Source of the DNA: Streptosporangiales bacterium
Lineage (GTDB): Bacteria; Actinomycetota; Actinomycetes; Streptosporangiales; WHST01
Direction of reading: 5' to 3'
Length of the DNA stretch: 47,462 nucleotides
Assembly: GCA_009379825.1 (NCBI GenBank)
Contig: WHTA01000042.1
Span: forward strand, 1 to 47,462
Below, one piece after another: positions 1-47,462 of the stretch. The stretch's first letter is position 1. Each line of letters opens with the position of its first letter. The position numbers were made by a program, and so were the translations under genes. The notes beneath the pieces were generated by a model. That model was not told the DNA's origin. It ran no database searches and was given only the letters and a program-made list of their open reading frames with translations.

Positions 1-16
1 GGACTACCTTGAGCAT

Positions 17-132
17 GGGCGTACCTTCCCGAACCAGCGCGCCAACGCTGGCCCTGATCAGAACTGCATGGGCTTCAGATCATCCTTCGAGAAGGTACGC
101 CCCTCCCGAAGCACATCCACAGGTTCTGATCA
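17..132. repeat. Interleaved inverted repeats upstream of sigL
   Basis: A perfect 12-base inverted repeat pairs 17-28 (GGGCGTACCTTC) with 91-102. A perfect 10-base one pairs 55-64 (TGATCAGAAC) with 123-132. The arms alternate (A, B, A', B'), which is the order of a pseudoknot. A third stem pairs 34-39 (CCAGCG) with 46-51 inside the first loop, and 84-88 can compete for 91-95. CATGGGC recurs at 14-20 and 67-73. The block ends about 43 bases before the sigL start. It may be a structured leader RNA, an operator array or a mobile-element remnant; the sequence shows only the pairing. Confidence 0.6.
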
Positions 133-175
133 TTGCTCGACAGCTGACGTAGCCGCGGCGAGTCGTGAGGGGGCC

Positions 176-694
176 GTGCCAGACAGTCAGGCGGAGCTGA
201 TGCGCGCGCTGCACGACGAGCATGCGGCGGCGCTGTGGGCGTACGCCCTGCGGCTGACCGGCGGCGACCGTGCACGCGCCGAGGACGTGGTGCAGGAGAC
301 GCTGTTGCGCGCCTGGCGGAACCCGGCCGTGCTCGACCGGGGGGACGGCGCGCGCTCCTGGCTGTTCACCGTCGCCAGGCGGATCGTCATCGACGAATGG
401 CGCACCAAGAGGTCCAGGAGCGAGGTGTCGGTGGCGGAGCTCCCCGGCACCGGCAGGTACACGTCGGCGAACGACGAGACCGAACAGACGATGTTGGTCT
501 GCTGCGTCGCGGAGGCACTCGAACGGCTCTCCGTCCCGCATCGACAGGTGATCATCGAATGCCACTACCTCGGACACTCGGTCGCGGAGGCGGCCGGGCG
601 GCTCGGCGTGCCCGAGGGCACGGTGAAGTCGCGGCTGCACTACGCGTTGCGTGCCCTGCGGCTCTCCCTCGAGGAACTGGGGGTTAGCGAATGA
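176..694 (+). CDS. sigL: ECF RNA polymerase sigma factor, SigL type
   Basis: An extracytoplasmic-function sigma factor of 172 residues that directs RNA polymerase to a small regulon. Region 2 is seen as ALRLTGGDRARAEDVVQETLLRAW followed in the same helix set by RSWLFTVARRIVIDEWR; region 4 ends in VPEGTVKSRLHYALRALRLSL. The chosen start is GTG at 176, preceded by AGGGGG, because this gives an N-terminus (VPDSQAELMRALHDEHAA) matching M. tuberculosis SigL from memory. An in-frame ATG at 68 would add 36 residues translated from the inverted-repeat region and looks unlikely. The stop overlaps the next gene (ATGA), the usual sigma/anti-sigma coupling. The family is usually autoregulated. The SigL assignment rests on similarity plus the linked RslA-like partner. 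Confidence 0.9.
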   Translation: MPDSQAELMRALHDEHAAALWAYALRLTGGDRARAEDVVQETLLRAWRNPAVLDRGDGARSWLFTVARRIVIDEWRTKRSRSEVSVAELPGTGRYTSANDETEQTMLVCCVAEALERLSVPHRQVIIECHYLGHSVAEAAGRLGVPEGTVKSRLHYALRALRLSLEELGVSE

Positions 695-1362
695 GTGCTG
701 AGGACCGCTTCGCCACCTACGACGCGCCGTACGTGCTCGGCGCGCTGTCCCCGCGCGACCGGCAGGAGTTCGAGCTGCACCTGCGCGACTGCGCCGACTG
801 TGCGCGGGCCGTGCGCGAGCTCGCCGGCATGCCCGGCCTGCTGTCGAAGGTGCCGCCTGACCTGGTGCCGGCGGGGGAGCCGCCTGACCTGCCGCCGGAG
901 ACGTTGCTGCCTTCGCTCATCGACATGGCACGCAGACAGCAGCGGCGGTCACGCTGGACGACTATCGGCACGAGTGTCACCGCGGCGGCAGCATGTCTGG
1001 TGCTCGCCGTCGTCCTCGTCCTCGGCGCGGCTCCCACCGGTGAGCGGCCGGTGTCCATCCCCACCGTCACCATGAGCCCGGTGCGTTCCGCGCCGGTGTG
1101 GGCGACCATCGGGCTCGAGGACGTCGCGTGGGGCACCAAGGTGAACATGCACTGCATGTACGAGAAGAAGGCCACCTGGACGGGCAAGTACGTGCTCGTG
1201 GTGGTCGACAAGTACGGCGAGGTCGAGCACATCGGCAGCTGGACCGTCCGCCCGGGCAAGGACGCGGAGCTGCAGGGCGCCACGTCGTGGCCGGTGCGCG
1301 ACATCGCCTCGGTGGAGATCAGGACGACCAGCGGCACTCCCGTGCTGCGGATGCGTCCCTAA
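691..1362 (+). CDS. rslA: Membrane zinc-binding anti-sigma factor, RslA type
   Basis: Anti-sigma factor for the upstream SigL, 223 residues. The cytoplasmic N-terminal zinc-associated domain contains HLRDCADC (about residues 30-37), the H-x3-C-x2-C motif that binds zinc and holds the sigma factor. One hydrophobic segment at about residues 91-112 (VTAAAACLVLAVVLVLGAA) would anchor it in the membrane, leaving a C-terminal extracytoplasmic domain with an isolated cysteine. The stretch AYVLGALS/HL..C..C..AV.EL.G.P.LLS closely resembles M. tuberculosis RslA as I recall it. The start codon overlaps the sigL stop by four bases, implying translational coupling. A redox or envelope signal releasing SigL is known for the family and is inferred here. 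Confidence 0.87.
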   Translation: MSAEDRFATYDAPYVLGALSPRDRQEFELHLRDCADCARAVRELAGMPGLLSKVPPDLVPAGEPPDLPPETLLPSLIDMARRQQRRSRWTTIGTSVTAAAACLVLAVVLVLGAAPTGERPVSIPTVTMSPVRSAPVWATIGLEDVAWGTKVNMHCMYEKKATWTGKYVLVVVDKYGEVEHIGSWTVRPGKDAELQGATSWPVRDIASVEIRTTSGTPVLRMRP

Positions 1363-1449
1363 CCCCGTCGTCGTTTTCGGTTTGCACTGGTCAACACGTG
1401 GTTAGAGGTAACGTGGCGATCGGGACCCACGCGTAGGGAGGCAGCCGAG

Positions 1450-1917
1450 ATGACAACCATCAACGGTCCGCTCGAGGAGAAGGCGACTGCTGTCACCGGC
1501 GACGCACTGCAGGACACTCTGGTCGATCTCATCGACCTGTCGCTGACCGCGAAGCAGGCGCACTGGAACCTGGTGGGCAAGCGGTTCCGCAGCATCCACC
1601 TGCAGTTGGACGAGCTGGTGAGCGCGGCACGTGGCTACACCGACCAGGTAGCCGAGCGGGCGGCAGCGCTCGGTGTCAACCCCGACGGCACGGCGGGGAC
1701 GGTCGCGGCGAACAGTCAGGTACCGCAGTTCGACGCCGGGTGGCTGTCCGACGACGGTGTCGTCGCGCACCTGGTCGCCGTCTACCAGGGGGTGATCGCC
1801 CGGATGCGGGAGCGCATCGCCACGACCGGGGACACCGACGTGGTCACCCAGGACCTGTTCATCTCGCTCACCGCCGAGCTGGAGAAGGAGTGCTGGATGC
1901 TGCAGGCGGAGCGGTAA
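1450..1917 (+). CDS. dps: Dps-family ferritin-like DNA-binding protein
   Basis: Dps protein of 155 residues, expected to form a dodecamer that oxidises and stores iron and protects DNA under starvation or peroxide stress. The intersubunit ferroxidase ligands are all present: H38 in AKQAHWNLVG, H50 and D54 in SIHLQLDEL, and D65 and E69 in YTDQVAERAAALG. GGGAGG eleven bases upstream sets the ATG start. It stands alone downstream of sigL-rslA with an 87-base gap, so it may have its own promoter; no convincing -35/-10 pair was found. A near-palindrome around CACGTG lies at about 1394-1404 and could be an operator, but this is weak. Confidence 0.93.
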   Translation: MTTINGPLEEKATAVTGDALQDTLVDLIDLSLTAKQAHWNLVGKRFRSIHLQLDELVSAARGYTDQVAERAAALGVNPDGTAGTVAANSQVPQFDAGWLSDDGVVAHLVAVYQGVIARMRERIATTGDTDVVTQDLFISLTAELEKECWMLQAER

Positions 1918-1989
1918 CGCTTCCGCTGCGGCCACACCGGCCGGCCGGTCGCCGGTAAGCTGCCGTACGCCAGGTCGTACGGGGGTGAC

Positions 1990-3156
1990 ATGAGCCGGTA
2001 CACGGGCGGGTCGGCGCGACGTCGCTGGCTGGCGGTCGGCGTGCTCCTCGGTGCGCTCGCGGTGGTGTCGGTCGTCCCGACGGCCGCCGCGTACGGCGCG
2101 AACGGCGGCCTGGTGGCGAAGCCGGCCGAGGGCAGTGCCGGCTGGCAGGTCAGGGTCCGCGACGACTGTTACGACGACGAGGTGCGCTGCGTGTACCGCG
2201 ACACCTCCGCGTCCAGCCGGTCGGACATCTGGGCGGTAGGCGACCAGGTCGACGACGGCACCGCGGTGGCCGGCCTGCTGCGGCACTGGAACGGTGCACA
2301 CTGGGCCACCGTGGAGCCTGCGGTGCAGGGCACGCTCATCTCGGTGAGCTCGAAGTCCGCCACGCAGACCTGGGTCGCCGGGTACACCGCGACCGACGGC
2401 GGCCTCCGGCCGCTGACGCTGCGGTGGACAGGCGCCCGGCTGGAGCAGATCCCCGTGCCCGCGGGGGACGACGACACCACGCTCGCGGCGGTGTCCGTCG
2501 GCCAGGGCCGGCCGTGGCTGGTCGGTACGAGCAGCAACGGCGACGGGACGTACCGCGACCTCGCCTGGCGGTGGACCGGCTCGCAGTGGCAGGAGGTCGC
2601 CGTCCCCGATCTGTCGCCCGATGCCGGCGGCCTGATCGACGTGGCGGCGGTCGCCGAGGACGACGTGTGGGTCGTCGGCAACCGCGGCGACGGCGAGAGC
2701 CACTACGTACTGCACTGGGACGGCTCGAACTGGTCGGAGGCGAAGCTGCCGGAGCAGTCCGGCGGCTCGCACGCCACGAACATCCAGTCCGTGTACGGGC
2801 AGATCCACGTGATCGGTGGCCGCACGACCGCCGCCGAGCCGTACCGGGAACGGCCGTTCGTACAGCGCCGGGTGAACGGCTCCTGGCGTGCCGCGGCGAG
2901 CCCGCAGTACGAGGGCCGGCTGAGCACGGTCGCAAGGGACGGCGCCGGCGGTGTCTGGTTCGGCGGCAACGACTACTCGTCCGGCGCCGCGAGGCTGGAC
3001 CGCTGGGACGGCACATCGATGCGCAAGGTACCCGGCCCTGGCGGCGAGCTGGCCAGCCTGACGAACGTGCCTGGCACCACCGCCCTCTGGGCGAGCGGCG
3101 GCGCGAGCACCGACGGCGAGGGCTACCACGCCTACGTCGCCAGGCACGCACCCTGA
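1990..3156 (+). CDS. Secreted protein with propeller-like Trp-rich repeats
   Basis: Secreted protein of 388 residues with no enzyme motif that I recognise. The N-terminus has RRRW, a hydrophobic stretch (LAVGVLLGALAVVSVV) and a likely signal peptidase site near TAAAYGA, about residues 33-37. The mature part repeats the pattern xDIWAVG...LLRHWNG..W..V..P...L..VS about every 45-55 residues (WAVGDQ, WVAGYT, WLVGTS, WVVGNR, WFGGND, WASGGA). This is typical of beta-propeller or kelch-like extracellular proteins in actinobacteria. GGGGGTG just before the ATG supports the start. It converges on hisN with a 7-base gap. The fold is inferred from the repeat pattern; the function is unknown. Confidence 0.8.
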   Translation: MSRYTGGSARRRWLAVGVLLGALAVVSVVPTAAAYGANGGLVAKPAEGSAGWQVRVRDDCYDDEVRCVYRDTSASSRSDIWAVGDQVDDGTAVAGLLRHWNGAHWATVEPAVQGTLISVSSKSATQTWVAGYTATDGGLRPLTLRWTGARLEQIPVPAGDDDTTLAAVSVGQGRPWLVGTSSNGDGTYRDLAWRWTGSQWQEVAVPDLSPDAGGLIDVAAVAEDDVWVVGNRGDGESHYVLHWDGSNWSEAKLPEQSGGSHATNIQSVYGQIHVIGGRTTAAEPYRERPFVQRRVNGSWRAAASPQYEGRLSTVARDGAGGVWFGGNDYSSGAARLDRWDGTSMRKVPGPGGELASLTNVPGTTALWASGGASTDGEGYHAYVARHAP

Positions 3157-3163
3157 CGCCGGG

Positions 3164-3970
3164 TCAGAACAAGCGTTGCTCGGGGTCGAGAGCGGCGAGC
3201 ACCTTGTCGTGCAGCAGGCCGTTGGTGGCTACGGCGTCGCCGGAGTGTGGGCCCGGGGTGCCGTTGAGGCCGGTGAAGCGGCCGCCGGCCTCTTCCACGA
3301 TGACGGCGAGCGCGGCCAGGTCCCACAGCGACACCGCGGGCTCCGCGGCGATGTCCACGGCGCCCTCGGCGACCAGCACGTACGACCAGAAGTCACCGTA
3401 GGCGCGGGTGCGCCAGACGTCGTTGCTGAGGCCGAGGAACGGTTCCAGCGCCTCGCGCTCCTGCCAGCCGGTGAGGCTGGAGTACGACATCGACGCGTTG
3501 GCCAGCGAGTCGACCGAGGACACCGAGCAGCGGGTGGCGCTCGCGAGTCCCTTGCCGGTCCAGGTGCCGCTGCCCCTCGCCGCCCACCAGCGGCGTCCGA
3601 GGGCGGGCGCCGACACCAGGCCGACCACCACCTCGTCGCCGTAGAGCAACCCGATCAGCGTTGCCCACACCGGTACGCCACGGACGTAGTTCTTGGTGCC
3701 GTCGATCGGGTCGACGACCCAGCACCGTGGTCCGTCGCCCTGTCTGCCGTACTCCTCGCCCAGCATCGCGTCGCGCGAGCGCACTCGCGAGAGCGTGCTG
3801 CGCAACGCCTCTTCGACCGCGGTGTCGGCCTCACTGACGGGCGTGAGGTCGGGCTTGGTCTCGACGTGCAGGTCCAGCGCACGGAACCTGCTCATGGTGA
3901 TCGAGTCCGCGCCGTCGGCGAGGGTGTGAGCGAGGCGGAGGTCATCGTCAAAGTTGCCGTTCGCGGTCAC
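3164..3970 (-). CDS. hisN: Histidinol-phosphatase, IMPase family
   Basis: Removes phosphate from L-histidinol phosphate in histidine biosynthesis; cytoplasmic, Mg-dependent. The inositol-monophosphatase signatures are complete: LGEEYG, WVVDPIDGTKNYVRG (about residues 85-99) and the C-terminal SLWDLAALAVIVEEAGG. The spacing and the RVRAYGD-like FWSY segment match actinobacterial HisN (M. tuberculosis Rv3137) as I recall it, rather than a generic SuhB. The start is taken at GTG 3970, giving 268 residues, because TAGGTT lies exactly 7 bases upstream, fitting a leaderless mRNA; TTG at 3979 is the alternative. No other his gene is nearby, which is usual for this unlinked phosphatase. Confidence 0.9.
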   Translation of the reverse strand: MTANGNFDDDLRLAHTLADGADSITMSRFRALDLHVETKPDLTPVSEADTAVEEALRSTLSRVRSRDAMLGEEYGRQGDGPRCWVVDPIDGTKNYVRGVPVWATLIGLLYGDEVVVGLVSAPALGRRWWAARGSGTWTGKGLASATRCSVSSVDSLANASMSYSSLTGWQEREALEPFLGLSNDVWRTRAYGDFWSYVLVAEGAVDIAAEPAVSLWDLAALAVIVEEAGGRFTGLNGTPGPHSGDAVATNGLLHDKVLAALDPEQRLF

Positions 3971-3977
3971 GGCGTTC

Positions 3978-3983
3978 AACCTA
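3978..3983 (-). promoter_or_regulatory. Candidate -10 box for leaderless hisN
   Basis: TAGGTT read on the minus strand, followed by 7 bases and the GTG start. This TANNNT-N7-start arrangement matches actinobacterial leaderless promoters, and the same hexamer precedes the biotin carboxylase gene. Confidence 0.5.
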
Positions 3984-4029
3984 CCGTCATCGAGACCACA
4001 TCAGCAGTACGCTCCCGCCGCCGGCGTGC

Positions 4030-5205
4030 TCACGAATCGGACACGTTGCCCACGAGCTGGGCATCCTCCGTGTATTCCTGCACCGCATGGCGATCCAGCG
4101 CGACGCCGAGCCCGGGCGCGGCGGGGATGGTGACGACCCCGGCCCTGGGAACCGGCGGCGCGGTGAGCAGCGGGTCACGCAACGGGTTGTGCCTGACGTC
4201 GTACTCGACCCGTTGCACGGTCGCGTCGGCGGCCGCGAGCTGCAACGTCGCCGCGAAGCCGAGCGCGCCGCCGTAGAGGTGCGGCCACACCTGTTTGCCG
4301 GCGGCGGCCGCCAGCCGGCCGACCGCGAGCGCCTCGGTGAGCCCGCCGGCCTTCGTGATGTCCGGTTGCAGGATGGCGACTGCCGGACTTGCCGCGAGTG
4401 CCTCGAATGTGGCCAAACCGTACACGTTCTCGCCCGTGGCGATGGTGATGCCGGTACGGCTGTGCAGCTCCTCCAGGTCTGCGAGCCGGTCGCCGCGGAT
4501 CGGTTCCTCCAGCCAGCCGACGCCGAAGTCGCGCAGCACCGGCACCATGGCGGCCGCTTCGTCGACCGTCCAGGCCTGGTTGGCGTCGGCGTACAGCGTG
4601 GCGCCCGGCCCCAGCGTGGTGCGCGCGTCGTTCAGCGCCTGCTGGTCGGCGGCCCTGCCGAAGCCGAGCTTCACCTTCACGGCGGTGTGCCCGGCCGCCA
4701 GGCAGTCCTGGGCGTCCGCCACCACGTTCGTGGGGCCGAGGCTGCTCGCGTACGTCGGGATCGTGGTTCGTACGGCCCCGCCGGCGAGAGCGGCGACCGA
4801 CTCGCCTGCGGCCTTGCCGGCGAGGTCCCACAGCGCGACGTCGACCGCGCTGATCGCCTGCCGGATCGGGCCTGGCGCACCCCACTGCCGGCCGAGCGGG
4901 TCCAGTCGCTGCGTCAACCGCGGCTGTGTCTCCTGCACGGTGCCTGGCGTGTCGAGCACGAGCGGCAGCACGCCGTCGCGCAACGTCGCGACGCGTTCCG
5001 CCGGCGCCCAGGCGGGGAAGTTCACCCAGCTCTCGCCGTACCCGACGGCGCCGCTCTCGCCGTGCAGCTCGACGAGGACCATGCTGCGGTGCGCGAGCGG
5101 CGCGAACGACATGGCCACCCCGCCACGGGTAGCCGCGCGAAGCACCCGGATCCGAGCGCCGACGATCCGTTCCACGGGTGTCCGAGCGGGCGCTGTGGCG
5201 GTCAT
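4030..5205 (-). CDS. Mandelate racemase/muconate lactonizing enzyme family protein
   Basis: Enolase-superfamily enzyme of 391 residues that abstracts the alpha proton of a carboxylate substrate, probably a sugar-acid dehydratase or a racemase/cycloisomerase. The KxK base motif is K177/K179 in AVKVKLGFG. Metal ligands lie in LYADANQAW, WLEEPI and ATGENV, and the second base is in QPDITKAGG followed by WPHLYGG, the His-Asp dyad of the mandelate racemase subgroup. The start at 5205 (MTATAPA) is preceded by AAAGG seven bases away; longer in-frame extensions look non-coding. A GntR regulator lies 106 bases upstream on the same strand, and a dehydrogenase and transporter diverge beyond it. The substrate cannot be read from sequence. 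Confidence 0.87.
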   Translation of the reverse strand: MTATAPARTPVERIVGARIRVLRAATRGGVAMSFAPLAHRSMVLVELHGESGAVGYGESWVNFPAWAPAERVATLRDGVLPLVLDTPGTVQETQPRLTQRLDPLGRQWGAPGPIRQAISAVDVALWDLAGKAAGESVAALAGGAVRTTIPTYASSLGPTNVVADAQDCLAAGHTAVKVKLGFGRAADQQALNDARTTLGPGATLYADANQAWTVDEAAAMVPVLRDFGVGWLEEPIRGDRLADLEELHSRTGITIATGENVYGLATFEALAASPAVAILQPDITKAGGLTEALAVGRLAAAAGKQVWPHLYGGALGFAATLQLAAADATVQRVEYDVRHNPLRDPLLTAPPVPRAGVVTIPAAPGLGVALDRHAVQEYTEDAQLVGNVSDS

Positions 5206-5311
5206 GAGGAGACCTTTCGCGCGAGCATCGCAGCGAGAACGGCTGCCGTGCCGCGTGCGCGTACCGTACGTGAGCGAGGAGCGGAGCGCGGAAGGTCGAC
5301 GGGGTGCACGG

Positions 5312-5974
5312 TCATGGCGGGCCTCCGGCCTTGGTGGCGTTGTCATGCAGCTCGCGCTTCAGCCGTGCGATGTGTGCCCGGGCGGTGGCTTCTGCCTCCG
5401 CCGGGTCGCCCGACCTGATCGCGGTGAGGATCGCGCGGTGGTCGCGGACGGCCCGTTCCGGGCCGGCGGTGACCACGGTGGAGCGCATCGCCAGCCGCAC
5501 CCTGCCCTGGATCCCGTCGAGTACGCGGATCACCTCGTCGTTGCCTGACGCCTGCCTGATCAGCTGGTGGAAATGAGTGTCGGCGGCGTAGTGCCCGGCG
5601 ATGTCGCCGTCGCGCACCAGGTGTTCGTGGGTGGCGAGCGCCTGGGCCAGCTCGTCGACGAACCGGCGGCCGGCGTTCTCCACGGCGAGCCTGGCGGCCA
5701 GGCCCTCGAGCACCTCCCGCACCTCGTAGAGCGCGGCCAGGTCGGCCAGCGACACCTCGGCGACGACCGCGCCGCGCCTGGGTTCCTCCCTGGCCAGCCG
5801 CTCCTGGGTGAGTCGCAGTACGGCGTCCCTGACCGGGCTGCGGCTGACGGTGAGCCGCTCGGCCAGTGCGGGCACGCTCAGTCGGCTGCCGGGGGCGAGC
5901 TCGCCGGCGAGGATCTCGTCGCGCAGCTGCTCGTAGACGGTGTCGCCGAGGCGGTCGTCGGTCCGTGCCGTCAC
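5312..5974 (-). CDS. GntR-family regulator, FCD subfamily
   Basis: DNA-binding regulator of 220 residues. The N-terminal winged helix-turn-helix is seen as VYEQLRDEILAGELAPGSRLS...LAERLTVSRSPVRDAVLRL. The C-terminal all-helical FCD ligand domain includes VREVLEGLAARLA and DTHFHQLIRQASGNDEV, whose histidines and acidic residues usually bind a metal and a carboxylate effector. The start is GTG at 5974, preceded by GGAAG seven bases upstream. It sits between the enolase-family gene (same strand) and the divergent dehydrogenase/MFS genes, and palindromes lie in the 115-base divergent region. The context suggests it represses both arms until a hydroxy-acid or sugar-acid substrate is present; the effector is unknown. 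Confidence 0.9.
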   Translation of the reverse strand: MTARTDDRLGDTVYEQLRDEILAGELAPGSRLSVPALAERLTVSRSPVRDAVLRLTQERLAREEPRRGAVVAEVSLADLAALYEVREVLEGLAARLAVENAGRRFVDELAQALATHEHLVRDGDIAGHYAADTHFHQLIRQASGNDEVIRVLDGIQGRVRLAMRSTVVTAGPERAVRDHRAILTAIRSGDPAEAEATARAHIARLKRELHDNATKAGGPP

Positions 5975-6042
5975 CCTCGTGCTTCCCCTCTGCGCCCAGA
6001 TACCGGAACTGCCTGTTGACAGCACGGGTATGCGAAGCAATG

Positions 6043-6071
6043 CTGCATGCAGTCTTAAACAATTACATGCA
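6043..6071. promoter_or_regulatory. Candidate GntR operator in the divergent region
   Basis: CTGCATGCAG (6043-6052) is a perfect 10-base palindrome, and its CATGCA core recurs at 6066-6071 just before the ribosome-binding site of the dehydrogenase gene. The stretch is AT-rich compared with its surroundings. A symmetrical core of this kind resembles operators of FCD-type GntR regulators. TTGACA at 6016-6021 could be a -35, but no good -10 is spaced 17 bases from it. Confidence 0.5.
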
Positions 6072-6089
6072 ATCCCAGGAGGCGCAACG

Positions 6090-6968
6090 ATGGGCCAATC
6101 GGTAGCGGTGATCGGCCTTGGCAACATGGGTGGCCGCTCCGCCGTCCGGCTGCTCGGTGCGGGGGCTTCGGTCAGCGGGTACGACCCGCTGCCGGCGGCG
6201 CGGGACAAGGCGGCCGACGCAGGGGTGCGCGCGTTCGACAGTGCGGCCGCGGCGATCGAGGGAGCGGACGTCGTCCTGCTCTCGGTGCCGATGCCCGCGG
6301 ACGTGCTCGCCACGGCACACGACCTGCTCGCCGAGCTTCCCGCAAGCACGATCGTCGTCGACATCTCCACCATCGACCCGGCCACGGCCAGGGAAGCGGC
6401 GGAGATCGTGGGTGCGTCGGGTGCCACGTACCTCGAGACGCCGGTGCTCGGTCGGCCGGAGGCGTGCGGCGAGTGGACGTTGGTCGCCGGCGGGCCGGCG
6501 GACAAGATCGGGCAGGTGCGCGAGCTGCTCGAGGCGAGCATCGCCAAGGCCATGGTGCACGCGGGGGAGATCGGCTCAGGCTCCACCGTGAAGCTGCTCA
6601 ACAACCTGATGTTCGGCGCCATCAACGCGGTCACGGCCGAGGTGCTGAACGTTGCGCGCCAGGCCGGTGTGCCGCCTGAGCGGTTCATCTCCATCGTGAA
6701 GGACTCGGGCGCGGCGACGGTCTCGCCGTTGTTCCGGCACGTCGGCTCCCGGGTGTCGGACGAGGACTTCTCGCCGAACTTCGGGTTGTCGTTGCTGCAG
6801 AAGGACAACCGGCTAGCGCTGCAGCTCGCCCGCAGCGTCGGCGGTCCCACGTTCGTGGGCAACAGCGTCGACCAGGTGAACACCCTGGCGGCCGACCAGC
6901 AGTGGGGTGGGGACGACACCACGGTCGTCTACAAGCTGTACCAGCTGCTCTCGGCGACGGACGGGTAA
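6090..6968 (+). CDS. NAD(P)-dependent beta-hydroxyacid dehydrogenase (3-hydroxyisobutyrate dehydrogenase-like)
   Basis: Beta-hydroxyacid dehydrogenase of 292 residues, oxidising or reducing a 3-hydroxy acid such as 3-hydroxyisobutyrate or tartronate semialdehyde. The Rossmann motif is VIGLGNMGGRSA (residues 6-16). The catalytic lysine is K168 in GSGSTVKLLNNLMFG, and the C-terminal helical domain has NFGLSLLQKDNRLAL. AGGAGG at 6077-6082 is 7 bases before the ATG and fixes the start. The gene is followed after 5 bases by the MFS transporter, forming one operon divergent from the GntR gene. With the enolase-family enzyme this suggests stepwise oxidation of an imported sugar acid; the exact substrate is an inference. 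Confidence 0.88.
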   Translation: MGQSVAVIGLGNMGGRSAVRLLGAGASVSGYDPLPAARDKAADAGVRAFDSAAAAIEGADVVLLSVPMPADVLATAHDLLAELPASTIVVDISTIDPATAREAAEIVGASGATYLETPVLGRPEACGEWTLVAGGPADKIGQVRELLEASIAKAMVHAGEIGSGSTVKLLNNLMFGAINAVTAEVLNVARQAGVPPERFISIVKDSGAATVSPLFRHVGSRVSDEDFSPNFGLSLLQKDNRLALQLARSVGGPTFVGNSVDQVNTLAADQQWGGDDTTVVYKLYQLLSATDG

Positions 6969-6973
6969 CGGCC

Positions 6974-8387
6974 ATGGCCGTCGAGACACCGGACGTACCC
7001 GAGAGCATCACCGTTCGGACGAAGCGCGACATCATCGACTTCGTCAACAGCCACCCCGCGGGCACCAGGCGGACGAAGATCCTCGTGTTCATCGCGCTCG
7101 GTGGCATCTTCGTCGACGCGTACGACTTCACCAGCCTGGGCTTCGGCGTCGACGCGATCACCGAACAGTTCCAGCTGGTGCCGTGGCAGGTCGGGACGAT
7201 GACCGGGGTGATGGCCGTCGGCGCGCTGCTCGGTGCGTTCCTCGGCGGCTATCTGGTCGACAAGATCGGCCGGTACAAGCTGTTCGTCCTCGACCTCATC
7301 CTGTTCGTCGTCGCGGCCATCGGCGCCGCGCTCGCACCGAACCTCATCACGCTGCTGATCTTCAGGTTCTTACTCGGCTTCGGTGTCGGCGTGGACATGC
7401 CGGTGTCGTTCAGCTTCATCGCCGAGTTCACGAACAAGCAGAGCAAGGGCAAGTACGTCAACTTCTGGCAGTCGATGTGGTACATCGCCGTCGTCTCTGC
7501 GGGCATCGTGGTGCTGCCGTTCTACTTCGGCGGTGCGGGTGGCGACCTGTGGCGGTGGGCCGTGGGCTTCGGTGCCGTGCCGGCGTTGATCGTGCTGCTG
7601 CTGCGGTTGAAGTACACGGAGGAGAGCCCGATGTGGGCCGCGCACCGGCTCGGGCTGCACGAGGCGGCGAAGATCCTGGAGAAGAGCTACGGGATCACGG
7701 TGGTCGTGGAGGCAGCCGAGGGCCAGGAGGCCGTGAAGAAGCTGCCCAACCTCAGCGCACTGTTCAAGAAGAAGTACCGCGGCCGCACGGTGCTCGCCTC
7801 GGTCATCTCGGGCACCCAGTCGATGGAGTACTACGCCGTCGGGTTCTACGTACCGACGATCGTCGCGTTGATCCTCGGCAAGGGCGTGCTGTTCGCCATC
7901 ATCGGCACCATCGTGATCAACCTGTTCGGTGTGCTCGGTGGCACGACACAGCCGTTCCTCACCGCGCGGTGGGGAACACGGAAGCTCGCCATCACCGGCT
8001 ATACGATCGTCGTGAGCTGCCTGCTCCTGCTCGGCCTGGTCGGTGAGACGGTGCCCGGCATGATAGCTGCGCTGCTCGTCGGGGTGCTCATCTTCGGGCA
8101 CTCGTTCGGCCCGGGTGCCGCAAGGCAAGACGATGGCGGCGCTGTCGTACCCCACGGAGATGCGTGGCATCGGCATGGGCTGGGCCGAGGGCATGTCGCG
8201 GGTCGGCACCATCCTCGGTTTCTACGTGTTCCCGTTGATCCTCGCGGTCGCCGGGCTGTCGAAGACCATGCTGGTGCTGATGCTGATCCCGCTTTCCGGT
8301 CTGCTCGCGCTCGCGCTGATCAAGTGGGAGCCGGTCGGCCAGGACGTCGAGACACCGGAGGAGGAGGGCACCACCACAGTCGCGTGA
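6974..8387 (+). pseudogene. MFS metabolite transporter, frameshifted near residue 382
   Basis: Twelve-helix major facilitator of the metabolite:H+ symporter type. The first frame runs from ATG 6974 through GGIFVDAYDF, GGYLVDKIGRYKL and FRFLLGFGVGVDMP to GHSFGPGA (about residue 381). The family sequence then continues one base out of frame, from CAA at 8121, as QGKTMAALSYPTEMRGIGMG to a stop at 8387. Reading straight on instead gives an Arg/His-rich tail ending at 8443. One extra base at about 8115-8120 explains this. If real, the last membrane helices are lost and the import step of this module is broken; a sequencing insertion is equally possible. Together with the dehydrogenase it belongs to the sugar-acid module. 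Confidence 0.82.
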
Positions 8388-8390
8388 CGG

Positions 8391-10112
8391 TCAGCGGTCC
8401 TTGCGGAGGAAGGCGCGCAGGCGGTCGAGCGGCCAGGTGTTGACGACGTCGTCCGGGGTGAGCCAGCCGCGCTGCGCCGAACCGACGCCGTACCGGATCA
8501 GGGCCATGTGGTTGGTGGCGTGCGAGTCGCTGTCGATGGCGAACTTCACCCCGTAGCGCTTGGCGCGCATAATGTGGTCGTCGCGCAGGTCGAGGCGGTC
8601 CGGGTGCGCGTTGACCTCCAGCGCCGTGCCCGTGCGCGCGCACGCCTCGAACACCGCGTCCAGGTCGACCTCGACGCCGGGGCGCTTGCCGAGCTTCCTT
8701 CCCGTCGGGTGCCCGATGACGTTGACGTACGGGTTCTCGCAGGCGCGGACGATCCGCCTGGTCATCGCCTGCTCGTCCTGGGTGAAGTGCGAGTGGACCG
8801 ACGCCACGCAGACGTCGAACCCGGCGAGGAAGTCACCGGGCCAGTCGACCTCGCCGTCCGGGTCGATGTTCAGCTCGGTGCCGTGCAGCAGGGTCATACC
8901 CGGGTAGCTGTCGGCCAGCCGCGCCAACTGTTCCCGCTGCGCGAGGATCTTCTCGTCGGTCATCCGCTGCATGACCAGGTTCGGTGCGTGGTCGGTGACG
9001 GCGACGTACTCGTAGCCCCGCTCGGCCGCCGTCGCGACCATCGTCTCCAGCGAGGAGACGCCGTCGGTGAGGTCGGTGTGGGTGTGCAGGTCGCCGCGCA
9101 GGTCGGCCTCGGTCACCGGGGTCGGCAGCTCGCCGGCGAGCGCGGCCTCGATCTCGCCGCGGTCCTCGCGCAGTGCCGGCGGGATCCACGGCAGGCCGAG
9201 CCGTTCGTACACCTCGGCCTCCGTCGCCGAGACGATCCGCTCATCGGTCTCGGTGTCGAACAGGCCGTACTCGGACAGCCGGAGCTTGGCCCGTACGGCC
9301 ATCTCCCTGGTGCGGATGTTGTGCGCCTTGGAGCCGGTGAAGTACTGCATGGCCGCGCCCCAGGCGACCGGTGGCACCACGCGCAGGTCCATCTGCAGGC
9401 CGGCCGTGGTGCGGATGGACGTCTTCGTCTCGCCACGGGCGATGACCTCGCGCACCTGCGGCAGCTCGCAGAACGCGTCCATCAGTGCGGTGGACCCGTG
9501 CGCAGCCGCCAGGATGTCGACGTCGCCGATCGTCTCGCGCATCCGGCGCAGCGAGCCGGCGTACGCGCACTTCTCGCAGCCCGGCACCTCGGCCAGCCGC
9601 GCCACGACGTCCTCCGCCTGCTCCATGGCCACGTCGATCTTCACCCGTTCGCCGGTGGACTCGAGCGACGCGATGCCGTGCCTGATGTTCTCCTCGGTCT
9701 TCTCGCCGAAACCCTTGAGGTCGCGCAGCCTGCCGGCGTCGATCGCGGCGGCCAGCTCCTCGACCGAAGACACCTGCAGCTCCTGGTAGAGCAGCAGCGC
9801 CTTCTTCGGCCCGAGCGTCGGGATGGCCGTGAGCCTGCGGACGCCGTCGGGTATCTGGTCGCGCAGCTTCTCCACCTGCGGGATCGAACCGGTGCTCAGG
9901 TACGCGGCGATCTTCTCGGCGAGCGCCTTGCCGACGTTCGGGATCGTCCGCAGCTCGGCGGCGTCCATGCTGGCGAGGTCCGCGTGGTGGCCGGCCACGG
10001 CGCGGGTGGCCTTCTCGTAGGCGCGCACCTTGTACGCCTCGCCGCCGGTGATCGCCACCAGGTCGGCGTACTCCTGCAAGATCTCGGCGACCTCGTCGTT
10101 GACCCGTGCCAT
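8391..10112 (-). CDS. polX: Family X DNA polymerase with PHP exonuclease domain
   Basis: Bacterial PolX of 573 residues, a gap-filling repair polymerase with an attached PHP-type 3'-5' exonuclease. N-terminal helix-hairpin-helix motifs are seen in LRTIPNVGKALAEKI and TLGPKKALLLYQ. The polymerase palm has YAGSLRRMRETIGDVDILAA, with the catalytic DxD, and MDLRVVPP as the third acidic site. The PHP domain begins near residue 340 with GDLHTHTDLTDG and continues with VTDHAP, HGTELNI, VHSHF, EVNAHPDRLDL and DSDSHATNHM, so all metal ligands appear present. The ATG at 10112 is preceded by TAGGGT with a 6-base spacer (10119-10124), and the TAG of that box is the stop codon of rsgA. A leaderless transcript or coupling to rsgA is therefore possible. 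Confidence 0.95.
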   Translation of the reverse strand: MARVNDEVAEILQEYADLVAITGGEAYKVRAYEKATRAVAGHHADLASMDAAELRTIPNVGKALAEKIAAYLSTGSIPQVEKLRDQIPDGVRRLTAIPTLGPKKALLLYQELQVSSVEELAAAIDAGRLRDLKGFGEKTEENIRHGIASLESTGERVKIDVAMEQAEDVVARLAEVPGCEKCAYAGSLRRMRETIGDVDILAAAHGSTALMDAFCELPQVREVIARGETKTSIRTTAGLQMDLRVVPPVAWGAAMQYFTGSKAHNIRTREMAVRAKLRLSEYGLFDTETDERIVSATEAEVYERLGLPWIPPALREDRGEIEAALAGELPTPVTEADLRGDLHTHTDLTDGVSSLETMVATAAERGYEYVAVTDHAPNLVMQRMTDEKILAQREQLARLADSYPGMTLLHGTELNIDPDGEVDWPGDFLAGFDVCVASVHSHFTQDEQAMTRRIVRACENPYVNVIGHPTGRKLGKRPGVEVDLDAVFEACARTGTALEVNAHPDRLDLRDDHIMRAKRYGVKFAIDSDSHATNHMALIRYGVGSAQRGWLTPDDVVNTWPLDRLRAFLRKDR

Positions 10113-10121
10113 ACCTCGACC

Positions 10122-11117
10122 CTAGTCACCGGCGGTGGGGGTGCGGGTGTCGAGCAGCCGGCGCAACGACTCAAGGCGTGCGGCGTCGGCGTGGCCGGCA
10201 GCGACCCAGGCGTCGAGCGCGCACTCGTTGCCCAGGTGGTCGCAGCCGTGCGGGCACTCGGCGACGCCGTCGGCGAGGTCGGGGAACGCGGCCACCACGG
10301 TGGTCGGGTCGACGTGGGCCAGTCCGAAGCTGCGTATGCCAGGGGTGTCCACCAGCCAGCCGTCGTCGCCCGGCAGGCCGAACGCGATCGCCGACGACGA
10401 GGTGTGCCGGCCCCGGCCGGTCACCACGTTCACCCCGCCGACGGCCCGCTTGGCGTCCGGCACGAGCGCGTTGACGAGCGTCGACTTGCCCACACCGGAG
10501 TGGCCGACGAACACGCTGAGCCGGCCGGACAGCCGGGCACGGAGCTCGTCGAACGAGCCGTCGCGCCGGGTGGCGACCGCGTGCACACCCAGCGGGCGGT
10601 ACAGCGCAAGCAGCTCGTCCGGGTCGGCGAGGTCGGCCTTCGTGAGGCACAGTAACGGCGTCACGCCCGCGTCGTACGCGGCGACCAGGCACCGGTCGAC
10701 CAGCCGCGCCCGCGGTGGCGGGTCGGCGAGCGCGCAGACGATGACCATCTGGTCGGCGTTGGCGACGATCACCCGCTCGACCGGGTCGGTGTCGTCCGCC
10801 GTGCGCCGCAGGATCGACGTCCGCTCGATGATCCGGACGATCCTGGCGAGCGTGCCCGGCGCGCCGCTGACGTCGCCGACCACCTCGACCCGGTCGCCGA
10901 CAACCACCGAGCCCCGGCCGAGCTCCCTTGCGCGCATGGCGGTGACCTCGGTGTCGTCGACGAGCAGTCGGTACCGCCCGCGGTCGACGGCGACGACGAA
11001 CCCGGGAAGCGCGTCCTCGTGCTTCGGCCGCTTCCTGGTACGCGGCCGGGAACCGCGGCCGGGGCGGACCCGTACGTCCGTCTCGTCGTACTGACGACCC
11101 CGCCCGGCCACCGTCAC
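10122..11117 (-). CDS. rsgA: Ribosome small subunit-dependent GTPase A
   Basis: Circularly permuted GTPase of 331 residues that checks maturation of the 30S subunit. An N-terminal basic tail precedes an OB-fold. The G motifs come in the permuted order G4 (LTKADL), G1 (GHSGVGKST, about residues 205-213) and G3 (DTPG). The zinc-binding end is CPHGCDHLGNEC. The start is GTG at 11117, one base after the aroA stop, so the pair is translationally coupled. aroA-rsgA adjacency is conserved in actinobacteria, including M. tuberculosis Rv3227-Rv3228. The stop is 9 bases before the polX start. Confidence 0.96.
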   Translation of the reverse strand: MTVAGRGRQYDETDVRVRPGRGSRPRTRKRPKHEDALPGFVVAVDRGRYRLLVDDTEVTAMRARELGRGSVVVGDRVEVVGDVSGAPGTLARIVRIIERTSILRRTADDTDPVERVIVANADQMVIVCALADPPPRARLVDRCLVAAYDAGVTPLLCLTKADLADPDELLALYRPLGVHAVATRRDGSFDELRARLSGRLSVFVGHSGVGKSTLVNALVPDAKRAVGGVNVVTGRGRHTSSSAIAFGLPGDDGWLVDTPGIRSFGLAHVDPTTVVAAFPDLADGVAECPHGCDHLGNECALDAWVAAGHADAARLESLRRLLDTRTPTAGD

Positions 11118-11118
11118 G

Positions 11119-12381
11119 TCAGCCAGCCAGCATCCCGTGCCACAGCTGCGGGAAGTCCGGCAGCGTCTTGCTGGTCACCGTCACGTCGTCGAGCACCACC
11201 TCGGGCACCCGCAGCCCCACGAGCGCGGCCGCGGTGGCCATCCGGTGGTCCTCGCACGTCGCGAACGTGCCGCCGTGCAGCGCCGCCGGCGTGATGTGCA
11301 GCCCGTCTGCGGTCTCCGTCACCGCGCCGCCGAGCCCGCCGAGCTCGGTCGCGAGCGCTGCCAGCCGGTCGGTCTCGTGGCCGCGGATGTGCGCCACCCC
11401 GCGGATGGTGCACGGGCCGTCGGCGAAGCAGCCGAGCGCCGCGACGGCGGGCACCAGCTCGCTGACGTCGCGCAGGTCGAGGTCGAACGCCGGTACGGTG
11501 CCGTCACCGCGCATCACGAGCCCCGCCGCGGTGTGCGTGTGGGTGCCGCCGAGCGCGCCGAGCACGTCGAGGATGCGGTCGGCCGCCTGCAGCGGGTGCG
11601 CGGGCCAGCCGGCGACGCACACCTCGCCCCCGGTGAGCACGGCCGCGGCGAGGAACGGTGCCGCGTTCATCAGATCGGGCTCGACGGTCACGTCGAAGGG
11701 ACGGGGGACGCCGGGCGCCACGTGCCAGCTGTCCGCGGCCGGCCGGTCGACCTCTATGCCTGCGGCCGCGAGCATCCGCAGCGTCATGGTCACGTACGGC
11801 ACCGAAGGCAGCGGCGGGCCGACGTGGTGCACGGTGACGCCCTTGTCGTACCGGCAGCCGGCAAGCAGCAGCGCGCTGACGAACTGGCTGGACGCGGACG
11901 CGTCCAGGGTGACGTCGCCACCGATGAGCGAGCCGTGCCCGTCCACGGTCAGCGGCAGGTGGTCGCCGTGCACCTCGGCGCCGAGCGCACGCAGCGCGTC
12001 GGCGAGGCTGCCCATCGGCCGGGTTCGTGCGGCCGGGTCGCCGTCGAAGCGCACCTGGCCGGGCACGAGCGGCGCCAGCGCGAGCAGGAAGCGCATCACG
12101 GTGCCGGACAGCCCACAGTCGACGTCGGTGTCGCCGCGGGGCACCGCAGGGGTCACCGGCCAGTCCGTGCCGCTGTCGTCCACGCCGTGGCCGAGGGCGC
12201 GCAGGGCGGCGGCCATCAGGTGCGTGTCGCGCGCCCGCAGCGCGCCGCGTACGGCGGACGGCCCGCCGGCGCGCGCGGCGAGCACGAGCGCGCGGTTGGT
12301 GACCGACTTCGAGCCGGGCAGCGACACGGTCGCCCGCACCGGTGCGGTGGCCGTCGGCGCCTGCCAGCTTCTCGTCGTCAC
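11119..12381 (-). CDS. aroA: 3-phosphoshikimate 1-carboxyvinyltransferase (EPSP synthase)
   Basis: Joins shikimate-3-phosphate and phosphoenolpyruvate, the sixth shikimate-pathway step, in the cytoplasm. The 420-residue protein shows the N-terminal substrate loop LPGSKSVTNRALVLAA (about residues 21-36), CGLSGTVMRFLLAL, LDASASSQFVSALLLAG, and the C-terminal DHRMA and SKTLPDFPQLW motifs. It is the shorter actinobacterial form. GTG at 12381 is preceded by TATCCT with a 7-base spacer and no SD sequence, consistent with a leaderless mRNA starting in the 48-base gap after typA. rsgA follows with a one-base gap. Whether the enzyme is glyphosate-tolerant cannot be judged safely from this reading. Confidence 0.96.
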   Translation of the reverse strand: MTTRSWQAPTATAPVRATVSLPGSKSVTNRALVLAARAGGPSAVRGALRARDTHLMAAALRALGHGVDDSGTDWPVTPAVPRGDTDVDCGLSGTVMRFLLALAPLVPGQVRFDGDPAARTRPMGSLADALRALGAEVHGDHLPLTVDGHGSLIGGDVTLDASASSQFVSALLLAGCRYDKGVTVHHVGPPLPSVPYVTMTLRMLAAAGIEVDRPAADSWHVAPGVPRPFDVTVEPDLMNAAPFLAAAVLTGGEVCVAGWPAHPLQAADRILDVLGALGGTHTHTAAGLVMRGDGTVPAFDLDLRDVSELVPAVAALGCFADGPCTIRGVAHIRGHETDRLAALATELGGLGGAVTETADGLHITPAALHGGTFATCEDHRMATAAALVGLRVPEVVLDDVTVTSKTLPDFPQLWHGMLAG

Positions 12382-12388
12382 GTCCGCG

Positions 12389-12394
12389 AGGATA
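12389..12394 (-). promoter_or_regulatory. Candidate -10 box for leaderless aroA
   Basis: TATCCT on the minus strand, 7 bases upstream of the GTG start, with no SD-like sequence between. The spacing fits transcription beginning at the start codon. Confidence 0.5.
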
Positions 12395-12429
12395 ACCCGA
12401 CCGCGGCCCCCGGTCGGCGTGCGTGGGCG

Positions 12430-14289
<1,860 letters not shown>

Positions 14290-14382
14290 GGGGTTCATCC
14301 TTCCTAATCCGCCGCAGGGGCCACCCGCCGGCCATCGGTTTCCGGTGTTTCTCCGGCTCGATCGGGGGTACGCTCACCGGAT

Positions 14383-14399
14383 CACTACGTCTCGTAGTG
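14383..14399. promoter_or_regulatory. Palindromic operator candidate between typA and the CBS gene
   Basis: CACTACG-TCT-CGTAGTG is a perfect 7-base inverted repeat with a 3-base centre, in the divergent intergenic region. It lies 94 bases from the typA start and 45 bases before the CBS-domain start. Its symmetry and spacing look like a dimeric repressor site (TetR or MarR size); the regulator is unknown. Confidence 0.5.
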
Positions 14400-14443
14400 G
14401 TGGTGCCGTGGCGGGGGCGCAAAGGCTACGGAGGGGGTCAGGA

Positions 14444-14878
14444 ATGCGGATCAGCGACATTCTGCGAACCAAGGGGGCGTCGGTCGTGACGATCGCCCCG
14501 ACCGAACCGGTGGCGGCACTCGTCAAGCGGCTCGCCGAGCACAACATCGGTGCGGTGGTCGTCAGCGGGGACGGCACGTCGGTCGACGGCATCGTCTCAG
14601 AACGCGACGTGGTGCGCAGTCTCGCCGGTGGACCCGAGCCGCTGCAGGCGGCCGTGTCGACGATCATGACGACCGACGTGCGCACCTGCCTGCCCGACGA
14701 CTCCGTCGACCAGCTGATGCTGTTGATGACGCAGCACCGGATCAGGCACCTGCCGGTGGTGACCGAGGACGGCGAGGTCGCCGGCATCGTCAGCATCGGC
14801 GACGTGGTGAAGGGCAAGATCGGCCAGCTGGAGTTCGAGCGGGAGCAGCTGGAGGGCTACATCACCAGCACCCGCTGA
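14444..14878 (+). CDS. Tandem CBS-domain protein
   Basis: Stand-alone CBS-pair protein of 144 residues, a class that binds adenosyl ligands (AMP, ATP, SAM, NADH) or acts as a regulatory module; no catalytic domain is attached. CBS1 (about residues 1-65) includes [14 protein letters not shown] and [28 protein letters not shown]2 (about 70-130) includes [15 protein letters not shown] and [26 protein letters not shown]. The last 15 residues ([17 protein letters not shown]) are a common tail of this family in actinobacteria and proteobacteria. A GGAGGGGG ribosome site 6-13 bases upstream sets the start. It diverges from typA; the partner protein is unknown. Confidence 0.92.
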
Positions 14879-14997
14879 CGCCGGTCGACGCAGCGTCACC
14901 TGAACTTTCGCTTACGGCCTCCCGGCGGTCACGTCCCCGGCGGGTCGGTGGGGCACAGTCGGGCGCCACACCACCGCACTGGGCCTGAGGAGGCGTC

Positions 14998-16002
14998 ATT
15001 ACTGCGCAGCAGGACCGACCGATCTTCGTCTTCGGGTGCGCGCGGTCGGGGACGACGATGCTGCAGCTGATGCTGCACTCGCACCCGCGGATCGCGATCC
15101 CGCCCGAGACGCGGTTCATCGAGCGGGCGTACTTCGAGCGGCGGTCGTTCGGGGACCTGACCGACCCGGCGAACCGCCGTCGCCTCGGCGAGGCGATCGT
15201 CGGCTGGAAGGACACCAGGTTCCGCGACCTGCGGCTGGACCGTACCGAGGTCGTCGAGCGGGTGGCCGAGGCCGCGCCAACCGTCGGTTCCGCGTGCGCG
15301 ACCGTGCTGCGGATGTACGCCGAGCAGTTCGGCAAACCGCGGTGGGGGGACAAGCGCCCGATGTACCACCGGGTGGTCCCCGCGCTGCGCCGGATGTTCC
15401 CCGACGCGGTCTTCGTCCACCTGGTGCGCGACGGCCGCGACTGCGTCACCTCGCTGTCGCGTGCGTCGTGGTGGGAGCGGCCGTTCTACCACGCGGTACG
15501 CGCCTGGACGCTCGCCATCGACAACTCGCGGCGGGCCGCCCGCAGCCTGCCCGCGGACTCGTTCTACGAGCTGAGGTACGAGGACCTCGTCCACGAGCCG
15601 GGCGAGCAGCTGAAGGCGCTGTGCGCGTTCCTCGGCGAGGAGTTCGACGACGCGATGCTGGCCCCGAAGGAGCTCGCCGGCGTCGCGGTGGCGGAGCGCA
15701 AGATGCGCGTCGAGGGCACCCTGCGCGAGGTGTCCGGCAGCTCGATCGGCAACTGGCGGCAGCACCTCGACGACTGGAAGGTCGAGCTGTGCGAGCTGGC
15801 CATGGGCGACCGGTTGCGGTCGTTCGGCTACGAGCTCACCGGCGCAAGCCGGCCCGTGCCGTCGCACCAGGTGCGGTACGCGAAGGCGGTGTTCGGACGG
15901 GGCCGGCGCTGGCAGGCGAAGATGCTCGCCGACCGGCTGGAGCGCACGCTCCGGCCACGGCCGCTCGCGGACGTGCCGCCGGTGCGCACACCCACGGCCT
16001 GA
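14998..16002 (+). CDS. PAPS-dependent sulfotransferase family protein with apparent ATT start
   Basis: Sulfotransferase of 334 residues that would move sulfate from PAPS to a hydroxyl or amine acceptor. The 5'-phosphosulfate loop FGCARSGTTML is at residues 12-22 and the 3'-phosphate motif VHLVRDGRDCVTS lies in the middle. RYEDLVHEP and GxxxGNWRQHL-type C-terminal motifs follow. The first in-frame ATG (15058) falls after the PAPS loop and would delete it. The reading frame opens only at 14989, and the sole initiator-like codon before the loop is ATT at 14998, four bases after a perfect AGGAGG (14988-14993). Either this is a rare AUU start or an ATG has been miscalled. The gene stands alone, so the acceptor is unknown. 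Confidence 0.83.
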   Translation: MTAQQDRPIFVFGCARSGTTMLQLMLHSHPRIAIPPETRFIERAYFERRSFGDLTDPANRRRLGEAIVGWKDTRFRDLRLDRTEVVERVAEAAPTVGSACATVLRMYAEQFGKPRWGDKRPMYHRVVPALRRMFPDAVFVHLVRDGRDCVTSLSRASWWERPFYHAVRAWTLAIDNSRRAARSLPADSFYELRYEDLVHEPGEQLKALCAFLGEEFDDAMLAPKELAGVAVAERKMRVEGTLREVSGSSIGNWRQHLDDWKVELCELAMGDRLRSFGYELTGASRPVPSHQVRYAKAVFGRGRRWQAKMLADRLERTLRPRPLADVPPVRTPTA

Positions 16003-16040
16003 ACGTGCCAGGACGCCGCTGCGTGTGATGCACTACCCCC

Positions 16041-16814
16041 ATGTGTGGGAGGTACGCGTCGGCCCGCAGCGCTGACGACCTGATCGCCGAGTTCGACGTG
16101 GACGAGCTCGCGATCGAGGAGGCGTTGCCGCCCGACTACAACGTCGCCCCGACCGATCCCGTGCACGTCGTGCTGGAACGTCCGGCGCGGCCGGCCGCGC
16201 CGGAGCGCGGGTTGCCGGAGCGGAAGCTGCCCACCCGCCAGCTCCGGGTGGCCAGGTGGGGGCTGGTGCCGTCGTGGGCGAGCGACCCGAAGATCGGCGC
16301 GCGGATGATCAACGCGCGGGTGGAGACGGTCGTGCAGAAGCCCGCTTTCCGTACGGCGGCCGCGCGCCGGCGGTGCCTGGTGCCGGCGGACGGGTACTAC
16401 GAGTGGTACGCGGACGAGGGCACCAAGCGGCCGCATTTCCTGCACAGAGCGGACGGCAAGGGGCTCGCGTTCGCCGGCCTGTACGAGATCTGGCGCGACC
16501 AGAAGGCCGCCGACGAGGCCGGCGGCTGGATGTGGTCGTGCAGCATCGTCACCACCGAGGCGACCGACGACCTCGGCCACGTGCACGACCGGATGCCGAT
16601 GGTCGTACCGACCGATCGGCTGGCGACCTGGCTGGACACCGGCCTGACGGACGCTGCACGTGCCTGCGAACTGCTGCTTCCGGCCGGATCAGAGGGTTTG
16701 GTGACCTATCCTGTGGCCAAGGACGTCGGCGACGTTCGCAACAACGGCCCGCACCTGATCGAACCATTGCGGTCGACCGCCGCGGACGACGACGATGTCC
16801 CCATGCTTTTCTGA
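16041..16814 (+). CDS. yedK: SOS response-associated peptidase (SRAP/YedK/HMCES family)
   Basis: SRAP-domain protein of 257 residues that shields abasic sites in single-stranded DNA by forming a thiazolidine crosslink through its N-terminal cysteine. The sequence starts MCGRYA, so C2 becomes the N-terminus after methionine removal. YNVAPTDP gives the conserved Asn, PADGYYEW the conserved Glu and HVHDRMPM the conserved His. The start is fixed by the need for Cys at position 2; no strong ribosome site is seen. An SRAP gene also lies between sigH and aroA in M. tuberculosis (Rv3226c, from memory), supporting shared gene order. No SOS box was recognised upstream. Confidence 0.95.
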   Translation: MCGRYASARSADDLIAEFDVDELAIEEALPPDYNVAPTDPVHVVLERPARPAAPERGLPERKLPTRQLRVARWGLVPSWASDPKIGARMINARVETVVQKPAFRTAAARRRCLVPADGYYEWYADEGTKRPHFLHRADGKGLAFAGLYEIWRDQKAADEAGGWMWSCSIVTTEATDDLGHVHDRMPMVVPTDRLATWLDTGLTDAARACELLLPAGSEGLVTYPVAKDVGDVRNNGPHLIEPLRSTAADDDDVPMLF

Positions 16815-16843
16815 CGCATCCCCAGGTGGAGAGGCTGACGACG

Positions 16844-17173
16844 ATGGACACGGCCTGCCAGCGTGAACGACTGAAGCAGTTGTTGGACGAGCTCGACGGT
16901 ACGTTGGCCTCCCTGCGCAGCTCGAGCGTGACGGAGATGGAAGCTGCCGACGCCGGCACCGGCCTGTCCGACAACGACCGTTCGCTGGCCATGGTCGAGG
17001 CCGTCGAGCAGCAGCGGACGCAGACCATGGAAGCGCTTGGCCGGCTCGACGAGGGCACCTACGGCCAGTGCGTGGACTGCGGCAAACCCGTGCCTGAAGG
17101 CCGCCTGGAGGCCCGCCCAGAAGCCGCCAGATGCGTCGACTGCCAGCAGAAGGTCGACCGCGCAACGGCCTGA
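16844..17173 (+). CDS. DksA/TraR-type C4 zinc-finger protein
   Basis: Small protein of 109 residues: an N-terminal coiled-coil region (RERLKQLLDELDGTLASLRSS, then MVEAVEQQRTQTMEALGRLDEG) followed by a C4 zinc finger, CVDCGKPVPEGRLEARPEAARCVDC. This is the DksA/TraR layout, which in proteobacteria binds the RNA polymerase secondary channel with ppGpp. The finger motif is complete. The actinobacterial proteins are shorter, and the acidic coiled-coil tip of DksA is not obvious, so a stringent-response role is uncertain. GGTGGAGAGG lies upstream of the chosen ATG. It follows the SRAP gene by 29 bases on the same strand. Confidence 0.88.
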   Translation: MDTACQRERLKQLLDELDGTLASLRSSSVTEMEAADAGTGLSDNDRSLAMVEAVEQQRTQTMEALGRLDEGTYGQCVDCGKPVPEGRLEARPEAARCVDCQQKVDRATA

Positions 17174-17180
17174 CCCCGCG

Positions 17181-17195
17181 TCCCGCATCGCGGGA
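17181..17195 (+). terminator. Short GC hairpin after the DksA-like gene
   Basis: TCCCGC-ATC-GCGGGA is a perfect 6-base stem with a 3-base loop, 7 bases after the stop. No U-run follows, so it is at best a weak or Rho-assisted terminator. Confidence 0.35.
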
Positions 17196-17267
17196 GGGTG
17201 GTGAAGCGCGCTCCCGGTGGGGCTGTGGTGCATGCTGCTCTGGCAGGTGGAGACCCGGGAGGGACGC

Positions 17268-17915
17268 GTGAGCGAGCAGTTCCAGGTGGCGACGTCGGTG
17301 GGCACTGCGGAGGTGGTGCTCGACGACCCGGGGGCGGCGGCTGCGCTCGTCGTGCTCGGGCATGGTGCCGGTGGTGGGGTCGACGCGCGGGATCTGGTGA
17401 AGGTACGCAGCGTGCTGTGCGGCGCCTCGTACGCCGTCGCGCGGGTTACGCAGCCGTACCGGATGGCCGGGCGGAAGGCGCCTGCGCCGCCCCGCCAGCT
17501 GGACGCGGCGTTCGCCGAGGTGGTGACGGCGCTACGCGGCCGGGCCGGGCTCGGCGAGCTGCCGCTGGTCACCGGCGGCCGCTCCAGCGGGGCCAGGGTC
17601 GCCTGCCGCACGTCGGCGGCGGTCGGCGCCCGTGGCGTGGTGGCGCTGGCATTCCCGCTGCACCCGCCCGGCCGGCCGGAGAAGTCCCGGGCGGACGAGC
17701 TGCACGCCGTGCAGGTTCCGGTGCTCGTCGTGCAGGGGGAGCGGGACTCGTTCGGGCCGCCGGACGAGGTGCTGGCGACCGAGCCGCCAGCCGGCGTGAC
17801 CGTGCACCCGGTTGCCGGCGGTAACCACGGGCTGGCGGTGCGCAAGGGCGACCCGCCAGCCCTGGACGCGGTGGCCGACCGGGTGCTCAGCTGGCTCACC
17901 GAGCTGCTGCAGTAA
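17268..17915 (+). CDS. Small alpha/beta hydrolase, TEX30/KANL3-like
   Basis: Alpha/beta-hydrolase fold protein of 215 residues. The oxyanion region is VVLGHGAGGGVDARDL, the nucleophile elbow GGRSSGARVA (serine near residue 105), the acid in VVQGERDSFGPPDE and the catalytic histidine in VAGGNHGLAV. This pattern matches the dienelactone-hydrolase-like/TEX30 group found widely in bacteria; the substrate is unknown. The start is GTG at 17268 with GGGAGGG about 5 bases upstream; an in-frame start further up at 17217 would read through this ribosome site. Its stop is only 6 bases before the -35 of the SigR-type promoter. Confidence 0.85.
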   Translation: MSEQFQVATSVGTAEVVLDDPGAAAALVVLGHGAGGGVDARDLVKVRSVLCGASYAVARVTQPYRMAGRKAPAPPRQLDAAFAEVVTALRGRAGLGELPLVTGGRSSGARVACRTSAAVGARGVVALAFPLHPPGRPEKSRADELHAVQVPVLVVQGERDSFGPPDEVLATEPPAGVTVHPVAGGNHGLAVRKGDPPALDAVADRVLSWLTELLQ

Positions 17916-17921
17916 CGCGGC

Positions 17922-17947
17922 GGAATCTCCTGGCCCGCGGCGGTGTT
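17922..17947 (+). promoter_or_regulatory. SigR-type autoregulatory promoter
   Basis: GGAAT (17922-17926) and GTT (17945-17947) are separated by exactly 18 bases, the consensus I know for Streptomyces SigR and mycobacterial SigH promoters. Transcription would begin about 17954, giving a leader of about 34 bases before the GTG at 17988. This is expected for autoregulation of sigR. Confidence 0.72.
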
Positions 17948-17987
17948 GTGTGCAACACGAGGGTTTCCGGACAGGAGGGAGCACGGT

Positions 17988-18752
17988 GTGCTCGCAGCAG
18001 TAGCGCCGCGTTCGGTCGAGCCGGGGTTTTCGTACCTGGTCGGAGGGACGCTATCCTCCGCCTCAGGGGCATCGACCGCGCCGGCGAACCGGCAGGCGGC
18101 CGAGACCCGGCGATACGAGGAGGTGGGTCCGGTCGAGGAGACGCTGGAACGTCGTACTCAACGGTTCGAGCGGGACGCGCTGCCGTTTCTCGACCAGTTG
18201 TACTCCGCTGCCCTGCGGATGACCCGTAACCCCTCGGACGCCGAGGACCTGGTGCAGGAGACGTATGTCAAGGCGTTCGCCGCGTTCCACCAGTTCCAGC
18301 AGGGTACGAACCTGAAGGCCTGGTTGTACCGGATCCTCACCAACACCTTCATCAACAGCTACCGCAAACAGCAGCGTGAACCGCGGCAGGCGGACACCGA
18401 GGACATCGAGGACTGGCAGCTCGCCCAGGCGGAGGGCCACATGTCCAGCGGGCTGCGGTCCGCCGAGCTGGAAGCCCTCGAACACCTGCCGGACAGCGAC
18501 GTGAAGGAAGCTCTGCAGGCGCTGCCCTACGACTTCCAGCTGGCGGTCTACCTCGCCGACGTCGAGGGGTTCGCGTACAAGGAGATCGCCGAGATCATGG
18601 ACACCCCGATCGGCACGGTCATGTCTCGGCTGCACCGTGGGCGCCGGCAGTTGCGCGGCATGCTCGAAGACTACGCAAGGGAGCGTGGGCTTGCGTCCGG
18701 GCCGAAGCACTCGGCGCGCTCCACGTCCGCACGGGAGGACGCGGACCGATGA
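17988..18752 (+). CDS. sigR: Thiol-oxidative-stress ECF sigma factor SigR (SigH), long form
   Basis: Group IV sigma factor controlling the thiol-redox response (thioredoxin, mycothiol, proteolysis genes in relatives). Region 2 is [42 protein letters not shown] and [20 protein letters not shown]; region 4 is [32 protein letters not shown]. Two starts are plausible. GTG 17988 has a strong AGGAGGGA seven bases upstream and gives 254 residues; GTG 18123 gives the usual 209-residue form ([11 protein letters not shown]...) but its AGGAGG abuts it. S. coelicolor makes both a stable SigR and an unstable extended SigR' from its SigR-dependent promoter, and this layout fits the same design with a 45-residue extension. 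The gene overlaps rsrA by 4 bases. Confidence 0.93.
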
Positions 18753-19039
18753 CAGGCATGTACCCCGATGACGAGGAGGTCGACTGCCGTGAGGTGCTCG
18801 CGCGGGTCTACACCTTTCTCGACAACGAGCTGGAAGACGCCGACTACGAGCAGGTGCGCCAGCACATCGACGACTGTGCGCCCTGCCTGCGCGAGTTCGG
18901 TATCGAGCAGGAGGTGAAGACGCTGGTCGCGCGGAAGTGTGGCTGCGACCCGGCGCCGAACGGCCTCAGGGAGAAGGTGCTCGGCAAGCTGCGCGAGGTC
19001 AGCACCGAGTACGGCCACCTCGAGTACCGGCCGGACTGA
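18749..19039 (+). CDS. rsrA: Redox-sensing zinc anti-sigma factor RsrA
   Basis: Cytoplasmic anti-sigma factor of 96 residues that binds SigR when reduced and releases it when its zinc-site cysteines form a disulfide. The zinc-associated anti-sigma motif HIDDCAPC gives H39, C43 and C46. C13 in [10 protein letters not shown] is the fourth conserved ligand, and C64/C66 form an extra pair near the end. There is no membrane segment, in contrast to the RslA-like protein at the start of the window. The ATG overlaps the sigR stop by four bases, so the two are made in a fixed ratio. Orthologues are RsrA of Streptomyces and RshA of mycobacteria. Confidence 0.95.
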
Positions 19040-19292
19040 CCGTAACCGCCTGACCGGGTGAGATCACCACAGCTGCAGCTGGTAACGCCACCTGCGGCAC
19101 GGTGACGCTGAGTCCATTCAACTCGTGTCGCGTGTTCCTACTGTATGCAATCGGGCGGGGCATGCTGGTCTCCCGGCGGACAGGGCGTACGCTGAGGGTG
19201 CTCGGCAGCTACCGAGTGACCGCGCGTAGGTCGTCCGGGGGGACGTTCAGATGGCGCCAGTACGGTCCTGTGGCGCGGTCACTTACGACGTA
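19040..19292. other. Intergenic region after rsrA with palindromes
   Basis: No convincing gene. GGTGA-GA-TCACC lies at 19057-19068 and a perfect 12-base palindrome CAGCTGCAGCTG at 19070-19081, just downstream of the operon; either may stop transcription or bind a protein. TTCAAC (19117-19122) and TACTGT (19138-19143) are a poorly spaced promoter-like pair. An open frame at 19102-19293 has atypical composition and no ribosome site. No known riboswitch was recognised. Confidence 0.4.
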
Positions 19293-19373
19293 ATGCAAGA
19301 CGAAAGGGCCCCCATGCGCCGCAGCCTTGCCTTCCCGACAGCCGCAGTGTGCAGCGACTGGAGCTGGGACTAG
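19293..19373 (+). CDS. Possible short peptide ORF ending SDWSWD
   Basis: A 26-codon frame opens with ATG at 19293; a second ATG at 19314 gives the 19-residue peptide MRRSLAFPTAAVCSDWSWD. GAAAGGG ends five bases before the second ATG, making that start plausible. The stop is 40 bases before the HD-GYP gene. The basic N-terminus and a C-terminus with one Cys, two Trp and two Asp are unusual for random high-GC sequence. It could be a leader peptide controlling the HD-GYP gene or a small secreted or modified peptide. No modifying enzyme is nearby and I do not recognise the family. Confidence 0.35.
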   Translation: MQDERAPMRRSLAFPTAAVCSDWSWD

Positions 19374-19413
19374 GTAGCACTTTGGAAGTACGTGACCGGG
19401 CGGGGTCGCCGAG

Positions 19414-20796
19414 ATGACAGGTCTCAGCGGCCCTGCCCGTGTCTATATCGGCGCCGTCGGCGCCGTCGGCGCGGCCGGCCTGGTGTTCGCCTTCACCCAC
19501 CGGGTGGACTGGGCGATGGTAGCTCCGCTCGCGGTGCTGGTCGTCGCGGCGGACGCCGCCCCCGCGGTGGCGCTCAAGCGGGGCGCAGGTGGCGTCAGCC
19601 TTTCCGTCGCGTTCCCCATCCGGATGGCCGCCGTCGTGCTGACCGGCCCCTGGGGTGCGGTCATCGCGAGCGCCGCCTCGCTGTTCGCCTACGTGCCCGG
19701 CGGGCGCACGCCGGTCAAGCGGGTGTTCAACGTCGGGCAGTACATGATCGCCGTCGGCCTCGCCGGGCTGGTCTACAACGGCCTGGGGGCCGAGACCGGG
19801 CCGCTGAACGGCGGTAACTTCGCGAGCGCGCTGTTCCCGTTCGCGGTGGCCGCGCTCGTCTACTGCCTGGTGAACGTCGCCCTGGTCTCCATCGTGCTGG
19901 CGCTGACCAGCCCGATCCGGCCGTCCGAGCTGTGGCGCGAGGCGCTGCGGCCGCTCGCGCCGACGTACCTCGGGTACGGGCCGGTGGGCATGGTGATCGC
20001 CGTGCTGTGGGACGAGGTCGGCGTGCTCGCCGCCGTCCTGGCGCTCGGCCCGATCTTCATCGCGCGGTGGGCGTCCACACAGCTGGTGGCGGAGCGGCAG
20101 ATGCACGACGGTGCGCTGCGTACGTTCGCCAGGGCGGTGGAGGCGAAGGACCTCTACACCCGCGGGCACAGCGAGCGGGTGTCCAAGCTCAGCAGCCTGA
20201 TGGGCAGCGAACTGGGGATGGGCGAGGACCGGGTGGCGCTGCTGCGCTACGCCGGGCTGCTGCACGACATCGGCAAGATCCGGGTGCCCACCCACATCCT
20301 GCAGAAGGCGGGGCCGCTGACCAGGGACGAGTTCGCCGCCATCCAGCTGCACCCGGTGTACGGCCAGGCGATGATGCGCGACGTGGCGTTCCTCGACGAC
20401 GTGCTGCCCGGCATCCTGCACCACCACGAGCGGATGGACGGCGCCGGTTACCCGATGGGGCTGGCCGCCAGGGACATCCCTGAGTTCGCCCGCATCATCG
20501 CGGTCGCGGACGCGCTGGACTCGATGACGTCGACCAGGTCGTACCGCTCGGCGTCGAGCGTGGTGGACGCGATGGCCGAGATCAGGCGCAGTGCAGGCCC
20601 GCAGTTCGACCCTGCCATGGTGGCGGTGCTCGAGGCGGTCGTCGAGCAGCACGGCTGGCAGCCGCACCACATGCGGGCGGCGCCGGCCACCGTGGAGGGC
20701 GTGCTCAGCACGTTCGACCACGACGACCCGCGCCGGCCGCTGCCCGGCGGTGACGACGAGCAGAGCGGGGACGCACGGGAGCCGGATCCGCGATGA
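19414..20796 (+). CDS. Membrane HD-GYP phosphodiesterase-like protein
   Basis: Protein of 460 residues with five to six N-terminal membrane helices (about residues 8-220) and a C-terminal HD-GYP domain, the class that hydrolyses cyclic di-GMP or related cyclic dinucleotides. The domain starts with FARAVEAKDLYTRGHSERV. It carries LLHDIGKIRVP (about residues 281-291), HPVYG, HHERMDGAGYPMGL (about 335-348) and IIAVADALDSMTS, so the metal and GYP residues look intact. The membrane part may sense a signal. The ATG has only a weak ribosome site, and a short ORF ends 40 bases upstream. The gene overlaps the next HD-domain gene by 4 bases, so the two products are probably made together. Confidence 0.88.
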   Translation: MTGLSGPARVYIGAVGAVGAAGLVFAFTHRVDWAMVAPLAVLVVAADAAPAVALKRGAGGVSLSVAFPIRMAAVVLTGPWGAVIASAASLFAYVPGGRTPVKRVFNVGQYMIAVGLAGLVYNGLGAETGPLNGGNFASALFPFAVAALVYCLVNVALVSIVLALTSPIRPSELWREALRPLAPTYLGYGPVGMVIAVLWDEVGVLAAVLALGPIFIARWASTQLVAERQMHDGALRTFARAVEAKDLYTRGHSERVSKLSSLMGSELGMGEDRVALLRYAGLLHDIGKIRVPTHILQKAGPLTRDEFAAIQLHPVYGQAMMRDVAFLDDVLPGILHHHERMDGAGYPMGLAARDIPEFARIIAVADALDSMTSTRSYRSASSVVDAMAEIRRSAGPQFDPAMVAVLEAVVEQHGWQPHHMRAAPATVEGVLSTFDHDDPRRPLPGGDDEQSGDAREPDPR

Positions 20797-22040
20797 GGAT
20801 CGGGCTGCGGGTGATCGTCAGCGTCGCCGGGCTGGTGCCGCTGCTGCTCGCTGCGGTGACGCTGGCTCGCACCGGCATGCAGAACTGGCCGGCGGCCATC
20901 ACCTTCGGCATCCTCATCGTGGTCGGCTGCCTGCTCGGCTTCGTGATCACCGGCGACCGCCGGTTGATGCCGATCGGCCAGGGCGCGTACATCGGGTACG
21001 CGATGTACGCGTCGATGGTCCCGCACCAGGGCGCGAGCGTCGCCCAGATCATCGTGGTGGGTGCCGTCTGCGTGCTGCTCGGCAGCCTGCCACGGATCTT
21101 CGTCGAGGGCGGTGTGCGGCTCGACCTGGTGGCCGACCGGGTGCTGATCCTGCTGCTCGTGCCGCCTGTGGTGCGTTGGACGGACACCTGGCTGGAGTCG
21201 ATGCCGCCGGTGCTCTCGATCTCCGGCATGATCCTCGCGGTGATGGTGGTGCTGCTGCTGCAGATCACCCTGATGGGTCTCTACCAGTACGAGCGCGCCG
21301 GTGGCCGGCTGCTCGCGCTGATCCGCGACGAGCTGCAGGTGCGCTGGCCGTTCCAGCTGCTCGGCGCGCTGTTCGGCGTGATCGTCGCGCTCACCGTGTA
21401 CGCCGTCGGGCTGCTCGGCCTGGTGGTCGCGGTGGTGCCGGCCGGGGTGACCCAGGTGGCGATCCTGCGGTGGTCGGCCGTGCGCAGCACCCGCGCCGAC
21501 ACCGTGCGGTCGCTGTCACGGATCCCCGAGCTGGGCGGCTACGTCGACCCCGGGCACTCCCGGCGGGTCGGTGACCTGGTGCTCGACATCGCCCGCGAGC
21601 TCGGCATCTCCGAGCTGCGCAGCCGCCGTGCGGTGCTGGCGGCCATGATGCACGACATCGGCCAGCTGTCCCTGGCCGAGCCGGTGCCTGGCGGCACCAC
21701 GTCGCTGCTGGACCAGGAGGAACAGCGGCGCATCGCCCGGTTGGGCGCCGAGGTGATCCGCGAGGGCGGCGGGCTGGATGACGTGGCCACGTTCGTGGAG
21801 CGGTTCGCCGACCCGTACCGCAGGCCGGACGGCCGGCGCGACGACAACGTGCCGCTGGAGAGCCGCATCATCCGGGTGGCCAACGCGTACGACGACCTGG
21901 TCGGCACCTCGCCGGACCCGGAGCTGCGGCTGCAGGCCCTGGAACGGGTCGAGCTCGCGCTGTCGCGCGACTACGACCCGGATGTGACGAAGGCCCTTGG
22001 CCGGGTCATCGAGCGGAGGCAGCGGCTCCCGGTAGGTTGA
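20793..22040 (+). CDS. Membrane protein with degenerate HD-GYP domain
   Basis: Second of two tandem membrane HD proteins, 415 residues. About six hydrophobic helices occupy residues 5-230. The C-terminal domain keeps DPGHSRRVGDLV, AAMMHDIGQLSL and SRIIRVANAYDDLVG, matching the HD-GYP scaffold. The segment that should read HHExxDGxGYP is replaced by FVERFADPYRRPDGRRDDN, so the GYP signature and its histidines are missing. It may be a pseudoenzyme that senses nucleotide or regulates its intact neighbour, with which it overlaps by four bases (ATGA). The following biotin carboxylase starts 5 bases after its stop but appears to have its own -10 box. The function is inferred from the scaffold only. 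Confidence 0.8.
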   Translation: MRIGLRVIVSVAGLVPLLLAAVTLARTGMQNWPAAITFGILIVVGCLLGFVITGDRRLMPIGQGAYIGYAMYASMVPHQGASVAQIIVVGAVCVLLGSLPRIFVEGGVRLDLVADRVLILLLVPPVVRWTDTWLESMPPVLSISGMILAVMVVLLLQITLMGLYQYERAGGRLLALIRDELQVRWPFQLLGALFGVIVALTVYAVGLLGLVVAVVPAGVTQVAILRWSAVRSTRADTVRSLSRIPELGGYVDPGHSRRVGDLVLDIARELGISELRSRRAVLAAMMHDIGQLSLAEPVPGGTTSLLDQEEQRRIARLGAEVIREGGGLDDVATFVERFADPYRRPDGRRDDNVPLESRIIRVANAYDDLVGTSPDPELRLQALERVELALSRDYDPDVTKALGRVIERRQRLPVG

Positions 22041-22045
22041 CTGAC

Positions 22046-23386
22046 ATGTTCGAGTCCCTGTTGGTGGCCAACCGTGGTGAGATCGCGCGGCGGATCATCC
22101 GCACCGCGCAACGGATGAACGTCAAGGCTGTCGCCGTGTATTCGGAGGCGGACGCCGAGTTGCCGTTCGTCACGGAGGCCGACGAAGCGATACTGATCGG
22201 CCCCGGTGCGCCCGCGGAGAGCTACCTGGACGCGACGAAGGTGCTCGAGGCGGCCAAGACGGCGGGCGTCGACGCAGTGCACCCGGGGTACGGCTTCCTG
22301 GCGGAGAACGCCGGGTTCGCCCGCCTGGTGGCGGCCGAGGGGCTGACCTGGGTGGGGCCGAGCCCGGAGGCGATCGAGCAGATGGGCGACAAGGTCAACG
22401 CCAGGAACCTGATGGCGCAGGCGGGCGTGCCGGTCGCCGCCGGCACCAGCGAGCCGGTGGCGGACGTGGACACGGCCGTCGCGCAGGCCGCGTCGATCGG
22501 CTACCCGCTGATGGTCAAGGCGGCCGCGGGCGGCGGCGGGATCGGCATGGGCGTCGCGCGCGACGAGGACGGGCTGCGCAAGGCGTTCGAGACCGCACGC
22601 ACCAGGGCGGACCGGTTCTTCGGCAACCCGGCGATCCTGCTCGAGCAGTACATCGAGCACGCCAGGCACGTCGAGGTGCAGATCCTCGGCCTGGCCGACG
22701 GCCGGGTGATCGCGCTCGGCGAGCGCGACTGCTCGGTGCAGCGCAGGCACCAGAAGGTCGCCGAGGAGACCCCGTCGCCCGGGGTGGGCGACGACCTGCG
22801 CGCCCGGATGCTCCAGGCGGCCGTACGTGCCGGCGAGGCCGTCGGCTACCGCGGTGCGGGCACCGTCGAGTGCCTGGTCGACCCGGCCGCGCAGGAGTTC
22901 GTGTTCCTCGAGATGAACACCAGGCTGCAGGTGGAGCACCCGATCACCGAGCTGGTCACCGGCCTCGACCTGGTCGAGCTGCAGCTACGCGTCGCCGCGA
23001 ACGAGGACGTCTCCGCCGCGCTCGCCGACGTCACGCCGTCCGGCCACGCACTGGAGCTGCGGGTGTACGCGGAGGACCCGAAGCGGTTCCTCCCCGCGCC
23101 CGGTGCCATCGAGAGCTGGCAGGAGCCGCAGGGCGCCGGCATCCGGGTCGACTCCGGCTACGTCGCAGGCAACACCGTGACGCCGTTCTACGACCCGCTG
23201 CTGGCCAAGCTCTGCGTGCACGGCAGCGACCGGGCCGAGGCGCTGGCGAAGGCGCGTCAGGCCGTCGAGGCGTTCCAGGTGACCGGGCCGAAGACGAACC
23301 TGCCGTTCTTCACCGAGCTGCTGGACTACCAGCCGTTCGTCGACGGTGCGTACGACACGGGCGTCGTGACGGGCCTGCGTGGCTGA
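22046..23386 (+). CDS. Acyl-CoA carboxylase, biotin carboxylase subunit
   Basis: ATP-grasp biotin carboxylase of 446 residues, the size of E. coli AccC, which carboxylates biotin on a separate carrier using ATP and bicarbonate. Motifs run in order: LVANRGEIARRIIRTA at the N-terminus, HPGYGFLAENAGFA, VKAAAGGGGIGMG (ATP-binding loop), RHVEVQILGLADG, GERDCSVQRRHQKVAEE, and EMNTRLQVEHPITELVTG with the catalytic Arg and Glu region. ATG 22046 is preceded by TAGGTT (22033-22038) and a 7-base spacer, the leaderless pattern. A 71-residue biotin carrier follows 72 bases later. No carboxyltransferase gene is in the window, so the acyl-CoA substrate is undefined. Confidence 0.92.
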   Translation: MFESLLVANRGEIARRIIRTAQRMNVKAVAVYSEADAELPFVTEADEAILIGPGAPAESYLDATKVLEAAKTAGVDAVHPGYGFLAENAGFARLVAAEGLTWVGPSPEAIEQMGDKVNARNLMAQAGVPVAAGTSEPVADVDTAVAQAASIGYPLMVKAAAGGGGIGMGVARDEDGLRKAFETARTRADRFFGNPAILLEQYIEHARHVEVQILGLADGRVIALGERDCSVQRRHQKVAEETPSPGVGDDLRARMLQAAVRAGEAVGYRGAGTVECLVDPAAQEFVFLEMNTRLQVEHPITELVTGLDLVELQLRVAANEDVSAALADVTPSGHALELRVYAEDPKRFLPAPGAIESWQEPQGAGIRVDSGYVAGNTVTPFYDPLLAKLCVHGSDRAEALAKARQAVEAFQVTGPKTNLPFFTELLDYQPFVDGAYDTGVVTGLRG

Positions 23387-23458
23387 GTTGCGGCGCAGGT
23401 AAGGCATAGTTGTCCGGGGTCTCGTCCCCGATCCCAAGGGTGTCTGGAAGGAGCCGTG

Positions 23459-23674
23459 GTGGCCGAGAAGGTGCACGCCGAGATGGTGGCCAACGTCTGG
23501 AAGGTCGTGGTGGCCGAGGGTGACACCGTGGACGTCGACGACACGCTGGTCATCCTGGAGTCGATGAAGATGGAGATCCCGATCGTCGCCGAGTCCGCGG
23601 GTAAGGTCGCCAAGCTGCAGGTCGCAGAGGGCGACGTCGTGCAGGACGGCGACCTCATCTGCGAGATCGAGTAG
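23459..23674 (+). CDS. Minimal biotin/lipoyl carrier protein (BCCP)
   Basis: Stand-alone biotinyl domain of 71 residues. The biotinylation site is the lysine of ESMKMEIP near residue 37, in a typical barwin-like hammerhead of two half-repeats (VANVWKVVVAEGDTV and GKVAKLQVAEGDVV). The length and sequence resemble M. tuberculosis TB7.3 (Rv3221c), which also lies next to the sigH locus. AAGGAG ends five bases before GTG 23459; GTG 23456 is possible but too close to that site. It would carry carboxybiotin between the adjacent biotin carboxylase and an unlinked carboxyltransferase. The FlK-like thioesterase begins 5 bases after its stop, suggesting one transcript. Confidence 0.93.
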   Translation: MAEKVHAEMVANVWKVVVAEGDTVDVDDTLVILESMKMEIPIVAESAGKVAKLQVAEGDVVQDGDLICEIE

Positions 23675-23679
23675 CCACC

Positions 23680-24066
23680 ATGGCCGCGCCGACGCCCGGC
23701 CTGATCGGCCGGCTGACGACCGCGGTGTCCGCCGAGGACACCGCGGAGGCGGTCGGCAGCGGTGACGTACCGGTGCTCGCGACCCCGCGGGTGGCGGCGC
23801 TGGTCGAAGCCGCGACGGTCGCCGCCGTACACAGTACGCTCGCCGACGGGGAGACGACCGTCGGCACGAAGGTGTCGCTCGACCACGACGTGGCCACCCC
23901 GGTGGGTGCCGAGCTCGCGGTGAACGCGGAGCTGGTCGAGGTCGACGGCCGCCGGTTGCTGTTCTACGTCGCGGTCTACTCGGGTGCGCAGATCGTGGCC
24001 AGCGGCCAGGTCGAGCGCGTCGTGGTGGACCGGGAGCGGTTCCTCGCCAAGACGCACGGCAACTGA
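23680..24066 (+). CDS. Hotdog-fold thioesterase, FlK-like
   Basis: Single hotdog domain of 128 residues resembling fluoroacetyl-CoA thioesterase FlK. VATPRVAALVEAATVAAV carries the Thr and Glu equivalents (E43), and GTKVSLDHDVATPVG carries the histidine (H69). Then come VDGRRLLFYVAVYSG and ASGQVERVVVDRERFL. This group cleaves small acyl-CoAs; fluoroacetate specificity is special to one Streptomyces and should not be assumed. The ATG follows the biotin-carrier stop by 5 bases with little ribosome-site sequence, consistent with translational coupling. A thioesterase beside carboxylase subunits suggests disposal of an unwanted or toxic acyl-CoA product, which is inference. It converges on the GNAT gene with 7 bases between stops. 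Confidence 0.85.
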   Translation: MAAPTPGLIGRLTTAVSAEDTAEAVGSGDVPVLATPRVAALVEAATVAAVHSTLADGETTVGTKVSLDHDVATPVGAELAVNAELVEVDGRRLLFYVAVYSGAQIVASGQVERVVVDRERFLAKTHGN

Positions 24067-24073
24067 GACGCGG

Positions 24074-24554
24074 TCACAGCGGCACCTCGTAGGCGAGCAG
24101 CCGGATGTCGGGGCGACCAGTCGCGGTCCGTGTGCGGTGGAAGCCGAGCCGCTCGTACAGCCGGTGCGCGTCGGTCATCGGCGCCGCGGACGACAGCCGC
24201 ACGGTACGGCAGCCGTGGCGCCTGGTCCGGTCGAGCACCGCCTGGACGAGCGCGGCCCCGACCCCCTTGCTGCATGCCGCCGGGTCGACGGCGAGCATCC
24301 GGAACTCCGCCTCGCCGTCGGCGGCGATCTCGGCGTACGCGCCGTCGTGTGTCGTGTACGTCACCGAACCGACGATGGTGTCCGCCTCGTCCACGGCGAC
24401 CAGTAGGTCCGCCGCCCGCGCCCGCTGCGTCGCGGAGCACGGTGACGTAGTCGTCGTCGGGACCGATGAACCCGGCCCCGACGTAGACCCGTGTGGTCAG
24501 CTCGCCGATGGCCTCGTGCTCGGCGGGTGCCGCCCGGCGCACGGTGATGCTCAC
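24074..24554 (-). pseudogene. GNAT N-acetyltransferase, frameshifted
   Basis: GCN5-related acetyltransferase split across two frames. The first runs from ATG 24554 as MSITVRRAAPAEHEAIGELT...VYVGAGFIGPDDDYVTVLRDAA. The second resumes as RAADLLVAVDEADTIVGSVTYT and continues to FRMLAVDPAACSKGVGAALVQAVLD (the acetyl-CoA loop), LYERLGFHRT and a stop at 24074. One extra base in the C-rich run at about 24411-24428 explains the break, and removing it restores a normal protein of about 159 residues. GAGG eight bases before the ATG supports the start. Substrate unknown. A GNAT gene also lies near sigH in M. tuberculosis. A sequencing indel and a real pseudogene cannot be told apart here. Confidence 0.8.
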
Positions 24555-24611
24555 CGCCTCGTTCTATCACCGCGCGCGGACGCGCCACCGGCGTTCGGCA
24601 GACTGTGCGCC

Positions 24612-26174
24612 ATGCCGGACATCCTCTACGCCAATGCCCGGATCACCACCCTGTGGCCGGCGCTGCCCGCGGCGGACGCGTTGCTCGTACGTGGGGAGCG
24701 CGTCGTCGCCGTGGGTAGCGCGGCGACGTGCCGGGCGGCCGCCAGGCGTGGCTACCGGGAGGTGGACCTCGGCGGCGGGTACGTGGTGCCCGGGCTCACC
24801 GACAGTCACATCCACCTCGCCGGCTACGCCTTCGCCGAGCACCAGCTGGACCTGCGCGGCGTGTGCGACCTCGCCGAGGCGCAGCGCCGGCTGCAGGCGT
24901 TCGCGCAGCGGCTGCCCGCCGGCGCCTGGGTCTTCGGCGGCCGGTTCGACGCGAACCGCTGGCAGCTCGACCGCCCGCTGCACCGGCGCGACCTGGACCC
25001 GTTCTCCGCCGGCCACCCGGTGGCGCTGGAGAGCCACGACAGCCACTCGGCGTGGGTGAACACCCAGGGCCTGGCCGCGCTCGGCATCGACGAGCACACG
25101 GCGCAGCAGTCCGACGGCCGGCTGGAGCGCGACGCCGACGGGCCGACCGGCCTGCTCAGGGAGTCCGCGGCCGAGCCGGTGCGCGCGCTGGTGACCGAGC
25201 ACCAGGCCGCCGGTATCGAACCGATGCTCGCCGACGCGCTCCGTGAGCTGCTCGCGCACGGCGTCACCGGCGTGCACGACATCGACGGCAGGGAGACGGC
25301 TGCGGCGTACCGCGCGTTGCGCGAGCGCGGCGAGCTGCCGGCGCGGGTGCACCAACTGATCTACGCAGGCGACCTGGACGCTGCGATCGAGGCGGGGGAG
25401 GCGACCGGCGACGGCGACCGGTGGGAGAGCACCGGGCCGGTGAAGCTGTTCGCCGACGGCGCGCTCGGCTCGCACACGGCGGCGTTGAGCGCGCCGTACG
25501 AGGACGCGCCCGAGGACACCGGCGTGGTGATGCTCGACCGGGTGGAGCTGGCCGAGCGGGTGCTCACCGCGGCCGGCGCCGGGATCGCCGTGGCCGTGCA
25601 CGCGATCGGCGACGCGGCGAACACGGCGGTGCTGGACGCGCTGGCCGAGGTGCGGCGGCGCGGCGTCGGCGCGTCGCTGCGGCACCGGATCGAGCACGCC
25701 CAGCACGTCGCGTGGCACGACGTACCGCGGTTCGCGGAGCTCGGCGTGGTCGCGTCGATGCAGCCGGTGCACCACAGCAGCGACGTCGCCCTCGCGGCCG
25801 CCCTGCTCGGCGACCGGCCGCTGGCGTCGTACGCGTGGAGCGACCTGGCCGCTGCCGGCGCGCACGTCGCCTTCGGCTCGGACGCGCCGGTGGAGACGCT
25901 CGACCCGATCGCTGGCATCAAGGCGGCGACCGCGCGTGCAGGCACCGGCGAGCAGGGCAGGAACGCGATCGCGCCGCTGCAGGCCCTGCACGGCTACACG
26001 ACGCAGCCCGCGTACGCGTCGTACGAGGAACACACGAAGGGCCGGCTGGCCGTCGGCTACCTCGCCGACTTCGTGGTGCTGGACGCCGACCTCACCGACC
26101 CCGACGTGGCAACCTCAGGCGCGGCTCAGCCGCAGGTAACGGTCGTTGGCGGCCGCGTGCGCTGGCAGCGCTGA
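24612..26174 (+). CDS. YtcJ-like amidohydrolase (amidohydrolase family 3)
   Basis: Metal-dependent amidohydrolase of 520 residues in the YtcJ/AepA group, of mostly unknown substrate. The N-terminal beta-sandwich (ILYANARITTLWP...ALLVRGERVVAVG) precedes the TIM barrel. The barrel has TDSHIHLAGYA (metal HxH), ALESHDSHSAWVN, GVTGVHDID, GPVKLFADGALGSHTA (candidate carboxylated lysine), VAVHAIGDAAN, RIEHAQHV and AFGSDAPVETLDP. All ligand positions look filled. The ATG at 24612 lies on a reading frame that extends upstream through unlikely sequence; the ATG is chosen because the family starts with the ILYANARI strand. The neighbours (GNAT, DUF2785) give no pathway. Confidence 0.9.
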   Translation: MPDILYANARITTLWPALPAADALLVRGERVVAVGSAATCRAAARRGYREVDLGGGYVVPGLTDSHIHLAGYAFAEHQLDLRGVCDLAEAQRRLQAFAQRLPAGAWVFGGRFDANRWQLDRPLHRRDLDPFSAGHPVALESHDSHSAWVNTQGLAALGIDEHTAQQSDGRLERDADGPTGLLRESAAEPVRALVTEHQAAGIEPMLADALRELLAHGVTGVHDIDGRETAAAYRALRERGELPARVHQLIYAGDLDAAIEAGEATGDGDRWESTGPVKLFADGALGSHTAALSAPYEDAPEDTGVVMLDRVELAERVLTAAGAGIAVAVHAIGDAANTAVLDALAEVRRRGVGASLRHRIEHAQHVAWHDVPRFAELGVVASMQPVHHSSDVALAAALLGDRPLASYAWSDLAAAGAHVAFGSDAPVETLDPIAGIKAATARAGTGEQGRNAIAPLQALHGYTTQPAYASYEEHTKGRLAVGYLADFVVLDADLTDPDVATSGAAQPQVTVVGGRVRWQR

Positions 26175-26182
26175 CGCGTGGG

Positions 26183-27085
26183 CTAGAGGCTGCGCTGGCG
26201 GTACCAGGGACCGGTGGTGCGCAGCAGCCTGGCGATGCCGCCGAGTAGGTCGATCCGGCAGGCTACGTCGGTGGTGAAGTGCTGTGCGGCGCGGCCGGCG
26301 GGCAGCAGCGGCTGGACGCCCAGTTGCAGCTGCAGGTGCAGACACCGCAGGTAGCTGACGGTGTTGAACGGGACGGCGCCGGCGTCCGGCGCCGTGGTGC
26401 TCTTCCAACCGTCGGCGAGACGCTCAAGCCACGGGCCGATGACGTCCATCTCCAGGACGTTGCGGTGCAGGATGCCCATGGTGGCGTACGCCAGCCGCTC
26501 CGGCTCGCCGTGCACCAGCCGGTAGTCGGTCGGCTCGAGCAGCCGGTCGCCGATGGCGTCGAGCAGGACCATCAGCTCGCCCTCGCCGAAGTGCCGGGAG
26601 AGCGCGAGCGCGAGCAGCAGGTCGGCACCGTGCGCCGCGGCGTGCGCCCGGCCGCATGCAGGCACCTGGCCGCGCAGGTCGCGCTCCTTGACCAGCCAGC
26701 GGATCCCGCGGTCGCCCCAGCGCAGCAGGATGTCCGGGTGCAGCCGCTCGGCCTCGGTGTCGCGGGCGATGATGTCCGCGAGGACGACGGCGGAGAACGA
26801 CCGCCGGAACACCGCGTCGTGGCCGTCGGCGCCGAGGCCGTTGTCCAGGCCGACGCACATCCCGTCGCCGAGACCCTCGAGCAGGTCGTCGTAGACGCCC
26901 CTGCGGATCCAGGTGGAGAGGACCGGGTACGCGACCTCGTCGCGCTCGTGGCCGTCCGGTGACCCGAGCATCCGGGTGAGGTCGACGGTCAGCTCGTCCA
27001 GGGGAGGGTAGGAGGGCAGCGCACAGTCGTCGCGCAGCACCTGTTCCCAGAACGCGACCTGGTTGGCCGCCGTCTGGCTATCCAT
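26183..27085 (-). CDS. DUF2785 family protein
   Basis: Cytoplasmic, mostly helical protein of 300 residues that I match to DUF2785. Helpful segments are WEQVLRDDCALPSYPPLDELTVDLTRMLGSPDGHERDEVAYPVLSTWI split over helices near the N-terminus, then DTEAERLHPDILLRWGDRGIRWLVKERDLRG with an HAAAHGADLLLALA helix, and LHLQLQLG near the end. The repeated helices suggest a superhelical scaffold; no catalytic motif is evident. ATG 27085 is chosen over ATG 27091 because TAGGG ends six bases upstream of the former and abuts the latter. It converges on the amidohydrolase gene with 8 bases between stops and diverges from pdtaS. Function unknown. Confidence 0.72.
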   Translation of the reverse strand: MDSQTAANQVAFWEQVLRDDCALPSYPPLDELTVDLTRMLGSPDGHERDEVAYPVLSTWIRRGVYDDLLEGLGDGMCVGLDNGLGADGHDAVFRRSFSAVVLADIIARDTEAERLHPDILLRWGDRGIRWLVKERDLRGQVPACGRAHAAAHGADLLLALALSRHFGEGELMVLLDAIGDRLLEPTDYRLVHGEPERLAYATMGILHRNVLEMDVIGPWLERLADGWKSTTAPDAGAVPFNTVSYLRCLHLQLQLGVQPLLPAGRAAQHFTTDVACRIDLLGGIARLLRTTGPWYRQRSL

Positions 27086-27201
27086 CACCATCCCTACTCA
27101 TCCTGCCAGTATCCGCGATCCGAACCGATGACGGTGCAGCCGTGTCGGGTACGGGCGTGTCGGGCGTCCCGGCGGTGCGAACACCGGGCGCCGCGCCCGG
27201 G

Positions 27202-27207
27202 TACCCT
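27202..27207 (+). promoter_or_regulatory. Candidate -10 box for leaderless pdtaS
   Basis: TACCCT followed by 6 bases and the GTG start, with no SD sequence between. This is the spacing expected if transcription starts at the start codon. Confidence 0.5.
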
Positions 27208-27213
27208 GCTCAC

Positions 27214-28722
27214 GTGCCGACCCTCTCCGAGCTCGTTCGGCAGCACAGTCCCGCGAGCGCCGCCGATATCGAGTGGCTGCACATGCTCGCCTCCGAGTGG
27301 CAGCTGCTGGCCGACCTGTCCTTCGCCGACCTGCTCCTGTGGCTCCCCATCGACGGGGGCGCCTCCTGGGTGTGCATCGCGCAGGTGCGGCCAGCGACCG
27401 GCCCGACCGCGCACACTGACGACATGGTAGGCAGGGTGGTCGACCGCGGTCGGATGCGGCTGGTCGACCGGTCGTGGGAGGAACGCCGGATCTGCCGGGA
27501 AGGCGACTCCTCGTGGCGTTCCGGCGACGTCCCCGTACGGGAGGAGACCATCCCCGTACGCCGCGGCGACGACGTGCTCGGCGTGATCGCCAGGCACACC
27601 AACCTCACCGGCGTACGGACGCCCAGCCGGCTGGAGCTCACCTACCTGCGCACCGCCACCGAGCTGGCCCAGATGATCGCCTCCGGGCGGTTCCCCAAGC
27701 CGGGCGCGGTGCACGAGCTCGGCAGGTCGCCGCGGGTCGGCGACGGCCTGGTGCGGCTGGACGTGGACGGGGTGGTCGGGTACGCGAGCCCGAACGCGCT
27801 GTCCGCGTACCGCAGGCTGGGGCTGGCCGCCGACCTGGTGGGGAAGCGGCTGGACGCCGTCACGCACGACCTCGCCCCGTCCGCGGAGCCGGTGGACGAC
27901 ACGCTGTCGCAGGTCGTTACCGGGCGTGCGGCGGCCAACGCCGAGGTCGACAATGGCCAGGTGGCGCTGCAGCTACGCACCATCCCGATCGACCCGGACG
28001 GCCGGCGGATCGGCGGCCTGGTGCTGGTGCGGGACGTCTCCGAGCTGCGCCGCAGGGAGCGGGAGCTCCTCACCAAGGACGCGACCATCCGGGAGATCCA
28101 CCACCGGGTGAAGAACAACCTGCAGACCGTGGCGGCGCTGCTGCGGCTGCAGGCGCGCAGGCTCGAGGACGCGCCGCAGGCGAGCGCGGCGCTCGGCGAG
28201 GCCGTGCGCCGGGTCGGCTCGATCGCCGTGGTGCACGAGACGCTCTCGCAGTCCGAGGACGAGATGGTGGACTTCGACGGCGTCGCGGAGCGGCTGCTCG
28301 GCATGGTGGGGGAGGTGTCGGCGGCGGCCGGCCAGGTCGAGACCGTGCGCCGCGGTACGTTCGGCGTGCTGCCGGCGGACGTCGCGACGCCGCTTTCGCT
28401 GGTCCTCACCGAGCTGCTGCAGAACGCCGTCGAGCACGGGCTGCGCGGGCGTTCTGGCAGCGTCTCGCTGGTCGCCGAGCGCGCGGGCGAGCAGCTGCGC
28501 GTGGTCGTCGTGGACGACGGGGTGGGCCTGCCGCCGGAGTTCGACCTGGCGGCGTCGGGGAACCTCGGGCTGCAGATCGTCCGCACGCTGGTCGGCAGCG
28601 AGCTGCACGGCGTGCTCGAGATCGACGGGTGCGACAGCGGCGGCACGCAGGCCGTGCTCGACCTGCCGCTGGCCGCCACCCGCGGTGTCACGAGACGTAC
28701 GCCGTGGGAGGACGCTGAGTAG
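27214..28722 (+). CDS. pdtaS: Soluble sensor histidine kinase PdtaS
   Basis: Cytosolic histidine kinase of 502 residues. An N-terminal GAF domain (about 1-150; WLHMLASEWQLLADLSFADLLLW matches the M. tuberculosis Rv3220c start as I recall it) is followed by a PAS domain (about 170-285) and a HisKA_2 dimerisation domain with IREIHHRVKNNLQTVAALLRL (H296/H297 pair). The HATPase domain carries LTELLQNAVEHGL (N box), VVDDGVGLPPEF (G1) and GNLGLQIV (G2). The known partner PdtaR is an RNA-binding antiterminator encoded elsewhere. GTG 27214 is chosen because it gives the family N-terminus. The gene is next to whiB1, as in mycobacteria, with the two converging. Confidence 0.93.
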   Translation: MPTLSELVRQHSPASAADIEWLHMLASEWQLLADLSFADLLLWLPIDGGASWVCIAQVRPATGPTAHTDDMVGRVVDRGRMRLVDRSWEERRICREGDSSWRSGDVPVREETIPVRRGDDVLGVIARHTNLTGVRTPSRLELTYLRTATELAQMIASGRFPKPGAVHELGRSPRVGDGLVRLDVDGVVGYASPNALSAYRRLGLAADLVGKRLDAVTHDLAPSAEPVDDTLSQVVTGRAAANAEVDNGQVALQLRTIPIDPDGRRIGGLVLVRDVSELRRRERELLTKDATIREIHHRVKNNLQTVAALLRLQARRLEDAPQASAALGEAVRRVGSIAVVHETLSQSEDEMVDFDGVAERLLGMVGEVSAAAGQVETVRRGTFGVLPADVATPLSLVLTELLQNAVEHGLRGRSGSVSLVAERAGEQLRVVVVDDGVGLPPEFDLAASGNLGLQIVRTLVGSELHGVLEIDGCDSGGTQAVLDLPLAATRGVTRRTPWEDAE

Positions 28723-28868
28723 GGGCGACAGCCCGCCGATTACGGCCAGGCACAGCCACCCGACCTGATCGCGACGCGGAGGTGGCGTCGATCGGGCCGA
28801 GAAAGCCGGCCTGGCCGACGGGAGTTGCTGATCTGCACAGGTCGAGCGTGTGCTCGAGCATTGGGAAG

Positions 28869-28894
28869 GCGGGGCAACCAAGCGGGGCAACCAA
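28869..28894 (+). repeat. Tandem duplication of a 13-base unit
   Basis: GCGGGGCAACCAA occurs twice back to back (28869-28881 and 28882-28894), abutting the whiB1 terminator hairpin. It looks like a local slippage duplication. Confidence 0.8.
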
Positions 28895-28926
28895 AAGGCC
28901 CACGGCACAGGCCGCGGGCCTTGGTT
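28889..28926 (-). terminator. Rho-independent-like terminator of whiB1
   Basis: AAGGCCC (28895-28901) pairs perfectly with GGGCCTT (28916-28922). Outer AACC (28889-28892) pairs with GGTT (28923-28926), leaving two bulged A bases. On the minus strand the stem is followed by TTTT within TTTTGGTTG. It lies 36 bases past the whiB1 stop, in the 239-base gap to pdtaS, and could serve both genes. Confidence 0.72.
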
Positions 28927-28961
28927 ATCTCATCGGGGCTTGTTGATCGGTCGGGGGCCGA

Positions 28962-29216
28962 TCAGGCAGTCGCCTGCGCGCGATTGCGTACGCGCTGACG
29001 CTTGAGCGCGCGGCGCTCGTCCTCGCTCATGCCGCCCCAGACACCAGCATCCTGGCCGGTGGAAAGGGCCCATTCGAGGCAAGGGTCCATGACCGGGCAC
29101 TGCCGGCAGACAGCCTTTGCTTCTTCGATCTGTAGTAGCGCGGGGCCAGTGTTGCCGATCGGGAAGAACAACTCCGGATCGACCTCACGACACTTCGCCC
29201 GGTGGCGCCAGTCCAT
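28962..29216 (-). CDS. whiB1: WhiB-family iron-sulfur transcription factor WhiB1
   Basis: Small [4Fe-4S] protein of 84 residues that binds the primary sigma factor and responds to nitric oxide; essential in mycobacteria. The cluster ligands are C9, C37, C40 and C46 (MDWRHRAKC..., AVCRQCPVMDPC). The GVWGG turn and the basic SEDERRALKRQRVRNRAQATA tail follow. Length, ligand spacing and the DPELFFPIGN segment match M. tuberculosis WhiB1 (Rv3219). The start at 29216 is set by the MDWRH N-terminus, with an AAGGGAG ribosome site 4 bases away. A CRP-like palindrome lies 82 bases upstream and a terminator downstream, so it is a single-gene unit. Confidence 0.96.
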   Translation of the reverse strand: MDWRHRAKCREVDPELFFPIGNTGPALLQIEEAKAVCRQCPVMDPCLEWALSTGQDAGVWGGMSEDERRALKRQRVRNRAQATA

Positions 29217-29297
29217 CAGTCTCCCTTTCCTCCGTTTCTGGTGGGGGCCCAAGGAGCAGACGTGCCTCGGTGACGAGTCACGTCCGAACCATCTCCT

Positions 29298-29313
29298 TGT
29301 GAATACTTTCACG
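29298..29313. promoter_or_regulatory. CRP/Cmr-like binding site upstream of whiB1
   Basis: TGTGA-ATACTT-TCACG is nine of ten matches to the CRP consensus TGTGA-N6-TCACA. It is centred about 90 bases before the whiB1 start. M. tuberculosis whiB1 is known to be controlled by the cAMP receptor protein Rv3676 through sites of this form, so conservation is plausible. The rest of 29217-29503 shows only the whiB1 leader and no gene. Confidence 0.68.
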
Positions 29314-29503
29314 ATCTGAGCGAGACGCTGACAGCGAACGCTTCTGTGGTGTGGATTCCGACCTTTCCAGGTGAAAGGCCTATCCGCAAGGGTTTACCCC
29401 GGGAAAATCGATCTATCCGTCTGTCTGCTCGATCACATCGTGGTTCAGTGCATCACCATAGAGGGGATCGGAGGAATCCGGTCATCCGTTACAGCCCGAT
29501 TAC

Positions 29504-30430
29504 TCAAAGCACGACGTCGAGCGCCTCGGGGACGCTCCGGAACGTTACCCGTTCGCGCTCGCCCAGGTACTCACCGTCAACTTGATGGGGGAGTGGGCGT
29601 ACCGCGGTGACGGTGAACTCGGGCATGTCGTGGAGAACCAGCGCGGACCGGCCACCCGGCTTCTTCGTGCTGCGGCCGAGGATCCGCATCAGTTGGTCCG
29701 TCGAGGCGATGGTGCGCATGGTGCGGAGCGAGAAGACGTCGAGACCGGTGTCGAACGACGCGTCCGGGCACGGGTTCAGGGCCTGTTTCCCCGCGTACGT
29801 CCACGGTGCCGTGTTCTGCACGATGGCACAGAAGAGGTCGGGGATCGTCGGCTGGCCGGGCCGTTCGATGGCCAGCGGCGGGTGTCTGCGGTCGGAGGCG
29901 GTGAAGAAGTACCGCACGGCGGTGCGTTGGTGCACCGAGTTCGACACCTTCAGCCCGGTCGACCGCAGCGCCTCAGCCGCACGAACGATCTCCGCGTCCA
30001 GGCCGAGGCCGGAGCAGAACGTGAAGTAGCGGTCGTCGGCCTGGCCGAGCCCGATGGGGCGCCTGCGGCCCGACCGCAGCGCATCGATGACCGCGCCCGT
30101 CGCCTCGACCGCGTCGCTCGGCAGGCCGAGCGCGCGGGCGAAGACGTTCGTGCTGCCGCCGGGGATCACCGCGAGCGCGGGCAGCCGGCCGACCGGACCG
30201 CCGGCGAGCAACCCGTTCACGACCTCGTTCACCGTGCCGTCGCCGCCGAGCACGACGAGCGCGTCGACCTCCTCGGTGACGCAGTGCTGGGCGAGGGCCG
30301 CGGCGTGCCCGCGGTACCTGGTCTCCACGATGTCGAGCTTCGTCTCGCTGGCGAGCGCGCGGCAGAGGACATCGCGCGTGCGAGATGTCGTAGTGGTGGC
30401 GTTCGGGTTCACCACCAGGACAGCACGCAT
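29504..30430 (-). CDS. Diacylglycerol/lipid kinase family protein (YegS-like)
   Basis: DAGK-catalytic-domain lipid kinase of 308 residues, expected to phosphorylate diacylglycerol or a related lipid at the membrane face. The nucleotide-binding region is VVNPNATTTT at the N-terminus and LVVLGGDGTVNEVVNGLL (about residues 58-75). AVIPGGSTNVFARALGLP and FTFCSGLGLDAEIVRAAE follow, with the C-terminal beta-sandwich ending in PHQVDGEYLGERERVTFR, the usual G-D-G-E-like motif (here VDGE). ATG 30430 is preceded by TAGGCT with a 6-base spacer (30437-30442), a leaderless arrangement. Position beside whiB1 fits the M. tuberculosis Rv3218 locus from memory. The lipid substrate is unknown. Confidence 0.88.
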   Translation of the reverse strand: MRAVLVVNPNATTTTSRTRDVLCRALASETKLDIVETRYRGHAAALAQHCVTEEVDALVVLGGDGTVNEVVNGLLAGGPVGRLPALAVIPGGSTNVFARALGLPSDAVEATGAVIDALRSGRRRPIGLGQADDRYFTFCSGLGLDAEIVRAAEALRSTGLKVSNSVHQRTAVRYFFTASDRRHPPLAIERPGQPTIPDLFCAIVQNTAPWTYAGKQALNPCPDASFDTGLDVFSLRTMRTIASTDQLMRILGRSTKKPGGRSALVLHDMPEFTVTAVRPLPHQVDGEYLGERERVTFRSVPEALDVVL

Positions 30431-30516
30431 GCGACCAGCCTAGGGTGTGCCTCGCAATGGCGTCCCGAGGCGAGCGGCGGCCAGCGGCACACCCTCGGGC
30501 GGATAGGCTGCCGTAC

Positions 30517-30924
30517 GTGACCGAGTGGCTTGCCGGCAGACCGCCACTGCTCGTGACGGCCGCGGTGATCGTGTTCCTGCAGGGCGTTCTCGTCGCCGTG
30601 CTCGCGGTGGTCGTGGGGGTGGGCGCGCTCGTCGGTGGTTCGTCGGACCTCGCCGGCGCGGAGGTCATGGCGCTGTTCGGCCTTGCCGTCGGGGCGGGGC
30701 TGGTGGTCGTGGCGCGGGGGCTGTTCCTGCGCAGGCGCTGGGGACGGGCGCCGGCGTTGCTGACCCAGCTGCTGTGTGTGCCGGTGGCGGTGGCTCTCGT
30801 CCAGGCGCAGCAGTACGTGCCGGGCATCGTGCTCGGCGCGGCCGCGGTGGTCGCCGCGTTCTGCGTCATCTCCCGGCCGGTGAGCGAGGCGCTCGGCGAC
30901 GCGCAGCGCGCGGCGTGGGACTAG
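30517..30924 (+). CDS. Small four-helix integral membrane protein
   Basis: Membrane protein of 135 residues with four hydrophobic helices: LLVTAAVIVFLQGVLVAVLAVVV, EVMALFGLAVGAGLVVVARGL, APALLTQLLCVPVAVALVQ and GIVLGAAAVVAAFCVIS. Short charged loops (FLRRRWGRA, SRPVSEALGDAQRAAWD) lie between and after. It resembles the actinobacterial family seen at M. tuberculosis Rv3217c, which sits in the same relative position. The start is GTG at 30517, with TAGGCT 7 bases upstream (30504-30509) and no ribosome site, so a leaderless mRNA is likely. Its stop is 3 bases from that of the convergent regulator gene. Function unknown. Confidence 0.8.
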   Translation: MTEWLAGRPPLLVTAAVIVFLQGVLVAVLAVVVGVGALVGGSSDLAGAEVMALFGLAVGAGLVVVARGLFLRRRWGRAPALLTQLLCVPVAVALVQAQQYVPGIVLGAAAVVAAFCVISRPVSEALGDAQRAAWD

Positions 30925-30927
30925 CGC

Positions 30928-31301
30928 TCAGTCCAGCGCGCCGACCAGCTTGTCCAGCGCGGACTGGGCGGTCGCGGAGCCCAGCGGGCCGATGCCCACC
31001 AGGGACGCGACGAGTACGGCGATCTCGCCGGTGGTGAGCTCCACGCTGGTGCGGCTGCGGCTCACGGTGAACGAGTAGCCGCCGCGCGGGCCGCGCCTGG
31101 ACGCGATCGGCACGCCGGCCGTGCGGAGCTGCTGGACGTCCCGCTCGATGCTGCGCGCGCTGACGCCGAGCGCGCGCGGGCGAGCGCGTCGACGGCGACC
31201 GCCTTCGGGGCGCTCGCGCGTAGCTCCTCGAGGATGCGTTGCTGGCGCTCCACCCGTGGCACCATCGGATGGACGTACGATGCGGTGGCCGGTGTGGGCA
31301 C
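30928..31301 (-). pseudogene. YafY/DeoR-like HTH regulator, frameshifted in a CG run
   Basis: Short helix-turn-helix protein of the YafY type, read in two frames. GTG 31301 (GAGGAGG six bases upstream) starts VPTPATASYVHPMVPRVERQQRILEELRA..VDALAR; the HTH then continues two bases out of frame as ALGVSARSIERDVQQLRTAGVPIASRRGPRGGYSF to a stop at 30928. Removing one CG unit from the GC alternation at 31170-31178 restores a protein of about 123 residues. No WYL ligand domain follows the HTH and short wing, so even the repaired protein is short for the family. It diverges from the DinB-like gene, a common regulator/target pairing. Replication slippage or sequencing error are both possible. Confidence 0.75.
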
Positions 31302-31364
31302 GGCTTGCCTCCTCGTCGAGATGTCGCCACAGCCCTGGCGGGAACCCACCGTATCGTCGAAGCC

Positions 31365-31925
31365 ATGACCATCGACTACCACCGTGAACTGCTCGAGCAG
31401 CTGCAGTGGCACTGGACGAGCCAGCTGCGTCCGCGCCTGGACGACCTGACCGACGACGAGTACTTCTGGGAGCCGGTGGCCGGCTGCTGGTCGATCCGGC
31501 CACGCCCCGAGGGCGGCTTCTCCTGCGACTGGGCGCCGAGCGAGCCGAGCCCGCCGCCGGTCACCACGATCGCGTGGCGGCTGGCCCATGTGAGCGTCCT
31601 GGTGCTGGGAATGCGCACCGCCACCCACTTCGACGGCGTCACGCAGCAGGAGTACGGCGCGCAGTTGCAGACGCGGGACTGGCCGGGCAGCGCCGCGGAC
31701 GGCCTGGCCGCCCTCGACGACGCGTACGACCGGTGGGTGAAGGGCGTGCAGTCGTGGACCGCCGCCGACCTGGAGGCGGAGTGCGGCATTGCCGAGGGCC
31801 CGTGGGCGCGGCACCCGCGCGCCACGCTCGTGCTGCACATCAACCGTGAGGTCATCCACCACGGCGCCGAGGTGGCGACGTTGCGCGACCTGTACCGCGC
31901 CAGCGGCGGCGGCCGGCTGTCCTGA
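31365..31925 (+). CDS. DinB-like four-helix protein
   Basis: DinB/YfiT-type metalloprotein of 186 residues, a fold shared with mycothiol- and bacillithiol-dependent transferases. HRELLEQLQWHWTSQLRPRLDDLTDDEYFWEP forms helix 1. RLAHVSVLVLGMRTATHF supplies the first conserved histidine, and LVLHINREVIHHGAEVATLRDLY the C-terminal HxxxH-type ligands. This subgroup (GCWSIRPRP near the N-terminus) is common in actinobacteria; its substrate is unknown. ATG 31365 is preceded by TATCGT and a 7-base spacer (31352-31357), the leaderless pattern. The divergent YafY-like gene probably controls it. Its TGA stop forms part of a hairpin shared with the convergent CGNR gene. Confidence 0.85.
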   Translation: MTIDYHRELLEQLQWHWTSQLRPRLDDLTDDEYFWEPVAGCWSIRPRPEGGFSCDWAPSEPSPPPVTTIAWRLAHVSVLVLGMRTATHFDGVTQQEYGAQLQTRDWPGSAADGLAALDDAYDRWVKGVQSWTAADLEAECGIAEGPWARHPRATLVLHINREVIHHGAEVATLRDLYRASGGGRLS

Positions 31926-31951
31926 CCGCCGCGGACCGGGCGAGGCGGTCA
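31923..31951. terminator. Bidirectional hairpin spanning two stop codons
   Basis: TGACCGCC (31923-31930) pairs perfectly with GGCGGTCA (31944-31951). The outer TGA and TCA are the stop codons of the two convergent genes, so the hairpin is symmetrical for both strands. No U-run follows. Confidence 0.5.
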
Positions 31952-32509
31952 GCCGGTGGCGCGGCCGGCCTGCTCCCTGCGGCGGGCGCGGTAGGCGGCC
32001 ACGTTCGCCCGGGTGGCGCACCGGTCCGAGCAGTACCGCCTGGACCTGTTGGTGGACGTGTCGAGGAAGACGAACCGGCACGGGTCGGCCTGGCAGGCGC
32101 CGAGCCGGTCCGGGGTGAGCTCGGTGACCAGGGTGGCGATGCCGAACACCGCCCGCGCCACGTAGCGCTCGGTCGGTGAGCCGGACTCACTGAGGTGCAG
32201 ATGCCAGCCGGAGTCGTCGTGGTCGGTGACGACCGGCCGGACCGGGAACTCGGTCAGCAGCGCGTTCAGCTTCACCATTGCGCCGCGCACGTCGTCCGCC
32301 TCGACCGCTTCGAACACCGCGCGCAGCCGGTCGCGCAGCTCCCGCAGCTGGCGCAGGTCGTTCTTCGTACAGGTCGCCCTGGACTTGGGGAGGTCGGCGA
32401 AGAACGCGCGCAGCTGCGCGAGGTCGGTGAGCTGGTCCCCGTCTTCGCGGCTCAGGTCGTTGGTGTTGACCAGGCGGACGGCGAGCTCGGCATACGACGT
32501 GAGATCCAC
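31949..32509 (-). CDS. ABATE/CGNR zinc-finger domain protein, variant motif
   Basis: Protein of 186 residues with an N-terminal ABATE-type region (YAELAVRLVNTNDLSREDGDQLTDLAQLRAFFADL) and a C-terminal four-cysteine finger. The finger runs CQADPCRFVFLDTSTNRSRRYCSDRCATRANVAAYRARRR near residues 138-177. In the typical family the last cysteine begins CGNR; here it reads CATR, while the Cys spacing is kept. Such proteins are thought to be stress-related transcription factors. GTG 32509 is chosen because GGGGAT lies just upstream and the family begins close to the ABATE helix; an ATG-like start at 32569 would add unsupported residues. It converges on the DinB-like gene with a shared terminator hairpin. 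Confidence 0.82.
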   Translation of the reverse strand: MDLTSYAELAVRLVNTNDLSREDGDQLTDLAQLRAFFADLPKSRATCTKNDLRQLRELRDRLRAVFEAVEADDVRGAMVKLNALLTEFPVRPVVTDHDDSGWHLHLSESGSPTERYVARAVFGIATLVTELTPDRLGACQADPCRFVFLDTSTNRSRRYCSDRCATRANVAAYRARRREQAGRATG

Positions 32510-32723
32510 ATGATCCCCTATCGGCGACGGTTGGCGTCGATGATCACATCTTCCCGCACCGCATGCCAACGGTTGGGCTCACCCGCTCGCGGGCGGCCGA
32601 CCGCTTTCTGTCAGAATCACACGACGCGAGCGATCCTCGTTGCGCGCCTGCGGTGACCGGCGTACATCAATGCCGACGTCACGTCGCGCTCCTGGTTGCC
32701 AGATAAGAGCTGAGGGGATCAGC

Positions 32724-33878
<1,155 letters not shown>

Positions 33879-33915
33879 CCCCGGCGCCGGTCGGTGTGAG
33901 GTTTGCCCGGCAGCA

Positions 33916-33944
33916 TTGGTTTGGCCGCCGAGCACCGTTACAGT
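33916..33944 (+). promoter_or_regulatory. Promoter of the MDR oxidoreductase gene, leaderless
   Basis: TTGGTT (33916-33921) and TACAGT (33939-33944) are separated by 17 bases, and the -10 is 6 bases from the ATG. Both hexamer spacing and start position fit a sigma-70-type leaderless promoter. Confidence 0.6.
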
Positions 33945-33950
33945 CGCCCC

Positions 33951-34919
33951 ATGTTCGCTATCAGTGTCACCGACTTCAACGACGCCGATCCGCTCGCCGG
34001 CCTGACACTCGATGAACGGCCCGCGCCGGCCGACCGGCCGGGGTGGACGGCTGTCACCGTACGGGCTGCATCGCTGAACCAGCACGACATCTGGTCGCTG
34101 CGCGGCGTCGGGCTCGGCGCCGACGAGCTGCCACGCGTGCTCGGTTGCGACGTCGCCGGCGTTGACGAGGACGGCGACGACGTCGTCGCGCACTCGGTGA
34201 TCCCAAGCGACGACTGGCTCGGCGACGAGACGCTCGACCCGAAGCGGTCGCTGCTCTCCGAGCGCTACGACGGGACGTTCGCCGAGCAGGTACTGGTGCC
34301 GCGGCGCAACCTGCTCGCCAAGCCGGCCACGTTGAGCTTCACCGAAGCCGCGTGCCTGCCGACCGCCTGGCTGACGGCGTACCGGATGCTGTTCACCAAC
34401 TCTGGGCTGCAGCCAGGCGGCTCGGTGCTCGTGCAGGGCGCAGGGGGAGGCGTCGCGACGGCGCTGATCGTGCTCGCCCGCGCCGCGGGCCTGCGGGTCT
34501 TCGCGACCAGCCGCAGCGACGCGAAGCGCAAGCGCGCCGTCGAGCTTGGCGCGCACGAGGCGTTCGAGTCGGGTGCGCGGCTGCCGATGCGCGTCGACGC
34601 GGTGATGGAGACGGTGGGCAAGGCGACCTGGAGCCACTCGGTGAAGTGCCTGCGGCCTGGCGGCCGGATCGTGGTCAGCGGCGCGACCACCGGGCCGGAC
34701 CCGTCCGCGGAGCTGCAGCGCGTCTTCTACACCCAGCTCTCGGTCATCGGGTCCACCATGGGCGACCGCAGCGAGCTGCAGCAGTTGCTGTCGTTCCTCG
34801 ACGTCACAGGCGCGCGGCCGGCGATCGACAGGGAGCTGCCGATGTCGTCCGCGCGCGACGGCTTCCAGGCCATGCTCGACGGTGACCTGTTCGGCAAGAT
34901 CGTCTTCACGCTCGACTGA
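33951..34919 (+). CDS. Zinc-binding-dehydrogenase-like MDR oxidoreductase
   Basis: Medium-chain dehydrogenase/reductase of 322 residues. The GroES-like N-terminal part (VRAASLNQHDIWSLRG, PRVLGCDVAGVDEDG) lacks the catalytic-zinc cysteine/histidine set and the four-cysteine structural lobe, so it is more like quinone oxidoreductases. The Rossmann part has FTEAACLPTAWLTAYRML, VLVQGAGGGVATALIVLARAAGLRVFATSRSDAKR and LRPGGRIVVSGATTGPDP. NADPH-dependent reduction of an enone or quinone is likely from the family; the substrate is unknown. Its last 14 bases overlap the 3' end of the convergent SRPBCC gene, leaving no room for a terminator. Confidence 0.88.
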   Translation: MFAISVTDFNDADPLAGLTLDERPAPADRPGWTAVTVRAASLNQHDIWSLRGVGLGADELPRVLGCDVAGVDEDGDDVVAHSVIPSDDWLGDETLDPKRSLLSERYDGTFAEQVLVPRRNLLAKPATLSFTEAACLPTAWLTAYRMLFTNSGLQPGGSVLVQGAGGGVATALIVLARAAGLRVFATSRSDAKRKRAVELGAHEAFESGARLPMRVDAVMETVGKATWSHSVKCLRPGGRIVVSGATTGPDPSAELQRVFYTQLSVIGSTMGDRSELQQLLSFLDVTGARPAIDRELPMSSARDGFQAMLDGDLFGKIVFTLD

Positions 34920-35325
34920 GCCGGTCGAGCACGTCGCGGAACCCCTGCCGCTGCTGTTCCTGGAAACCGAAGAAGAACCGGTTGGCCAGCGGCACCAGCC
35001 AGCGGGTCTTGCTGGCCACGTTGTAGACGCGGTACGTCACCTGTGTGCCGTCGCCGGTGACGGCCACCGTCCACTCGCCGCGGTACCACCAGCCGCCCTG
35101 GATCGCGAGGGTGTCGGCCGACAGCTCGACGGTCTGGGTGCCACCGGCGATCGTCAGGGTGAACCGCTGCGGACCGCCGGACAGCGTCTCGCCGAGATCC
35201 GTGAGCAGCCAGCCGTTGGTGTCGCTCACCGGTCCAGGGCGGACGGTCAGCACGAGGTCGCGTACCCGCTCGACGGGCGTCTCCACGACGCCGGTGCTGC
35301 GGTGCAGCAGCTTGCGTCCGGCCAC
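34906..35325 (-). CDS. SRPBCC-like (START/polyketide-cyclase fold) protein
   Basis: Single-domain protein of 139 residues read as an SRPBCC ligand-binding fold: an N-terminal strand/helix (STGVVETPVERVRDLVLTV), a central sheet with WLLTDLGETLSGGPQRFTLTI, GGWWYRGEWTVAVTGDGTQVTYRVYNV, and a long C-terminal helix (LANRFFFGFQEQQRQGFRDVLDRLSR). No catalytic residues are evident. GTG 35325 is four bases after the PadR stop, with little SD sequence, so it is probably translated by coupling as the third gene of the DUF4097-PadR operon. The C-terminal codons overlap the MDR gene on the other strand. The fold is an inference from pattern and length. Confidence 0.68.
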   Translation of the reverse strand: MAGRKLLHRSTGVVETPVERVRDLVLTVRPGPVSDTNGWLLTDLGETLSGGPQRFTLTIAGGTQTVELSADTLAIQGGWWYRGEWTVAVTGDGTQVTYRVYNVASKTRWLVPLANRFFFGFQEQQRQGFRDVLDRLSRA

Positions 35326-35329
35326 GGTC

Positions 35330-36046
35330 TCAACGACGCAGGTCGCGGACGTGGGTCAGGGCGCCCTGCAGCGTCGTGTGCATGTCGCGCAGCACGTCCT
35401 CGCCGAGGTTGGCCTGCACCGCCTTGCGTACCTCCGCGCGGAGCTCGTCGGCGGCCTGCAGCAGCTGGTGCGCCGGCCGCTTCCCCTCCATGTCCCAGCC
35501 GTGCCGCCACTCGCCGTGCAGCGACCTGGTGCTCTCCTTGACCGCGCGCTTCGCCTCCTCCATGGCCTGCTTCGCCTCGGCCCAGCCGGGCCAGTCGGAG
35601 AGGTTCTCCCACGGCGCGCCGCCGCGGTCGTCGCCGTCGGTCCGCTGGTTCTCTGCGTCGCGCACCTCGCGGGCCGCGGTCTTCAGCTCCTCGCGCAGGC
35701 CACGTACGGACGCGCGCACGTCCTCGCGCACCTCCCGCGCGAGGTCGCGTACCGAGCGGTCGATGTCCTGCTCGAGGGCGGCCAGCTCGTCGGCGCGGTC
35801 GGCGAGCTCGGCGCGGCCGGCGTCGGTGAGGCGGTAGATCTTCTTGCCCCCGCTGACCTCGTGCTCGACCAGGCCCTCCTCGGTGAGCCTGGACAGCCGC
35901 GGGTAGATGGTGCCGGCCGACGGGGCGTAGACGCCCATGAACCGGTCTTCGAGCGAGCGGATGATGTCGTAGCCGTGCCGCGGCTGCTCGTCGAGCAGCT
36001 TCAGCAGGTACAGCCGCAGCCGGCCGTGTCCGAACACCGAGCTCAT
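35330..36046 (-). CDS. PadR-family transcriptional regulator with long helical tail
   Basis: PadR regulator of 238 residues. The winged helix is RLYLLKLLDEQPRHGYDIIRSLEDRFMGVYAPSAGTIYPRLSRLTEEGLVEHE at residues about 11-63, followed by GGKKIYRLTDAGRAELADR. The rest is a long charged helical region (LEQDIDRSVRDLAREVREDVRASVRGLREELKTAAREVRDAEN) and a Trp-rich segment (WENLSDWPGWAEAKQAMEEA), much longer than the usual PadR dimer helix. ATG 36046 overlaps the upstream DUF4097 stop by 4 bases. It probably controls its own operon through the GATATATC palindromes found ahead of the DUF4097 gene. The ligand is unknown. Confidence 0.92.
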   Translation of the reverse strand: MSSVFGHGRLRLYLLKLLDEQPRHGYDIIRSLEDRFMGVYAPSAGTIYPRLSRLTEEGLVEHEVSGGKKIYRLTDAGRAELADRADELAALEQDIDRSVRDLAREVREDVRASVRGLREELKTAAREVRDAENQRTDGDDRGGAPWENLSDWPGWAEAKQAMEEAKRAVKESTRSLHGEWRHGWDMEGKRPAHQLLQAADELRAEVRKAVQANLGEDVLRDMHTTLQGALTHVRDLRR

Positions 36047-36975
36047 TGGTCCTGCCCGCCCGCCGCCGCGGCCGTCGTGCTCGGCTTCTTGCGCGCGAGC
36101 AGGTGTACGTCGCCGGAGACCGTGTGCACCTCGACCCGGCCGTGGCCGCCGCCGAGCGTGCCGTGGATCCGTTTCTTGCCCGGCTTGCGTTCGCGCTGCA
36201 GCTCGTCGAACCCGGACGTCATGTCGCCCGAGGTGGACGTCACCTCGACGCGTGCGTCGGTGTCCGCGGCCAGCCGCGCCGTGACGTCGCCGGACACGGT
36301 GGAGAAGCTGAGCCGGCCGTCCGGGCCGAGGTCGAGGTCGGCGAGCAGGTCGCCGGAGACCGTGCGGCCCTCGACGCGGTCGCTTGCGGCCTCCGCGACG
36401 GTGAGGTCGCCGGACACCGTGACGAACGAGAGCCGCCCGGACAGCAGCTGCGCCTCCAGGTCGCCGGAGACGGTGTGCGCGTCGACCTCGCCGGACAGCC
36501 CGTCCAGGGTGACCCCGCCGGACACGCTCTTCACCGTGGTGCTGCCGTCGATGCCGGCGGCGACTGCGGTGGCCGAGACCACGTTGAGGTCCACCCTGCA
36601 CTGCCTGGGCACGGCGATGGACACCACCGCGTGGCGCTTGCGGCCGGACCAGGGGAACTGGCGTACCCACTCCTCGGTCCTGCTGGTGCGGCCGTTCTCG
36701 AACAGGTCGCGAAGCGCCTCGCCGAGCCCGGTCAAGGTCTCCTTCGCCAGCCTGCCGTCGAAGTCGAAGACACCTCCGAGGTCTTCGTAGCCGACGGTCA
36801 GCCTGCCGTCGTCGCTGGTGACCACGACCGGGTCACCGGTGAGCTCGTGGACCTCGATGCGCGGCGGCCCGTCCGTCGTCATGACGTCCACGTGCCCCGC
36901 GACGAGCTTGACCTTCAGCTCGGTGACTTGGTCGACGGTGACCGAATCCGGCCCACCCAGCGTCCAGCGCTCCAC
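36043..36975 (-). CDS. DUF4097 beta-strand repeat protein
   Basis: Protein of 310 residues, first gene of the operon. The N-terminal part (VTELKVKLVAGHVDVMTTDGPPRIEVHEL) and the repeat-rich C-terminal half match DUF4097, a putative beta-solenoid. Motifs of the form (V/L/T)SG(D/G/E/R) recur nine times between about residues 147 and 295: SVSGGV, GLSGEV, TVSGDL, LLSGRL, TVSGDL, TVSGDL, TVSGDV, TSGDM, TVSGDV. There is no signal peptide, but a hydrophobic strand VVSIAVPRQCRVDLNVV is present. GTG 36975 has GGGAGG 5-6 bases upstream. Such genes commonly accompany PadR regulators in actinobacteria; their role, possibly in envelope or surface assembly, is not established. Confidence 0.88.
   Translation of the reverse strand: MERWTLGGPDSVTVDQVTELKVKLVAGHVDVMTTDGPPRIEVHELTGDPVVVTSDDGRLTVGYEDLGGVFDFDGRLAKETLTGLGEALRDLFENGRTSRTEEWVRQFPWSGRKRHAVVSIAVPRQCRVDLNVVSATAVAAGIDGSTTVKSVSGGVTLDGLSGEVDAHTVSGDLEAQLLSGRLSFVTVSGDLTVAEAASDRVEGRTVSGDLLADLDLGPDGRLSFSTVSGDVTARLAADTDARVEVTSTSGDMTSGFDELQRERKPGKKRIHGTLGGGHGRVEVHTVSGDVHLLARKKPSTTAAAAGGQDQ
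36109..36490 (-). repeat. Imperfect 31-base DNA repeats in the DUF4097 gene
   Basis: Near-identical 31-base segments begin at 36109, 36349 and 36460 (plus-strand reading, each opening GTCGCCGGAGAC). They encode the T-V-S-G-D turns of the solenoid. Shorter copies lie between them. Confidence 0.7.
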
Positions 36976-36987
36976 CGCTGCCTCCCA

Positions 36988-37048
36988 AACGAGATATATC
37001 GTGTTGCTGCGACTATAGGCACGCTCGAGCCAGGAGTCAAGATATATC
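36988..37048. promoter_or_regulatory. Two GATATATC palindromes, probable PadR operators
   Basis: GATATATC occurs at 36993-37000 and 37041-37048, 48 bases apart, in a strikingly AT-rich patch before the DUF4097-PadR-SRPBCC operon. The first copy sits in a wider half-symmetry, AAC-N2-GATATATC-N2-GTT (36988-37005), just upstream of the GGGAGG ribosome site. Autoregulation by the operon's PadR protein is the likely role. Confidence 0.55.
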
Positions 37049-37074
37049 GCGTCTTGCCGGCCACGGCTGGGTAG

Positions 37075-37269
37075 TCAGTCGTCGTCGGTTGGTTCGTCGG
37101 CTTCGTCGTCGCGGCGGGCTAGCCAGCTGGCGAAGCGGTCCGCTGCTTCGGCGAAGTCGGTGTGCTCGTCGGCGAAGTCGCGTAGTTGGTCGGCGAGCCA
37201 GCTGAGCGTCACGGACTCGTCGCCGCGACGCTCCTCCAGCTCCTCGATGCCACGGTCGGTGAAGTACAC
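37075..37269 (-). CDS. Small acidic DUF6104-like protein
   Basis: Protein of 64 residues that I match to the actinobacterial DUF6104 family. It begins VYFTDRGIEELEERRGDESVTL and continues with SWLADQLRDFADEHTDF, a helical AADRFASWLARRDD segment and a very acidic end. Key family features are the YFTDRGIEELE start and the WLA..L..F core. GTG 37269 has CGGAGG seven to eight bases upstream. It starts 22 bases after the kgd stop on the same strand, so it is probably transcribed with kgd, an arrangement worth noting for an uncharacterised protein. Function unknown. Confidence 0.75.
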   Translation of the reverse strand: MYFTDRGIEELEERRGDESVTLSWLADQLRDFADEHTDFAEAADRFASWLARRDDEADEPTDDD

Positions 37270-37291
37270 GGACGTGCCTCCGGCAGGTCGA

Positions 37292-40200
37292 TCAGGCCGA
37301 GGGGAGGGCGGCGGCGAGCAGCTGCTCCTGCTCGGCCGCGTGCAGGTGGTGCGACCCGGCCGCAGGCGAGGAGCTCGCCGGCCGGCTGACCGGCGTGACG
37401 GTGAACGCGCCCGTGTGCTTGGGCAGCTGCAGGGCGAGGAACGGCCACGCGCCCATGTTCGCCGGCTCGTCCTGTACCCAGCGCACCTCCTGCAGCGACG
37501 GGTACTTGGCGAGCTCCGCCTCGATCGCCGCACCGGGCAGCGGGTGCAGCTGCTCCAGCCGGGCGATCGCCGTGGTCCGGTCGCCGATCTTCTCCCTGCG
37601 CGCGATCAGGTCGTAGCAGACGCGGCTGGAGCACAGCAGCAGCCGCCGAGCCTGCGCCGGGTCCACGGTGTCGTCGCTGATCACCTGTTGGAAGTTGCCG
37701 GTGGTGAACTCCTCGATCGGGGAGGCCGCGGCCTTCAGCCGCAGCACCTGCTTCGGCGTGAACACCACGAGCGGCCGGTGCACATTGTCCATCGCGTGCT
37801 GGCGCAGCAGGTGGAAGTAGTTCGACGGCGTCGACGAGTGCGCCACGGTCATGTTGTCCTGTGCGCACAGCGTGAGGAACCGCTCGATACGTGCGGAGGA
37901 GTGGTCCGGGCCCTGGCCCTCGTAGCCGTGCGGCAGCAGCAGCACGACGCCGCTGCGCTGCCCCCACTTCTGCTCGGCCGAGCTGATGAACTCGTCGACG
38001 ATCAGCTGCGCGCCGTTGACGAAGTCGCCGAACTGGGCCTCCCAGGAGACCAGCGCCTTCGGGTTGGCCACCGAGTAGCCGTACTCGAAGCCCATCGCGG
38101 CGTACTCGCTGAGCAGCGAGTCGTAGATGTAGAACGGCGCCTGCCCGGGCTCGAGCTGCTTCAGTGGGTTGTACTCGGCGCCGGTGTACCTGTCGGTGAC
38201 GACGGCGTGCCGCTGCACGAACGTGCCGCGCCTGGAGTCCTGGCCGGCCAGCCGTACCGGGTAGCCGTCGAGGAGCAGCGAGCCGTACGCGAACAGCTCC
38301 GCGGTCGCCCAGTCGACGCCGCCCTGCGAGGTCATCGCGGCCCGCCGCTGGAGCACCGGCAGCACCTTCGGGTGCACGGTGAACCCGTCCGGGACGTTGA
38401 CGAACGAGTCGCCGATCTTCTTCAGCGTCTCGAGCGGTACGGCGGTCTCCACCTTGTGCGCCGTGGAGTGCTGCGGTGCCGGGTGTACCTCGGACGGCAG
38501 GTCGGTGACCGCCTCCCTGGTCTCCTTGAACACCCGCTCAAGCTCGTCGCGGTAGTTGCGCAGCGACGCGTCCGCGTCCTCGATGCTGATGTCGCCGCGG
38601 TTGACCAGCGACTCGGTGTACACCTTGCGGGTGCTGCGCTTGTTGTCGATCAGGTCGTACATCTGCGGCTGCGTCATCGACGGGTCGTCGCCCTCGTTAT
38701 GGCCGCGCCGCCGGTAGCAGACCAGGTCGACCACGACGTCCTTGTGGAAGGCCTGCCGGTACTCGAAGGCCAGCCTTGCGACCCTGATGCACGCCTCCGG
38801 GTCGTCGGCGTTCACATGGAAGATCGGCGCCTGCACCATCCGTGCGACGTCGGTGCAGTAGACACTCGACCTGGCCGCGCTCGGGTCGGTGGTGAAGCCG
38901 AGCTGGTTGTTTACCACCACGTGCACGGTGCCGCCGGTGCGGTAGCCGCGCAGCCCGGAGAGGTTGAGCGTCTCCGCAACCACGCCCTGCCCGGCGAACG
39001 CGGCGTCGCCGTGCACGAGCAGCGGCAGCACGGTGAAGCCCGCCTGGCCCTTGTCGATGATGTCCTGCTTCGCGCGCACGACGCCCTCGAGCACCGGGTC
39101 GACCGCCTCCAGGTGGCTGGGGTTGGCGACCAGCGACACGGCGATCTTCTCGCCGCCGAGGCCGACGTACTCGCCCTCGGCGCCCAGGTGGTACTTCACG
39201 TCACCCGAGCCGTGCGCGCTCTTCGGGTCGAGGTTGCCCTCGAACTCACGGAAGATCTGCGCGTAGTTCTTGCCGACGATGTTGGCGAGCGCGTTGAGCC
39301 GGCCGCGGTGCGCCATACCGATGACGACCTCGTCGAGCTCCTCCTGGCCGGCCGCGGACACCACCGCGTCGAGGACGGGGATCAGCGTCTCCGCGCCCTC
39401 GAGCGAGAACCGCTTCTGCCCGACGTACTTCGTCTGCAGGAACGTCTCGAACGCCTCGGCCACGTTCAGCCGGTTCAGGATGCGCAGCTGCAGCTCACGC
39501 TGTGGCTTCTCGTGCTTGTGCTCGACCCGGTCCTGGATCCACGTGCGCTCGTGCGGGTCCTGGATGTGCATGTACTCGATGCCGACAGTGCGGCAGTACG
39601 TGTCGCGCAGGATGCTGAGGATCTTGCGCAGCTTCATCATCGGCTCGTCGCCGAACGTCTCGCCGGTGGCGAACTCGCGGTCGAGGTCCCACAGGGTGAG
39701 ACCATGCGAGCCGATGTCGAGGTCGGGGTGGCTGCGCAGCTCGTACTCGAGCGGGTTGGTGTCCGCCATCAGGTGGCCGCGCACCCGGTACGCGTGGATC
39801 AGCTCGAAGACCCGTGCCTGCTTGTGGATGTCGTCCTCGTGGCTGGCCGGCAGGTCCGGTGCCCAGCGGATCGGCACCGTCGGCACCCGCAGCGAGCGGA
39901 AGATGTCGTCCCAGAAGGTGTCGGAGAGCAGCAGCTCGTGCACCCGGCGGAGGAACTCACCGGACTGCGCACCCTGGATGATCCTGTGGTCGTACGTCGA
40001 GGTCAGCGTCATGATCTTGCTGACCGCGAGGCGGGCGAGTGTCTCCGGCGACATGCCCTGGAACTCGGCCGGGTACTCCATCGCGCCGACGCCGACGATG
40101 CAGCCCTGCCCCTTCATCAGCCGCGGCACCGAGTGGACGGTGCCGATCATGCCGGGGTTGGTGATGGAGATGCTGGTGCCGGTGAAGTCGTCGATGGTCA

Positions 40201-40999
40201 GCTTGTTGTTGCGGGCCTTGCGGACGACCTCCTCGTAGGCGCGCAGGAAGCTGGCGAAGTCGAGCGTCTCGGCCAGCTTGATCGACGGGACCACCAGGGT
40301 GCGGCTGCCGTCGCTCTTCTGCAGGTCGATCGCGATGCCGAGGTTGACATGCTCGGGCTGCACCAGGTGCGGCTTGCCGTCGACCTCGGCGAAGGCCGAG
40401 TTCATCTCCGGCATCTCGGCGGCGGCCTTGACCACCGCGTACCCGATCACGTGGGTGAAGCTGATCTTGCCGCCACGGGTGCGCTTGAGGTGGTTGTTCA
40501 CCACGATGCGGTTGTCGACGAGCAGCTTCGCCGGCACCGCACGCACGCTGGTCGCGGTCGGCAGCTCCAGGCTCTGGTTCATGTTCGTGACGACGCGTGC
40601 CGCGGCGCCCTTGAGCGGGGACTGCGTGACGGCCTTGGCGTCCACGTCGGCCGCGGGCTGCGCGGGCGGGGTGGCCGGCTTCGCCGCGGCGCCGTCGGTC
40701 GCGGCAGGCGCCGGCTTGGCCGCGGGCTGCGGCGCGCTCTGCGCCGGCTGCTGCTGCGCGGGTGCCGGTGCCGGCGTGCTCGCGTTCGCGGGCGGGGTGG
40801 TTGTCGTCGGTGGCGGTGTTGCTGCGGCCGGCGAGCCGGACTGCGGCTTGTAGTCGGCGAAGAAGTCCTGCCACACCTTGTCGACGGACTGTGGATCCTG
40901 GACGTACTGCTGGTACAGCTCGTCTACGAGCCACTCGTTGGGTCCGAACTGGTGAACTGGCTCAGGCCGGGATTCACTTGACTGGGACACGGCCGACAT
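37292..40999 (-). CDS. kgd: Multifunctional 2-oxoglutarate decarboxylase/dehydrogenase E1-E2 fusion
   Basis: Actinobacterial Kgd/OdhA of 1235 residues, the thiamine-diphosphate E1 enzyme of the 2-oxoglutarate step fused to an E2 succinyltransferase domain. Order: an N-terminal E1 arm ([19 protein letters not shown], residues 19-37); a Pro/Ala-rich linker (about 50-120); an E2-like domain (about 125-360) with [16 protein letters not shown] and [15 protein letters not shown], the catalytic His motif; then E1 with [50 protein letters not shown] and [23 protein letters not shown]. No lipoyl domain is present, as usual. In mycobacteria and corynebacteria the FHA protein GarA/OdhI inhibits it. It diverges from the acyl-CoA synthetase gene and is followed by the DUF6104-like gene. 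Confidence 0.97.
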
Positions 41000-41085
41000 C
41001 GCCTCTTCAATGCCTCACTTTGCAGGACAAGGCCCAGGCTACCTGCCCGCCGTCCCCGCGTCCCGCGTGACCGTGCCGGCGCGTA

Positions 41086-41114
41086 TTGACGCAGGCCGGG
41101 GCTGGCGTTACGGT
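41086..41114 (+). promoter_or_regulatory. Sigma-70-type promoter of the acyl-CoA synthetase gene
   Basis: TTGACG (41086-41091) and TACGGT (41109-41114) are spaced by exactly 17 bases. Transcription would start about 41121, leaving a leader of about 39 bases with GAGAGG ahead of the ATG. It lies in the 160-base gap divergent from kgd. Confidence 0.68.
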
Positions 41115-41159
41115 CCGGCAAACCCGGGTGGTTCGCACTGCCGCGAGAGGACGCCGGCG

Positions 41160-42821
41160 ATGACGACGACAGCTCCTGCCAGGCCAAGCTACTCGTCCGG
41201 AGTCTCCGAGGTGCCGCTGCTCGGTGACACCATCGGTGACAACTTCGACCGGACGGTCCGGGTGTTCCCCGGCAGAGACGCGCTCGTCGACTGCGCCGCC
41301 GGCCACCGTTGGACGTACGCCGAGCTCGCCGCGGACGTGGACGCGGTGGCGCTGGGGCTGCTCGAGCTGGGCGTCGGCAAGGGCGACCGGGTGGGCATCT
41401 GGGCCCCGAACCGCGCGGAGTGGACGCTGGTGCAGTACGCGACGGCGAAGCTCGGCGCCATCCTGGTCAACATCAACCCCGCGTACCGCTCGCACGAGCT
41501 GCAGTACGTGCTCGGCCAGGCCGGCATCAGGCTGCTGGTGGCGGCGCAGCAGTTCAAGACGTCCGACTACGCCGCGATGATCGACCAGGCGCGGCCGCAC
41601 TGCCCGGCGCTGACTGACGTGGTGCTGCTCGACAGCGACCGGTGGACAGCGCTCGTCGAGTCCGGCCGGGCCGCCGACAGGGAACGGCTGCCGGCGATCC
41701 AGGCGACGCTGTCCGCCGACGACCCGATCAACATCCAGTACACCTCGGGCACCACGGGCTTCCCGAAGGGCGCCACGCTGAGCCACCACAACATCCTGAA
41801 CAACGGCTTCTTCGTCGGCGAGCTGTGCCGCTACACGGAGGTGGACAGGGTCTGCATCCCGGTGCCGTTCTACCACTGCTTCGGCATGGTGATGGGCAAC
41901 CTGGCCTGTACCAGCCACGGTGCGTGCATGGTCATCCCTGCGCCGGCGTTCGAGCCGCAGGCCACGCTGGCCGCGGTCGCCGCCGAGGGGTGCACGTCGC
42001 TCTACGGGGTGCCGACGATGTTCATCGCGGAGCTCGCCGAACCTGGCATCGACGCGTACGACCTGTCCAGCCTCCGCACCGGCATCATGGCCGGCTCGCC
42101 GTGCCCGGTCGAGGTGATGAACCAGGTGATCGGCAAGCTCGGCATGGCGGAGGTGGCGATCGCGTACGGCATGACGGAGACCTCGCCGGTGTCCACGCAG
42201 ACCAGGCCGGACGACTCGGTCGAGAAGCGGGTGTCCACCGTCGGCCGGGTCATGCCGCACCTGGAGCTGAAGGTCGTCGACCCGGAGACCGGGCTGACCG
42301 TGCCGCGCGGTGAGCCGGGGGAGCTGTGCACCCGCGGGTACTCGGTGATGCTCGGGTACTGGGAGCAGCCGGACAAGACCGCCGAGGTCATCGACGCCGC
42401 GCGCTGGATGCACACCGGCGACCTTGCGGTGATGGACGACGACGGCTACGTGAACATCACCGGCAGGATCAAGGACATGGTGATCCGCGGCGGCGAGAAC
42501 GTCTACCCGCGGGAGATCGAGGAGTTCCTCTATACGCATCCGGACATTCTGGACGCTCAGGTCATCGGCGTGCCGGACGCGAAGTACGGCGAGGAGCTGA
42601 TGGTGTGGGTGCGGATGAAGCCGGGCGCGGAGCCGCTGACCGCCGAGGCTGTCAGGGAGTTCTGCGCCGGCCAGCTCGCGCACTTCAAGATCCCGCGCTA
42701 CGTGCACGTCGTCGACGAGTTCCCGATGACCGTGACGGGGAAGGTACGCAAGGTGGAGATGCGCGAGCGGGCCGTCGAGCTGCTCGGCCTGCACGACGCC
42801 GCGGCCCGCGAGCACGCCTGA
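41160..42821 (+). CDS. AMP-binding acyl-CoA synthetase (FadD-like)
   Basis: ANL-superfamily ligase of 553 residues that activates a carboxylic acid to acyl-AMP and then acyl-CoA. The phosphate-binding loop is [19 protein letters not shown] (about residues 190-208). [37 protein letters not shown] (A5), [40 protein letters not shown] (A7-A8 hinge) and the adenylation lysine motif [15 protein letters not shown] near the C-terminus are all present. The overall pattern is that of medium/long-chain FadD-type enzymes such as the FadD35/AcsF group; chain length is not determined. GAGAGG is nine bases from the ATG. It is monocistronic under a good promoter and diverges from kgd. Confidence 0.94.
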
Positions 42822-42910
42822 CGACCGGCACGCCACGTCGTTCCTGGTAGACCGCCCGTTCCACCAGGGGTGGCACATCGCGAGCGGAATGACGATATGG
42901 TCGAGGGGAA

Positions 42911-43000
42911 GCCGAGAGGCGCTGCAACGGGCATAGCTATGTCCGCCACGCTCGGCCCGCTAGACGAAACAAGGGCGCCTCCCAGACACTAAAGGGAGGT
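42911..43000 (+). ncRNA. S-adenosylhomocysteine (SAH) riboswitch with SD-masking hairpin
   Basis: The leader of metH carries the conserved SAH-aptamer core. P1 is GCCGAG (42911-42916) with CTCGGC (42951-42956), and the invariant GCGCTGCAA follows at 42920-42928. P2 is a hairpin at 42929-42944 with an AGCT loop, and CCACGCTCGGC matches the joining segment before the P1 3' strand. GAGGCGC (42916-42922) pairs with GCGCCTC (42975-42981), giving the pseudoknot. The same 3' strand extends to CCTCCC (42978-42983), which can instead pair with GGGAGG (42994-42999), the metH ribosome site. SAH binding should free the SD and turn translation on, as known for the class. Aptamer similarity was judged against the Ralstonia ahcY sequence from memory. 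Confidence 0.88.
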
Positions 43001-43006
43001 GAACAG

Positions 43007-46630
<3,624 letters not shown>

Positions 46631-46645
46631 GCTGGCCCGCCAGGG

Positions 46646-47218
46646 CTAGGGCTTGCGGGCTACGCAGGCGACCATGAGCTGTTCCATCGGCGACAGCGGT
46701 CGGTGCCGTGGGCCCTCCGGCCACCAGTCCTCGGTGATCACCAGGCCGGGCGGGACCAGTTCCAGGCCGTCGAGCAGGGAGGCGATCTCGTCCCGGCTGC
46801 GGAGCGTGAAGCCGGCGCTCGCCTGCTTGAACTTGTCGTACGCCTGCATCAGCTCGGTGTAGTGCTCGCTGTCGGCGTCCGGTCGTTGCGCGTGCGTCAT
46901 CCCGACGAAGGACCCGCTCGCCAGCCGCTCGGCGTAACCCGCGATCACCCGCCGCGCGTGGTCGAGGTCGGGGATGTGGTGGACGGTGAGGCACTGCAGC
47001 AGGGCGATCGGCCGCTCCAGGTCGAGGTGTGCGGTGACGACCGGGTTGGCGAGGCTCTCCTCGGGCTCGGTGAGGTCGCCGGGGACGAAGAAGGAGTGGT
47101 CGTTGTCCTCGAGCAGCACTCTGCCGTGCGCGATCACGGCAGGGTCGTTGTCGGCGTAGACGACGACCGCGTCCGGGTTGACGCTGTGCGCGACCTCGTG
47201 CGTGTTCTCCGCCGTAGG
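46646..47218 (-). pseudogene. SAM-dependent methyltransferase (DUF574 type), 5' half lost
   Basis: C-terminal about 190 residues of a DUF574/Methyltransf_19 protein. It opens at PTAENTHEVAHSVNPDAVVVYADNDP, which in intact relatives follows the SAM-binding DxGTGLPT loop. Next come HSFFVPGDLTEP, PIALLQCLTVHHIPD, FVGMTHAQRP and RSRDEIASLLDGLELVPPGLV, ending in MEQLMVACVARKP. Upstream of the proline codon at 47216-47218 the sequence no longer resembles the family, and about 85 bases later a transposase 3' end begins. The frame extends to 47320 by chance through element sequence. Loss of the first third, including the SAM-binding glycines, should make it inactive. The element boundary is at or near 47219. 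Confidence 0.78.
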
Positions 47219-47462
47219 TACTTCGACCTGAAAAATGGTGGGCTGGGGTGACCTGGTTCGTGTTTGGTGGGTTTCTTCGAGCGTGGTCTTCCCGGGTGGC
47301 TCTTCACGCGGCCAGTGCACTGATCTTGACCAGGTTGTGGGCGAAGATGCCGTGTCCGCACCAGGTCCGGGTACCGTCGATACCGGTGAGTTCGGTGCGG
47401 TTCCAGCCGTAGCTGCGTTTGAGGTGGTTGATTCGTCCTGCGGATCCGGTGCGCCATTTGAC
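47219..47462 (-). mobile_element. Insertion sequence end inside the methyltransferase gene
   Basis: From 47219 the sequence switches abruptly from methyltransferase to 85 non-coding bases with an AT-rich patch (CTGAAAAATGG), then a transposase 3' end that leaves the window. The other end, its terminal repeat and any target duplication lie outside, so the family and exact border cannot be fixed. Confidence 0.65.
47304..47462 (-). CDS. Transposase, C-terminal fragment (runs off the window)
   Basis: The last 52 residues of a DDE-type transposase. The sequence starts VKWRTGSAGRINHLKRSYGW, continues NRTELTGIDGTRTWCGHGIF and ends AHNLVKISALAA before the stop at 47304. The R-T-G...GRI.HLKR.YG..R....G..G...WCG.G..AHNL.KI pattern is the usual C-terminus, with the final catalytic-Glu region upstream, of actinobacterial elements often filed as ISNCY or IS5-like. 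I cannot assign the family from this piece. The coding part is open at the window edge, so it may belong to an intact element beyond. It explains the truncation of the neighbouring methyltransferase. Confidence 0.75.
   Translation of the reverse strand, partial: VKWRTGSAGRINHLKRSYGWNRTELTGIDGTRTWCGHGIFAHNLVKISALAA

Follow-up and report, generated by a model that had tools for sequence, protein, structure and literature searches.

Upstream of the methionine synthase gene metH, a Streptosporangiales bacterium (assembly GCA_009379825.1) carries a short leader on contig WHTA01000042.1, analyzed here as a window of 47,462 nucleotides. The SAH riboswitch class (RF01057) has been characterized on proteobacterial ahcY leaders, and the locus raises the question of whether an RNA element of this class governs methionine synthase in an actinobacterium and, if so, in which direction. 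We put the probability at roughly 0.93 that metH is controlled by a SAH-class riboswitch acting as a translational ON switch, with SAH binding and the direction of switching predicted from sequence.

The regulated gene is well defined. A full-length metH (43007–46630, forward strand; 1207 aa, GTG start) encodes a cobalamin-dependent methionine synthase that scores 1550.6 bits against TIGR02082 (cut-off 1010.85) and 1867 bits against NF007024, also above the cut-off of that model. The aptamer ends 20 bases upstream of the GTG at position 43007, and occupies the position expected of the class, before a gene of SAH or methionine-cycle metabolism. No protein in this genome exceeds the cut-off for metE and ahcY is present, so that homocysteine is probably converted to methionine mainly or exclusively by MetH.

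The leader, like metH on the forward strand, contains P1, P2 and the conserved junction core of the SAH class. P1 is formed by GCCGAG (42911–42916) and CTCGGC (42951–42956) and is paired in all 43 leaders compared, and the conserved core GGCGCTGCAAC, starting at position 42918, matches the SAH consensus. P2 is a 7-bp hairpin (42928–42945) in which CGGGCAT (42928–42934) pairs with ATGTCCG (42939–42945) around an AGCT tetraloop (42935–42938), followed by the segment CCACGCTCGG (42946–42955). All of these features had been placed identically by a first-pass annotation of the locus. The pseudoknot linking the core to sequence further downstream, also characteristic of the class, joins AGGCGC (42917–42922) to the complementary GCGCCT (42975–42980), the latter overlapping the anti-Shine-Dalgarno (anti-SD) strand, and its pairs are standard in 43/43 leaders. 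The annotation had located this pseudoknot correctly but had given it seven pairs (42916–42922 with 42975–42981); six are free to form, because G42916 already closes P1 with C42951. The last pseudoknot pair covaries across the 43 leaders (CG in 36, TA in 5, TG in 2); the regular expression used to collect them fixed most pseudoknot columns, and the invariance of those columns arises partly by that selection. In four of the related loci (L025, L026, L042 and L048, Frankia included), P2 is enlarged, seemingly through a tandem copy of a stretch containing GCAACGG.

The covariance-model scan that the annotation had proposed as a check returned a full-length match. Using cmscan with a loosened reporting limit, positions 42908–42987 on the forward strand align with model positions 1–78 of 78 in RF01057 at 35.6 bits (E = 2.8e-5), well above chance by E-value yet 1.4 bits below the curated gathering score of 37. 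Scanned with Rfam defaults, the window gave no hit, because the metH leader scores under this threshold. The class assignment made in the annotation is thus supported by the covariance match, and the leader gave no match to RF01727, the SAM/SAH riboswitch. The sub-threshold score could also reflect a fortuitous resemblance to RF01057; against this, the leader is the sole match in the whole 6.15 Mb genome (E = 1.5e-4) and falls exactly at the metH leader. The default Rfam scan found no cobalamin riboswitch at metH in the window; B12 riboswitches occur elsewhere in the genome, outside the window.

The element recurs widely in the class. The RF01057 model detected it in 42 of 395 class genomes, 19 of them above the cut-off, and metH lay on the expected side in 30/30 loci obtained with this model, the window's own locus counted among them. 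A lineage covariance model built from 27 leaders and run on the same 395 genomes raised the number with the element to 74; the 27 training leaders match by construction, while most of the additional genomes lay outside the training set. Loci at metH were found in Amycolatopsis, Actinophytocola, Micromonospora, Frankia, Planobispora, Sinosporangium, Actinocorallia and Actinoallomurus, to which the lineage model added loci in Paractinoplanes and Actinoplanes. This recurrence in 74/395 genomes refutes a chance resemblance to RF01057, to which we assign a negligible probability, and the presence of metH beside the element in relatives supports the proposed identity of the regulated gene. At the same time, an element found in 74 of 395 class genomes, mostly at metH, is less exceptional than was implied by the emphasis that the annotation placed on its rarity in actinobacteria. 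The default Rfam cut-off evidently misses most of the actinobacterial group, given that 19 genomes pass it compared to 74 with the lineage model.

The genes found behind the element bear on the identity of the ligand. Among 20 loci fetched from the lineage-model list, and picked to cover remote and duplicate cases, 16 place the element at metH, two at ahcY (L138 and L142), one at an adenosine deaminase gene and one at a gene for a class I SAM-dependent methyltransferase. In the third case (L141, 2008–3117, reverse strand), a leader of the SAH riboswitch type at 3036–3117, with CCTCC/GGAGG anti-SD pairing, lies immediately upstream of an adenosine deaminase gene whose product exceeds the cut-offs of both NF006854 and TIGR01430; in the fourth (L143, 2221–3139, reverse strand), such a leader lies upstream of a Methyltransf_11/UbiE-like methyltransferase gene. 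The leaders of these four loci also match RF01057, all below threshold. Control of adenosine deaminase would pull SAH hydrolysis forward through the removal of adenosine. No paper in the open-access literature was found to pair the terms 'SAH riboswitch' and 'adenosine deaminase', and this target is apparently unreported so far.

An aptamer that had kept the SAH fold and drifted toward another ligand, such as SAM, adenosine or a homocysteine-related compound, might account for the fact that much of the actinobacterial group scores below threshold against RF01057, and metH and adenosine deaminase could both answer to other metabolites of the cycle. However, the conserved core and the P1/P2 junction agree with the SAH consensus, and the range of targets favors SAH itself: the enzymes encoded by the metH, ahcY, adenosine deaminase and methyltransferase genes make or remove SAH or its products, which provides independent support for SAH as the ligand. 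We therefore regard a change of ligand as very unlikely, and retain SAH as the predicted effector of the metH switch.

The expression platform offers a direct means of masking the ribosome-binding site. In the minimum-energy fold, the anti-SD strand CGCCTCCC (42976–42983, forward strand) forms an 8-bp hairpin with positions 42994–43001, which comprise the Shine-Dalgarno sequence GGGAGG (42994–42999) and two further bases and would be sequestered in the OFF state. This pairing agrees with the overlap of pseudoknot and masking strands envisaged in the first-pass annotation. When the leader is folded alone, P1, P2 and the anti-SD hairpin form and no Shine-Dalgarno base is unpaired more than 0.2% of the time; when the pseudoknot strands are held out of the fold, this value rises to 39–98%, depending on the base. 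The single-sequence fold is modestly better than those of shuffled sequences (z = -1.75). Taken in isolation, the pseudoknot helix (-10.0 kcal/mol) is less stable than the region of the anti-SD hairpin (-16.7 kcal/mol), indicating that the ON state would require the ligand and tertiary contacts, which lie outside the computed energies. A transcription terminator is an unlikely alternative function for the hairpin, which has no following U-run.

Comparative data argue that the anti-SD pairing is maintained. All six central pairs of the hairpin are possible in 42 of 43 distinct actinobacterial leaders, compared to a mean of 27.7 and a maximum of 34 in 2000 reshufflings of the anti-SD partners, a control that ignores the kinship of the leaders, applies to columns partly fixed by the collecting pattern and does not amount to a formal probability. 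The fourth pair is CG in 35 leaders, TA in 6 and TG in 2, and the sixth is CG in 36, GC in 5, GT in 1 and CA in 1. The hairpin thus appears to be under selection, as it is difficult to account in another way for two pairs with two-sided changes. Since the expression platform adopts this hairpin in its minimum-energy fold, it could be argued that the hairpin alone matters, as a constitutive or thermosensing RNA structure downstream of a non-functional relic. That reading is at odds with the covariation in the pseudoknot and with the alignment of 30 leaders, in which 37 invariant columns coincide with the SAH consensus for P1, core and pseudoknot and fall for the most part in the aptamer core and pseudoknot, not in the hairpin loop; we consider it even less probable than a change of ligand.

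Under the SAH riboswitch model that we favor, one strand would serve two mutually exclusive structures, the SAH-bound pseudoknot (ON) and the anti-SD hairpin (OFF). In the absence of SAH, positions 42976–42983 would pair with the ribosome-binding site (42994–43001) and metH would be poorly translated. Accumulating SAH would be bound by the aptamer composed of P1, P2 and the pseudoknot, and the pseudoknot (42917–42922 with 42975–42980) would then withdraw the masking strand from the ribosome site, allowing translation of metH. MetH would in turn remethylate homocysteine, the product of SAH hydrolysis, to methionine. The predicted ON direction derives from the anatomy of the leader and from analogy with the known class; the same logic, put forward in the annotation, draws support from the covariance match, the recurrence of metH and the covariation of the anti-SD hairpin. 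Judging by the distribution of targets, methionine synthase would be the chief point of action of the SAH signal in many actinobacteria, which would couple homocysteine removal to SAH load. A modest practical benefit is that the switch is compact and its ON/OFF design easy to read.

The leader shares with the RF01057 class P1, P2, the invariant core, the pseudoknot and a translational ON logic that would free the ribosome site; it differs in preceding metH, in contrast to the ahcY leaders of the class, and in its membership of an actinobacterial group whose scores fall mostly below the Rfam cut-off. The SAH riboswitch regulons of Proteobacteria, as outlined in PMC4239095, have an ahcY/metF core, with metH a taxon-specific target in Comamonadaceae. 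Control of metH by a SAH riboswitch is consequently already known; relative to those regulons, metH is here the principal target and the host an actinobacterium. RF01727, as described in PMC7367207 and PMC4239095, is an H-type pseudoknot of Rhodobacterales metK leaders; it shares with the metH leader a pseudoknot that binds SAH, such binding being a prediction for metH, and the two differ in the H-type architecture and metK location of the former. In the passages of open-access papers that we examined, a scope outside which the primary papers of the class lie, we found no account of metH under a SAH riboswitch in actinobacteria. The element is real and well formed but ordinary, with the same arrangement recurring in many related bacteria; how widely the group extends among actinobacteria, and its adenosine deaminase target, may be less known, and earlier accounts may exist. 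The chances appear evenly balanced that these leaders represent an actinobacterial subtype of the SAH riboswitch, largely below the Rfam cut-off, in which the pseudoknot strand pairs directly with the ribosome site and which serves a SAH-recycling regulon broader than the one known (chiefly metH, with ahcY, adenosine deaminase and methyltransferase).

In two genus mates (L112 and L113), the best MetH is just 37% identical and the element is absent, which makes them unsuitable as a source of closely related leaders, whereas the window MetH is 76–80% identical to that of several other actinobacterial genera. It is possible that metH and its switch were replaced together, or that differential loss occurred. 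Elsewhere, two different tandem ahcY-like genes (G000:C22:43468-46239; L122 and L123) both exceed the ahcY cut-off and neither has a SAH element; the second, in which an internal segment is missing, may have a different substrate. Within the window, a gene for a Methyltransf_19 (PF04672) SAM-dependent methyltransferase (46646–47320, reverse strand) lies convergent with metH.
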